NCBI GenBank assembly: GCA_025766275.1
Contig: JAFKAC010000059.1
Span: 1-64,000, forward strand
DNA from: Lactarius indigo
Taxonomy: Eukaryota; Basidiomycota; Agaricomycetes; Russulales; Russulaceae
DNA length: 64,000 nt
Direction: 5' to 3'
Shown: positions 1 to 64,000 of the stretch, piece by piece
Layout: every line of letters starts with the position of its first letter
Numbering within the stretch: position 1 is the first letter of the stretch
Program-made: the position numbers and the translations under genes
Notes under the pieces: generated by a model
What the model saw: the letters and a program-made list of their open reading frames with translations, nothing else
Told to the model about the DNA's origin: nothing
The model's database searches: none

Positions 1-2967
1 GTTATTCTTTTCATGTTCGGGACCCCTTTTGTCTGTTGAATCTCTCTAATCTCATGTCGTCGTATGTTGGCAACAGTTTGGTTCGTAGAGGGGTCGCCCG
101 TGCCAGTGGCAGCGTCGGGTGGGCTTCGTTGACCCTTGCATGTGTGCCTTGCTTCGATGCGGCCTGTCTCCTCTCGCAGAATTCCGTTATCGCCCCTTTC
201 TTCCATATTGGTTGTTTACTGACTTCATGCCCCGACAAGGTTGTCCGATGGAGGGCTCTGTTGATGACTCAAAGTGCTTTCCCATGTAACAATCCTTTCC
301 TTCGTTGGTTGGCGTAGAGGGGTGCGTATGCTCGAGAAACTCTAATGACTAACTCGTGCATTTGGTGGTTCGCAGGTGCCGTGTCGGTCGTGCGAACACA
401 TGCGATCTGGCCAGATGTCGTGGGCTTCTTTATTCTGGCCTGGGTGTTCGGTACGTAGTTCGCTCCTGCGTTGATCATATCTCTGATGCGTCGAGTGACC
501 GCTGTCGTTGTTTTCACGCTCATAGATTTGATCACATAACAGCTTTTCACCCTCTTGGGTGTTCTGTAATGTGTGGTTCGCCGCTGGTTCGGTGCATCGT
601 TTGGGTTTCTTCCACTGCTTTGTCGATTGTCGGTAATCTGTGAGTGGTTCACGTTCGCGTTTTTGGTGCGGTGGTCAATGCTGTGTGTCAATTGTGCGTT
701 GGTGAGTCTCTTCGCGATTGTCGATGAGTTGTTTGGCTCAAATTCGGATGTCTGATCGTACTTAGTCTGGTAGGGCTCGAGTATGCTGTCGCAGTTCCTC
801 TTTCTGTTGGGATCGTTTTCGCGAGTTTTCCTCGCTACCCCTATCTGAGTGAACTGACTCAATATACTGGCATTCGGGTACAGTCCGTCCCGTTGTGCTG
901 CGTCGCGTGGGACTGCCAGCCTGCTTCTTTTACATCGGGAGCCAGTTCTACACTGGTGGACCCTTTTGTGACCTGCAGCGGGTCATAGCCCACCTCGACA
1001 TCTTTGAGCGATTCGGTGGGTTTGCAACTTGTTTCTTCTTGTAGTTTCAGTTTCTCTAGGTCGTTCTTCGCATCCTTGCAGGATGACAGGCCCCGGAGTG
1101 CGTTTTCATCCGCGTGCCGTTCGGATCTGACCCATCTGGCGGTACTCCTTCTCTTCGGTTTTGGGGTACCGAGTGATGAATCGCCGTCAATTGTCCATGC
1201 GTTCCGGAAGTTGGCGAAGCTGTCCCAACTCGTTTCATCAGCATTGGTAGAGTGATTCATGTGGTTTTCTACCTTTAATTGATTTTTCTGAGTTCATACC
1301 CAATCGCCGACGTGGGGTCTGCAGATGTATGACAGCATCGGGTGAGTCTGCTTGATCAGTTTGATCATCATACCTGTTTGTCTATTGACCGTTTGCCGCA
1401 AGTGAAACTGGAACAAGAACTGTTCTCCTTTCGCCAGATCTTCATTGAAGCTATTGGGCGATGCCCTGCAGAGTTCCCTTCCACGGTGCGTCCGAGTTTT
1501 TGTTGTGGTTTTGTTCGACGATTCTGAGCCAGCGGTGGGCGATGCATCTCCCTCAGTGGGGCTTCGGTTTACTTTGCTAGTCGTTCTTGTTTCTGACGTG
1601 TCTCTTCCATGGGCATTTTGTTCCAGTGTGGTAGAGTCCTCGTGTCGTGTGGACCATCTCGGCGATTCTTGCACGTGTTCCTTTTTGTCCACCCCTATCG
1701 AACAGGGACCTCTTATCGATTCTAGTTGATCCGTCGGGTATTCTACCTCAATTGTCGTCCCTTTCCGGGCTCTTGGTCATTCGATGCGTGTTCTCGTGTG
1801 ACCTTGTTGGACAAGCTTCGACTTATCCGACTAGGTGCGTCTCCTCGTGTATTTTTGCTACGTGGGCCTCAACTTATCTGACTCGGTGTGTCTCCTCGTG
1901 GACTTTTGTTACACGGGCTTCGACTTGGTTGGTTCGTTATCCGCTGCTGGTGTGCTGATGATCGTAATCGATCTACCAGAGTTCTGGTTTTAGTGGCTAC
2001 GGCGCTGCTAAGTGCTGGGGCATTCAGCGTGGCTTTTCGGAGTTCAACACCAGGGATCGTATTGATCGATATTTCGGATTGATTTCGCTGCTGGATGTGG
2101 GTTCGTAATTTGTCATTCATTTGTATATGCTGGTTTTCTGATGGACCCTCCAGGTCGTCGATGGGTGGCCTCAACACGTCCGATGTTGAGTTACTGCTTA
2201 CACAATGGAGGTCAGTCAGGTCTGAGGGGCTCGGAGTCCTCGTTTCCATAATTGGTGTCAAGTTAGCCAGTTTCTCGCGTCGATACCCCTGTCGTAATTT
2301 CGTGCGAGGAGCAATCAATTGCTGTTCAAAACTTTCGAGTTTAATGTGGTGCCACGTCATTGGTGGCATTCGTGAAACTTTGTTTTTGTTTATTGATTTC
2401 ATCGTGCCGCCATATAACTCCAGCGGTACTTCTTCCTGCCTTCCCGTCTGTGAGTACCAGTCGAGCAGGTCAGTGTCGTTCCGGAGCAGTATCTCTAGGG
2501 ACCCGTGCCATTCCTTCATGGGTCGTGCCTTTGTTGTGATTCATTTCCGCATCGAGTTTACTTCAAAGTTTACGTGACATCTGTTCCGCTTAGATTCATT
2601 CGTGCGCGAGTTCAGGGTTCTGGTTGAGTCGGGTGTTCCATCCGATCATCCATTTGCGCATCATACTATCCGCACAGGCTTCGACTTTGGGGTCCTGTCC
2701 ATGTGTGGTCTGCTGTCCACGTAGAGCCGTAGTTCGTGTGTCATAGGTGTCGGGCAAGTTCGTGTTCGGGTTCGGGTGCTCGGCGTATTGAGCGTGAGGT
2801 TCATTTGTCAGGGGATCGGTGCATAATCGGGTGTGTTCGGTATCGTCAGGTTGCTCCGCGCTCGTCCTACAAGCATCAGGAAAAACCTCCCACGCTAGCG
2901 AGGGATAACACACGACTAAATTATCGACATGGGAGACAAGGGAGATAATGTGCCAATATTTCGTCAC
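1..2967 (-). other. Decayed region with interrupted minus-strand reading frames, unknown origin
   Basis: Five successive open stretches lie on the minus strand (2967-2596, 2519-1869, 1692-1294, 1260-859, 862-269), each ended by a stop or frame change. They are rich in Asn, Thr, Gln, Arg and Lys and match no domain I recognise. The plus strand is T/G-rich throughout. Consecutive frames on one strand next to a retrotransposon suggest a decayed mobile element, perhaps a gag-like region, but I see no zinc knuckle, protease, polymerase or integrase motif. It could equally be non-coding DNA with a base-composition skew. I would not call a gene here. Confidence 0.25.
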
Positions 2968-3154
2968 TAAGACCAGTAATGCTCTAATCCTTCATGCGGC
3001 AATCAATCACCACCAATTATCTACTAAAATATCGTGTAATTATCTCAATCAGTTTATGTAAATGTTTTACAACTCCAAAACTAGAATGCTCCAGGTAGTC
3101 CAATAATGCGGAATAGATGTACACTTCGAAGACTGTACTACAGGAATAATGCTT

Positions 3155-3159
3155 ACACT
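3155..3159. repeat. Target-site duplication, left copy (ACACT)
   Basis: The five bases ACACT immediately precede the TG of the 5' LTR and recur exactly after the CA of the 3' LTR at 9293-9297. A 5-bp duplication is typical of copia integrases and marks the insertion boundary. Confidence 0.95.
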
Positions 3160-3692
3160 TGTTGATAAGTGACCCTTGCGCACTTAGCGGCTCATATGGA
3201 CCGGACTTGCAGCATGGACTGCTGTAGATTAGATATACAGGACTTGTAGATTAGATACCTTTTGATCTGTACAATCTATTACCTATCATTGCGTCACCTA
3301 TGACATCATGTATTATGATATCATCTTGGTCTGGACACTTCTTGTTCTATACGCCTTGTTCTCCATATGCACACTCCTTTGTCCTGTTGTAGAACAATGC
3401 GTCCCTTGTATTCTGTGACCTATAGTTACTTTCCTTGTATTAGTGTCACGCCTCTGTACAAGTATAAGTAGACTGCTTGTACGCCCTGGTCCACATCAGT
3501 TCTCTCACTGCTGTGTGCCAGGTATGTCTCCTCCTCTGTAAAATACCATCATCAGTTCTCTCACTGCTGTGTGCCAGACACCCTCTGCTTCACTGCTTGA
3601 CATTCCCCTCTGCTGCTAACCAGCTTGCCACTAGTATCTCACCACAGACCCTTTGCCTCTGTGAGTACTGGTTCTGTCTATGCTGTTCATCA
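3160..3692 (+). repeat. 5' LTR of copia element
   Basis: It starts TGTTGATAAG and ends with CA. It matches the 3' LTR over 533 bp with one difference. Near the middle of the LTR's 3' half it has a TATA-like stretch (GTATAAGTAG, about 3461-3470) that could drive element transcription. Inside the LTR a short direct repeat built on CATCAGTTCTCTCACTGC occurs twice (about 3493 and 3549). Confidence 0.96.
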
Positions 3693-3710
3693 GGTTATGG
3701 GCCCTGGTGC
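3693..3710 (+). promoter_or_regulatory. Primer binding site, half initiator-Met tRNA type
   Basis: The 18 bases GGTTATGGGCCCTGGTGC start at the first base after the 5' LTR. Their reverse complement fits the anticodon arm of an initiator methionine tRNA (GGGCCCATAACC, with the CAT anticodon) rather than its 3' acceptor end. Priming from a cleaved 5' half of tRNA-iMet is known for Drosophila copia and fungal copia elements. The tRNA assignment comes from memory of the tRNA sequence, not from a search. Confidence 0.8.
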
Positions 3711-4463
3711 CCTAGCCACTCCACTTGGCTGGTCACTGTCTTCCTAGGAGGACACACCAGGCTAAGGTCTGTCTGGGGCCTTACCAGCCTTGCCCAAGGC
3801 AGAGACAGTGGGGCGCCACTTGTCTCTGCTAAGGAACCTCCTATACATGTACTGCCCAGTAGTCCTACTTTCACCCCTACTGTTTTCCTAGCCCCTGCGC
3901 TATGCGCAAGGAGACTGGGTCTGGTAGCCCTTAATCAATATCCAGGTGTGCATGGCCCACTGGGCTGTGTATTGTGGAGCTTAGCGCCAGCTGTCTCTGG
4001 TGCTCCACACTGGGCGCAGGATCTCCTCACCATGGGAGTGTAAAACCTGGTTCAGGCTCTGGGGGGTGTTCACCTTATGGTGTTCTGCAACCAGATACCT
4101 GCCTTGTAGCGGCAATGGGAAAGGATTCAGTAAAGCCACTTGTGGCGATGAGGCAACCAACAGGCCGAGGAGGCTGAGGTAGACAGCCTTGGGCTCTGAA
4201 AGCAATCCCTTCACCTTCCCCCTGACGCAAACCATTTGAGCTGTGTCCTAGACACATCCTGGCTGGCAGCTAGCTCATGGTATGGCAAAGGGACTCTCCA
4301 ACCTGGGCCTAGCCCTTGTATCACTGGCATACTATCAGGAGGCAGGACGCGTTAGCGTTCTGGCCTTACAGAATCACAGACAGGAGTGGTACCCCCTATC
4401 TTTATGTCTTGCAAATTGAAGCACTATCGCTGACTGCTCCTCGGCGATAGATAAATCATCCCA

Positions 4464-7400
4464 ATGTCTTCTCGCGCACCATCTCCCACTGGCTGCTGCC
4501 GGTGCTCTGCTACTGCGGGGGCTCTACGCTTCCCCCACTGGATCCTCACCCTCCGCTCGTATCTCTGCTGCCTATGGCGCAACGTTCGGCATGCCCTCTG
4601 GCATTCGCCTTGAACAGTTTGATGGCACTCACTGGAATGAGTGGTCTGGGACATTGAAGCCATCCTCACGCTGCATGAAGCAGAGTGTGTTCACCCTCCA
4701 CCATGGACCAGTTGATGTCCTCAAGACGAATGGGACTCAGTACAACGTCGGGCGAAGGCATACTCCGCCTTTACCTCAAACCGACGTCTACTCCCTTGTC
4801 GCCGACAATGCCGCCTATCCCACCTTTAAAGCCAAGTGGGACAAGCTCAGAGACGTATACGCTGGTGCTTCGGGCAGCACCACCATCTTCAATCTGTGGA
4901 TCAATTAACACAAGCCCGCCTTGACGACTCCGCACCCATGGCCTCTCAATTGGCCAAGCTCAATGAGCTGGGTTGCCCTTTCCAACGCACAGATGGGTGT
5001 CACTGACACTCAATTCTGTCTCATTCTCCTCCACGCACTGCCGCCCTCTTATGAGGTGTTGGCCTCACCATCCTTGCCAGTGGGGCCCCTCTGCACTCAA
5101 GCACGCTGAGATCATAGCGCGCATAGTGTCGAAGAAGCTCGCCGCTCCGGGCCCTCTGGCTCCTCCCTCAACAAGGTGGCCCCCGTCAAGTCGACGGGCA
5201 AGAAGGGCAAGAAGGACCACTCTGGTCTAACTTGCCACTACTGCAACAAAAAGGGCCATATCAAGCCTGATGCAGGAAGAGGAAGAAGGATGAGGCTGAC
5301 GCAAAGGAGAAGGAGAAAGCAGGCAACAAGGCTGCCAATAGTCATGTCCTAGTACCTACCACCGCCTCCATTAAGGAGGTCGAGAGCCCAAGATAGATGG
5401 GCCTCTGAATCAATCGGTGTTGCCTTGTATGCTGCCTCGCGTGTGCGTTGGATGATGGACAGTGGTGCTACACACCACATCACCCACATCGGTCTGACTT
5501 CAAGGACTACACCCCAACTAAAGGCACTGTACGCCTGGGTGATAAGTCCACTATAGACCAAGTGGGTGTCGGGTCTGTCGTCTTTACAACGAGCCAGGGT
5601 ATCTCTATCACCCTCAGTAATGTGCTACACCTACCACAGGTGAAGACGCGCTTCTTGTCGACGCGCGCCCTAGCACAAAAGGGTGCTGAGATTGCCTTTG
5701 ACAGTGGCTCATTTAAAATATCTGTCAACCAAAAGTGTGTGGCCAAAGGCTACCTTGAGGACAACCTTTACTGGTTGGACGCAGCCAGCGTCGGCCTCAA
5801 CGCCCACACAAAATCAAGTGCTGCCACACTTGATATCTGGCATCAACGCATGGGACACATCTCCTCTGCGGCGCTGAAGGCGCATGGTCCCTCTGCCACT
5901 ACTGGCATGGACATAGATAGCTCTACCACGGCCCACACAGTCTGCCGTGGGTGCGAGATGGGCAAATCCACTCGCCAACCCTTTTCTGCGTCCTCCAACA
6001 AGAGGACAACTCGTCAATTTGAGATTGTGCACAGTGACCTCGCCGGTCCTATGCAGACTCAGTCCCTGCAAGGCTCGACGTACACAGCCACCTTCATAGA
6101 CGACCACACTAAGTTCACTGTGGTCCACTTCCTTAAGTCGAAGGACAGTTTGCTAAGTCGCTGCAGATGTATTTGGCCTGGGGTGAAACCCAGTCTGGCC
6201 ATAAACTGCGCGCTCTGCACTCTGACCGCGGTGGCGAATACATGTCGAGTGTCACGCAGGACATTCTTAAGCAGAAAGGGATAGAGCATCACCTCACGAT
6301 GCCGGGTTCACCACAGTCCAACGGGAAAGCCGAGCGGTTTAACCGCACCATTATGGATAAGGCAATGTCCATGCTCCACACAGCTGGCATGTCTAAAGGC
6401 TTCTGGGAGCATGCAGTGTGCGCAGCTGTGCACATCTATAACCGCTCTCCAGTCCGTGGGCTTAAGTGGCGCACTCCTTATGAGCTCTGGCACTCTGGCA
6501 AAGTGCCCGATGTCTCACATCTTCGCGTCTTCGGATGCAAGGGGTACATGCACGTACCCGCTGATAAGCGTCGCAAATTGGATGCGAAGGCCATTGAGGT
6601 CACGCTTATTGGGTTTGAGCCCGAATCTAAGGGCTATAAGCTCTGGGACCGCTCAACCCGCTCCGTCCGAGTGTCCAGGGATGTGACATTCGACGAGAGT
6701 AGCTTCCCGTCCCTCAGGGTGTTGAGACACACCCCACACCTTCACCACCAGTCGTGCCTAGCACAACAGTGACTGCCGTGCCTCACCCGCCGGCGTTACC
6801 ACCAATGCGAGCCCCTCCCCTGCACACTCCAGTAGTAGTGAGGAGGAGGATGTTGAAAAGCTCCTAGACCCCCACAAGTCCAACCACGCCCCACTCCACC
6901 ACCTGCTCTGCCAGCCCTGCCCACCACACCTAAACGTGAGCAGACCACTCCCACTTCACCCCCGCCGCGTCCTAGTGCAACGCGCATTATGCGCCATGTC
7001 CCTCCTCCCTCACCAGAAATGCCTGGGGGATTTGAGGATCGTGCACAGCGTAGTCAGCTGTTGCGCGAAATGGACAATGCACCAAGGCGCAGTGCTCGTG
7101 CCCCTGTCCCTAATCCGCGTTACTTCAATGCGGACAATGCGGCATGGCGCGGCAGGCGTCTGGGGTATGCGGAGTTATTGGCTGCTGCCTTTGTGGCCGA
7201 GACCCTGCAACTTATGCAGAGGCCATGCGGTCTGCAGCTGCAGATGAGTGGACTAAGGCGTGTCAGTATGAAATGGACGCCCTAGCTAAAATGGGACTTG
7301 GGAGTTAGTGGATCTCCCGCCTAATCGCAAGGCAGTAAAATCCAAATGGGTCTTTAAGCTCAAAGCGGATGGCCGCTACAGAGCTCGCTTGGTGGCTAAG

Positions 7401-8747
7401 GGATTCACGCAGATCCCTGGCGTAGATTTTGATGAAACCTTCTCTCCCGTCGCACGATTTGAGTCGCTACGTTTACTTCTGGCGTTGGCCGCGCTGGAGG
7501 ACTGGCACATCCATCAGATGGATGTTAAGTCTGCTTTTCTCAATGGCGTGCTTGACGAGGAGATATACATGGAGCAGCCACAAGGTTTCACTGTCACTGG
7601 CTCTGAGACGAAGGTGTGTCGCCTGGTTAAGGCGATCTATGGTCTCAAACAGGCCTCCCGCGCATGGAACTTGCAATTCCATGGAGTGCTCACTGCACTC
7701 GGCTTTAAGCGGACGTTTGCTGATGCTGGCATATATGTGATGCCTCAACGGGAGGGGTATGATCCACTCTTCGTTATTGTCTACGTTGACGACATCACTA
7801 TACTGGGTCCCTCGCTGAGTGGTATCAAGCGTTTGAAGTCAGATTGTCTGAACGCTATGAGATGACAGATCTCGGGGAGATAGAGTCTTATCTTGGTATG
7901 CGCATTGTGCGCGACCGCTCCCTTAGACGCATCGAAATAGATCAGTCTGGCTACATCAAGGATGTCCTTGAACGCTTTGGCATGTCTGATGCCACACCAC
8001 ACAACACACCCTTGCCCGCTGGTGCTGACGAGCACCTGGTTAAATATACGTCGCAGGCAACTGCCTCAGATATTTCCCACTACCAATCCTTGATTGGGAG
8101 TCTGCTTTATGTGCAGATTGGCACTAGGCCAGATATCTCCTTCGCTGTGTCACGTTTGGCGCAGTACGCAGCGAACCCTTCACCACAACATCTGCGACTT
8201 GCGCAGTATGTCCTGTCCTACTAGTGGGAACTATGGATATGCGTATTGTCTATGATGGCGCCAATGGCGATGGCCTTCACGGCTACACTGATTCCAGTCT
8301 GGCTGATCAGACTGACGACCGCCACTCCACCTCTGGTTATGTGTTCCTACTAGCTAACGGTGCAATAAGCTGGTCTTCGCGCAAGCAAAAGACTGTTGCC
8401 CAAAACACAACGGAAGCGGAATACATGGCCATGACCGACGCGGCTAACCAGGCTGCGTGGTATCAGAGCTTCCTCACGGAACTCGGGTACGAGGTCGACG
8501 ACCCCATCCCACTTCATGGTGACAATAAGGGTGCCATTGACTTGGCCTTGAACCCTGTCACTGGGAGACGGTCTAAGCACATTGCCATACGGCATCATGT
8601 CATTAGGAGTACATCGAAAAGGGGACCATCACCCTCATTAGAACTCCTACTGTGATATGGTTGCGGACGGCTTTACACAAGTCACTACCGCGTGTCCTGC
8701 TGCAGAAGCACAATGATGACATGGGACTTGTTGTACTTAGATTGTAG
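4464..8747 (+). pseudogene. Copia gag-pol polyprotein, multiply frameshifted
   Basis: Homology runs from a likely start at 4464 to a stop at 8745-8747. Order of recognisable parts: gag with the FDGTHWNEWSG motif (about 4615-4650), a CCHC zinc knuckle CHYCNKKGH (about 5231-5257), aspartic protease DSGAT (about 5457-5474), GAG-pre-integrase HHCC, integrase core with its catalytic acidic motifs (about 6019-6360), reverse transcriptase (7308-7865) ending in YVDD near 7785, then RNase H (about 8224-8620). The reading frame changes many times and there is an in-frame TAG at 8222. Several breaks look like loss of one base from a short run, for example near 4652, 5270 and 8606. The product cannot be one polyprotein as written. 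Breaks may be real decay or residual consensus errors in a multicopy repeat. Confidence 0.93.
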
Positions 8748-8752
8748 ATCAC

Positions 8753-8759
8753 GGGGAGA
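8753..8759 (+). promoter_or_regulatory. Polypurine tract of copia element
   Basis: The purine run GGGGAGA lies directly upstream of the 3' LTR, the expected primer site for plus-strand DNA synthesis. Confidence 0.75.
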
Positions 8760-9292
8760 TGTTGATAAGTGACCCTTGCGCACTTAGCGGCTCATACGGA
8801 CCGGACTTGCAGCATGGACTGCTGTAGATTAGATATACAGGACTTGTAGATTAGATACCTTTTGATCTGTACAATCTATTACCTATCATTGCGTCACCTA
8901 TGACATCATGTATTATGATATCATCTTGGTCTGGACACTTCTTGTTCTATACGCCTTGTTCTCCATATGCACACTCCTTTGTCCTGTTGTAGAACAATGC
9001 GTCCCTTGTATTCTGTGACCTATAGTTACTTTCCTTGTATTAGTGTCACGCCTCTGTACAAGTATAAGTAGACTGCTTGTACGCCCTGGTCCACATCAGT
9101 TCTCTCACTGCTGTGTGCCAGGTATGTCTCCTCCTCTGTAAAATACCATCATCAGTTCTCTCACTGCTGTGTGCCAGACACCCTCTGCTTCACTGCTTGA
9201 CATTCCCCTCTGCTGCTAACCAGCTTGCCACTAGTATCTCACCACAGACCCTTTGCCTCTGTGAGTACTGGTTCTGTCTATGCTGTTCATCA
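8760..9292 (+). repeat. 3' LTR of copia element
   Basis: This is the 533-bp partner of the repeat at 3160-3692, identical except for C at 8797. It is followed at once by the right copy of the target duplication (9293-9297). Confidence 0.96.
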
Positions 9293-9297
9293 ACACT
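9293..9297. repeat. Target-site duplication, right copy (ACACT)
   Basis: Exact second copy of the pentamer at 3155-3159. Confidence 0.95.
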
Positions 9298-12200
9298 ACC
9301 ACACATTGTCGCCGCCGTTGTAGCGGCAGTACATCAGGAAAACAAAAAGTTACTAGAAGCAACAAAGAAGCAATAGCCGTGACTAGTGCTGACTAGTGAT
9401 ACCCAAATATGGTAGGGGCTAGTTCCCCTAGTCACGGCTAGTCAAATTTTGTTTTGCTGATGTCAAGGGGGGGCTGGAATTCTTAAAATTGCACGGGGTC
9501 GGTAAATTTTTTTAAGGGTTGGGCCGTACCCCCCCCCCCCCCCCCCCCTACCCCCAAAAAGGAAATTAAAGGCCAAATATGGAAATTTCTTAGATTACCC
9601 CACCCCATCGTGCATCGCTGCCAAACTGCTGGCACCACACACGTTTCTGTGTGTTCTATAAACATTGCCATGAGTGCTGTATGCTACCACCAAGCTGTGA
9701 ACATGCAACTTCATCGCTTACATTTATCATAGTTGAGTTCCCCTAACTTTTAAGTTCAGTGTCAGTGTGGCTTATTCTTTTTGTTCTCCGGCTTTCTGCA
9801 TTTGTCTGTGGCCTTATTGGCTCGAACAAGACGTATCTCTGACTCATACAACTACATATGTGAAGTTTTGTGTTATGCGCAAACGTGCACAACCATTTTC
9901 GACCACCTGCAACAACCCGACCTCGTTTCTGTTCCCGACCCCGCCGCATGTCTATGCACGTTTATCTCTTCGAGAAAAACACGTCTCCAATCACCGCGGA
10001 CCTGTATGCGACGGCGCGCGTTCCGCGGACGCGTGCGCGACACCTTGCGACGCATCACATGCCCCAAGACCTGTAGATGCTCTTAGATGGAGTTGGGGCT
10101 CAGGCCACTGTAACTGTAGTTAAGGAAATTCCTCATAGAATAGTACAGTAACATGTAGTAAATAGAATTCTAGTATCCCTTTGAAAAAACCCGCCATGCA
10201 ACAGGTATGGGTTTTGTATGGGTACCTCAGATCTGACCCACACCCACACCCACAAACCCATATTCGGGTACCCGCATGGGTTTACAAACCCACAATATGC
10301 ACTATTGCTGAGATGATACGGGGGAAAAGCGGGAAATTTCCAGATCGGCCTGGCCTTAGACACCCAAAAAGCAAATTTTTTTAGAGACTTTCGGTCGACC
10401 CCCCCCACCTCGGGTCACGGAACCACGGCCCGGCCCCCCCTTGGCTGATGTAGTCTTCGTCACCTCACAGTCATCGTCGCGATCGCAATCCCCACAGCCA
10501 CCCCGTTGTTGTCACTCATTGTCACTGTAGCCATTGTCCTCGCATCACAGTCGTCGTAGCTGTAGTTGTGCTTGAGGTGTCACCACTTTTCAGCCACGGC
10601 CATCGTTGTCTTCATCACCATCACAGCCACAGTCATTGTCGTCGTCTTCGTCCCCACCGTTGAGGTCGTCATCCAGTTGTGCTTGTGTTGTTGCTATTTC
10701 TTTGTGACCGCAGTCATTGCAGTCATCTTCGTTGTCACCATTACTGCCTTGCAGCTGACATAGTCATGGTCATTGCCCATGTCCTCATTGTGGTTAGGGT
10801 CACACTGCACGGGCATCGGCGGAATGTGGTGGCAGTGGTGGTGGTGGTGGTCCGGGTCTGGGTCATACATAACCATGTCAGGATCGCACGGCCGAGATGC
10901 CATCATAGTGGAAAGTCACCGCTTGTGGCTGGTATCGTCATTGTCGTTGAAGTGAGGGGGTCATCTGTCATCGTCGCACGCTCCACAGCAGCAAGAAGAT
11001 GGCAAGCATGACAGCACCAAAGAAGATGCCTGGTGTGGCTCGTTGGTTTCACCTCTGCATGGAGGTGTGGTACTGGTGGACTCTAGTGCTGTACAGGGGA
11101 GAGGTGAGACAACAGAGCAGGACAATGGAGCAGAAGCGTGAAGGCAAAGTCAAAAAAATGAAGCAAGTCACGTTTATTGTTGATTGGTCTGGGCATGGGA
11201 AGCCTTTCCCACGTTCGTTCATACAATAATGGACCACAATGTTCCATTTTGGTACTGTATGTGCATGCACTCTTTTCCCTTCACTGATCTCTTGTTCCCC
11301 CCTCCCCCATCACTGGTTCATCCGCCATTCCTTCCTCCACTTTCTGAGCCTACCTCCCGCACATCATGCTCCCCCCATAACAGACCCAAGGCAGTCAGAT
11401 GCCACCCCTCCAATGTGCAAGCCTCAGAATGGAAAAAAAAAAAACAGCACGTTCTTTTTTTTTTTTCTTCATTTATCTCTGAAACATTCTAATTTATTGA
11501 TTGCAGGTCCTCCCACTGCTATACAACTGATGTAGCTCTTATGACTGCAATCATTTGATGCACAGCAACAATGTCATCACTGCCACTACCACCTTAGTCA
11601 TTGCTGTGTCATCAAACATAGTTGTAAGTCCAAATATGTTCATCCCTTGCGTCCTCACTAACTAGTCACTATTGCCCCTATACAAGCTCCTGTGCACCTG
11701 CCACTCAAGACACTGTCGATGGTTCCACCCCTGCAAATTTAAAACAGATGAGTACCGGTCTATGTAAGTAACAATACGCTCACATTCATCACAGGTCTTA
11801 CACAACTGCTCTGACATGACACCTGTTGCTGTCGACCCCAAAGCCACTGCCTCACTTGGTCCCTCCCATCTCCACTCCTACAAGCCCAACAATGACCTGA
11901 CCACAGCAGGACTGCATACATGCAAGCTACGAGTGACAGTGAGGACAAGGTGGTGACAGTGAGGACACAATGGTGAGGCAATGGTGATAGAGAGGTAATA
12001 TTGCAACATCAATGACGATGACTTTGATGGGGCGGTGCAGTGATCACAACAACAGGGACAGGTGCAGTAGGTGCTGCACTCCTGTAGCTAGCTACCTGTA
12101 GATATTTCATGCAATAAATATGTTTTTTTTCCTTATTTTACAAACTGGGTGTCAGTGGGTGAATTCACATAATGCTGAAATAACTTTTGAACAATTTGTC

Positions 12201-12909
12201 AGTAGCTAGGTGCTAATTATTACAATTGAGATAGTCCCCAATAAATTATCAAGGGGACTAAGCAATGTGCAATAATTGACAATTACTAGTAATTATTGAT
12301 AATTTGTTCTTGCTAGCATGGGAGGTTTTTCCTGATGAGCTGTCTGTGTACTACTGTCCTGCTTCCTGTGTCATTTGTTTGCACTGTACATCACATGGTT
12401 CGGGAGTGTCATGCCAGTTGTTTACTGCTGAGGTATGAGTGACTCTGGTTCAGGTTTGTTTGTCGAATGCGTTGTGCCATGTTCACTAGCTAGGAAAAGA
12501 GGTCTACTCTTATGTCACAGTTCAGTTGTAGCCCAAAGGCAATGGGCAAGCAGAGTCGAGGGTCACATATTAAGTGACCAGAGGGAGGGAGAACTTGGCA
12601 GGCAAGTGAGAGGGGAATCTAAAGGTTTAAACAAGTAGACTGTATTCAAGGACTAAGAGTAGACAAAGTATTGTACTACTCAGACTACTGGTCTTTATAC
12701 TCTTACAAACTGGTGATTTTTGGGACTCTTTTCTGTGGTTACAAAGACTTGGAAGTGAGCTGGCATACAAGAGACGTGGCATGGGTACTGGGCTGGCAGA
12801 AGACTCGGATGTGCTGGCAGGGAGCCTTGCAGGTGGTCAAAAACCCCCACAACCAAAAGGCTCATTCACATGCACAACCAATCTCCAGAGCCACCGACTG
12901 TGTATACTA
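9298..12909. other. Gene-poor spacer with low-complexity tracts
   Basis: No gene can be supported in these 3.6 kb. The stretch has a run of 20 C (9529-9548), CCCA/GGGT-rich sequence around 10,190-10,300, a degenerate GTC/ATC/CAC-rich segment (about 10,440-10,960) and an A12/T12 snap-back pair (about 11,433-11,466). Short open frames here are low in complexity and show no domain. A 25-bp motif at 12,312-12,336 is the inverted near-copy of one at 2875-2899. Confidence 0.6.
9529..9548. repeat. Poly-C run of 20
   Basis: Twenty consecutive C residues, followed shortly by another C5 run. A G/C homopolymer of this length is prone to length variation and to sequencing error, so the count is approximate. 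Confidence 0.85.
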
Positions 12910-13332
12910 TGACTTTGTTCTACCTTTAGCTATATCCTTATTGTGATGTCACTATGATATCATCTTTGCTTGGACTTTCTTTGTTCTGTGCTCCTTATTC
13001 TCCATTTGTGTATTCCTTTTGTCCCAGATGAAGAACAATGTCTTATACTCTGTGACCCTATGTTACATCCCTTGTACTAGTGTCACCCCTGTAAACAGTA
13101 TAAGTAGTGTAGCATGTACACTGCTGGTCCACATCAGTTCTCACTACTTATGTGCCAGGTATGTTTCTCCCTTCAATCCTTTGATGTCTAACATCAGTTC
13201 TCACTGCTTATGTGCCAGACTCTTTGCTTCAGTGCAACTTCCCTGTTCACCTCTGCTTCCAGCTTACTTGCATATCTCACCACATTTCCCTTGCCACTGT
13301 GAGTATGCCCTTTCTATGTATGCTGTTCATAA
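12910..13332 (+). repeat. Diverged copia LTR fragment (solo-LTR-like)
   Basis: From about 12,910 the sequence follows the last 420 bp or so of the LTR at 3160-3692 in the same orientation. Shared landmarks, with substitutions and small gaps, are TATGATATCATCTT, AGAACAATG, AGTATAAGTAG, CTGGTCCACATCAGTTCTC, a doubled GTGCCAG and a terminal TGCTGTTCAT. The first ~120 bp of the LTR are not clearly present, and there is no second copy or internal region. It is best read as an old solo LTR or LTR fragment of a related family. Confidence 0.85.
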
Positions 13333-13490
13333 TTGTGTTGTAGATTTGTCTCAGACTCTCAGTAGTCAGTTATGATGCCTCAGTAAGCAGTAATTGTCAT
13401 GGACTTTTATAACATCAGTCAGCAGTAGTAATGTATCACCAATGGTTGGCCCATGAATTATAAAAGTCACTCTGCAAGTGGATGATTGGA

Positions 13491-13909
13491 TTGTTGTGTT
13501 CACATAGGGGGCAGCTTTTGAATACATAAATGTAAGTTTTGATGATGATCTGCAGGTAAACTGTCTGATTGTTGATATCCCATGTGCAGTTAATAGTGAT
13601 ATGACTTAAGGGTGTAATACAGTCCATGATTTGTATCACTGGGATGTTGTACTGTGATTTTGAGCTGAAGAGCTGTACTGTACAGCATGGCTTGTTCGCG
13701 TTGCTCACTCGCCACTGTACAGTACAGCTCTTCAGCTCAAAATCACAGTACAACATCCCAGTGATACAAATCATGGACTGTATTACACCCTTAAGTCATA
13801 TCACTATTAACTGCACATGGGATATCAACAATCAGACAGTTTACCTGCAGATCATCATCAAAACTTACATTTATGTATTCAAAAGCTGCCCCCTATGTGA
13901 ACACAACAA
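13491..13909. repeat. Perfect 195-bp inverted repeat with 29-bp core
   Basis: Bases 13,491-13,685 and 13,715-13,909 are exact reverse complements over 195 bp. The 29-bp spacer (13,686-13,714) lies at the symmetry point. The right arm is followed at once by CCCTAACCCTA and then TAGGGTTT. Because of the palindrome, the same peptide-like frame reads on both strands, which is not evidence of coding. The spacer is 25/29 identical, in reverse orientation, to the spacer of the otherwise unrelated inverted repeat at 16,807-16,997. Confidence 0.98.
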
Positions 13910-14192
13910 ACCCTAACCCTATTTTAGGGTTTGATGTTAACCTTAACCTTAACTCTATGTGCCTAATATATGGTCATATTGTTGGCTGGGCATTGGTGTG
14001 CAGTATGCATCTCAGATCTACTATGTAGAGCAGAGTGTTTGGTGCATGTGTGCATGGAAACAAATCAGACATCAATGACACTTTAGTAATATACCCTGAT
14101 AATAATGTTTTAACTGTCACAGCATGCACATTATATGTGAACATGTTATTAGCACATGGTACATTGTGCATGTATTAAATATGTATAGTAAT

Positions 14193-16564
14193 ATGGTGGT
14201 GTATGTGTAAGGAGTCTAGGACTCCTTTTCTCAGTGTTATGCTTGATAAATTGGGCTATAAGAGGGTGGTGTGCGTGTGAGGAGTCTAGGACTCCTTTTC
14301 TCAGTGTCATACTTGAGAAATTGGGCTATAAGAGGATGGTGTGTACGTGAGGAGTCCTGGACTCCTTTTCTCAGCGTTGCTCTGGAAATTTGGCTGTAAG
14401 AGGGTGGTGTATGTGTGAGGAGTCCTGGACTCCTTTTCTCAGCGTTGCTCTAGAAATTGGGCTGTAAGAGGGTGGTGTACATGTGAGGAGTCCAGGACTC
14501 CTTTTCTCAGTGTCACTCTGGAAATTTGGCTGTAAGAGGGTGGTGTACGTGTGAGGAGTCCTGGACTCCTTTTCTTGGTGTCACTCGGGAAATTGGGCTG
14601 TAAGAGGGTGGTGTACATGTGAGGAGTCCTGAACTCCTTTTCTTGGTGTTGCTCTGGAAATTTGGCTGTAAGAGGGTGGTATACATGTGAGGAGTCCAGG
14701 ACTCCTTTTCTTGGTGTCGCTCGGGAAATTGGGCTGTAAGAGGGTGGTGTATGTGTGAGGAGTCCGGGACTCCTTTTCTTGGTGTTGCTCTGGAAATTGG
14801 GGATGTAGAGGGTGGTATACATGTGAGGAGTCCGGGACTCCTTTTCTTGGTGTCACTCAGGAAATTGGGCTGTAAGAGGGTGGTGTATGTGTGAGGAGTC
14901 CGGGACTCCTTTTCTTGGTGTCGCTCTGGAAATTGGGGATGTAGAGGGTGGTGTACATGTGAGGAGTCCTGGGCTCCTTTTCTCAGTGTCACTCTGGAAA
15001 TTGGGGATGTAGAGGGTGGTGTATGTGTGAGGAGTCCGGGACTCCTTTTCTCGGTGTTGCTCTGGAAATTTGGCTGTAAGAGGGTGGTGTATGTGTGAGG
15101 AGTCCGGGACTCCTTTTCTCGGTGTTGCTCTGGAAATTTGGCTGTAAGAGGGTGGTGTACGTGTGAGGAGTCCGGGACTCCTTTTCTCGGTGTTGCTCTG
15201 AAAATTTGGCTGTAAGAGGGGGGTGGCGTACATGTGAGGAGTCCTGGACTCCTTTTCTCGGTGTCACTCTGGAAATTGGGGATGTAGAGGGTGGTGTACA
15301 TGTGAGGAGTCCTGGACTCCTTTTCTCAGTGTTGCTCTGGAAATTTGGCTGTAAGAGGGTGGTGTATGTGTGAGGAGTCCAGGACTCCTTTTCTCGGTGT
15401 TGCTCTGGAAATTTGGCTGTAAGAGGGTGGTGTACGTGTGAGGAGTCCGGGACTCCTTTTCTCAGTGTTGCTCTGGAAATTTGGCTGTAAGAGGGTGGTG
15501 TATGTGTGAGGAGTCCGGGACTCCTTTCTCGGTGTTGCTCTGGAAATTTGGCTGTAAGAGGGTGGTGTACGTGTGAGGAGTCCGGGACTCCTTTTCTTGG
15601 TGTCGCTCTAGAAATTGGGCTGTAAGAGGGTGGTGTACATGTGAGGAGTCCTGGACTCCTTTTCTCAGTGTTGCTCTGGAAATTTGGCTGTAAGAGGGTG
15701 GTGTATGTGTGAGGAGTCCGGGACTCCTTTTCTCGGTGTTGCTCTGGAAATTTGGCTGTAAGAGGGTGGTGTACGTGTGAGGAGTCTGGGACTCCTTTTC
15801 TCAGTGTTGCTCTGGAAATTTGGCTGTAAGAGGGTGGTGTATGTGTGAGGAGTCCGGGACTCCTTTCTCGGTGTTGCTCTGGAAATTTGGCTGTAAGAGG
15901 GTGGTGTACGTGTGAGGAGTCCGGGACTCCTTTTCTTGGTGTCGCTCTAGAAATTGGGCTGTAAGAGGGTGGTGTATGTGTGAGGAGTCCGGGACTCCTT
16001 TTCTCAGTGTCACTCTGGAAATTTGGCTGTAAGAGGGTGGTGTACGTGTGAGGAGTCCGGGACTCCTTTTCTCAGTGTTGCTCTGAAAATTTGGCTGTAA
16101 GAGGGTGGTGTATGTGTGAGGAGTCCTGGACTCCTTTTCTCAGTGTCACTCTGGAAATTGGGGATGTAGAGGGTGGTGTATGTGTGAGGAGTCCTGGACT
16201 CCTTTTCTCAGTGTCACTCTGGAAATTTGGCTGTAAGAGGGTGGTGTGTACATGAGGAGTCCGGGACTCCTTTTCTCGGTGTTGCTCTGAAAATTTGGCT
16301 GTAAGAGGGGGGTGGTGTACATGTGAGGAGTCCTGGACTCCTTTTCTCAGTGTCACTCTGGAAATTGGGGATGTAGAGGGTGGTGTATGTGTGAGGAGTC
16401 CTGGACTCCTTTTCTCGGTGTTGCTCTGGAAATTGGGGATGTAGAGGGTGGTGTACGTGTGAGGAGTCCTAGACTCCTTTTCTCAGTGTTGCTCTGGAAA
16501 TTGGGCTATAAGAGGGTGGTGTACATGTGAGGAGTCCAGGACTCCTTTTCTCAGTGTCACTCTT
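14193..16564. repeat. 68-bp minisatellite array, about 35 copies
   Basis: A unit of 67-70 bp (mostly 68) repeats head to tail about 35 times. Each unit carries a short palindrome of the form GGAGTCCNGGACTCC whose central base varies, followed by a stretch ending in AATTTGGCTGTAAGAGG or AATTGGGGATGTAGAGG. Because 68 is not a multiple of three, the minus strand reads through as a three-frame cycle of about 68 residues with few stops. The long open frames here (for example 14,513-15,301) are by-products of the repeat. Confidence 0.97.
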
Positions 16565-16754
16565 GAGTTTGGGTTGAGTTAATTGAGTCTTTGGACATGT
16601 GTGCACCTAATACATTTTGGCATGCATATGGAGTATTTGATGTACACATGTACAGAAACCTATAAGAATTGCATGAGCTCTAGGTGACTGCCTTAAGTCC
16701 ACCTGAGGCCCATACCTAGGCAAAGCCTAAACCCCGCCTACAATGAACACCACC

Positions 16755-16798
16755 CCTACGTCCACCCCTAGGGGTACTGCAAAGTGGCTCATAACCCT
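16755..16798 (+). repeat. 44-bp direct repeat, copy 1
   Basis: These 44 bases match 18,521-18,564 with one difference (G/A at the sixth base). The two copies bracket the 79-bp inverted repeat, the 89-bp inverted repeat and the hairpin array, about 1.77 kb apart. They contain the palindrome CCCCTAGGGG. Confidence 0.95.
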
Positions 16799-16806
16799 AA
16801 ACCCTA

Positions 16807-16997
16807 AGATGTGCATAAGGAGGCTTCCATTATCTGTGACCCATCTGTAATATACCAATGGCAAGCACAATGTGCTGCTCTGTATGCTGGAGAGTGAGCA
16901 GCGCGAGCAATCCATGCTATACAGAGCAGCACATTGTGCTTGCCATTGGTATATTACAGATGGGTCACAGATAATGGAAGCCTCCTTATGCACATCT
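16807..16997. repeat. Perfect 79-bp inverted repeat with 33-bp spacer containing the shared core
   Basis: Bases 16,807-16,885 and 16,919-16,997 are exact reverse complements (79 bp). The 33-bp spacer holds a 29-bp segment (16,888-16,916) that matches the spacer of the 13.5-kb inverted repeat at 25 of 29 positions on the opposite strand. The arms of the two repeats share no sequence I can see. The left arm is preceded at once by CCCTAAACCCTAA. Confidence 0.98.
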
Positions 16998-17210
16998 CAC
17001 AGATATGATTCCATGACAAAATACAGACTATAATATTACTACCTGCCTCGCAAGTTATAAAGGCTGTCAACATCACATCACACCTTTTCACCTTACCTAA
17101 CAATATAAACCCCCAACTCCACAAAGCAAATATTTCACTGGTAAGAGACAAAGACACAATCTAACACCAATCTATAATCAATCAATTTCACTGATAAACA
17201 CGAGCCTCTG

Positions 17211-17527
17211 AAGTTGATCTGTATCAATAGAAGGGTGATATTTGTACTTGAAATATATGTTTTATTGTATTTCGAGTTGAATGGCATGTTCAGGGTGCCC
17301 ATACGATCCCGCGTTTATCCATTGTGTCTAAACGCGGGTCAAGCTATGGCCCCTCATTTATTTATTCAATATGTATATATGGGGACCATGTAATAATGTC
17401 CCGCGTTTAGGCATGATGGACAAACGCGGGACCGTACTGGCACCCTGAATATGCCATTCAACTCGAAATACAATAAAACATATATTTCGAGTACAAATAT
17501 CACCCTTCTATTGATACAGATCAACTT
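17211..17527. repeat. 89-bp inverted repeat enclosing two 31-bp hairpin modules
   Basis: Arms 17,211-17,299 and 17,439-17,527 pair over 89 bp with two mismatches, both of G:T type. The 139-bp spacer holds two copies of a 31-bp near-palindrome (17,308-17,338 and 17,400-17,430) that begins CCCGCGTTTA and ends AAACGCGGG. The same module forms the tandem array immediately downstream. Confidence 0.95.
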
Positions 17528-17531
17528 TGGA

Positions 17532-17791
17532 GGCCCACATTTGACCATCATGGTCAAATGTGGGCCAAGTAATCATCCCGCATATGACCATGATGGTCAA
17601 ATGCGGGCCAAGTAATGGTCTCGCGTTTGACCATGATGGTCAAACGCGGGCCAAGTAATGGTCCCGTGTTTGTCAATGATGGCCAAACACGGGCCAAGTA
17701 ATGGCCCCGCGTCTGACCATCATGGTCAAACGCGGGCCAAGTAATGGTCCCGCGTTTGTCAATGATGGTCAAACGCGGGACCATTACTTGG
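17532..17791. repeat. Six-unit 43-bp tandem array of 31-bp hairpins
   Basis: Units start at 17,534, 17,577, 17,620, 17,663, 17,706 and 17,749, exactly 43 bp apart. Each is a 31-bp hairpin (14-bp arms, 3-base centre) plus a 12-bp linker CCAAGTAATGGT or a variant of it. Changes in one arm are usually matched in the other: ACAT/ATGT in unit 1, GCAT/ATGC in unit 2, GTGT/ACAC in unit 4, GCGT/ACGC in unit 3. The centre is TCA in units 1 and 5 and TGA in the others. After the last unit the linker appears inverted (17,780-17,791). Confidence 0.97.
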
Positions 17792-18831
17792 ATATACGCG
17801 GTAACCCTAAGTCAAAATAGACCCAGAACCCACAGTGAACCCTGAACCCAGTTATCATTCGTCTATATATAATTACATGTCCGGCGCTAGTCCGGACCGG
17901 AACGAAGTAGTACCTAGCAGTGGGCGCTAATCTGAGATCTGATCTCACGGAGATCTCCGCCGGGAATACGGGTGCCAGGGGGCTGGCGCAGGCACTTAGG
18001 CACAGGGGCACAAGGTACAGGCCCGAGATGCATCTCATGGGAATAAACCCCAGGGGATAATTCAAGGGATTCCCCTTTACCACGCACGCAAGGTACGTCC
18101 ATTCCCGAGTCACCGCATTGACTCACTTACTTTTGGGGATGTCCGGACCTTGTCCACGGAGTTTCTTATCAGTTGTATGTACAGTTTACCACTAGTCAAT
18201 CCATGGGGATCTGACGGTCTTGCGAAACTAGTGACATGTACATTTTGGGTGCGTCGTAATTCCCGTTACTGACTTTGTCAGCTTTCAGGGTAGGCTGTAG
18301 TACACCACCGAAGGTCGACCTGACCCCCCACAGATTATCCGCTGAATTCCCCTCACGGGGCAGACGGTCCGGTTCACTTACCATTTTAGACGATCGTATC
18401 CTGAAGAGCATAAAAGCGAAAGGATTGCATTGTTGGGATCCCCCAGCAGTACCTTGGTACGTCGTCCTTCCCGCCACTTCAGTTTAACACACCACCTTCG
18501 GTGGTGTAGTACAGCCTCACCCTACATCCACCCCTAGGGGTACTGCAAAGTGGCTCATAACCCTATTGAGCCGGTGCCATGGCTTTCAACCTCCGTATAA
18601 CCCTCTCACGACCGGCACACCAATGGGTCTAAATTGGGGTTGCATGGACCTTGAATTACCAAACCCTCAAACAGGGTCAGGGACGTTTGGCAGTGTACCT
18701 ATCCTATATAATTTCTTTCGCCACCTGCGCTTGAAGACCGGCGTTGTATTACGTACTGCCCCGGAATAAAATCGATTCAAAAAAAAAAAAAAGAACCCAC
18801 TTGTATCCGAGTCCCGACCAATCATTACTGT
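17792..18831. other. Spacer before the DUF6535 gene, with a fourth inverted repeat
   Basis: No gene is supported. The spacer holds an imperfect inverted pair of about 27 bp (18,288-18,314 and 18,495-18,522, built on GTACACCACCGAAGG), a small hairpin ACACCACC-TTC-GGTGGTGT near 18,489, the second 44-bp direct repeat and an A13 run near 18,780. Confidence 0.6.
18521..18564 (+). repeat. 44-bp direct repeat, copy 2
   Basis: Partner of 16,755-16,798 with 43 of 44 bases identical. Sequences beyond both ends differ, so the repeat stops sharply. Confidence 0.95.
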
Positions 18832-21548
18832 ATGGCTGCCCGGCAACAACATACGCGCCAGAATGTTACCCCTGCTCCTGAAAAGCCTACATATAGTGAC
18901 TCCTCTTGGGCCATCTTCTCTATGTACATCGACAGGGCACAAACAGTTGACAAGGAATTTTTCGATAATTGCGACGGACATGCAAATGACATCCTCATCT
19001 ATGTACGCTTCTGTTGTCAATCTCCAGGGACCTGATTGCTTATGGTGCTCTCTCTTTTCAGGCTGGCCTCTTCTCCTCAACGGTGGCTACTTTCATCGCT
19101 ATCAGCTACCAGAACTTGCAGCAAGATCCAAATGTCATCACTCAGTCCCTCCTCGCACAGATATCCCAACAACTTTCTACTTCCACCACCGGCGGTACCA
19201 CCAGTCCCGCAATCTCATCCGTCCAAACTTCCTTCACCCCGGCGGCATCGGTGGTATTTATCAACTCGGTCTGGTTCCTCAGCCTCGTACTCAGTCTCAC
19301 ATGCGCGCTCATGGCCACACTCCTGCGACAATGGGCCCGCAGGTATCTCCAGATGGTTCAACGGAACCATGCCCCTCACGTCCGTGCGCATATTCGGGAA
19401 TACTTTGCACGAGGTGCACGCAGGTTCGGGATCTCTTGGCTTGTCGATGTCCTGCCATTCCTTCTTTTCATATCGATACTCCTGTTCTTCGCCGGACTCG
19501 TCGTCTTCGCCTTCCGAGCCAATCACGTCGTCGCATATTTCACACTCTCAATTGTGGCGTTCTGCCTTCTTTCGTACTTCACCCTCACACTGATGCCACT
19601 CTTCTCTCGTGACTGTCTCTATTACACGCCCTTGACATCCCTCCTTTGGCCTTGTGCTCATAAGGTCTTAATCTTCCTCTTCTCGACTACCCATCTCTGT
19701 GCGAAGCATTTACACGAAAAATGGGGAGCGGTTAGTGGGGCCGTGGTAGAGTTCCAGAACCATCAAAAGAACAGGATCAAGTCCTTCCCAGAAGGGATGA
19801 TCTCCAATCTCGAGAACTCAGCGAAACGCATCTCGATGGAAATATACAGTTCGGCGCTCGGCTGGACGCTCAGCCAGCTCGACGAAGACCACGAACTCGA
19901 AAATTTTGCCGCAGGGATCCCCGGTCTGTATGACTCTGGGGCCCTTACCACGTCCAACGACCCCGATGATCCACACCCCACTATTCACACCGTCCTCTCT
20001 GTCTTACCTGGGCCGACGAGCTTTAACGAGCCACTCCCATGGAGCATCATTGGGCTCGCACAGCGGGCAATGGCGAGCGACCTTTCAGAAACCCTCCGGC
20101 GACAAAGAATCAAGGCGTGCCTGAAGGCGCTCTACTACATTCCTGGCGCAATTCGTGACGTACTCGCTCCGTATGCTGCCGGGAAGCACTATTGCCTGGT
20201 GGCCCTACCACTCCTGAACACCCCCGAGTCGCTTGAGATCATCGAGGAGTTGTGGGACACCCCCAGGGACGACGTCGCGCTTTCTGTACGATGTGCTGCG
20301 ACGGTGATCGCTGCGTTCATGATTACCCCACCACGTCGTACGCTGGACAATTTCTTAGAAAACGTCCCATTTATCTGGGACGATGATGCCGGCAAGAAGT
20401 TCCTGTCGAATCGACTTCGCCTAGGCCCCGGCCCCGGCGCGAACGATGGCGCCGTCCCTAGCGTGAACGATAACGTAGTCTACGAGGAGGACGAAAACGT
20501 TCTCAGCGACGCTAGTGTTGACGTTGCTACCGACGCCGATTTGCACAGCGATGATGCGCGGCTTCAGAACCTTGGGCGCTTCCTCGCGGACATCGGGAAC
20601 GGGATCAAGTACATGGGCATGCCCTGGTTGACATCGGGCAGCGCGCAACCAATCCACCAAGAGCGCCGTACTCTCTTCGATGCCCGCAATACGGAACAAT
20701 ACCGGGCCGGTAGCGGCATATCCAATCAACACGGCGACCGCGCTTCACCTGCATTCGTTTGTGCCGCGCAGCAGGACCTCATCACGCTCACGCTCGAGAT
20801 ACTCACACGGGATTATGTCGCAGCCGCTGCTCCACCGCAATTCGAGGTGCTTCATCGCGCTCACACAATGCTCCGTCAGCTGGTACATACACAGACGCTC
20901 TCAGAGACGCTAGAGGAGTCACTGTCGTCGCTTTTAATGTTTACAGATCGGAGTCTGCCTTTGCCACCGAGTTTCTGGACACCTTCGCCACTGCCTTCGA
21001 CACGGGTTTTAAGGCAAATGTCGGCCCCGTTGCAGTCACAGACGCAGACATCGTTGCGGACTCAGGGGGCTCTGTCGACGGTTCGATCGCTGGGCCGGTC
21101 GCTGGATTGGCCGCGAACAAGGTCGCTGGCACAGTTTCTTGTGCGGTGGCCCCTGTGGTTAGCATCGTCATCGCCGTCATCACTGCCGCAGTTCGTGCCA
21201 CAGTCGCTGGCGCAGTCGCTCCCATGGCCCCTACTACTACAAGGACCATCACCGCCGACACCATCTTCGGTGCATGCGCAAGTTACGTCAGGGGAAACGA
21301 CTCAAGGGCAAGCCGGGGACGGCGTCGAGATGGTTACACGTGCGCCGCAACCTGTCGTGGAGGGAATTGGCGTTCTTCCGCAGATACAGGACTCGCCGAC
21401 GACGCACGATGGTCCTTTTACAACCCCTACGCTACAGGTCGTATTGGCAAGTCCCTCTCGCTTGTCTCAGGTGTCGCCGTCGTCGGTGCAGCGCGCTGGC
21501 TCTCCTGGGGACCAGGGCCTTTCAGATTCTCCAGGCGAGCATGTGTGA
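18832..21548 (+). CDS. DUF6535-family multi-pass membrane protein
   Basis: The model joins 18,832-19,002 and 19,062-21,548 (59-bp intron, phase 0) and gives 885 residues. The N-terminal part reads YSDSSWAIFSMYIDRAQ, then DILIY joined across the intron to AGLFSSTVATFIAISYQNLQ. This is the acidic/WDIY-like start plus first membrane helix that I associate with DUF6535 proteins of Agaricomycetes. Further hydrophobic helices lie near VFINSVWFLSLVLSLTCALM (about residues 105-125) and in the stretch LLFISILLFFAGLVVFAF onward (about 175-230). The middle is helical and soluble; the last ~200 residues are Pro/Ser/Gln-rich and probably disordered. The family's function is unknown. The gene directly abuts the palindrome region, and the long overlapping frame at 20,759-21,781 is a shadow. 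Confidence 0.88.
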
Positions 21549-22405
21549 CGTGCTCAAGGTCTGAGCTGGGAGTTTTACTAGTGGCGGTCACATGTGTACG
21601 GTACGACAGACATTCACTTTGTGTACGGATTTCATCGGAAAATGTACATATAAAGCATTGTATTGGAAGCCCACGTGGGGTTCTGCGCGCAAAAGCTGTC
21701 TACTGTAAAACAGAAAAAATTCATATCCCCATGCCTTTCTTGCGATCCATTCGACCTGGTATGATTTCGTACGGTCATTGACGATTTAAAATACATAAAA
21801 TTGGCCTCAACAATGGCGGGTTCTTGCTCAGAATCTCAGCATTAAATGTATTCGGACCCAACGCGAGTCTGCTATTTGACCTCGTCAGACCCGTGTCATG
21901 ACGACACCGAAAAGACAGCCGTGTCACCTCAACAACCTCTCTTCGTAGCTTTTCGAAAACCCCTTGAGTCCTTGACTATAGATTGACCGACAACCCTGCA
22001 GTTTCATAAGACGCCAGATTGAAGGCCAGATTTTCTCGTACTGTATAACAGACTCAGTTGCCAGTGGATGATGTCCCAGATCCGAGCCTCTTTACGACTG
22101 CGACCTGGAGCGAGCATCACAGTGATAGATAGGTTAGACGTAATTGATTGCCCCCAGTCATTGCCAGTGCCTGGTACTGTACAGTAGATGCTAGATAGGC
22201 GCATGTAACGTAACGCGTAACGCGTAATTGGTTGCCCCTAGTCGTTGCCTGTTAGATTAGATGCTGGGTTGTGAATTACATAAGAGATTCACGATTACTA
22301 ACGTGAATTGTCTATCAGATCTATATCAGAGTTCGACTAGGGTCTCTTGGTCTCACTCGCTCGAGGCCCTCAAAAGGATCTCTCGTGAACTGTTTCTTTC
22401 CCGTC
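21549..22405. other. Intergenic, tandem-like duplication of ~25 bp
   Basis: No gene seen. Two imperfect direct copies built on TAATTG-TTGCCCC-AGTC-TTGCC lie at 22,141-22,165 and 22,225-22,249, and CGTAACGCGTAACGCGTAA lies just before the second. The rest is 3' flank of the DUF6535 gene and promoter of the protease-like gene. Confidence 0.5.
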
Positions 22406-24555
22406 ATGGATCCAGCATATGCGGACAGGAGTGAGTGGCGTCCGTCGTTCCACTTCGCTACGAGTGCTGAGTGTTTCCCGCAGAGATTGTCGACCTGAGC
22501 GAGGAGGAGCTCATTCGCCTCGGGTTCCTGGGCGAAGGTGAGCTTATCGTCGTCACACACGTCCATTTGTCACTCATTATTGCCCGTCCATCTTGTAGGG
22601 GTTGCTCCTGGGATCCAGGATCACGTCAAGAAGGTGAAGGCCAACCCCGAGTATCTAGGCTGTAAGTCTTCTATCTTCTTTTCTGCGCCTTTCATTTTCC
22701 ACGCACTCACATCTTCTTACGTTTCAGCCGTCACCTGCTTCATGGTAGACTGTCTCACTCGCGTCTACCAGGCCGAGCCTACCGCACGAGACGGTACCAG
22801 GCTGCCCGCCTCTCCTACCTCGCGCACGTCTCCCGCCCTCAGCAATGCCGAGACCCTCTGGTCGGAGCTCAGCAGAAACTCGGAGGCCCTCACCGTCGTA
22901 GCCCCCGATATGGTCTCGAAATACGAGATGCACTTCTACTACCACGGCATCGGGGATCTCCAGCTCATGTGGCGTTCGGACCTCGAGACGAACCCTTTCC
23001 CCATCCCTGCGACTGGCACCCGTTTCTCCAAGATCCCGACCAAGACTGCCCATGGCGTCTTCGGCACGAAACTCAACGAGGTGTGGGACGATGTCGCGCC
23101 TCAGATCATCGCGTCGATGAAGGCCAGCGGTCTCCACTACTCGGCGCTGACGACGGCTCGCTTCGAGACCGTCGAGGACGGCAAGGAGCCAACTCTCGGC
23201 CCCGTCGTCATATGGATCGCTGTTCGTCCCAACACTGCCAAGCCTAGGGACGTTTGCGACGCAACGCCAGACATCCTCCAGATCCTCGCGAAGTTCAATA
23301 TCACCGACGTCGTCGTCCAGTGGTACGAGGGGTCGGTCGTCAGGTTGGATGGCCCCCCTTTGATGAGCGTCGTCGAGAACAGCAACGCCAAGTTCGGCCT
23401 CAACACCCCGTTCAACACCGGCTTGGGCATCCCCATCGCCAGGCAGTCCGACGACGCCCAGGGCACCCTTACGCTCTTATTTAAGGAGGTGCGGACGAGC
23501 ACCGGCGATCCCAGCGACAGAGTCCTCGCCCTCACGAACAAACATGTTGCCTCCCTTGACACCACCACCGACTACGAATACAAGCCCGATACGGCCGACC
23601 CTCAGCACATCCTCGTGTGTGGTGAGCGTCGACTCGCTCTCGCTATCACCGAGATCGAGGAAGCTGTGGCGAAGGGGCTCAGCGACGCTATCGGGCTGGT
23701 TGAAGAAATCAAGAAGTTGGAGAAGGCGTCGGGTACGGACGAGGACGAGCAGGCGCTGGATCAAAAGAGGAAAGCCTTGAAGGAGAAGAACGAGGACAAC
23801 GCCGGTCTCAAGGAGTTGTTCGACGAAGTCCAAAGTGAGTGGAAAGATCCTAACGGCCGCAGGTTCGGTATCGTCGATTGGGCCCCCAAGATCGCCGTCG
23901 ATGTGGAGGGGCGCAAGTACACCCGCGACATCGCTACGATCGCCGTCGATGGGGAGAAGCTCAAGAACTTTGTGCGCAATAACGTCGACTTGGGCGCGTT
24001 CCGTTCCGTTTCCCCTCCTTCCATTCCAGCCTCGCTTACTGACATTCAACTCTTCCAGGTAACCGATACACGGCCGGTGAGCTCGAAGGCCACTTCTGGC
24101 CCCTCGATGCCGTTCGCAAGGACAAAAAGATCTCAGCCAGTCTCCAGCTCCCCATCCGTTCCATTCTTCCTCGCCTCAGCGTCCTCAATCCCGACACGAT
24201 GGACATTAAAGGCGATTCCTTCTACATCGTCGGCAAGTACGGCAACACGACCAAGTTTACCTTGGGCCGCTATTCGGGCATGGATGGCTATCTCAGCAAC
24301 CCGGCCGGATTCGAGTCCAGAGAGGTCCCCATATACAACCACAGCAAGACCTCGGGCAATTTTGCCGGTCCCGGTGATTCGGGATCCCTTATCTTCACCG
24401 GCGACGGCGACGCGCTCGCCATGCTGCACTCTGGAATGGATGGCTTACATAACCACGTGACGTACGGTACGCCCATGTGGTGGGTCATCAAACAAGTCCG
24501 CCTCAAGTACCCCTCCGCCGAGTTCTACGGCATCACTGACGCCTTCGAGGACTGA
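22406..24555 (+). CDS. Trypsin-fold serine protease-like protein with internal coiled coil
   Basis: Model: 22,406-22,430, 22,484-22,537, 22,599-22,661, 22,728-24,002 and 24,059-24,555; all joins keep frame and give 637 residues. It starts MDPAYADR and continues IVDLSEEELIRLGFLGEG across the second exon. A catalytic triad of the chymotrypsin fold is visible: His in LTNKHVAS (about residue 319), Asp in RDIATIAVD (about 447) and Ser in GPGDSGSLIF (about 580). Between His and Asp lies a long charged, Lys/Glu-rich coiled coil (about 345-420), an unusual insertion for this fold. There is no signal peptide, so it is probably intracellular. The motifs suggest an active peptidase; substrate is unknown. 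The alternative is a pseudo-enzyme that keeps the fold, but all three triad residues are in plausible contexts. The last donor (24,003) is chosen by frame. Confidence 0.72.
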
Positions 24556-25476
24556 GCTCAAGCACATCCAACCGCCGTCCTCTCACTGTCCTTTCTCCTA
24601 CGTCTTCTATTTCTTTCGACTTCTCTTTTCCATCTGCTTGTTATATGTCGTCGGTTCAGACGCGTGTCTTGTCTCGATTCGCTGCGACAAAACGTTCATC
24701 CCTTTTTCCTTCAATCCCTTCATGCTGGTAGCTGACTATCTCTGTCGTTTGGCTCCTTGGAAGATCACACGCTTTGTTTGTTCCTTCGACGTCGTCTCGG
24801 CTCTCTCCGTCTCTTTTTCTCCGATTTTTTTTTTCTTCGCCGCCTGGTTGTCGACGGAAATGGTGGATGTCTCGACCGGTGAATCGCTGCCCTGGTGCGT
24901 TCTCCATCTCGTATCTTCGTACTTACGAACGAGCGACCTTGACGTCTAGGCACTGGATCGTCGACTTCTTGCGCAGGTATGTCCGGTACTCTCGTTTGTT
25001 GCTCCAGCTCACAGCTCTTGTTTTCTCCCAGCCTCCCGTCGCGTAAAATCGTAACCTCGTCCACCCGTATCGTCTCAATGTTCTTTTCTCGCCTCGACTG
25101 TTACTATCACCACCCTCCCTCCCCACTCATGACTCGTGCTTCGTATGAAACCCAACAAAACAAGCTTTTTTCTTGTCTCGTTTGTTACTATTCCCCCTCC
25201 CCCATCCTCACCTACTCGCACTCGATGTACTTTTTCCAATCGTCTGTATCTGCCCCCTCCCCTCCCCAATATCACGAGAATGTATTTCCATACTCAGATA
25301 GGCGCTCGCTTATGTATCCCCCCCGGCTCACATTTGGCCTTATCGTATTTTTGACTTCATGTGTCAGAATCTTAAGAGAGATTCGACTGTAAATCACTTC
25401 CAAATTAGGAAGGTCAGAACTTTTCCCCTCCGAGGTTCGGGATTCCGTTCCCGCAACCCCCTTGTTACAACCTGAT
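24556..25476. other. Intergenic, pyrimidine-rich
   Basis: About 920 bp rich in C and T on the plus strand, with TTTTTTTTTC near 24,826 and several CCCTCCCC runs. It should hold the 3' UTR of the protease-like gene and the promoter of the glycine-cleavage gene. No gene or RNA is seen. Confidence 0.5.
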
Positions 25477-27163
25477 ATGTTCATGACCTTACCCCGTCAT
25501 ACCCTTCCTATTGTCAGAAGCAGGCACAGTTACTCCTATGCATTCCAGTCATGTAAGTTTATGAGATCGCGCTGGATGGCAACCCAGTCGGAGTCACAAG
25601 GAGGCACCACAGTGGGCACAACTCGCATACCTCAACCATCTGGAAGCTGACAACCTTACTCAAGCCTCTGCGGAAAACCCCACTGTATGATTTTCATGTT
25701 CAACACGGCGCAAAAATGGTCCCGTTCGCGGGCTATCACATGCCACTGGTGTATGGGGACGCCAGCCAAGGTTCGTGTCCCCTTCACTTTCCAGACACGA
25801 GGTTTCTGATGCCTCCACAGTTGCTAGTCATCAACACGTGCGACAGAGTGCAGGGCTATTTGACGTTGGACATATGGTACAGTCTAAGTATGTGCCGCAA
25901 AAAGATAATGTCAATACCCTTTCTTTCTGAACGAAGAAAAACCCCTGTAGCTTCCGCGGCCCCACGGCAACTGAATTCTTAGAATGGCTGACTCCCTCCT
26001 CACTTTCGACTCTGGTTCCCTATACGTCGACACTATCAGTCCTCCTCAACGAGGACGGTGGAATCATCGACGATATGATGATCACGAAATACGCGTCGGA
26101 CGCGTTTTACGTAGTCACAAACGCGGGCAGGAGCGTGGAAGATTTGGCATGGTTCAAGGCGCGGTTGGCAGAGTGGAACACCAGCGAACGCTCGAAAGAT
26201 GGCCCTGTGGAACACGAAGTATTGGAGGGGTGGGGATTACTTGCCCTACAAGGTGTCGTCATATTTCCATTCAAAAAACTAGACGAGACTTCATAGGTCA
26301 GGCGAACGTTACTGACTCAAGACTAGGTCCCGCAGCAGCAGACCACTTGCAGGCTCTTACGTCTTACGATCTGCGCGCGTTGACATTTGGCAGGAGCGCG
26401 TTTGTTCCGCTCGAGGGGATCAACGTGCACGTTGCACGCGGTGGATACACGGGCGAGGATGGCTTCGAGGTCAGTCCCCTCACCTGTCGTGCTAGACCCC
26501 CCTTACTTCTTGCCGACACCCCAACTCAGATTTCTATCCCTCCTGCCCATGCCACTTTTCTCGCATCCGCACTCCTCCGCTCCCCCGTCCAACTCGCTGG
26601 TCTGGGCGCACGTGACTCCTTACGCTTGGAAGCGGGAATGTGTTTGTACGGCAACGACCTCGATGAGAGCACGACGCCCGTGGAAGCCGGTCTTTCCTGG
26701 GTAATCGGAAAAGATCGTCGTACCGTGGGGGGCTTTATCGGCTCGAAGACCGTCCTAGACCAACTGAAGAACGGACCACCAAAACGACGTGTAGGACTGA
26801 TTGTTGAGGAAGCGCCTGCACGCCGTGCGTAGTACCCCCTTCTCAATTCCCCATCTATTACGTCCTAATTTTTTGGATCGTTTCAGAGGGCACGAAAGTG
26901 CTTGCGCCAGAAACATCAGACGAAATCGGTCCGTGTCCCCTCTCTTCTGTGGTGGCTGACGGCAGTAATAAAGAGCGCTCGTAGGTGTCGTAACGTCAGG
27001 CATCCCACTCGCTCCTACCGTTGGCAAAAACATTTCCATGGCTTACGTCAAGTCCGGCTTCCACAAAAAAGGGACAGCCCTCGCGGTCGAAGTGCGTAAG
27101 AAGGCTCGCCGGGCTGTTGTCACACCCCTGCCCTTTACCCCATCGCGGTACTGGAGAGGTTGA
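25477..27163 (+). CDS. GCV1: Aminomethyltransferase, glycine cleavage system T-protein, mitochondrial
   Basis: Eight exons keep frame: 25,477-25,552, 25,594-25,770, 25,821-25,887, 25,951-26,252, 26,327-26,469, 26,530-26,824, 26,887-26,928, 26,985-27,163; 426 residues, the usual size. The first exon encodes an Arg/Ser-rich, acid-free N-terminus that fits a mitochondrial presequence. T-protein motifs follow in order: [114 protein letters not shown] and a C-terminal [10 protein letters not shown]. The enzyme takes the aminomethyl group from lipoylated H-protein, releases ammonia and forms methylene-tetrahydrofolate in the matrix. The first intron as drawn is only 41 bp, so the exon 1/2 junction is the weak point. 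Confidence 0.95.
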
Positions 27164-27698
27164 GGTTACAAGGCCGTGATTAGAAAAATGTGAGCATCTT
27201 GGTGCATATGATTAGACAACTATGGACTTCGCAATCACAACACCTGCATCTCATCGGGGTCTCATCACCCAATCTACTAGAGAACTCCAATGCAGTTACA
27301 ATGTTTTATAACCGTAAGAATGTAACATACAAATGCCTTCTGCCAGCCGAAGGAGGGAAAAAAATACATCAAGAATTTCGAGAACATCAAGGTTTCAAGT
27401 ATTGACGCCGACGGTTGAACCGACAGCCTATGTTTCACAACTTCACCAAGATCTGACACTTACCCACTGCCAATATTCGAACGTTCGAAACTATCCATCG
27501 CACATAGCACAGACGAGGAGACTCAAAAGCTGAACAGAACCCAGTGCGTGTGCTACAATTGCGACGGGTATCGTGAAGGACATGACGATTAATACCAGGC
27601 ATTATGGAACTCGTGGATAGAGACGATAGTAAAACGGAAGGTCGGAACTGTGCGGATAACGGAAGAACTCGAAAAGCAGTAGCAGGACGCGCACATGC
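27164..27698. other. Intergenic between convergent T-protein and alpha-tubulin genes
   Basis: About 530 bp of shared 3' flank. No coding signal or RNA is visible. Confidence 0.5.
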
Positions 27699-29378
27699 CT
27701 AGTACTCCCCTTCCTCCTCCACATCTGCGGAGTCAATCCCCACTTCTTCGTAATCCTTTTCGAGCGCAGCAAGATCCTCACGAGCTTCGGAGAACTCACC
27801 CTCCTCCATACCTTCGCCAACATACCAGTGTACAAAGGCACGCTTGGAGTAAAGCAAGTCAAATTTGCGATCCAGCCGGGTCCATGCGTCGGCGATAGCA
27901 GTCGTATTAGACAGTACGCAGACGCTCCGGGTAACGCGTGCGAGATCGCCATCTTGTATGTGTGCCGGTGGTTCGTTGGAGATGCCAATCTTGAAGCCTG
28001 TCGGACACCAATCGACGAACCGGATGGTGCGACGGGTCTTCAATTGAGCAACAGCGGCGTTGACGTCCTTCGAGACCACGTCCCCACGGTACAGCAGCGC
28101 ACACGCCACTGAAATGACTCGTTTAAGGCAGATTGTCACCCAACATTTTAGGGTAGAACATACTGTATTTTCCCTCCTTGGGATCGCAATTGATCATTTG
28201 GCTGCCGCGTTCAAAGCAGGCAGTGGTGATTGCACTGACATCGTTCATCTCGTGTTGAGCCCGGTCCACGGGTACAATGGGAGACAAAGTGGCAAGAGGG
28301 AAATGTATCCGCGGGAATCTATCGGTGAGGGAAATGTTAGAGGTCCCCCGCGTCGAAAGGCGACGAAAAGCAACAGACGGGACAAGGTTTGTTTGGAATT
28401 CATTCAGGTCGACATTCAAAGAACCAGTAAAACGAAGGGAAACCGTGATCGAAGAAACGACTTGAGCGATTAAGCGATTCAGGTTGGTGAAGCTTGGCTG
28501 GGAAATTCCCAGATACTTCTTGCAGATCCCAAAAATTGCCTCGTTATCGACCTGAAAAACGTCAGGCCCTTCAACAGAATCGTCGGACATCGACCGACTC
28601 ACCATAAATGAACAATCAGCGTGTTCTAACGTCGTATGCGTCGTCAGCACAGAGTTGTACGGTTCGACAACAGAGTTTGCCAACTGAGGTGCCGGATATA
28701 CGCAGAACTCGAGTTTAGACTTTTTGCCATAGTCGGTAGATAGATGCTCCAAAAGTAAAGCTCCAAGACCGGAACCGGTGCCACCACCGAAGGAATGGAA
28801 GACAAAGAAACCTTGGAGGCCAGTGCAGTTGTCAGCGAGACGGCGAATTCTGTCAAGGATGACATCGATCTTCTCTTTCCCAACTGTATAGTGACCACGT
28901 GCGTCTGTGATTGTTGTAAAAGACAGGTCATGCTAGACAAGGAAACTGTATGCACTTACAGTTGCTCGCCGCGTCCTCCTTCCCCGTAATCATTGTCTCT
29001 GGGTGGAAGAGTTCACGGTACTTGCCCGTGCGGACCTCGTCAATTACGTTTGGCTCAAGATCGATGTAAAGAGAACGCGGGACGTATTTCCCAGATGGCG
29101 TCTCGGAGAAGAAAGTACTAAAGCCGTCGGCGCCATTTCCTCGCACGGTGTTGTTGCCCCCGAGACGGCCATCCGGCTGGGTTCAGAGGTATCAGAAGGG
29201 CCAACATTTAGACCGCGACCATGAACTTACATCCAGCCCGTGTTCGGCAGTGTACAACTCCCCTGAAGAGTATTCAATGCCTGGAGCTGACGAGGACGGC
29301 TTTTCAGCCTGACTCACAGCAAGCATTTCCGATCTGGACTCCGGCCTGTCCGACGTGTATGTTAATGACTTCACGCAT
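27699..29378 (-). CDS. TUB1: Alpha-tubulin
   Basis: Seven exons, read from 29,378 down: 29,318-29,378, 29,231-29,262, 28,960-29,176, 28,603-28,904, 28,379-28,551, 28,164-28,318 and 27,699-28,108. They sum to 1350 nt, 449 residues, the normal alpha-tubulin length. Landmarks: [20 protein letters not shown] at the start, the GTP-binding GGGTGSGLG loop, the T7 loop [16 protein letters not shown] with the catalytic Glu, [10 protein letters not shown], and the C-terminal [20 protein letters not shown] ending in EEEGEY with terminal Tyr. It forms heterodimers with beta-tubulin in microtubules. The loop holding Lys40 in animals has no lysine here. Several usually invariant positions differ (for example the [12 protein letters not shown] segment), so this may be a divergent paralogue. 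It is convergent with the T-protein gene. Confidence 0.97.
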
Positions 29379-30847
29379 TTGCCTTTGGGATAACGGGGTG
29401 CTAAAGAAGGGACGAGAATGAACCAACTTTGGGCTATAAGACAAAGCAGGAGGTAACTCACGGCGGGGGAAAAAAAAGTGGTCGATGATGGTGAAGAAGG
29501 CAAAAGGTAAGTAGGCGGGCGGGGACGTGTTTTGGGTTCTCGTCTCGATCTCAGCACGGAAACTTCTCACGGTCATGACAGTATGAATGGACTCTATGCC
29601 AGTAAGAGGGTGTGCGCCTCTCTTACGTCGAGTGATTATCTTGTCACATATCGAGCTGCGAACGCTCGGACGACGACGTAAAATTTGAACATGCCGACTG
29701 TGACAGCGTCGTCCTTATTGAAAATCGGGTTTGGGCGTGGTCAAGGCGTGGTCAACTTGTCACGTGTCCGCGAGATGCTCGGCTGCAGATCATTTGGAGA
29801 AGTGTGAAACAGAAAAAAACGAGTTCTTCACGTTTCCAGTATTACGCGTTAGAACGCAAGTGCATTGTACGAGAACGAGAAATTCGCGTATTTGAGAACT
29901 GTACCGTTGGCACTGACACTCAGCTCCAAAAAACGAAACTCGGGTAGTTACGGTGCACGAGTGTGGCGGCAACTTGAAGACCCTCGGCGTACAGCACGCA
30001 CGACCCTGTCAGGACCTGAGTCGGCGCGCTCACACCAGTTGAAAGCCAATGGACGTTCCACTGACCGAGTACCAATCCTTTGGAAAATAGAACGTGGCGA
30101 TATTGCGGCGACCAAGGGTGCGATGGCCACCCCTGTGTGAGTGAAAGCTCTCAGGCTACAGCCAATACAGTGGTGAGGACCCGGAGATTGGGCGCACCAC
30201 CTTCATTTCGCTCGGCAGCACCAAGTTCTTTTCCTCTCTTCGCCAGTCGGCGCTTCTGTCGACGCGGAGATGAGCAAAGCAAATCAGACGAGGCGAATGG
30301 TGCTTCGATTTTCCCTGTGTCACGACTGAGATGGGGCCGTAACCGTACTGTATGACCAAACATCTCGGTGAGTCCACTTCGGCGATGCCCGATGCCCGAG
30401 GCCATTGGGAGCCCCTCCCGAAGGGGGGCGTGAGTGCTCTATGCAACAAAGCTATGAAGATTGTATAATAACAGGAGATGGCTAGCATAGGTGTTGCAAG
30501 TACTGTACTACCTTGCCGCCGCCTGCGGGTGAGCGGTTATGGCTGAGACTACCGAGACCAACAAGTAAATTGAAGTAATACTTACGAGCACCCACGAGCA
30601 CTCCAGGACCTTCTCGCGGGAGGAGCTAGTCCTCATTTCTTCCAGCAAGTCGCTGCGCGGGTATTGATTTGTATCTTGCCTACTTCGTTCTCTATTTGGC
30701 GACTGGTACCAGTTCTGCAGCTGCGCTAGCTACAGTGCATGGTGGAATGCTTTGCTTTACCTCTACCTACCAGCATGTGTTGCGATATTAAAACTATTCA
30801 CGGAGAGATCCCTGGACAAGAAAACTAGATTGAAACTACTTTGTTAA
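29379..30847. other. Intergenic, upstream of alpha-tubulin
   Basis: About 1.5 kb between the tubulin start and the tRNA. It should hold the tubulin promoter and 5' leader. No coding sequence or RNA is recognised. Confidence 0.5.
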
Positions 30848-30944
30848 GTCCCTGTCGATTAGTGGTTAAATCATCACGTTGTGGTCACGAGGCTTGCCTC
30901 GCTGCAACTCCGTGAAGCCAGCGGCTCGAATCCGCTCAGGGACA
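30848..30944 (+). tRNA. tRNA-His (anticodon GTG) with 25-nt intron
   Basis: A full cloverleaf can be folded. Acceptor GTCCCTG (30,848-30,854) pairs with CAGGGAC (30,937-30,943), followed by discriminator A. The D arm is GATT/AATC, the anticodon stem TCACG/CGTGA with anticodon GTG at 30,881-30,883, and the T arm AGCGG/CCGCT with loop CTCGAAT. The intron 30,885-30,909 sits one base 3' of the anticodon, the canonical nuclear position cut by the Sen endonuclease. Eukaryotic tRNA-His needs an extra G at -1 that is added by Thg1; it is not encoded here (the base before is A). Confidence 0.95.
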
Positions 30945-30951
30945 ATGAGTG

Positions 30952-30959
30952 TTTTTTTT
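30952..30959 (+). terminator. RNA polymerase III terminator (T8)
   Basis: A run of eight T starts 8 bases after the tRNA-His discriminator base, as expected for Pol III termination. Confidence 0.85.
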
Positions 30960-31397
30960 CTATGACAATACTGCTATAACATACTCGCACCACAGAGGCT
31001 CAAACTACAACCATCGTCGGGAGAACGTACGTTGTATTGGTTGTGCGATAATCATTTGGTAAATGAAGCAGTTACAAACATATTTACGTGTGCAAAAAAA
31101 GGACTCCGTTACGGAAGTTTTGTTGTGAATGTGATAATGGCACTCATTCGATGAGGATGAAAATGAAAATGAAAATGCGATGTTAGGCAAGCACGAGGCC
31201 AGTCGAGCACTTATTCTAAAGTAATGTTTGAAATATTAATAGGAATTAGGGTAAATGACGGAAGGCAGATGAGAGGCCCGAAAAAAGGGGGAGGGGGCGC
31301 TGTCCATCCAGGGAAGTGCACAGGGTGTGGCATGAACAAAGAAAAAAGGAGCGGTGTTCGGGGCATGATGAATACACCCGGGTACAAATCAAGTTCA

Positions 31398-32517
31398 TTA
31401 GTTTTCGTTCGTCCTGGCACCAGGGCCCCAGAACGCTGAAACCTCTGCCAGACCGGAAGATGGCGGGGTGGTGACCATACCGGCCATGGCTTTCAAGTTG
31501 TTCGTGAAATCGGGAACAGGCATAAGAAACGACGATGAGGTCGCATCCGGTCCGAGTGCACTGGCGAACGAGGCAAAGTTCTCTGTGGTCTGTGTGCGGT
31601 GGACGAGTGGATGGCGAGGGGAGAGCTCTGTCACGGAAGCCAACGGCGGGAGAGGCGGGAGGGGCACATTCGGCGGAGGGACGGGGGGAGGCTTGCGGAG
31701 GGCACGACGGGATCTGAAAGCGACAAACAGGAACCGGGGTTGAGCGCAAGTAACATACATTAGAGGAAACGGGATCTTACTTCAGCGCCCCACCCATACT
31801 TCCGCTCCGAGAACGGCCTCCCACCCTGCCTGGCACAGGTACATAGCATAGCTCGTCGTGGCGCGGCACACCAGCCGGGCCGACGTCGACACTCCCACTG
31901 CGCGCTCGTCCGCCGGGGCTAATGAGCGTGCTACGCTGCAGGGCGATGCCCACATTTCGCTGAGGACTCTTGATGGCACCGAGCCCATTGTTGGCGACGC
32001 TGAGGCTGCTGCGCCGTCTTCGCAGACGTGGTACTCCGCCAGGCGCTGAAGAGTTGGTGCTCGCGTTGCTGGATGTGCGGCTGCGAGGCATGAAGTAATC
32101 CATCACGTCTTCGAATGAAGGGTCCAACGGCGTGTTCAGCTTTGTAGGCGTCGTTTCGGGATCACAGTCGACGTTTATGCGACAGTCAGGTTGGGAGGGT
32201 ATGCTGTAGTCTGAAGGGTCGGCATGCCCGTGTGGTCGTGTTGTAGCGAGAAGGCCCGAGGAGAAGATGGAAGAGTAGCCAGTCATGAGGTCGTAGGATC
32301 GATAGAGGAAAAAGGAAGAGGAGGGTGGTGAAGAAATAGCAGTGCCAGCCTTGTCCTGTTGAAATTCCCATTTATCGGGTTTGGTTTCCACATTTTTCTC
32401 ACCTGAGCCCAGAAAACGGCAGTTTAGGTTATCTAAGACTTTGTCCGGCGGTCCGGCGTCTTGGTCGGCCTGACAACATCCCCAAAACAACCCACGTTCG
32501 TCGCCCGACTCGGTCAT
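31398..32517 (-). CDS. Serine/proline-rich protein of unknown function
   Basis: Two exons: 31,781 up to 32,517 or, more likely, to a start at 32,286, and 31,398-31,713. The 67-bp intron between them has a GTAAGA donor and TTTCAG acceptor and keeps frame. With the 32,286 start the protein has 273 residues; the longer reading gives 350. It is Ser/Pro/Arg-rich with SRTSSNASTNSS, RSGSVDVG and SRSGSMGGA stretches that look like kinase target sites, then a proline-rich patch PPPVPPPNVPLPPLPPL that could bind SH3 or EVH1 domains. No folded domain is recognised. The upstream reading from 32,517 is Asp/Lys-rich and may include an unrecognised intron. Confidence 0.55.
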
Positions 32518-34520
32518 TTCCCTTTCCGACTGTTGTTACATTTGTGGTGTGTGCAGTGAATGGAGTTTGGACACAACCATCAGCAAAGCAATATCACCAT
32601 TGTATCTACACTTCCTTTTCGGTGCCAAGATACCAAGATACTTCTTGCGGCGGTCTTTCTTAGCTACAACCCTTGCGCCGGTCACATGGGCGCTAAAATG
32701 GTTCCCCTGACCTTAGCTCGATCACCGCTCTACAGCACTCCGTCCGTATCGCGTAACATTGGCCCATGAACCAGTGTTGAGCATGCAAGCGACCTACAGT
32801 ATGTGCCTAGGAGGATCCGACCTACGCGCCGGTCAGGCCCCGAGTTCACCTGAAAATCACGTCGAAAATACGAGGACCACAGGCAACAAAAAACGCGCTG
32901 AGCGGGGATTGTCTAGCCTACTGGCTCGGAGCTACTTACCTCTTCCACACGTGGATCAACAACGTAACCAACCGTGCCGTGTTGTATGCCTCAGCGCCCA
33001 CAATCCTCAAGAGCCGGGTGTTTCCAAGTACACACGCGCTGGTTTGCACGCTAGGTGCGGTGTGTCACATTACAATATAAGACCACCCCCCGGTGCCTGT
33101 AAGCTTCGTCCAGTGCGTGATAACTTAGCTCCATTAGCATCAGGTCCATTTCCCCCTCATCTCCTCGATCAGTCGGCCGACAAAAAAGTCAACAGTTTTT
33201 TTTACTTCGTCACGTGTTACAAGTTCGATTGGACATTCCGGATGGTGCATAAAACCGCGCTGTGTCCACGCAGACCCAGGGAAAGCTCGTTTGCATGATC
33301 AATCCATCCCATCGTTTACAAGGTACAACACGATGACCTTAGTACGGTACAAGCCCGACACCCGTGTGCACTGACTTTGCGTAGGAATATACATCTGGTG
33401 CATTAGGCCGGGAACTGAAACTCGTTCCGCGCCGTCTTCGCCCCATCAAGAATCGAGATCAACTTCCGAGGTTTTCCTCAACATACTGGTACCCGCAATC
33501 ACATGAAACCAGGACTCAGACCCATCTGATGATGGTCGCAAGCATCCAGGTAGCCAGTTGTGAACCAGACTGCGGCGTTGGTTCACAGCTTGCGGGACGA
33601 ACTCTGAACACGATCAATTTTCTCGTCCTGGACCAGTGGCCACTCAAGTAAGCCTGATGACGTTTCTCCGATGGCCGCTTATCTCCGGTCACAGTAAATC
33701 GAAGAAGGGAAAGCAAGCTCAGGGTTCTAGAGATTGTTGTCGGAACGACAGGGCCGCGTCGAATCCGCAGCCTCAACCTAGAAATCTGTCCAATGGGTCG
33801 CCATAGCATCATGATGGGCTTGCAATGCCGCTACATGTTCGCCCCAGCAGGCTATCCGACGAAACCCCAGTGTACGCTTCGTTTGAATCGTTGCTGTTTC
33901 GACTATTAGCGCTCTCAGTCTCCGCTCATGCTTTGATAATAGGGCGTCAATTTTTATTGATCTAACCTGATGGTTCCAAGAAAAAGAAGCTCTAACTCAA
34001 AATGATGCTGCTCCGTCAAACCAACTGAACTGTGTCCATTGTTCTGCCATGGTGCGAATGGTGCGAGTACGGATTTGATATCCCAAAGTTGTTCACTGTG
34101 CCGATTATGCTCCTAGATGGTGCAAGAATGGTCTCAAGCTTCGTTCTATTTAAAACAATGCCGCGTCTGTCATATCAGAATTTTCCGGAGGACATCTCGG
34201 GTGTGAGGTTTCCGTGGATGGATTAAATGTAGATGACAAGGTCCATGGAAGGGAAAGAATGATGCAGAAATTCCCGACGCTATTTCTCCATACGCCCGTC
34301 GGATCTCGGACGGGACCTAATGTGCGCAGCGTTCTGACGGGATATTGACTTCTTGTGGCATAGTAAGTTACACCCACGCCTCAAATGGACAATTAAATTA
34401 CAGTTTCAAAGTAAACACCATTGGTTCAACACGTGGAAAGAAAATAGAAATACGTTAGCGGCCTGTCATAGCGTTTGTCCATGTTATAGATGATTACTAC
34501 AGAAAGTTGCCCGTTCGCGC
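32518..34520. other. Intergenic, 2 kb without recognisable genes
   Basis: The longest open frame (32,759-33,298 plus) has no domain, no clear start context and ordinary composition, and I do not call it. No repeat or RNA was noticed. Confidence 0.5.
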
Positions 34521-35821
34521 TCAGGCTCCTCCTAACGGACAATACGGTCTGCCCATTCTCGCTCCCGAGAAATACTGACCCTCATGGTCCATGATGGACA
34601 TGTGGATAATCGAGTTACCCGCCTGACAGTTCTCGTTCTCTTGCCCAGGGCAGACTACGGTGCCCGCCTCACCGCTCCTCGGGATGTGGACCTCCCCCGC
34701 AGAATGGCGGTACCCTATGAATCGCGGAGGAAGATTCGGCACCGGGTCATTCCCGTGCGTGACATAGGTGTACTTGCTTCCGAGCTGTTACAGGTATAGG
34801 GAGGAATGTTGGGTACCACGTGCCGCGGGAGAGTAAGGACCAGGTGAGTCGCGCGATTGCCAACAAGTGAGTGGGCCGTACCTCCGAGTCGATGAGATCT
34901 GCAAACGCCTGGTCTCCACCTCGTGGGGGAGCGAAGACGATCGTGCTGATAGAGATAGTTGGGTCAAGATGCTGGCGGAGCATGAGAGCGTCCAAGATCG
35001 CAACCGCCGCGCCAAGGCTATGCCCTGTGACGAGGACGTTCCGGAACATCGTGTTCTGTAGCCCTAACTTGACTGTAGAGAGAATGGTGTCGGCAGTGCG
35101 GCCTTGTGTGCACGCAAAGCCTTCGTGTACCTTTACGTCGCCTGTGCGACAAACGAAGTGATAAAACAGAATGCGTGGGATCAGTGAGGAACCGTACCAG
35201 CTTTTGGAAAGAGCGTGGTATTAAGTCCCTCCTGGAAGACCCTCACAACATTAAGGATAGAGTGCCTGACAGAGGACGGAGATGAGAGAGCAGAAATTCG
35301 GTCGATAGCAATTTCGAAGGTACTCACAGCTTCGTGGGATCGGTACCCTGATGCGCGACGACGATACTCTCAGTCTGATTGTCGTGTCCAACAAAAACTG
35401 TGGGGTCGCTACAGGTCTGCGTTATTCATTCACCCGTCCCACGAGTAAAGCTTACAGTGAGGGATCTTGCCACCATCTTATTGCAAAACGTATCATCAAC
35501 ACTTTTCCGCGAGCATAGGCAATAGTTGCGAAGGGAAAACGCACCGCCTCCGACGGTAAGTGGGGTGAAACCACCCAACCCAGCGGCCTGGCACGAGTTG
35601 CCGCACTCCCATGTCTGGAGGAGGTCGCTCGGGCAATAAGCGATCTGTGCAAAACGCGCCGGCCGCACAAGTTTAGAAGAAATTATTTGTGCGGACACGG
35701 GGATTATATCCTGATCGTTGCCGCTGCGCTTTTCCAGACCTAGAGGGGCGGCTGAGGTAGCACTCGGGAGGAGTAACGCGAGGACGACAGAGGCGAGCAT
35801 TTCAATGCATGATAGTCGCAT
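34521..35821 (-). CDS. Secreted class-3 (fungal) lipase
   Basis: Model from 35,821 down: 35,456-35,821, 35,328-35,416, 35,198-35,265, 34,882-35,141 and 34,521-34,784; frame is kept, about 348 residues. The N-terminus has a signal peptide (MLASVVLALLLPSATSA) and a short pro-segment ending in Lys-Arg (LEKR), a Kex2-type site. Class-3 lipase motifs follow: SIVVAHQGTDPTKL, the nucleophile elbow GHSLGAAVA with catalytic Ser, FAPPRGGDQAFADLID, catalytic Asp in THGNDPVPNLPP, SGEVHIP, VVCPGQENENC and the C-terminal His in MDHEGQYF. It would hydrolyse acylglycerols outside the cell. The first intron as drawn is only 39 bp and the segment before it matches the family poorly, so the first junction may be wrong. 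Confidence 0.88.
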
Positions 35822-37125
35822 GTCGTTGGAACTCCGAAAAAAAAGGCAGAAAGCAGGCTCAACCTGTGAAAGAAAAGGAGCGGGGGAAAGGAGGGACAGC
35901 ACAGCTCAGACGCCAGGTTGCGAGCTCTAGTATGATAGAAGCCGGCGGTATTTTAAACGTCTTGCAGCGTTCGTGATACCCATCAATTACGACGCGGGTG
36001 AGCTCGGCAGTAGCACAGTTGCAGGCTAGCACAATTACGTTGCCGATTTTTGTTTCGAGTGCATGCTGTGCGGTTCGCCTATAGTGCAGCTAATCAGGGT
36101 TCTTCCACTTACTCAAAATAGTCAACCGGTCAAGTGGAGTCATCCTTTTGTCACCCGGGGCCGGGGTCCTAGAGAAAATGCGGGGGGTGACAGTACGTTT
36201 TGCGCCGGTAGTGGTGACCATGGCTCGGACGGTGTCACGTCGTGTTCTGGCAGTGCGCTTTACAGTACGATCGCTGGTACGGATTATGATGCCTTTCCAA
36301 GCCTCGCTATGACCAGCTTCATACTTTTTGTTTCACCGATAGGTTAGTAGCTCGGTGTCGGCTGCAGTGCCTCGCTAATTTACGGTGTTAGTAACCATTC
36401 CAGTCAGCGCAAGCACTGGCATGGGCACGCCGGCTAACACTCACGTTCAGCGCCAACAACTTGAGGGGACGCGCGGTTCGGTTCGTCGACGAATCTGGAG
36501 CGTAATGTGCTGCTGCCCCGAGTCTGAGCTCAAGTTGTCTCCTCCGAGCGATGGTATCAACGCTAGTCGTTCCAAGACACCCAATGAGTAACCACTGTCT
36601 TGAGGTAAGTCCCAGTGCGAGAGATCGGCCATATTGGATGACTGAGATCTGGTGGGGAGGTTATTTTCAAGTTCTGCTGGGGGTCGGTGTCCTTTGGCCA
36701 GTGAATTTCACGCTCGGAATCGTGATGGTGACCATCAAGTGGCTAGTGCTCCTCAAGCTTCAAGAACGAAAGAGAGGAAACGTTTTTGATTGTGGTTGTG
36801 ATACGACTTGGCTGTGTGTCTACGCAGTCTAAGGTTGAGGTCGGTGTCTGACTGGGACGAGTCTCCACGTGACGATAAGCAAGGCTTCCCAGGCGACGGG
36901 CGGAGCATGACACACACCGCTCGGGTCAGAGATCTTGGATCGGATTCATTTCGAAATTGACCCCTCCTGGGCTGCTTTACCTCGAAGTAAATAATATATG
37001 GTACAGTACTACAAATTGCACGAGAACCATTTCCGTCCATAGTACAATTACATACCTCATAGAAAACTCACTCACACTCGCCCGCAACGTACTTGCGACA
37101 TATTCCGAGCTCCAAATATCACGCC
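35822..37125. other. Intergenic upstream of the lipase gene and downstream of the F-box/WD40 gene
   Basis: About 1.3 kb. It includes the lipase promoter near 35,850-35,950 and then sequence with no gene or repeat that I recognise. Confidence 0.5.
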
Positions 37126-39411
37126 TCACCTCACCGTGACGCGCCTGCCTTCCCCGGTCTGTTCGCGCGGTCTAAAGCTCCAGATCTCGACCGTCGTTTT
37201 GCCCGCACGCCGACAGAGGACCGCGCATACCTCACGTCTGAAAACAACCTTCCACACGGTTTCGCTCGGCGCGGTGATGTCCCGGAGGTACGCGCCCGAG
37301 CCGACGTCGAAGAGGCGTACGCGACCGTCATTCCCGCCAGTGACGAGGAACTGCTCGTCGAACTGCAAAGAGGTGACAGACGAGTCGTGCGCCGCAATTC
37401 GCGTATGCACGCGTAGGTCCGGTAGTGCGAACGCGAGCACCCGCCCATCGGCCCCGCCCGTGACGAGAGTATGCGGCGTCAGCTGCAGCGAGCATACCAG
37501 CGCAGTATGACCCTGGAGCATCGCAGTGCAGTGTCTGTGAGATATGAACGAGATAAGTCCAGGTTAGAATGGTTAAAGGGAGAAAGACTTTAGTTACCCT
37601 GTCTGAGCATCCCACACACGCACTGTCGTGTCCAACCCCCCGGACGCGACGATCTTCCCGTCAAACGCGACCGTGTATATCTGGTTGAAATGTCCGCGGA
37701 AAATCTGCATACATTCGCCTGTGTCGATATTCCAGAGCTTGATTCGCCAATCAGCGCCATCAAAATAGAGATGTAATGACAACGTACTCTGCAAGTGCAG
37801 TCATAGCTCCCACTGACGACTCGATTACCGCACACATCAAGAGAGCGCACACTCCCTGCATGCCCAGCGAGCACGCGCAGCATCCGTCCCCGCTGCACAT
37901 CCCACACGCGCAGGGTGCCATCGCGTGACCCACTCACCGCGACTGGTCGGTTGTGTAGCACCTTGAGACATCGCACGGTCGAAGTGTGTCCGCGAAGGAC
38001 GTACAACGTGAGCCTGAACAACCAATCCCCAGGTTCCGGTCGTTGATCAGAGAGGAGGGTCACCACGCGAGGAAGAAGGATGTTACCCTGTCCGCACGTC
38101 CCACACCCGCACGTCCTTGTCACATCCACCACTGACTACGAGCGCGCCTGGTTGGCCCCACCCACGCGTCGCTCCGGCCACGTCGCTGGGCGCGCTCTCC
38201 GCCCAAGCAGAGCTACTTTCTTGCGTATGAGCGGGAGCAATCGGGGGATACTGTGCGTCCAGCGCCAGAGCGGCGCGCATCGACGGCGGCAAGAGATGGT
38301 CGAGTCCTTGTGGGTCGAGCACCCGGGCGCCAGCCGGCGCGCGGTTGTGTAGCAGTAGTGCGGGGCCGTCAGGTACCTCGGGTACACCACTCCCGGCGAT
38401 CACCGAGCCGAGGATGGACGATGGAGGGGGTGGATGGGAAGGATCGAGTGCGCCGCCGGGCGAGACGAGGTCGACGGCCCAGACACCCAACTCGTGCCCA
38501 ACGAGCGTGCGTACAAGCGAGCCAGTGTGCGTGGAGAAGACGTGGATGCGGTGATTGGCAAGTCCCGCAACGAGCCAATCGGCATCGAGTGCGACAGAGG
38601 TGACCACACCGCTATCGGGGTCGAGCACGGGGATGCGGTGCGCGCGCAGGCACCGGCCGCCGCGCTTCCAATTGACAACTGCCGAGCTGCATTAGCCATG
38701 TACCATACGCTTAGGAGAAGTAGGAAGCGTACGGGTTGACCAGGCGTATTTGAAGAGTGCTTGTGAGCTTTGGGTTTGCTGGAGGGCGCGTGGCGATCGC
38801 GGAAGGCGGGGGAGCGTCAGTGCGTGTGGTAAGTTGGAATGAGCGACGCCTGTCGCATCGCTCTCTTCAGCGTCCGGCTCTCCGGGGCCCTGCAGAGCGA
38901 GGTCAAAGTGATATGCGCTTGCAAGACCTCGCCAAGATTGCTCGTCCTGCACCAAAGCGTACCACTTGCGCGAGACACATGCGATGCGTGTAAGGGTACG
39001 CGGGTGATCGACGAAATTGAGGATGTGAAGGGCGAGCTCTATGGGTAGGTCTGCGAGAAAGTCGCGCTTGAGGAGCGGTGCAATTCGGGTAGAAATGAAA
39101 AAGAGTTCGCGGGAGTTGCAGTGGGTAAGTATGGCGGCCAGGTATTCTTGCCGAGCCATGGGGGTTAGAGTCTGAAACTCATCGAGAAAGGTATGGAGAG
39201 GAGATGCAACAGGTGGAGCCGAAATCGAGGAAGTGAGGGATATGGCATTCTGTAATGGCGAGACTGGGCGTGGAGATGGTGCTGGGGTGGGAGGACGCAT
39301 CACTGGCATGTAGAGACGTGAGGGCTCGGTCGGGAAGTCGGGGGTTGCCTCTGGCTTGTATGACGAGGAAGCGTTGCCAATACCCGGAAGGTCAAAAGAG
39401 GATGACGCCAT
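37126..39411 (-). CDS. F-box/WD40-repeat protein, Cdc4/Fbw7-like SCF substrate receptor
   Basis: Five exons from 39,411 down: 38,733-39,411, 38,087-38,678, 37,788-38,013, 37,598-37,737 and 37,126-37,534; 2046 nt, 681 residues, all in frame. The N-terminal ~110 residues are Ser/Pro-rich. The F-box runs DFLADLPIELALHILNFVD to KWYALVQDEQSWR (about 115-160). It is followed by NWKRGGRCLRAHRIPV and a WD40 propeller with repeats such as RTLVGHELGVWAVDLVS, VVSGGCDKDVRVWDV, GSRDGTLRVWDVQ, SYDCTCRLWNIDTGEC, ASGGLDTTVRVWDAQTG and TGGADGRVLAF. Proteins of this layout recruit phosphorylated substrates to the Skp1-cullin ubiquitin ligase. A long insertion (about 300-360) separates the first blades. Orthology to Cdc4 itself is not certain. 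It shares a 544-bp divergent promoter with the next gene. Confidence 0.93.
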
Positions 39412-39955
39412 TGTTGGGTTACTGGTTCGAGTCAGGATGGGGAATAAAGAGTACAGCAGCGAATGCGGACAAATAAGAACAGCTGGTCGGTATATACACG
39501 CTAGGATAAAGGCACAAACCCCTCAGATGGAAGCACGGACCTAAGAGGGCCCTATGAAGAGTGGGTTATATAGATAACGAGGAAGGTTCGCGGAGAGGAA
39601 GCTTCTTTTGCACGTAGGCAAAGACAAGAGTAACGGCCTACTTCGATAGATGCTTCTTGGACAAGAGGGTATCAGGATATCGACCTGGAGGGAGAAGGGG
39701 GAGAATACCAGAGCGGGGGGTGTGTGGAGCGTTGGCTAGCCTAGGGCGATGACTAGAAGCCCAACAGGCGAGACTCTTGATTTCTAGAGTTGAATAACCG
39801 GTTACCGTGGTGGACGGTGGGTGCGAAGAGGGTCAGAAGGGCAGGGCAAGGACGAGGCTGGCAGAGAAGCTGTGGTTAGGGTTTACTCCCATTCTCGAAC
39901 GGTCTCCGCTCTCGGACCCCAGGACAACCTAGGCTAAGTACGACGACTTTTGATA
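39412..39955. promoter_or_regulatory. Divergent promoter region of F-box/WD40 and zinc-finger genes
   Basis: 544 bp between two start codons on opposite strands. No repeat stands out; a TATATACACG-like stretch lies near 39,490, about 80 bp upstream of the F-box gene start. Confidence 0.4.
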
Positions 39956-41293
39956 ATGTCCTCCATAAAAAGGCAACACACACCATCGCCATCTCGAATA
40001 TCCCCGGCTGGAACACCCAAAGCACTGAGAGTAAGCGCACCTATGCGATCACCTTTGTTGTGCACCTTGCCACCAACATGTAATCCGCCCAATCGCCCGA
40101 CACCACTGTCAGACACGCGTGCCCTCGAGGCACACTATGCGGCTTACCACGCGCATGTCTGTTCTTCACCGGGCTGTGGTTGTGTATTCCCTGATGCGCA
40201 TCTGCTCGAACTCGTGCGCCCATGTACACCTGTCCCCGCTTTTCGATTCACTGACCCGCGCCTTCTGCAGCACCTCACAGAATGCCACGACCCACTGGCT
40301 GCGCTCCACAGAGAACGTGGAGACAAAATCGTGAGTGTTTCCCCATTCCAGTCTCTTCCTCGCCCTGCCGCACTAACACCCCGTACCTATTCCCGCCGGA
40401 CGCCACAGTTCGCGTGTCATCTGTCCTCTTGTCCTCGCGTGTTTGCGAACCCAAAAGCGAGGAGACTGCACCTCATTTCCGTGCACGCATACCCAAAGGA
40501 ATACTTTTTTGCCATTACCAACAAAGGCATCGGTGGCCTGCTGCGCCGCTGGGGCGAAGGCGCCAGTCTGCTCCGCGGGCAGTGGCGCCCACGCGATAAC
40601 AATGACGAGGACGAAGACGAAGACGACGGCGCGTCTTTGCCACCATCGTCGACTCTACACTCGGATGACTCGGATGGTCCCGATGACGACCATAACGATG
40701 CGGAAGGAATCGAAGCAGCAGCTTCTGCCGCTGTGAACGGAGACGGGAAAGCAGAAACAGGGAAGATGAGCGAAGGCGACGGGGGTGACGATCCCGTGGA
40801 TGCCCTCGCTCGAGATGTCTCCGCCCTCGGCCTTGTCCCATCCTCGGTCCGCTTCGGCCGCGGCGGTTCCTCGCGGGGCAGGGCCGGACTCGCAACGCGC
40901 AACGGGCGGCCGGCCGCGCGCCACGTGGGCCACGTGTCGCATCCAAGCCAGCCGCTTCAGCAACCCCAGCCCCCCGTACCCACTGCGGTAGAAGGAGCGA
41001 GCGAAGGAAACGATAACGATAAGGGTGCGGAAGATTCGGACCCCATGGAGCAGGACGGTGTTGCCGTCCCAGAAAAGTCCCCACCGGTACGTGGGCGGCG
41101 CGGGAGGGGTAGAGCAGGGGGAGGCAGCGGGGCTGGTGTGGGCAGGGGAGTGGGCAGGGGGAGGGGTGGCTTCGTACCCCCGCCGCCCAGAGCCGGGTTT
41201 CTTGCGCGCGGAGGAGCGGGGCATTCACGTGGTCTCCCACGGGGACTGATCGCTACTGCTATCAGGGCAAGGGGAAGAGGGGCGCAGATTTAG
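39956..41293 (+). CDS. C2H2 zinc-finger protein, ZNF511-like, with RGG-rich tail
   Basis: Three exons: 39,956-40,213, 40,271-40,330 and 40,409-41,293; 400 residues. Start is the ATG at 39,956 (MSSIKRQHTP). Fingers: one near residues 48-62 (LEAHYAAYHAHVCSSPGCG region), one spanning the first intron (CSSPGCGCVFPDAHLLELHL with following ECHD), and a third, FACHLSSCPRVFANPKARR followed by LHLISVH and YPKEYFF. Spacing and the last motif resemble the conserved eukaryotic ZNF511 family, whose role is poorly known. The C-terminal 250 residues are acidic, then rich in RGG/GRGRG motifs typical of RNA-binding tails. Joining across both introns restores finger spacing, which supports the model. Confidence 0.8.
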   Translation: MSSIKRQHTPSPSRISPAGTPKALRVSAPMRSPLLCTLPPTCNPPNRPTPLSDTRALEAHYAAYHAHVCSSPGCGCVFPDAHLLELVRPCTPVPAFRFTDPRLLQHLTECHDPLAALHRERGDKIVSVSPFQSLPRPAALTPRTYSRRTPQFACHLSSCPRVFANPKARRLHLISVHAYPKEYFFAITNKGIGGLLRRWGEGASLLRGQWRPRDNNDEDEDEDDGASLPPSSTLHSDDSDGPDDDHNDAEGIEAAASAAVNGDGKAETGKMSEGDGGDDPVDALARDVSALGLVPSSVRFGRGGSSRGRAGLATRNGRPAARHVGHVSHPSQPLQQPQPPVPTAVEGASEGNDNDKGAEDSDPMEQDGVAVPEKSPPVRGRRGRGRAGGGSGAGVGRGVGRGRGGFVPPPPRAGFLARGGAGHSRGLPRGLIATAIRARGRGAQI

Positions 41294-41620
41294 ATGTGCG
41301 TAGGTGAGTGAGGATCCGCCTGTAGGTTGTTTGGATCTATCTTGATTTGCGGAAGAAGTGAAGATTGCAATCAAATGGTGTAATAAATAGAAATACGGAC
41401 GGTTTCATGTTCTCATCGCTAACTTACGGCAAAGATACGAAGTGGTGTATGGTGTGGGGGTATACAATTTAACAACAGTGGTCGGGAGCAATTACAATAG
41501 CGGTGAAATACAGTACGGTAATAAGGATACAGCGATTGGCGTTAACATCAGTTGCAGGCGTAAAGCAAGACATAGATTTCAAGGCATGAATAATTTTAAT
41601 CACCATTCGGAACCTTTCCG
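41294..41620. other. Short 3' spacer between convergent genes
   Basis: 327 bp, AT-rich, between the zinc-finger stop and the stop of the next gene. It is expected to contain both 3' UTRs. Confidence 0.5.
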
Positions 41621-43000
41621 TTATTCTCTACGCGTGGCCCTCAACAGTCCGCGGAATCCCATCTCAGCATCTCTCACCGCGGAAGCCTCACTGACGGCAA
41701 CGCAACTGGGCATAAACGAATCATCGAACCCCAGCACACTCGCGGGATGCAGGCCAGTTGGCGCAGGCAGAGACAGCACAAGAGGTGGCGGTCGTCTCCT
41801 TTGCACCCTTCCCCGTACCGGGGAAGTGGGAGGAGGGTCAATCGTAACGTGCATGTACGCTGGCGAGCCAGCGTCTCCACTGAGACTAGAGCCAGCACGG
41901 GCAGGAATCGACAGCAACGCGCGGGGGGAGGAAGCCAAGGCTTGCGCCTCTGTAGACGTGGGCGTGCGTGGCGGTAGGGCTCCGGCAGAGGCCGGTGCCG
42001 GAGGCATGAACTGCGCCACCGGGGAGGATGGCGCAGACGACGCGAAAGCGAACACGTCCTCCATGGCAGAATGACTATCGTCCGTACTGTCCGATGCCAG
42101 CAGGAGCGGGAGACACTCCCCCGCCTCGGCTTCGTCCGCATAGACGATGCCCGCGGCGTCGGTGAAAGCGTCGGCGCCTAGGCGAGCGATGGCATTTGCG
42201 CGCGATCCGCCGTCCGTGAATTGCATCAATTCTACCTCGGATTCGAGCGGGAGCGGGAGCGCGCCATGCCGCGCGTACTGGACGCGCTTTCGGTGCGCGA
42301 TGCGGAAGGCGGCGGAGGTAGTTGGGGAAGGGGGAGGAGACTGCGGCCGCATTTTACGCGAGACCTGCCGATGGACCGGGGTTTTCACGGCGGAGCGAGG
42401 GCGTGGACCCGGGCGCAAGAAACGCATCAGTCCCTTTTTCTTTGATGGGGTAGACGGGAGAGGGGACACATGGACGGAAAACGAGCCTTCGCGCTGGCGC
42501 GGTAGGGATAGGGTGAACTTCATGTTGGCGTGGTAGTCGTTATGAGTTTTGGAAGGGAAGGTGGTTTGCAGGCGCGGGGCGGCGGTGCGGGGCGTGGGTG
42601 GCAGTGGAACAACAGCAGGGGCGTAATCTGGCGTGCGTAGATCGGGCGTGTGCTTGAGCGTGCACGTGGGAGTGTCGATGAATGAGAGGAAGGTCGCGGA
42701 AAGACGGCGTGCGGAACGCGGGGGGCGAAATAAGGAAGGACGGCGAGAGACGGGTGTGGGTGTGGATGGGCTCACGGGCGCATACGCGTGCGAACTTGGC
42801 AGGAGCTGGGTTGCCCAGGAAGAGATGGTAGATATCGTGCTTGAGCGATGGCGAGGAACGTGGCGGACCTTAGCTCGTATAGTGGGTGTTGGCGGCAGCT
42901 CTACGGGTCGGGTACGTGGCGAGGGGGGGTAGGCAAGAAAATCGTAGGCGAAGCCGGATGAGGTTTCGGGGGGAAAGGCAAAGGCGAAATGGGTGGACAT
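41621..43000 (-). CDS. Disordered Pro/Ser-rich protein of unknown function
   Basis: One uninterrupted frame of 459 residues from the ATG at 43,000 (MSTHFAFAFPPETSSGFAYD). It is rich in Pro, Ser, Thr, Arg and Ala with many S/T-P sites (PPTPTIRAK, PLPPTPRTA, SPPPSPTTSA). Two features stand out. A basic motif HANMKFTLSLPRQREGSFSV (about 160-180) is followed by KKKGLMRFLRPGPRPRSAVK. A more ordered segment then contains RIAHRKRVQYARHGALPLPL and the acidic ADEAEAGECLPLLL (about 240-310). No domain is recognised. Length, codon use like neighbouring genes and lack of stops support coding. Confidence 0.7.
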   Translation of the reverse strand: MSTHFAFAFPPETSSGFAYDFLAYPPSPRTRPVELPPTPTIRAKVRHVPRHRSSTISTISSWATQLLPSSHAYAPVSPSTPTPVSRRPSLFRPPRSARRLSATFLSFIDTPTCTLKHTPDLRTPDYAPAVVPLPPTPRTAAPRLQTTFPSKTHNDYHANMKFTLSLPRQREGSFSVHVSPLPSTPSKKKGLMRFLRPGPRPRSAVKTPVHRQVSRKMRPQSPPPSPTTSAAFRIAHRKRVQYARHGALPLPLESEVELMQFTDGGSRANAIARLGADAFTDAAGIVYADEAEAGECLPLLLASDSTDDSHSAMEDVFAFASSAPSSPVAQFMPPAPASAGALPPRTPTSTEAQALASSPRALLSIPARAGSSLSGDAGSPAYMHVTIDPPPTSPVRGRVQRRRPPPLVLSLPAPTGLHPASVLGFDDSFMPSCVAVSEASAVRDAEMGFRGLLRATRRE

Positions 43001-44749
43001 TAGGGCACTATTATAACAAAACTGTCAGCTCGCCAATAGGGTGGACGACGGGCTAAGGTCGGTGTCAGGAACGGGAAAGAAGGCCAATGAGAACGTAGGG
43101 AGCTGACCGTTACAAGAGCAGGAGAGGCGGAGATGAAAAGATACAATTGGGAGGAAGCAGTTACTGAAACAGTCGTCAGTGGCGGCAGAGGGATACTTCG
43201 ATCAGACGCCACCAACCAAGACAAGCAAGATACCTGGCGAGTCAGAAGTCAATAGGACAGCGGAGTTGTAGAGTAAGTTAGGGGGTGTGGGCAAAGTCAG
43301 TGAGAGAATGTTGGAGAGAATAACTCAAGACAAGAAGTCATGCACGGTTTATGAGTAGCCAGAGTACAAAGACCAGAACCATGAGAGCCCGAGGAGGATC
43401 CGGACAACAATAGCAGTACCAGTGATATTGTCCTTGCCTCGCCACATCATTGTATTACCTTGCTACATTGTACAAGAAGCATGTCACAGATGTTCGGTGT
43501 CACGAACGTAAGTTGCGAACAATACCACGGGAAAAGGCGAAAAGGCTTGGGGCTTATCAAAATTACGTATTCTGGGGGTGACGTAAGCGATTCGGTCCTT
43601 GATTCGGTCTCGAGGCCTTCAATTGCTCGTTCTCAATAAGGCAAAAGGGGTGGGGACAGGCGCAACCACAGTTCACTCTGGCAATAGGCGAGGTGAATGC
43701 TGTGTTGACAGCTTTACATATTTGAGTTTTGCCGAAACCAAACATAGGTTGCTCGATCTCGTACTTAATCGTGCTGGCCGCGGAATGATGATGACCCAAA
43801 GGATGCATCGCCCACGGAGGACTCAGACCTTGTAACGGCAACTTTAAACCAACCAGGACAGCTTTCTAATATTGTTTTTTCCTCTGTAATTTTCCATCAG
43901 TAAAATGATGGATGTGACCAAGGACGCGGCTGGCACTGTTCTACAGAAGGAATCGCAATGCGATTGTTATCAAGGCCTCTGAGATGGACGGTGCTGACCC
44001 ACCGCGCGGATCTAGATAAGATAGATGATTGGCGATGCTACAAAGGTTCTCCGACAAAAACAGTCTGGGATGATCGATATGCCTGATTCCAGATCCTCAT
44101 TTCCAGGGACTCTTCAGGGCTTAGAGGCACAAGCAACGGCGCAAACTCGAATTTGATGCGATCCTGCCTACAGAGTCACTGGAGGAAGGGCTCGGAACTC
44201 TGCGCGATATCAGCGGCCAGTCAATTAAGTCACTATGTCCATTGCTCGAATCGTGCAGCGTGCGGACATCTTCAAGGCGCCCACCGGAAGGTATAGTACC
44301 TACGAAGTTGGCTGTCAACTCCGCATAGCAAGGAACCCATTTTTTTGACTACTCACCTGCATGTCTTTCGTTCTACTCCTTTAAGCCCTCTCTGATGTCC
44401 CACGGGTAGAAGTCATGACACAGTTACTCAATGTTGACGGATACAATATAGGGCCATGCACTTCAAGACGCCATCGCCAGGAAGCAAGTGGCTGTGGAGG
44501 AGTAAAACTTTCAGAACCCTGTTTGTGTCCAAAGTATAGGCTGATAGTGATGCAAAGAAGGCGATTCTGCATCAAATGATATACTTCATTTGACTCCCAA
44601 GACTGAAACCAAAAAAAAAACGGATGCCTGCTCGCGTCCGAGCCATAATACACAGCGTTCATCATTTCCTACGAAGGCGGCGTAGCAATTAAGCAACACC
44701 AGTCCAAGTAAATTATGAACACATACAGTGGCGCTCCTTTGTTTTTGAT
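43001..44749. other. Intergenic, 1.75 kb
   Basis: Promoter of the disordered-protein gene on the left and 3' flank of the SRPBCC gene on the right. No gene, RNA or repeat was recognised. Confidence 0.5.
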
Positions 44750-45410
44750 TCAATGAGCACGTTCGGCTCGCTCCTTCAGTGCGCGCGACATGGCGTCAAA
44801 CGCGGTCTGGAGCTTCGCACCCATGAAAAACCGAATCAAATAGCCGGCCAAGCCGCCGAAGAACTCCCACGTCTCGTAAACGGCCGTCTGCCCCCCAGGA
44901 CCGTCGTCCCGCACGACTTGCCATCTCTCCGCGGTGATCAACCACCGTGCGGGGGTTGCGAAGCGCCATGCGAAGCGAAAAGTGTCGCTATCGACGTGCG
45001 TCAGTATTTCCTCGGTGACGGACGCCTTCTTGCCGACATCGTCCATCGTTGGCGGCATGTTAAGTCGCAGACGGACGCGCAGACCGGGAGCAGCAATCTG
45101 GGAGGGGAGGGGCTTCTTGTCCTCTTCGCTGATGAGTTCCGTCGAGCGCCTGTTTCACGTGGGTCATGTGGGGGGAGGGAGCAGATGAGGAAGCGCGCAC
45201 ATGAATGGGTTCCTATGGGTACGCCGGAACAACTGAGATCAGAACACAGATATGGATACTAGTACAGTGTCGGCTCTCGCACCATTCGCTGTAGGACGGA
45301 AAGTCGAGCAAGGTATCCCAAACTTTCTGCTTAGAGGCAGATATGGCGATCGAAGATCGGATGACGAACACAGAGCTCCTCGCTAGTGGTGGGATGTCAA
45401 GGGCTGACAT
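44750..45410 (-). CDS. SRPBCC (START-like/polyketide-cyclase fold) protein with 12-nt microexon
   Basis: Three exons from 45,410 down: 45,283-45,410, 45,201-45,212 and 44,750-45,149; 540 nt, 179 residues. The protein starts MSALDIPPLARSSVFVIRSS, has KVWDTLLDFPSYSEWNPFM (the first strand and helix of the SRPBCC fold), PGLRVRLRLNMPPT, FRFAWRFATPARWLITAERW, ETWEFFGGLAGYLIRF and a C-terminal amphipathic helix. The fold makes a deep hydrophobic ligand pocket; the ligand cannot be read from sequence. The middle exon is only 12 nt and supplies most of the conserved NPF motif. Both flanking introns have GT-AG ends and phases fit exactly. No signal peptide. Confidence 0.82.
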
Positions 45411-46079
45411 CTATGGGAAGTATGGGTGTACTACGTGGTTGCCGTTGAGATTAATAGAGTAGGGAAGCGACCAGAGGCCGAATAAGTTCTGCAAGCTCAC
45501 TTGCGCCAAACTTGCACCAAACATAGCCCGAGATATAATAACAACGATTTCCTTCTACTAGACAGAACATTTGCACGACTGAGTTAGATGAGTCTTCCAC
45601 CAAGCCAAGCACCAAGTACGATGGAAGGCAACGGGATTTTGAATCCGTGCCACCATGTGGAAATTTGTATGTTCCATCAAGGCAAGACTGGCTCCCACTC
45701 AAAACGACGAAAATCACAAGATCTAAACCAAACCCCAGGGTTTTTTTCAGGTTTACTAGTAGGATCATGTTTGACCGCCTCTGGACACCCCATAAATTTA
45801 CAGGTGTTATAGATGACGACTACCTTACACGCAATGCACCTGGACAAAAGGCTTCGCCAATTGAATAATGCTGAAGTAGGAAGTCGCCACTGGTGGACAT
45901 AAAATGTGACCACGTCTGCCCAGTATTTGGTTGTGCTTGCAAGACACACGCACGCTTTGCTAACCGCAATCTCAAGCCGACGATACCTAAAATATTTAAG
46001 CGACGGTCCAACCCGCACCACCATTTATCAGAAGCACCGTCGCACTCAATTGCCGCTCTGGCTACGTACGGCATCACGG
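45411..46079. other. Intergenic between two minus-strand genes
   Basis: About 670 bp. No coding signal beyond short frames; it contains the SRPBCC promoter and the 3' flank of the acetyltransferase gene. Confidence 0.5.
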
Positions 46080-47162
46080 TCAATGGCTACGGTCCTCACC
46101 TCTGTCGCGGCGCGGACCGGGCTCGTGCGTAAAGATATTTCCAGTAAAGGTACCCCATGGTGTGTTGGCGTCCAGCCGGCCACGCTCGACAAACCCAAGA
46201 TTCCGATAGAACGCAGCCTACAGCACTCCTTTAAGCCAAAAATCGAACGATAGGAGGCCAGTCAGTCACTCACATTCTTCTCGTTCTGCGTCCCGAGCGC
46301 AACGACACTGTGCGTTGCTGCGGCGTCTGCGAGCACACGTTCGATGATGGCGCTGGCTAGTCCGCGACCTTGGTACGCTGGGTCTGTCGCAATGCAGTTG
46401 GCGTACCACGTGTCGCGCTCCATCTGGCAACATGATTAGAACAAGGACGGACCCGGCATTTGATGGAAGAGAGGGAGAAACTGAACTCGAAGACTTACCG
46501 TCGGACCAAAGATACGGGTCTTTAGCTCACGGGTCTTCGCCGAAAACTGTTTGTAGTCGATAGAGTCAGGGAAGTTTGTGCTCACAGATGCGGAGACTCA
46601 CGTCATTCAACAGCCAGGTCCGGTACTCTGGCTCTATTCGTGCTATTAGATCCGTGAAGCCGAGTGCACGCTGCTCCGGACTACGATCATCGTGCGAGAC
46701 GATGAGAATAGGTATCAGATTGGGATGAGTCCATCACAACTCACGTCGAGTAGAGCTGTTGACCCGGGGGGAACCACAGCCCGATAGCGTGTATCGCCTC
46801 TGGCCGTATCTCTGGTTCCGTCATAGTGACAGCAGACGCAACGTACAAAACGCCACTGTGCACGCCGGCATTGATCATAGAGCGCCAGAGGGCACTTGCG
46901 AGTGCCGTGTCGCCGCCGGTATATACGAATTCGGAGATGTCTGTGTATTTATTTACAAAGTGTCGGGCTTCACAATGAAGGACGACTGCGGGTCATGTGC
47001 GCACCGGTCGCATAGGCCCTTGTTGCAAGGGACACGACTGCATCTAGCTGTGCAGCTGCCGGTGCGATGCATGCACGGAGAGGATGAGTCACCAATCTTC
47101 ATACTACGTGAATAGGACGCACGAGTTGGGTGTTCGAGTCTGCGGACATGAAACTGAGACAT
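46080..47162 (-). CDS. GNAT-family N-acetyltransferase
   Basis: Seven short exons from 47,162 down: 47,123-47,162, 47,005-47,055, 46,745-46,940, 46,602-46,680, 46,499-46,546, 46,274-46,423 and 46,080-46,217; 702 nt, 233 residues, all phases consistent. The start reads MSQFHVRRLEHPTPAQLDAV. The acetyl-CoA binding motif A is clear: ANCIATDPAYQGRGLASAII with the Q-G-R-G-L-A signature (about residues 140-160). It is followed by LGTQNEKNAAFYRNLGFVER, the usual motif B with the Asn and the Y-x-x-L-G-F segment. Fungal members of this layout acetylate small amines, but the substrate is not known. The gene is divergent from the first UstYa-like gene across 122 bp, so the two may share control. Confidence 0.9.
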
Positions 47163-47284
47163 AAGATACTCGTATCTGGGTGCCAAGGGATGATGAACGG
47201 TGGAAAAGATCTGTTCAGCCCACAGGCGCTCACTCGAAAAGCTAATAAAGCCCACCCTCTCCCCCGTGCCGGGCACTAGCAGTC

Positions 47285-47924
47285 ATGGCACCCACCGTCA
47301 AAGCATCGCCGGCTATATTCGTCACCCTTATCGTTCTGCTAACCATCTTGAAGCTCTGTGGCACCGTTTGGTTGCGTAATTCTATCTCCGATCGTTCGCC
47401 AACGTGCCCGAAAGCTTTTGTTGGCAACGACGATCCTCGCTCATGGGGTGAACCCAAGGCCGCCCGAGTCCTGATGTCCTCCGAAGAGTCGGTTCACTAC
47501 CAGTTGAATGCCGACCTCGAGTGGCGAGCGCTCGTGCCGGCCAACGGGACGATATATCTTGGTCCCGAACGCCGCCCATTTACCATATCCATGTTTCACC
47601 AGCTCCGTTGCATCGATACAATCCGCACGGAGCTGCTCAGCACTCGCGGTTTGGACACGCCCCCGCCCCCCTCGGAGCTTAGCCGCCACTGCTTCAACTA
47701 TCTCCGTCAGATGGCCCTTTGTCGTTCCGATACCACCCTCGTGCAAGTCCTCAATCCAGATGACCCCCATCCATTTTCAGATGTTGCTGTGTGCAACGAT
47801 TGGGAGCACGTGTATACCGAGGTCAGGCGAAACCAGGAGCATCACCGCGAAGCATCAGGAGAGGAGGTCAGTCCGATTTATCATTCATCGACGAGATGTT
47901 CACCATTTCGTCTTTTAATAGTGA
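47285..47924 (+). CDS. UstYa-like (DUF3328) protein, first motif altered
   Basis: Main exon 47,285-47,866 and a proposed final exon that supplies only the stop codon after the acceptor at 47,920-47,921; 194 residues. It has an N-terminal membrane anchor (SPAIFVTLIVLLTILKLCGT), then SSEESVHYQLNADLEWRALV, PERRPFTISMFHQLRCIDTI, HCFNYLRQMALCRSDTTL and a VCNDWEHVY segment. This order is that of DUF3328 proteins, which include UstYa, an oxidase/cyclase of fungal ribosomal peptide and other pathways. The family's first motif is normally HxxHC. Here it reads HQLRC, so a metal-ligand or catalytic His is replaced by Arg; the HC of the second motif is present. It may be inactive or act with its neighbour. 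The 3' end is inferred. Confidence 0.82.
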
Positions 47925-48002
47925 TCATAATTTATCTCATCATGGTACTGTACAGTCCTCAGAATTTGTATGTACAGACGAACATAATCTACCATCTCAT
48001 CC

Positions 48003-48837
48003 TCACCCACGGTTCTCTTTTGGTTTCCCTAAAACTGCGAGTACGATTAACACTTAGGGCCTTCAGCACCAGAAGCCGACGACGACACTCACCAGTGATA
48101 TTGTGCTCTTTGCCATACTCCCACCACCTTATCCAACTGCGCGCCATCTCGTCGTACACGGGGTCCCAGTCCCGACATACATGATACGCCCCCACGCGCC
48201 CCATTGCAGACCCATCGCTGCCCCCACGCTGTGCGAAAACATCATGCTCCGCGTCCGCACGCTCGAGCGTCGTGTCCGCCCCGCAGAGCGCCGCCCGCCG
48301 GAGCAAGTTCAAACAATGTTGTACGTGTCCCCAAGCCGGCTCCTTCCCCTCGCGCTCGTGGGGAGGTCCGGTGGCGAGGGCGAACTCGTCGCGGAGGTAC
48401 CGCAGGCAATGCAACTCGTGGAACATCGCCACTATGAACGCGCGATTCATGTCCGGGTTGGTAGGCGGACCGAGCCGCACGACGCCGGCGCCGGGCGGGA
48501 GGTACCCCATCCACTCTTCGTGCGCTTCTGGCGCGTCAGCGGAGAGCCCAAAGTGTACGCTTTCTTCGGCGACGAGACCCACGGCGCGCAGTTGTCCCGC
48601 ATCAGGCGGGAGCGGGAGCGAGGCGGGGAAGTCGAGGCCCTCGTACGCTGTGGCGTATCCGCGTCCATCAGATGGTATGTGGCGACAAAGGCGGGGCTTA
48701 CAGTATGATGGCGCGCATGGCCCAACGGCGGACTTGACGTACGATATGGATGCGAGGAGGGTCGTCGTCCAAGTCGCCGAGGCAACACTCAGCGCAACGA
48801 GCAACAGCGCAGCAAGGCGTGGGTGTCGCTCCGCCAT
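48003..48837 (-). CDS. UstYa-like (DUF3328) protein with intact HxxHC motifs
   Basis: Three exons from 48,837 down: 48,702-48,837, 48,093-48,647 and 48,003-48,034; 240 residues. The N-terminus MAERHPRLAALLLVALSVAS gives a membrane anchor. Downstream are VAEESVHFGLSADAPEAHEE, FIVAMFHELHCLRYLRDEFA (HELHC, first motif intact), HVQHCLNLLRRAALCGADTT (second HC motif), and VCRDWDPVYDEM, all in DUF3328 order. It is convergent with the preceding homologue; the two stops are about 80 bp apart. Known members act in the secretory lumen on peptides or small molecules during secondary-metabolite assembly; the substrate here is unknown. A longer N-terminus reading from 48,981 is possible but adds a second hydrophobic stretch and seems unlikely. 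Confidence 0.87.
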
Positions 48838-49511
48838 TGTGGTGATCATCGTTGTCGTTGCCATCAACGCGATCATCGCTACCCCAAATCGTGAGAGACT
48901 ATGGACCGCGCAGATAGAAAGTCCGCAGAAGAAGTAGAAAGACGGAAGAAGAGCGAGAAAGTTCTGGGATGATGCCGTCACAACGTGTCAGCCCTACTGG
49001 AGCGAAGGAGTGGAATGAATGAGAGATTTCACACGATTGCAGGCACATCGACAGCTTTTATCTGTGTCCCAGGCCCCAGGGTAAGCTTGGCCGTGCCAAA
49101 CCCTATGCACAGCTTTCAAGTCCTGGGTTACAATACCATCGGATCCCCACTATGCCGTGGTGCCAGCATCCTTCATTGGCACCACTTAATCAGGGCACCA
49201 GGGCACCTTATGGAGGGGCCGCACCTTCCGAGCCTTCCAAGCGGCGAGTGGGATCCCGGCACCTTCCCTGGCGCCTATTACTGGGTTCCATTATCTCGCC
49301 CCGTGCTTCGCGCGTGCGCCTGTGTGTGTACCATGTGTGCGTGGTGCCATTCTCCGCAGAAAACGCGGGTGCCCGGGTGCCAGACACTCTGGGTATATTA
49401 TATCTATATCCGTCGACCTTCGTGTCTCCCCCCCTGCTTTTAACCTCGGTTCGTTTGCAGCGTCTGCTAGTGGTCTTCCTTACTTGCTCTTGCGCTCTCG
49501 CTATCGTGAAC
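48838..49511. other. Divergent intergenic region
   Basis: About 670 bp between the starts of the second UstYa-like gene and the seven-helix gene. No gene seen. A TATATTATATCTATAT stretch near 49,394 could be a TATA-type promoter for the right-hand gene. Confidence 0.4.
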
Positions 49512-50820
49512 ATGGCAGACGTCTCGCCCGCGACGCCCATAGACCTCCCCCTCGAGCGCTCCCTCTACGTTGGTAACTTTTTCCGTGCGATTCTCTATGG
49601 TAGGTTATCCTTCAAACCCCATCCTCTCCTTGTGGCACTCACCATCTATGGGTAGGCATAGAGCTCTGCACGTTCTTCGCAGCAGTTTACTGCCTCCGGG
49701 GCCGCTCCTCGAGCTACCGCAAGGGCCGCATTTTCTACGTCGCTTACGGTGGCGTGCTCTTGACGCTCGTCACCATCGCTGTCGTCACCGACGGGCTCTG
49801 GGGACAGTATATGTGGATTGACCGGCGCAATTACCCGGGCGGTCCGCTCGGCTTCTTTGTTGCAACCGAAAGCGCGTGGTACAATGTTTTCGGATCCGCG
49901 GCGGACGCCACAGCGAACGTTTTGGGGGATGGGCTCCTCGTACGTCTGATTTCTCTCTTTCCTGTGAGAATGGAAGCAGTCATTTTTGACATTGATGCGT
50001 ATGCAGCTCTATCGGTGTTATATGATTTGGGGGTCACGGTGGTACATCGTCGTCCTCCCGACACTCATGTATATAGCTTCTTCCGGTGCGAATTTTTCTC
50101 CACACCAGTGGCGTCTGATTTTAGTGCGCGGGGACTTATAGTTTTTACGCATTGCAGTCCTGGTGGTCATCACGATCGTCGAGAGCGCCCTGCCCGGCTC
50201 GTTCTTGCTGCACGGGAAACCCGCCAACTTTGGCGTGCCGTGGGTCGCGCTGAGCGTGAGCCTCAACATACTTGTCACGACGCTCATCTGCGCGCGCCTT
50301 CTGCACATGCGCGCGATCACGCGCGGGTTGCTCGCCCCCGAGTTATCCAGAACGTATACCAGTCTGGCCGCGATGCTCATCGAGTCCGCCGCGCCTTTCT
50401 CAATACTCGGCATCGGCCTCGTCGTCACCGAGGCCCAGGGCGGACCACTCGCCATCGCCTTTTCCTACGTCTGGGGGATGTTTTGCGTTGAGTGTGCTCC
50501 TCCTTTCTTCTGCGGGAGAGCGCTGATTTCCTGGTCATCTTATTGTTTTTGTCCAATAGTCGCTCTCCCCACAGATGATCGTTTTGCGCGTCGCAATGGG
50601 CCATGGATTGACCAGGGAGACCGTCGAGCAGATAAGCACGGAGATCGTCTTTGCGAAAGCTCCACCGCAGAATGGCGAAAAAAGCAGCAACGAAGCACAG
50701 ATAGTGTCCGACGACTCAGAGGGCCCTACACTCCGTTCGAGTACATTCGCCCAGGGTTCGGATTCGTCTATCAAAAAGCAGCACAGCTCGATCACGACCG
50801 AGATAGTATCTATCGTTTAA
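49512..50820 (+). CDS. Seven-helix membrane protein, DUF6533/6534-like
   Basis: Five exons: 49,512-49,599, 49,656-49,939, 50,007-50,085, 50,158-50,486 and 50,560-50,820; 346 residues, frame kept. Hydrophobic segments: IELCTFFAAVYCL (about 30-45), FYVAYGGVLLTLVTIAVVTD (about 60-80), the LLYRCYMIWGSRWYIVVLPT stretch (about 123-142), VLVVITIVES, VPWVALSVSLNILVTTLICA, SLAAMLIESAAPFSILGIGL and PLAIAFSYVWGMFC. The RCYMIWGSRW motif in the middle is a hallmark of the large Agaricomycete receptor-like family DUF6533/DUF6534. The C-terminal 70 residues are polar. Function of the family is unknown; it resembles G-protein-coupled receptors in topology only. No signal peptide is needed. Confidence 0.85.
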
Positions 50821-50948
50821 CGACCTCCTCGATACCCCTAGTGACGATGGTGGTTTCATAATGTAATTTTTATTCTAGTTCATCACTACTCCACCCCATT
50901 CAACACATGAATGAGGCCTTCTCCCCGTCCTCTGTAAGAAGTACACAG

Positions 50949-52108
50949 TTAAATGGAAATCATCATAAATACTATGATCAGGCTGCCGTATAGTATCTGG
51001 GACGCAGAAAGTCGCTCTTTAAGCTCTATAACGTCTGGTATTGCTTCACGTAAATTCCTGTGAGAAGGAAACGCCAAACAGGGGTCAGTACGTGGCCGCC
51101 TTGACGAGTAAACGGGAAAAGGAGGGAACATACCGGATTCGCCATGCCCGACGCCCAGGATGTCTACATCGCACCCACGCGCCGTCGCACAAGCTATCTC
51201 GAGCGTATGGTACGACCCCGAGGGGCAGATAAACATGCGCGTCTCACCTGGTACCCCGCCAACCACGCTCAACGTGCCAATGCGCTCCTTGCGCTCGGGC
51301 CGCGATGCCCAAGTAAGCGTGCGCACGTCGAGGTTCGCATTCAGCCGCCGACCTGGCCGCCGCGGCGCATCAGCGAGCGCCCACACCTCGAGCTCGACGT
51401 CCACGGGCGTCGCTCCCTCAGCAGCAGCAGGGGGCGGCGCGAGCGCAAGCGAGCAATTCTCCATCCCGTAATCGATCGCGCGGAATTGCACGATCGTCGA
51501 TACCTGGGCGGGGATTAGCGACGATATAGGGAAGGGAGGCGGCGGGGGGGACTCACGTCGTCGGTGACCCACAGCCTGCGCGCGTCGAGCGGGACGTACC
51601 CGTTGATCGTCATACCACCGCCCGGGTTGCGCGTGACGACTGCGTGCGACCGCGCGCGCGAGACATGCGCGAGCGCAAGGACGTGGTTGACGATCGGCGC
51701 GTGCGGCGCCGGGCGGAGCGTACTGCCCTCTCCGTAGATACGGTCAAAGTTGATGTAGGAACTGCGCAGCTCGAGCGGTTCCTCCTCCAGCGCGGCTGCG
51801 GCGCAGTCGCCGCTTTGGGGGTAGAGCGCGTTTTTGGCGGAGAGGAGCCCGATGTAGGCTAGTGCCATGGCGTCGATGACCGTGCAGGTTACGATGAATA
51901 GGAGGGACCAGCGGATGAGCCGCTGCAAGAACGATACGGAAAGTGCCCGGACTCCATCGCCGTGAGGGCGGTTGGCTGGTTTTGGTGCTCGATCGTGGGC
52001 GGCGGGATCGCACTGACCACGACCTTGCGGACTTGGTTCTGTTAGGATTGGATGGTCCTCATCTTCGTCCTGAGGAAGAAACGTGTATTCGCCGCGTGTA
52101 TGAGACAT
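50949..52108 (-). CDS. Single-pass membrane protein, basidiomycete But2-like family
   Basis: Three exons from 52,108 down: 51,557-52,108, 51,133-51,503 and 50,949-51,057; 343 residues. The cytosolic N-terminus (MSHTRGEYTFLPQDEDEDHP) is followed by one membrane helix LLFIVTCTVIDAMALAYIGL (about 70-90). The outer part contains LRSSYINFDRIY, RRLWVTDDVSTIVQFRAIDY, GMENCSLALA, LDVRTLTWASRPE, RIGTLSV and FICPSGSYHTLEIAC. This order (S-x-Y-I-N-x-D, S-T-I-x-Q-F, C-P-S-G-S-H-T-x-E) is a recurring Agaricomycete family that I connect, with caution, to the But2 C-terminal fold. The C-terminus has a second hydrophobic stretch (ILYGSLIIVFMMISI). Role unknown. Confidence 0.65.
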
Positions 52109-54105
52109 TAAAAGAAAACGATATGCGCGTGTGGCGAGCTTGGTGAAGAGTATGGACCTTTAGGAAGAGACGTCTGGATGCCCTTGCAAACTTGAAAAAC
52201 GCCGCCACAAAAGCAGTGATGTGGGAGAAAGTGTCGCACACCGCCAACAAAGAGGGAATTGACAGGAATTTCATCGCTTTAGCGAGCGCAAAAACATATG
52301 CTCCTGGGAAGGTGTAGGGTGTCAGTGTGAGAAGTACCGGTGATGGATCTAGCGAATCACAGCAACCATACCGTACTTGTAATAATAACCCATATGATGT
52401 GATATGTACAGCAGCCTTGATTCAACGTAGGGGCCAAAAATAGGTCCGCAGAACGGGTCCGAAACATCGGAACGAAGTCGAATGCGTGTCGCGACACCAC
52501 GTGTTCAGCTCCAGTGCTCATCCCAGCGAAGCTCCATGGGCGGTGGCCTTTGTCCTAAACTGACAGTGAGCGTCCGAACCAAGTCTTGGCTTCCCGACCA
52601 AATGCATTATTTACCCATGGATAACAAAAGAAGAGCCTTCCAAGTCAAGAATTAGCCTGAGCACCGCGGCGGCGAGTAGCAAGAACCAGGCCTATCGGCG
52701 ACTCGTGACCTGCGCCACTGACATAGCATTCTTCTTCCAAGGTTCCGGGGATGCGAATACGTGTTGACCTTCTCCCCCGCCGAGCGGGGAAACGAGGCCA
52801 ACTACCCCGCTTGGGTTAGTTCGCCATCAAGCCCAAAGGGCTTATCCGAGTTGCTCTATCACGGTTCCAGTTCCGGTGGTAGTGTGCGGCGGCGGCTGCC
52901 TTGTGATATACGGCGGAGATGAGGTTCCGAGTCCGAGTCACGAACCTACAATCATCTGGTCTAGATACTACTATCACTCATATCAACCAAGGCTACGTGA
53001 CCTGGCACTTGCCAAACCAAAGGCGCTGCCTACACCTCGGTGGCCCACTTTTTCTCGGGGCCGAGAAACTGACAGACGCCACAAAGTACACGCACGTCAG
53101 ACCACCAACAGCCACAAAACCCATAATCACAACCCCTGCAGAGCCACGAGTCATAAAAATCGTTACACGCCGGAAACTTTTTCCGCTCAGTTATGAGGTG
53201 GATGGAAGTTAGCTAGGAAGCGATGTCATAGCTCGGGATGTTTCCGAAACTGATGGGCGGTTGCGATCAGTCAGGAAGCCGCAATGGTAGGGTTCTCTTT
53301 CCCTTCCCCTTCCATATCCTCTATCGGAACTACGCGATAAGCAAATAAGCACTGCTAACAGTACGCATTGCTAGTTGCTGCTAGCAGACCATACGGTACA
53401 ACCGCTGTCTCAAAGCTGTTACACGGATCAAACTCAAGCGAGGTGCTCACCGTGGGACGAACTTGGAAACGCGTTCCAAAACGAAAGGACCGCCGTGGCT
53501 GCATGTGCAGATGCAGTTGTAGATGGACGAGAGGTGAGGGTTAAACCGGGCGCCCGCGCCCGCGCTGAGCATGATCCGAAGCCTTTTCTGACCTAGCCTT
53601 GCGTCGCGTGCATAGGGTGCTACGCGAATGATCTTGCCCGTGTCCGAAACATACGTCGTGACGACCACTGGCACAGCATCCAGTCATTCATCATCGCGAG
53701 ATCTGACAGTCATGATGATGCCTGCACGTTCTTGTCCGTGCCCCCTACTGCCACTGCACAGAGTTGGGAGTTTGAGAGGTGGTAGAGGCGATGCGCGAGT
53801 CAAGACGTGAGACCCGTTTCAATTGCCGGTGTCCTACTACCGAAAGCTAAATCCAAATACCCAGGAGCGTTTTCATTGTATTCGCAGTTGGGCCGACATC
53901 ATTGCAAACAGTTGTCGTAGATCGCAGCGCATTCGCCAATCTCGATCGAGGACCGACTGCTCAGACTGCGTTCCTTTCTTCCAGTCATGATGACTCCCCG
54001 CAGGGATAAATAGACATGCATGCTGGGGCCCCGTTCAATATCAAACAAACACCCTCGCATTCTCGTTCCCACTCTCATCTGCACTCACTTTTCAATCTCA
54101 CAACT
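52109..54105. other. Intergenic, 2 kb
   Basis: No gene that I can support. Short frames at 52,876-53,212 (plus) and 53,447-53,674 (minus) have no domain. A duplex-forming GC-rich stretch lies around 52,778-52,830, but it does not fold as a tRNA. Confidence 0.45.
54004..54013 (+). promoter_or_regulatory. TATA-like box GGATAAATAG upstream of secreted peptide A
   Basis: GATAAATAG lies about 100 bp before the start codon of the peptide gene at 54,106. The same nonamer occurs 49 bp before the paralogous gene at 56,956, and in both cases CTGGGG follows within about 20 bp. Confidence 0.5.
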
Positions 54106-54334
54106 ATGAAGTTCGCGACTACATCCTCCGTCATCATCCTCGCCCTCTCGTTCCTCCAGCTCGCCAACTCACTCGCCATCCCGAACTACCCGCGGGACCC
54201 CGATACTCTGCCCGAAAGCCGTACGTCCCACATGGGCAAAAATCCCCATTTATTTTTCCGACCGTGCTGGCTGCTGACCTACCCCACCAGGCGAAGCTCT
54301 AGCAGTTGACTCTTCGAATAACCGAATATTCTAG
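54106..54334 (+). CDS. Very small secreted peptide, paralogue A (52 aa)
   Basis: Two exons, 54,106-54,220 and 54,291-54,334, joined by a 70-bp phase-1 intron with GTACGT and CACCAG ends. The protein has a strong signal peptide (MKFATTSSVIILALSFLQLA to about residue 24) and a mature part of about 28 residues that contains IPNYPRDPDTLPES and ends in NNRIF. It has no cysteines and no Lys-Arg site. Peptide B at 56,956 has the same layout: an MK start, an LQL near residue 18, an intron of the same phase right after the Arg-rich turn, and a C-terminal IF. That shared architecture is the main evidence that both are real. Possible roles are a secreted signal, a host-interaction peptide or a ribosomal-peptide precursor; none is shown. 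Confidence 0.68.
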
Positions 54335-56031
54335 TGTCTCAAATCTGATTGATGATGGTCAGTTTTATCATCGTATCATTGGAACCCGTCCAACTGAAAC
54401 CCACAATCTCCGTTACCCGTCGCCGCAGCACGCTGTTCTGTTGCTATTATTGTTATTTTCAGATTATGTTATTCGTTGGAGGCGGCTACAACTACAGTGT
54501 ACAGCCTCTGATGGCTTGAAGGCGTCGCCCCGCGATGGACTCTCGGAATTTTATGTTGACGTGCCAATCCATGTATTGGACAATTTCCACAGATTGTAAT
54601 AGTATTACAGTACCAAATTTCGTCTAGTATTTAATATGGAATCCGGATACACTACTCTGAGAACCAGTATATGTTGTCGGTCCCTTGCCGCGGTTCAAGC
54701 AAACAAAAGGTGGACAACCAGAAACAGGTAAGGATGCGGAGAAAGGTCCAGCTTGAGCAGCTGTGGTGGATAGTCGAGATGGGCCGTACGAAGTCAAAGA
54801 AGATTCGAATTTGGGGGTGCCGCTCATGTTAAGATCGCATCATCGGTGCCATAGACAAGAACGAGCGCAAGTGACAGCCTCGAATAAGTCGTTGACATTG
54901 GACATGGGCTCGTACACATGACCACGAAAGCTCGCTCGCTGACCGCGGGGATCTGGAGCCGGTCATGGAAGGCATAAGCCACACTGGAGCACGTACAGCC
55001 TGCGGCGCACGAACCCCGTCAGAGCGAAAACGGAGGTGGTTCCGTGGTTCTATCATGCGTGGTTCCCCAACTTCTAGACCATTCGTAAATTAATCCAGGC
55101 AGCTGATTGGGCCGGTGCCGCGAACGGGGGCCGAGGGGAGAAAAATGTTTTTCCCCGTGTGTGTGTGATGGATGATGTGGTCGGTGCATCGCAGGCCTAT
55201 GGTAATGAGATGACCCCGAGTTCAAATTTTGATCTTGGTCGAGGAGCTTAGGGTGGGCGGGGGCGAGCGACTGCACCGCGTGAGGCTAGCTGGGGTTGGT
55301 CGCCACGTATCATGTCAATCCATCAGCACAATTATAACATTCCCAGCCGGTGCGGTGATAGCGCAGCCGTACAGTAGTGCGATTCTCGAGAAGCAAAGAC
55401 AAAAAAAAAACAGGGCACGCCTTGGACGGCCCCAACATTGATGAGATCTACTGAACTATCAGTTCATCTTGATCCCCGCGCTGAGGCCGCAACGAGATGG
55501 TGGCATGTTCGAGTCCGTCGTGGTGTGTAAGACGGCCGCTGCCAAAATTTTAAGGCACTTTCCCCGAAGCTTTGAGGCTGTGAGGCCGCTTGTTCGTTGG
55601 TCATCACAAAGATGGGACAACATGCAAGGGGCCGAAATTTGATATGCGATCAATGAGACCAGGGAGTGTACCTAGCGGTAAGTATCCAGTGTATCTCCTG
55701 CCTCGCCGCCCATTAGACGAATATATGGAGCCGTCGTAAAGGGAGGGCAGTGCCAGTCACTCACAGGTCAGACGAGGAGAGTGAAGTTGTGAAGTTGCGA
55801 GTAAGAGCTGGCGGTTCGGCACAAGGTTTGACGCACGTTATTGGGAGTGAGTGGGCTGTGCCGTTACCTTAGGCTGTAAGAAGCCCCAGACGAACGTGTT
55901 GGTTGCTGTGGTGTAATTAGAGCCTAACGATCGTCCCCATTGATCATTCCTTGATCCTGATCCGCCCAGGTACAGCTTAACAATACGGAAACGGAAACAG
56001 ATGCGACAGTGTCCAGAGATTGCGTTTGTTA
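54335..56031. other. Intergenic, between the two peptide genes
   Basis: About 1.7 kb without a gene that I recognise. It is AT-richer than the coding blocks and has no obvious repeat. Confidence 0.45.
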
Positions 56032-56117
56032 CATCTTCACAAGGGAGGAGCTGCTGCGACTCTATTTATTATACTTATGAATGTCAGCGCATTCTCACAA
56101 TACGTCAAACAAAGCAC
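56032..56117 (+). repeat. Duplicated segment, copy 1
   Basis: About 85 bp starting ATCTTCACAAGG and containing GGAGCTGCTGCGAC recur at 56,743-56,815, same orientation, with substitutions and a short gap. Copy 2 lies in the promoter region of secreted peptide B. Confidence 0.85.
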
Positions 56118-56173
56118 TTACATGGGATTGAAGAGATGTAAATAAAACCCAAGCAGAAGAAGGCTGAAACATG

Positions 56174-56569
56174 TTACCACATTTGGGGACCGTTAGAAAC
56201 GGGGACCCGGGTTGAGGAGAGAGACTCATCAGGGGTCGAACGGGCTAGTTGGAATGCTGTGGATAGCGCACTGGGTGATAGGGACGTAATCGGGAGCGGG
56301 TTTCTTAGGAGCACCCACAAGGTGTGGTTTCTCCCGGCAGGTAGGCGGGGGAGTGCGTACTCGTATGCTCTAGCATCGTGAATCGGGTCATTGTTTCGAC
56401 CCGCGAACCATTCCGCACTCCAGGTTTTGAGTATGTGCCTCCGCGCTTTGGACTTTTGGTAGGCAGCGGATTGCACGATTGGAGGTGGCGAGCGGGGCTC
56501 TTGTGCAGGCGTGAAGGGCGATTTCCCTTCCCTGGCTTTGGCGTCTTCGTCTCTCTTCCTGTCTGTTAA
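56174..56569 (-). pseudogene. Possible remnant of a non-LTR retroelement (RNase H-like tail)
   Basis: The minus frame reads SAAYQKSKARRHILKTWSAE, then YEYALPRLPAGRNHTLWVLL and SPSALSTAFQLARST. The pattern (a helix ending K-T-W, then Y-x-x-x-L-P-x-P-x-G-x-x-H-x-L-W, then a T-A-x-Q-L motif) resembles the segment after RNase H in basidiomycete LINE-type polyproteins. There is no reverse transcriptase beside it and the frame ends soon after. It is offered as a fragment only. Confidence 0.35.
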
Positions 56570-56742
56570 AATCCATGCCAACGAGATGCTGACATCTCTG
56601 TAGCGAAAAAACAAAAGGTGTGAATGTGCACGATGAAAACGTAACTTCTCGATTTGGTTGTCCAATGCGGAATTTGGCAATCGCCTCAAGGTTCGAGAAA
56701 ATGAAGATACGCGAAGGTATCCACACATTGCATGTGTTCGAA

Positions 56743-56815
56743 ATCTTCACAAGGCAGGAGCTGCTGCGACCCTCTTTATTATGGTCAGCATATTCCCACA
56801 ATTCGTCAAACAAGG
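56743..56815 (+). repeat. Duplicated segment, copy 2
   Basis: Near-copy of 56,032-56,117 (shared ATCTTCACAAGG, GGAGCTGCTGCGAC, TTTATTAT, GTCAAACAA), 711 bp downstream and about 140-210 bp before the start of secreted peptide B. Confidence 0.85.
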
Positions 56816-56906
56816 ATTTATTAAGCACCTTCTCTATATTTTTAGCGTGGAATGCAGGTTTTCGATCAGCGCTAGCCCAAGCGGGTGTGAAAGAGATGCG
56901 AAGAGA

Positions 56907-56915
56907 GATAAATAG
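56907..56915 (+). promoter_or_regulatory. TATA-like box GATAAATAG upstream of secreted peptide B
   Basis: Identical nonamer to the one upstream of paralogue A, followed by CTGGGG. It starts 49 bp before the start codon at 56,956. Confidence 0.5.
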
Positions 56916-56955
56916 CTGGGGTGTATAACTGAACATAGGTCATCAAAATTTCTAC

Positions 56956-57154
56956 ATGAAGCTGCACATCCTATCCTCACTCGCGATCTTGTTCGCCTCA
57001 ATCTTGCAGCTCACCTCGAAAATAGCAGCACTGCCAATCGACGTTGCATTGAGAGGTAAGTGAACGCGCGCCTTTCCTTTAGAAATTTGTTAACAAAGGT
57101 ATCGCAGACAAAGCCTCAGCGGATAGTGCTCAACTCGCGGCACCAATATTTTAG
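56956..57154 (+). CDS. Very small secreted peptide, paralogue B (48 aa)
   Basis: Two exons, 56,956-57,055 and 57,108-57,154, with a 52-bp phase-1 intron (GTAAGT donor, ATCGCAG acceptor). The signal peptide is MKLHILSSLAILFASILQLT (cleavage near residue 26). The mature part is about 20 residues, beginning near ALPIDVALR and ending AAPIF. Like paralogue A it lacks cysteine, has one intron at the equivalent place, and ends in IF. The gene is too short for standard gene finders. Expression and processing are unknown. Confidence 0.66.
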
Positions 57155-57347
57155 GGCAGGGTGAGAGGGAGAGGCGGCGATTAGGGTTTGAGCGATACCT
57201 AACGCGGCCTAACGTCGTGGGTATCGCCCCTTACCGTAACCTGAATATGTAATTTAGGAATTTTTTTTCCTTTTCATTTCCGTTGAGCAGCAGCATCAGT
57301 ACAGTAGCACTCAGTCACGGTGACGACACACTCAGGGCAGGGCGGCC

Positions 57348-60015
57348 ATGGCTGATAATCTGAATGCACCCAGACCCACCTCTGCGTCTGAAGCTGAGCC
57401 AGATTCTAATCATCGTTCTCCCTCTTCAACTTCAGCTACACTCATCTCTCCCACTTCCTCGGCCAGACCACCTGTCGTGCGTGCTCGCCCTCGCCTTCCT
57501 GCGGGTCCCAGGACGCGCAAACAGACGACACTCGTACCATCGAAGGAGGATCACAGTGAGGATCATACCCCTCCTCTCCAGCTCCCTCCTGCCTGGACTC
57601 CGACCGAGCACGGATCGGATGTTCAATTGACCAACCCTTTTTCTCCAACACCCGTCCCGCTCTTATCGACTCCTCAGCCAGTCAACTCTCCTCCTGTACC
57701 TCCCGTTCCTCATCAACCCGATGCCTTCTCGTCACCTCATAATCACCAACATCTTTACGACCATGACGTTACCACTTCTCGACCCGGAACACCTACCCCC
57801 ATCGCAGCCCTCTCTCCTTCTCCGATCGCCACTGCTTCTCGGAAACCTTCTCATGCAACAGTCAACTCAGCCACCGCACCACCACTTACCCTTCCCGCTG
57901 CACAACTGAACCTCACGCCAGAGCCCCTCCCGTACAAGCACCTAACCCTCGACGCTGCCCACTGGACGCTCACATCTACTGAGCTCCAGTCCCTCGTCTC
58001 CAGTGCCATCCGCGAGAGTGCGAAAGAGCAGTTCATTCGTCTACTCCCGCAATCCGTCATCGACTCCAGCATTCCCGAGGATGTCGCACGTATCGAACGC
58101 TCCTGGGATACTGCCGCGGCGCGCTGGCGCTTCGAGGCGCACCGTCGCAACATGCTCCTCCGTGCCCTCGCAGCATCCGGTGCAGACAGTGACCTGCTTT
58201 CCCAGCTCTCCGGCACCCTTGGTACCCTCGACTCTCATGCACAGGACCTCCTCCATGCCGCGACACACCGCACACAGATCGCTGCCGCCCGCGACACCCA
58301 CCGCGCGAGTGCACTCGCCGTCGCGCTCAGAAAGCTCAATGCCAGTTATGCCCGTCGAACGCGTGACCTCGACAAGGCACGTGCGAACATCAGTGCGCTG
58401 CGCAGCGAAGTCGAGGAGGCGTGGAAAGTCGCCGAGGAGCAGGCGGCCGAGGTCGACAAAATCAAGTCGGAAGCTACGGACGCTGCTACGCAGCTCAGGA
58501 ACATCAACGAGACTACGTCCTCTAGAGTAGCGGAGCTGTCGACGGACGACGACAATGCTCTCGAGGATGACGCGAGCAGCAGCGCAGCGCAGGACGGCGC
58601 AAGCGTCGACTTGACCACGATTTCGCGTGCCCAAGTCGTCGACGTGACCGGAAAAGCCGTCGCTGCACAAGCACGACTCACCATGATGCGCTCCAACCTA
58701 TCTTCCCCGAGTCCAGGCCGGAGCCCCCCGGGCGCCGGTAGCAGTAGCAGCACGCCACGTAGCGCGGTGCCACCGCCATCGGCGTTCGCCGTCCAGCGCG
58801 AGCCCTCCCCTGCGACGCCTGCTTCCGATAACCCCCCGCTTCCGTCCTCCGCGAGCCAGGTGAGCCGCGTCAGCGCCGCGCGCAGGCGCAGCACGCGCAA
58901 GTCTAAGGCCAGCCTGCGCCTCCCTGCGTCTATCGCCGTCGGCGGTGGTGGCGGCGGCGGCGCGGTCGTGCGTTCGCGGTCACGCTCTGTCGTTCGCGGC
59001 GAGGCGAATGCCGCACGCAAGGCGGCGCGCAGCAAGAGTCGCAGCAGGAAGGGCAAGGAGCGCGAGCGCGCCGCGCCGCGGCCGCCGTGGCTATCTGCCG
59101 ACGTCGCCGGGTCATTTTTGGAGATGGAAGGTCGGGCAGCGGGGGAGGATGATGCGGATGCTGATGGCGAGGTCGACACCGATGATGGGGAGGGGAGTAC
59201 GCCGCTGGATTCCAAGCCGCGGACAGGTGAGTGAATGCTTGGGCCGATAAGCGTTGCAAGCGGGAGTGATCGTGCATACAGCCACCACCCGCGTCTTTTC
59301 CCCGCCGCTCCTGGCGTCTGGCCCTGCGTCAGCGCCGCCAGCACCAGCGCATATGCCGCAAGCCCCCAATGGCTCGTCGTCACCGTCGACTCTGGGCACG
59401 TCCGGACAACGGGAGAGCGAGCGGGGCCCCTCGGGCCCTTCGAGCACCAGCCCCATCGTGCCTTCCATGTCATCCACACCGACCTTTTCGCCTTCCGAAG
59501 ACTCACACCACCACCACCACCACGCCTACGCTACAGCAACGCCAGCGGACTTCATCCCCGATCCTGCCTCCATCTTCGCCAATGCTACCACTACGTCTCT
59601 GTCAACGACCATAGATACAACGATTAGCACGGTGACGACGACAACGACGACGGCCGCGTCTGCCCAGGACATCGCCCGCCGCGGCCACTCGCTCGACCTG
59701 CCCTCCTCAACCGCTACTGCAGGGAAACACCACCACCGCCATGCGACAGGCGCGAAGATCAGGCGCAGCATCAGCGAGCTGCTGAATTTCGGCTCGAGCG
59801 GCGCGCGTGCGCGCCGGCGCAGCTTGCCCTTTGCGTTCAAAGGCCGCAGCAGCACGCGTGCCGCTCCCGGCACCGAAAACGGGTCCGGGTCTGGGGTGGG
59901 GTCCAGCGCACTACGGCGCAATTTAGATTTGAATGATGCTGGGGTGGAGGGTTCGGAGGATGGATGGGAGGACACGCGGGAAGATGAGGGTTCGACGGCT
60001 GCTGCCGTGGCATGA
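57348..60015 (+). CDS. Large disordered protein with central coiled coil, unknown function
   Basis: Two exons, 57,348-59,226 and 59,282-60,015 (55-bp intron with GTGAGT donor), 870 residues. Residues 1-190 are Pro/Ser/Thr-rich. About 195-410 are helical with a likely coiled coil (ARIERSWDTAAARWRFEAHR, LNASYARRTRDLDKARANIS, EEAWKVAEEQAAEVDKIKSE). The C-terminal half is again disordered with basic RSRSRS/KSRSRKGKERER patches, a glycine run, a six-His run and SISELLNFGSSGARARRRSL near the end. The gene has good start context and GC-rich codon use like its neighbours. I recognise no family. The helical core plus long tails fits a scaffold or polarity protein, but that is a guess. Confidence 0.72.
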
Positions 60016-60400
60016 GTCTAATCAATGGTGCTGTATTCTTGTTTTGATCGTCGTGGTTGATATCCGACTTGTTTGTTCTTCTTAACCTACGGTTTTCTTG
60101 GATTGTATCCCCACTCACGCGCTTCGCCACTCATTTTTGTTTGCTTTTTTTTTTTTAACTACTCACTGTCTTTTTTATGACTATACAAACTCACTGGGCC
60201 CCGGAATTTATCTTTGATAAAGCTACATAAAGCGTAAAATCTCAAGACTCAGAGTCCTTTAAGGATAATCTGTTTGGGGTGAGGGAACCAAGCCACAGCT
60301 GAACGACCAAAACACTTCTTGTTTTCAAGCAGTTGGATTACTTACAACGACGGATCTCAGGTTCTAATCTTTCTTCAACACGTAATATCGCTCAACTCTT
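60016..60400. other. Spacer between convergent genes
   Basis: 385 bp with a T11 run near 60,148, shared 3' flanks. No further gene. Confidence 0.5.
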
Positions 60401-62877
60401 TCACTGCTGCATTTCGACGTACGTCGCTAGAGTAAAAAAAACCGTCCATAAGCTACAGGCGCCGTGAGAGGAGCCAAAGAAAAACACGTACCCGGGAACA
60501 ACCCAACATTGCCGTGCTGGTCACGGCCAGACCACCAATCATCCGAGACGGCTTCAATCTCGACGATTCGGTCGTTCTCGCGGAACGACAGCTCATTGTC
60601 TTCCGCCGCGTCGTAGCTTCAAGAGGCAAAAGGATCAGATGTGCGCCCTAAAAGGATCGGCCCTCCCCCGAATACGTACTCATACAGTGCAATCGCAACG
60701 ACGCCTTCGTCCACCACGGGGGGTGCCTGCGCGGGTGCAGCGGGAACTACCGGTGCGGCGGGGGCCGCTGGTGGAGGCGGGGGAGGCGGAGGTGGCGGAG
60801 GTGGCGGCGGAGCCTCGAATTCGGGCTCGGGTTCGGGTTCGGGCTCGGGTTCCACCTCAGCCTGCGCCTCGACGAGCACGACATACGCCGCTGGGAAAAG
60901 CCCGCTACGCGTTCCGTCCGCGCTGCTCCCGGACCACCAGTCCGAGTCTTCCTGCACGATCCCCACGACGAGCTCGCCCTCCACGAGCGACATTTCGTTG
61001 TCTTCTGCGGCCTACGTAACGGTTGGCGTGAGATCACGGCGGGGTATGAAGATATCGCACGTATATACCTCGTAGTCGTAATGCGCGATTGCAGTTAAGC
61101 CATGATCACCTGCAGCTGGAGCTGGGGCTGCCTCCTCGGGTTCGGGTTCAGGCTCGGGCTCATGTACGCTCAGCTGCGAAAGCTGCGAGTCAGGCCACTA
61201 CGAGTCAGATTGATTTCTCGCCAGAGATAAAAGTGAAATGGGTACCTGAGCGACAGGTGCAGCTGGAGCAGGAGGTGGCGGTGGTGGTGGAGGCGGAGGA
61301 GGCGCCGGTGGAGCCTCAAACTCTGGTTCTGGTTCAACTTCGGGCTCTGGTGCGACAGGTGGACGCGTGGCCACTGGAGGTGGCGGAGGTGGCGGAGGCG
61401 GAGGCTGTATGAGACTCCCTCTCAACCCTAATCCAAAGATTTTGCCGAGGGACGGACGTACCGCAGATTCCTCTTCAGGCTCCGGGTCCCAAGCAGCACT
61501 GGTGGTGCCTACCACAGTCGCAGCGCCAACAGCGGCGCCTCCCACGGCTGCAGCCGTGCCCCACCTACCAGCGGACGATACGGCCGGGGCTGCCCGCGAG
61601 ACAGCCGGGGCCGCGGAGGCACGGCTAGTGGCTTCTTCCTCCTCGGCGCGCTTCTTGGCCAGCGCCTGACGCTCACTCCACGTCAACTTGCCGCCAGAAC
61701 TTGTGGCGCGGGGTGCAGGAGTCGACTGTGCGGCCAGGGCGGCCTGTGCGCGCGCTTCGAAAGGGTTGTTGAGCCTCTTGGGAGCAGGGAGCGATACGGG
61801 CGTGTACGCCGTGCCCTATGCGCGGGGGGTTCAATGAGTGGTCCCCCTCAGAAAGGCCATCCTGCGTGTGGGACTTACCACTGGGCCGATACGGTCGTCC
61901 TCAGCGGGCTTTGTGGGTACATTTGAGCTAGTGACGGTTGCGGAATGCGCTGGCACGGTGGCGCGCTGCGTGGACGTTACTGTCGGCGTAGGACGCGAGG
62001 CCGTAGGGGGTGGAGGGGGCGGGACGGCCGTCGGATTGGGGGCATCCCATGTGCCCTGAGGGACGCGCGACGCGGCGGCTGCGTTGCCGAAGCCTGTGGA
62101 GCGGATGGGCGGTGCCGATGGGGTCGCGGAGACTGCGGCGGGACGCGGGGCAGAAGGGACTGCGGGCTTGGGCGGCGCGGGAGGCGCTGCACTGCGTAGA
62201 GCGGCGATATCGACCTTCCCTACGGGTGTGTAGTTCGTGCCGACAGGCGCGATGGGCTCGAATTTTCGGGCTTGCTCGTTGTGTGCTGAGTACCTCGCGC
62301 CGGACGCGGACTCGACTCGCGACATGATGAGAGATGGCGTCACATCGGACTTTTAGGGCCAACTCAGAAATTACGACGTGTAGTAGAACAGGTGGGATCG
62401 GTGACGGACCTCATTGCGTGCGCTGATCACGACATGCGTTCCGCGGAAGAAGCGGGCAACGGCAGACGAGTGTGTGTGGAGCAGACCCTTCTTCGCCTCT
62501 GGAACACCATCTCCGCACCAGTTAATCTGCACGTACTTGGGGAGATTGCTCTGATCATACGGATTAAGCTCTTGAGGCTTCCTGAGGTGCCTAATCTGCA
62601 CTTACATTCGGGTCCGTCACGCGAGCAAATGCATACTGAATCCTGCAGCGAGACGGTGAGAATTAGGTGGAGAGTGAGAAAAAAGATAAAGGGGTGCGCG
62701 CCTGCCGTCTGAGAACTCTTCTTCGAGATCTTCGAGGCCATTACCGGTTGACTGCACCCTAAGATCATTGGAAGCCTTCTCATAGGTGAGGATGAGCCAG
62801 TCTATCCCGCGTGCATTGACTACATCTTGATATGCTTTTGTGATGTCCGGGCTGGATAAATTGACCTGTAGTGACAT
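60401..62877 (-). CDS. ABP1: Actin-binding protein 1 (drebrin-like) with tandem SH3 domains
   Basis: Nine exons from 62,877 down: 62,702-62,877, 62,606-62,642, 62,410-62,568, 61,879-62,349, 61,246-61,815, 61,069-61,173, 60,680-61,011, 60,492-60,616 and 60,401-60,426; 2001 nt, 666 residues. An ADF-H domain opens the protein (MSLQVNLSSPDITKAYQDVV, WLILTYEK, IQYAFARVTDPN, YVQINWCGDGVPEAKKGLLH; about 1-130). Then comes a Pro/Ala-rich linker with KLTWSERQALAKKRAEEEEA and Glu-Pro runs, SH3-1 (AIAHYDYEAAEDNEMSLVEG to SGLFPAAYVVLVEA; about 498-553), a poly-Pro stretch, and C-terminal SH3-2 (AIALYDYDAAEDNELSFREN to GLFPATYVEM). Abp1 sits on cortical actin patches, binds F-actin and links Arp2/3, dynamin-type partners and endocytosis. 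The first intron seems to use a GC donor. Exon 6 may start 9 nt earlier. Confidence 0.93.
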
Positions 62878-64000
62878 ACCCACGGTCGCTCTGTTTGTGA
62901 TTAGCAGGACAAGACGAGACAAAGACTCGGATCTGATCACTCCTGCCTACACGGCCCGGGCGGGATAAGACAAGCTACGATCCTGACTACGATTCAACAC
63001 TACGTCTGCAGCTAAAATACCTCGAAGGATCCACACCCCCTCAACTCCTCAACGGAAAGCCAATGTTGGAGGTGATGAACCACCGGCTTCGAATAGTTTG
63101 GACGAATGATTTTGAGTCCGCACAGATCAACGATGAGGTACTTTTAACCTGCGCACAATTCGACTGTGCTACGTTGTGGGAACGTCTCCACAAACTTTTA
63201 GTCATATACAGAACATCTTCAGTAGATAGGAATTTTGAGCAAAGAAGCCGATGACCCCTGTTTCATGACCGTTACATCCTCATTTCGTTCTTTGCCGGCC
63301 AAGCTCTGTATTCTGTCGTCTTTAGAAAGGAGAAAAAAAACCAATAGAACAACTGCGTAAACCCAAATATCTCCAAATTATCCTGCCACAGTATCTAGAC
63401 CCGTCCGTTTGACTAGTCGGATCATTGATCCCTAGCCTGTGCAAGGAACGCCATCGTCCAAGACTGGTGGTGAGCAGTGTTTCACGTCGTGCAATTGCTG
63501 GTGTTCGAAGCTATCGACAAAGAGATCCTAAAGGTGGCAGAGACGCCGGAGTACGGGGAGAGTTGATAGTGATAAGTGACTCGACATAGCATTCGGGTTT
63601 GATGGTGTGTTTGGTCCCTTCGGTGACCGAAGTGTGAATATGAGGATTCATGAAATAATTTTGATGACCGATCACGGAGTATGCTCGTTCGAGCGAACGC
63701 GAGTCCTATAATTCTATCGAGTAACCGAAGGTATCGCCTTGTAAGGTGTTGTACTAGCACGATGAATGTAGTTCAGTCTGCAGAACCCCGACGTCGGCCC
63801 GACAAATAGTATAGCATCAAATTTTGACACGACAGAGACGAGTGAGATTCACAGTCTGGTAATCAACATGGCGATCAACGCATATCCCACCATTGCGGGA
63901 GGCGCGACGAGACAGTAGGACCAGAAAATAGTGCGGCTTATAAGACGCTCGAAAGCATCGCTTGTAGATTGCGTGATCTTCCAGAGCAGAGATTAACACC
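62878..64000. other. Upstream flank of ABP1, window end
   Basis: About 1.1 kb with the ABP1 promoter. No other gene, RNA or repeat is recognised before the window ends. Confidence 0.5.

Follow-up and report, generated by a model that had tools for sequence, protein, structure and literature searches.

Two palindromes in one stretch of Lactarius indigo DNA, which we call A and B, share their centre and not their arms. We consider it probable, though by no means settled, that both belong to duplicated repeat blocks, that their arms are kept alike by arm-to-arm copying and that one ancestral centre has been fitted with new arms. In the one genome studied, the palindromes are found at at least 37 places and in three arm lineages (A, B1 and B2). 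Intermediate states are present among them, namely a change on one arm, a change on two arms, a flipped centre, hybrid arms, a truncated arm and a rebuilt centre. Long palindromes are fragile and hard to follow, and these intermediates make the steps in the upkeep of perfect palindromes readable.

Anatomy of the two palindromes

The window, that is, the whole stretch of 64,000 nucleotides that was analysed, holds palindrome A at 13,491-13,909, with arms complementary at 195 of 195 positions and 29 nt in between, and palindrome B at 16,807-16,997, with arms (16,807-16,885 and 16,919-16,997) complementary at 79 of 79 positions and 33 nt in between (Table 1). A first-pass annotation, made from the letters of this DNA, had described two inverted repeats with perfect arms around a common 29-nt centre, and both observations hold. 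The 29-mers of A and of the window's B match at 25 of 29 positions, the best of 300,000 single-base shuffles in either orientation being 20 of 29, and the core pattern with at most three mismatches is found at two places within the window, the centres of A and B (mean of 100 shuffles, 0.00). The arms had also been called unrelated, which is correct beyond the centre, where the match falls to 2/15, but not directly beside the 29-bp core, since similarity runs about 14 bp further outward (9/14 on one side, 11/14 on the other). These ~14 bp on each side of the core form a short inverted repeat at the centre that A and B have in common.

In a BLAST comparison of palindrome A with nine B loci, the sole match was this 57-bp centre, at 75-79% identity and in three loci, and the A and B arms aligned no better than shuffles (z 0.3-0.4) in a permissive test, which does not pick up the inner 14 bp either. 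Between the core of A and those of the three B copies compared, there are 4, 6 or 8 differences in 29 positions. Paired changes are seen in the inner complementarity, C-G vs A-T between A and B and T-A vs C-G between B1 and B2. The short core stem appears in the predicted DNA folds of A and of L052, a B2 copy, and the minimum-energy fold of the window's B centre differs. When 13,300-17,900 was compared with known structured RNA families, 19 matches at E up to 0.1 were obtained, and none of the 19 reached the curated gathering score.

Table 1 Features of palindromes A and B in the window.
Feature	Position	Strand	Remark
A left arm, 195 bp	13491..13685	+	At at least 14 places in the genome
A core, 29 nt; complementary ends TGGC/GCCA around 19 nt	13686..13714	-	Short stem present in the predicted fold
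A right arm, 195 bp	13715..13909	+	Abuts CCCTAA-like repeats
B left arm	16807..16887	+	Cut 81 bp from the core in the window copy; the other 22 B copies are longer-armed
B core, 29 nt; complementary ends TGGA/TCCA around 19 nt	16888..16916	+	Predicted fold of the window copy is without that short stem
B right arm	16917..17194	+	16,917-16,997 paired; the remainder is arm sequence whose partner is missing in the window copy
Junction of two repeat modules in CCCTAA-like sequence	16795..16807	+	Joined only in the window copy among the places scored
B flank, minisatellite side: further inverted repeats and 43-bp tandem array	17195..17791	+	

A copia-type LTR retrotransposon occupies 3160-9292 of the window, with 533-bp LTRs that are 99.8% identical and with Pol_BBD, gag_pre-integrs and RVT_2 domains between them. 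LTR-like fragments of this element's family lie at 12953-13330 of the window and in the flanks of L034, L052 and L091, so that A, B1 and B2 palindromes all have such fragments within a few hundred bp, at differing distances. A 68-bp tandem array of 34.7 units (14188-16557) is situated between A and B, and further inverted repeats with a CpG-rich 43-bp tandem array (17204-17791) adjoin B. Open frames with DUF6535 and DUF6698, which are families of mushroom-forming fungi, are located at 18990-21548 of the window and at 427-884 of L091.

Copies across the genome

The genome was searched in one assembly of 90.3 Mb and 291 contigs, of which the window is part. Palindrome A was found at at least 14 places, each with both arms, the second arm amounting to 186 of 195 bp at C221. 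Palindrome B was found at at least 23 places, counted once each with both strands listed, and contig C235 ends in a 103-bp fragment that is not among the 23. The arms are thus not specific to their locus, as the first-pass annotation had supposed; the same arms recur for A and for B, an outcome that it had itself named as speaking against its reading. Both flanks are common to the ten A copies that were read (the copies on C112, C14, C238 and C221 were scored and are not among the ten), and the B flanks are likewise common among the copies read.

The genome-wide search for the core with a test of its flanks, which the same annotation had suggested, gave 22 matches at up to three mismatches, and each of the 22 is at the middle of a palindrome whose arms measure 81-558 bp. 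With a looser 22-mer there were 55 matches, of which 31 are A or B by tally and the remaining 24 equal the 24 of the reversed control; one repeated 22-mer excepted, the core was not seen above control level outside the A and B palindromes. This 22-mer, three mismatches away from the core, is present ten times, on ten different contigs, and several of these contigs also bear A or B; as it makes up 10 of the 24 matches outside A and B it may be a third family. One scan of viral contigs for a 22-mer returned three exact matches, two of them nearly alike, which by eye were not palindromic in the 70 bases on either side, and this candidate was dropped.

Of the 23 B places, 17 are no more than 50 kb from where a contig stops, in zones that hold at most 32% of the genome; for A this applies to 6 of the 12 places on contigs of known length, five of these being at 13.48-13.49 kb. 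The clustering of B places near contig ends and the recurrent end distances make it likely that the A and B blocks are subtelomeric, judged by the contig ends, and a search for four perfect TTAGGG units found none. The five contigs that stop 13.48-13.49 kb from an A copy are C281, C24, C247, C143 and C268, in three others (C269, C193 and C172) the distance from the end to a copy of B is 14,635 bp, and on C274 a copy of B sits 12,690 bp from either end, as if such contigs were broken at shared points. The blocks holding A and B would have been duplicated around the genome, probably in subtelomeres, and the palindromes would have been carried along with them rather than hopping alone.

Joint change of the arms

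The B copies were sorted into B1, which comprises nine copies together with the hybrid L036 and the window's truncated copy, and B2, which comprises 12 copies including L089, L091 and L092. Across B1 positions 3 to 262, 32 alignment columns (22 substitution and 10 indel columns) split B1 from B2, each identical on both arms, and not a single column splits the lineages on one arm only. This count covers 20 of the 23 B copies, with L031 (truncated), L036 (hybrid) and L089 kept apart, the last departing from the B2 consensus 16 times on its left arm and three times on its right. The arms are therefore alike within a B copy and differ between lineages, L036 and L089 being the exceptions: B2 arms pair at 344 of 344 positions in six copies, and the mean between lineages is 26 differences in 262. 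At the two positions next to the core, the arms disagree in 19 of 19 copies of the B1 and B2 groups. With these two positions set aside, substitutions between the arms number none in 13 copies, one in seven and 13 in L089 (21 copies, tallied by subtraction, with L091 and L092 cut at other centre points).

Within the lineages, nine columns vary. Four are private substitutions present on both arms of their copy (L059 at 61, L092 at 66, L037 at 191 and L034 at 216), and five are one-armed in some or all of their carriers. At positions 181 and 193, six copies are changed on the left arm alone and L041 is changed on both, and one-arm changes were also seen at 82 (L059) and at 257-258 (L038, L039 and L040). 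The less even copies are L036 (277/299 paired), L089 (336/342 with six gap openings), L051 (551/556) and L059 (339/341). The left arm of L036 has the B1 state at the first four of the 32 columns and the B2 state at the other 28, and its right arm is B1 at 32 of 32. L036 would be a hybrid whose arms have not yet been evened out. Such a hybrid, and likewise the single flank type found at both ends of L051, are what recombination between arms would be expected to give.

From these patterns, it appears that B arms are copied onto each other, repeatedly and partly recently, with one arm repeatedly serving as the presumed template of the other. The first-pass annotation had considered that the arms might be kept identical; their perfection points that way, and the joint change of the B arms agrees with it. 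With gaps, the right side of B1 can be aligned to the B2 arm all the way to the end of the latter at 346 (L034, L052), which suggests that the B palindrome is probably older than the B1-B2 split. Growth of the arms from 290 to 346 and then 558 bp by fold-back copying was also considered and is unlikely, as the 346-bp state looks older and the two flanks of L051 are of one type.

In A, the arm has no variable site among the ten copies read, which is not significant (2.3 expected, P(0) = 0.10), and the idea of an unusual conservation of the A arms was given up on this ground. In three A copies, whose centres measure 37 nt by coordinates, one arm is 1 to ~4 changes off the query by score and the other is identical to it.

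The window copy of B, with its left arm ending 81 bp from the core, is the truncated one. The sequence to the left of its junction matches 17 other places, where the match stops at query base 236-244, and B arm copies elsewhere begin at query base 248, or 246 in one case; both modules are joined only in the window copy (40 of 42 candidates scored). The right side of the window copy bears the minisatellite flank, which in B1 copies is left of the core. With one arm cut 81 bp from the core and continued by different sequence, this copy shows that arm loss happens in B.

Flipped, rebuilt and lost centres

Relative to its flanks, the A core has one orientation in eight and the other in two of the ten copies read. 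For B2 the ratio is five to four among copies that have the core as well as both types of flank, and five to five with L091; ten B2 copies match the L052 flank at 98.9-99.9%, the five flipped ones at 99.0-99.7%. The spacer is thus present in both orientations between near-identical flanks in A and in B2. This was not seen among the nine regular B1 copies, which share one core orientation with L036, the window copy having its minisatellite on the other side.

The centre has also been rebuilt or lost. In L091 it is palindromic almost throughout, with pairing that leaves a loop of just 7 nt, and L092 has lost the core and repeats an inner-stem sequence. Despite this, the arms pair at 346 of 346 and 344 of 346 positions, respectively, so strict conservation does not hold for the core, and the notion that it is required for perfect arms was ruled out by these two copies. 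In 4 of the 14 A copies no core was found within three mismatches, the centre being 37 or 13 nt by coordinates. The ten A cores read carry five changes, four of which are CpG transitions by eye, compared with 12 variable columns in 1,008 of one flank and none in the arm; at equal rates, five of 17 changes in the A core correspond to P = 3.5e-5. CpG decay may explain this excess.

The joint arm changes, the flipped centres and the palindromic centre of L091 are together marks of arm-to-arm copying. Either the polymerase would switch templates across the hairpin, or the arms would undergo gene conversion and crossing-over with each other; both predict the patterns seen, and the data do not separate them.

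Origin of the unrelated arms

Arm-to-arm copying is an already known process, and by itself it does not account for the presence of two unrelated arm pairs on one centre. Divergence between B1 and B2 is alike in the core (4/29, from a B1 copy that has a private core change) and in the arms (26/262), with small numbers in both, so arms as old as the split of the A and B cores should still align. The A and B cores are near to each other, yet the arms align like shuffled sequence and BLAST links the palindromes by the 57-bp centre only, which argues that the different arms are probably the result of a replacement and not of slow divergence. Gradual divergence from one pair of arms is unlikely for the same reason, the arms matching for only ~14 bp outward and being shuffle-like elsewhere. 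We also considered that A and B might occupy one homologous place beside the same LTR, and rejected this because the LTR-like fragments are at differing distances from the palindromes and because B1 has a fragment where the B1 and B2 flanks otherwise align; by eye, we read the fragments as separate insertions.

The centres of A and B would then descend from one centre of ~57 bp (the core plus ~14 bp on each side), and either the A or the B centre would have been given new arms, through recombination or by being truncated and then copied anew. Re-growth of a truncated copy, such as the window's B, from the inner stem is a possible route, and recombination of the centre into another palindrome would do equally. 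A more far-reaching version, which we regard as speculative and rather unlikely, takes the shared centre as a palindrome nucleus, i.e., a core hairpin of ~57 bp that outlasts the truncation of its arms and re-grows them by fold-back copying of adjoining DNA, so that a single inherited centre would bear one set of unrelated arms after another. With sequences from a few related strains, it could be tested whether the centre of a palindrome survives longer than its arms.

The first-pass annotation had proposed that the arrival of the core made the arms: a core hairpin lands or survives at a place, fold-back copying inverts the neighbouring DNA, and one core comes to have different arms. The centre that A and B have in common, with nothing beyond ~14 bp on each side, agrees with this, as do its position as the sole BLAST link (75-79%, three of nine loci), the shuffle-like arms (z 0.3-0.4 in the permissive test) and the B1-B2 comparison (4/29 and 26/262), by which arms dating from the split of the A and B cores would be expected to align even now. 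There are precedents as well, as far as the consulted parts of the sources go, in the Tetrahymena rDNA and yeast palindromes seeded by short inverted repeats (PMC3734650) and in ODIRA, where a short inverted repeat is a possible start of inverted copies (PMC10766183). However, no core was found beside one un-duplicated arm, and there is no single-arm locus among the 14 A and 23 B places: all 14 A places are two-armed, one arm being cut at C221, and so are the B places except for the window's truncated copy and the contig-end fragment on C235. Moreover, two arm sets were found and not many, and the flanks of each family are shared in the copies read, so that each family traces to one event. The proposal is therefore doubtful as an account of A and B.

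Three further explanations fare less well. A fold-back or MITE-type transposon family spread by transposition would be in line with the multiple copies and the inverted-repeat build, and two stop-to-stop frames (119 and 103 aa) overlap A, though neither matches a Pfam family. Against it, the flanks are common to the copies read (10 of the 14 A copies), no target duplication was visible by eye at the ends of the arms, which were taken as the ends of the element, and between A and B it is the middle that is kept and not the ends. The first-pass annotation had already pointed out this difference from a transposon with fixed ends and a variable middle, and we consider such a family highly improbable. 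Another possibility is that something binds the core, or that it has some other function, and that selection preserves it in two unrelated palindromes; this could be read from the paired changes in its short inner complementarity and from the only three CpG of 12,900-14,180, all of which sit inside the A core. Template switching gives paired changes too, however, at least one of the three CpG is absent in five of the ten A cores read, and the centre is not constant, with 4 of 14 A copies having a different one and 2 of 23 B copies having it rebuilt or missing. The core CpG were set aside as proof of function, a CpG-rich minisatellite being nearby, and we give selection on the core very little chance. 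Finally, an assembly artefact from collapsed or folded reads has to be weighed, since fold-back reads and polishing are able to create or perfect palindromes, and polishing could even out arms. The 37 places in consistent lineages make this scarcely credible, and the one-arm changes that persist in some copies argue against it as well.

Comparison with known systems

Arm-to-arm copying within duplicated blocks, with one re-armed ancestral centre, can be compared with several known cases. On Y chromosomes, gene conversion between palindrome arms keeps these near-identical while lineages diverge; those arms are far longer than the arms of A and B and bear genes. A literature search by title and start of abstract, with subscription journals mostly outside its scope, gave no shared-core fungal palindromes among the matches listed.

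Template switching has been connected with stem maintenance in RNA genes, according to the part of that study consulted (PMC8794818). In nematomorph mitochondrial genes, perfect inverted repeats of up to 284 bp have been described, with template switching as a possible cause of their concerted evolution (PMC6649704). The long perfect arms of A and B resemble these, whereas the nematomorph repeats are mitochondrial and coding, and the passages available to us contain no shared centre with unrelated arms. The Tetrahymena, yeast and ODIRA cases mentioned above concern, in the parts consulted, large palindromes and amplifications (PMC3734650, PMC10766183); the arms of A and B are a few hundred bp long, and no un-duplicated ancestor of them was found among the 14 A and 23 B places of the one assembly searched.

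In Saccharomyces cerevisiae, template switching between inverted repeats has been reported to homogenise their arms and to invert the spacer (PMC8604942). Both of these hallmarks are seen here, arms made identical in B and a spacer in both orientations in A and B2. The yeast repeats with spacer inversion, as tabulated in the part of that report available to us, combine 10-16-bp arms with 2-5-bp spacers and lie inside genes, whereas the fungal palindromes described here have arms of 195 to ~350 bp around 29 nt and lie in multi-copy blocks.
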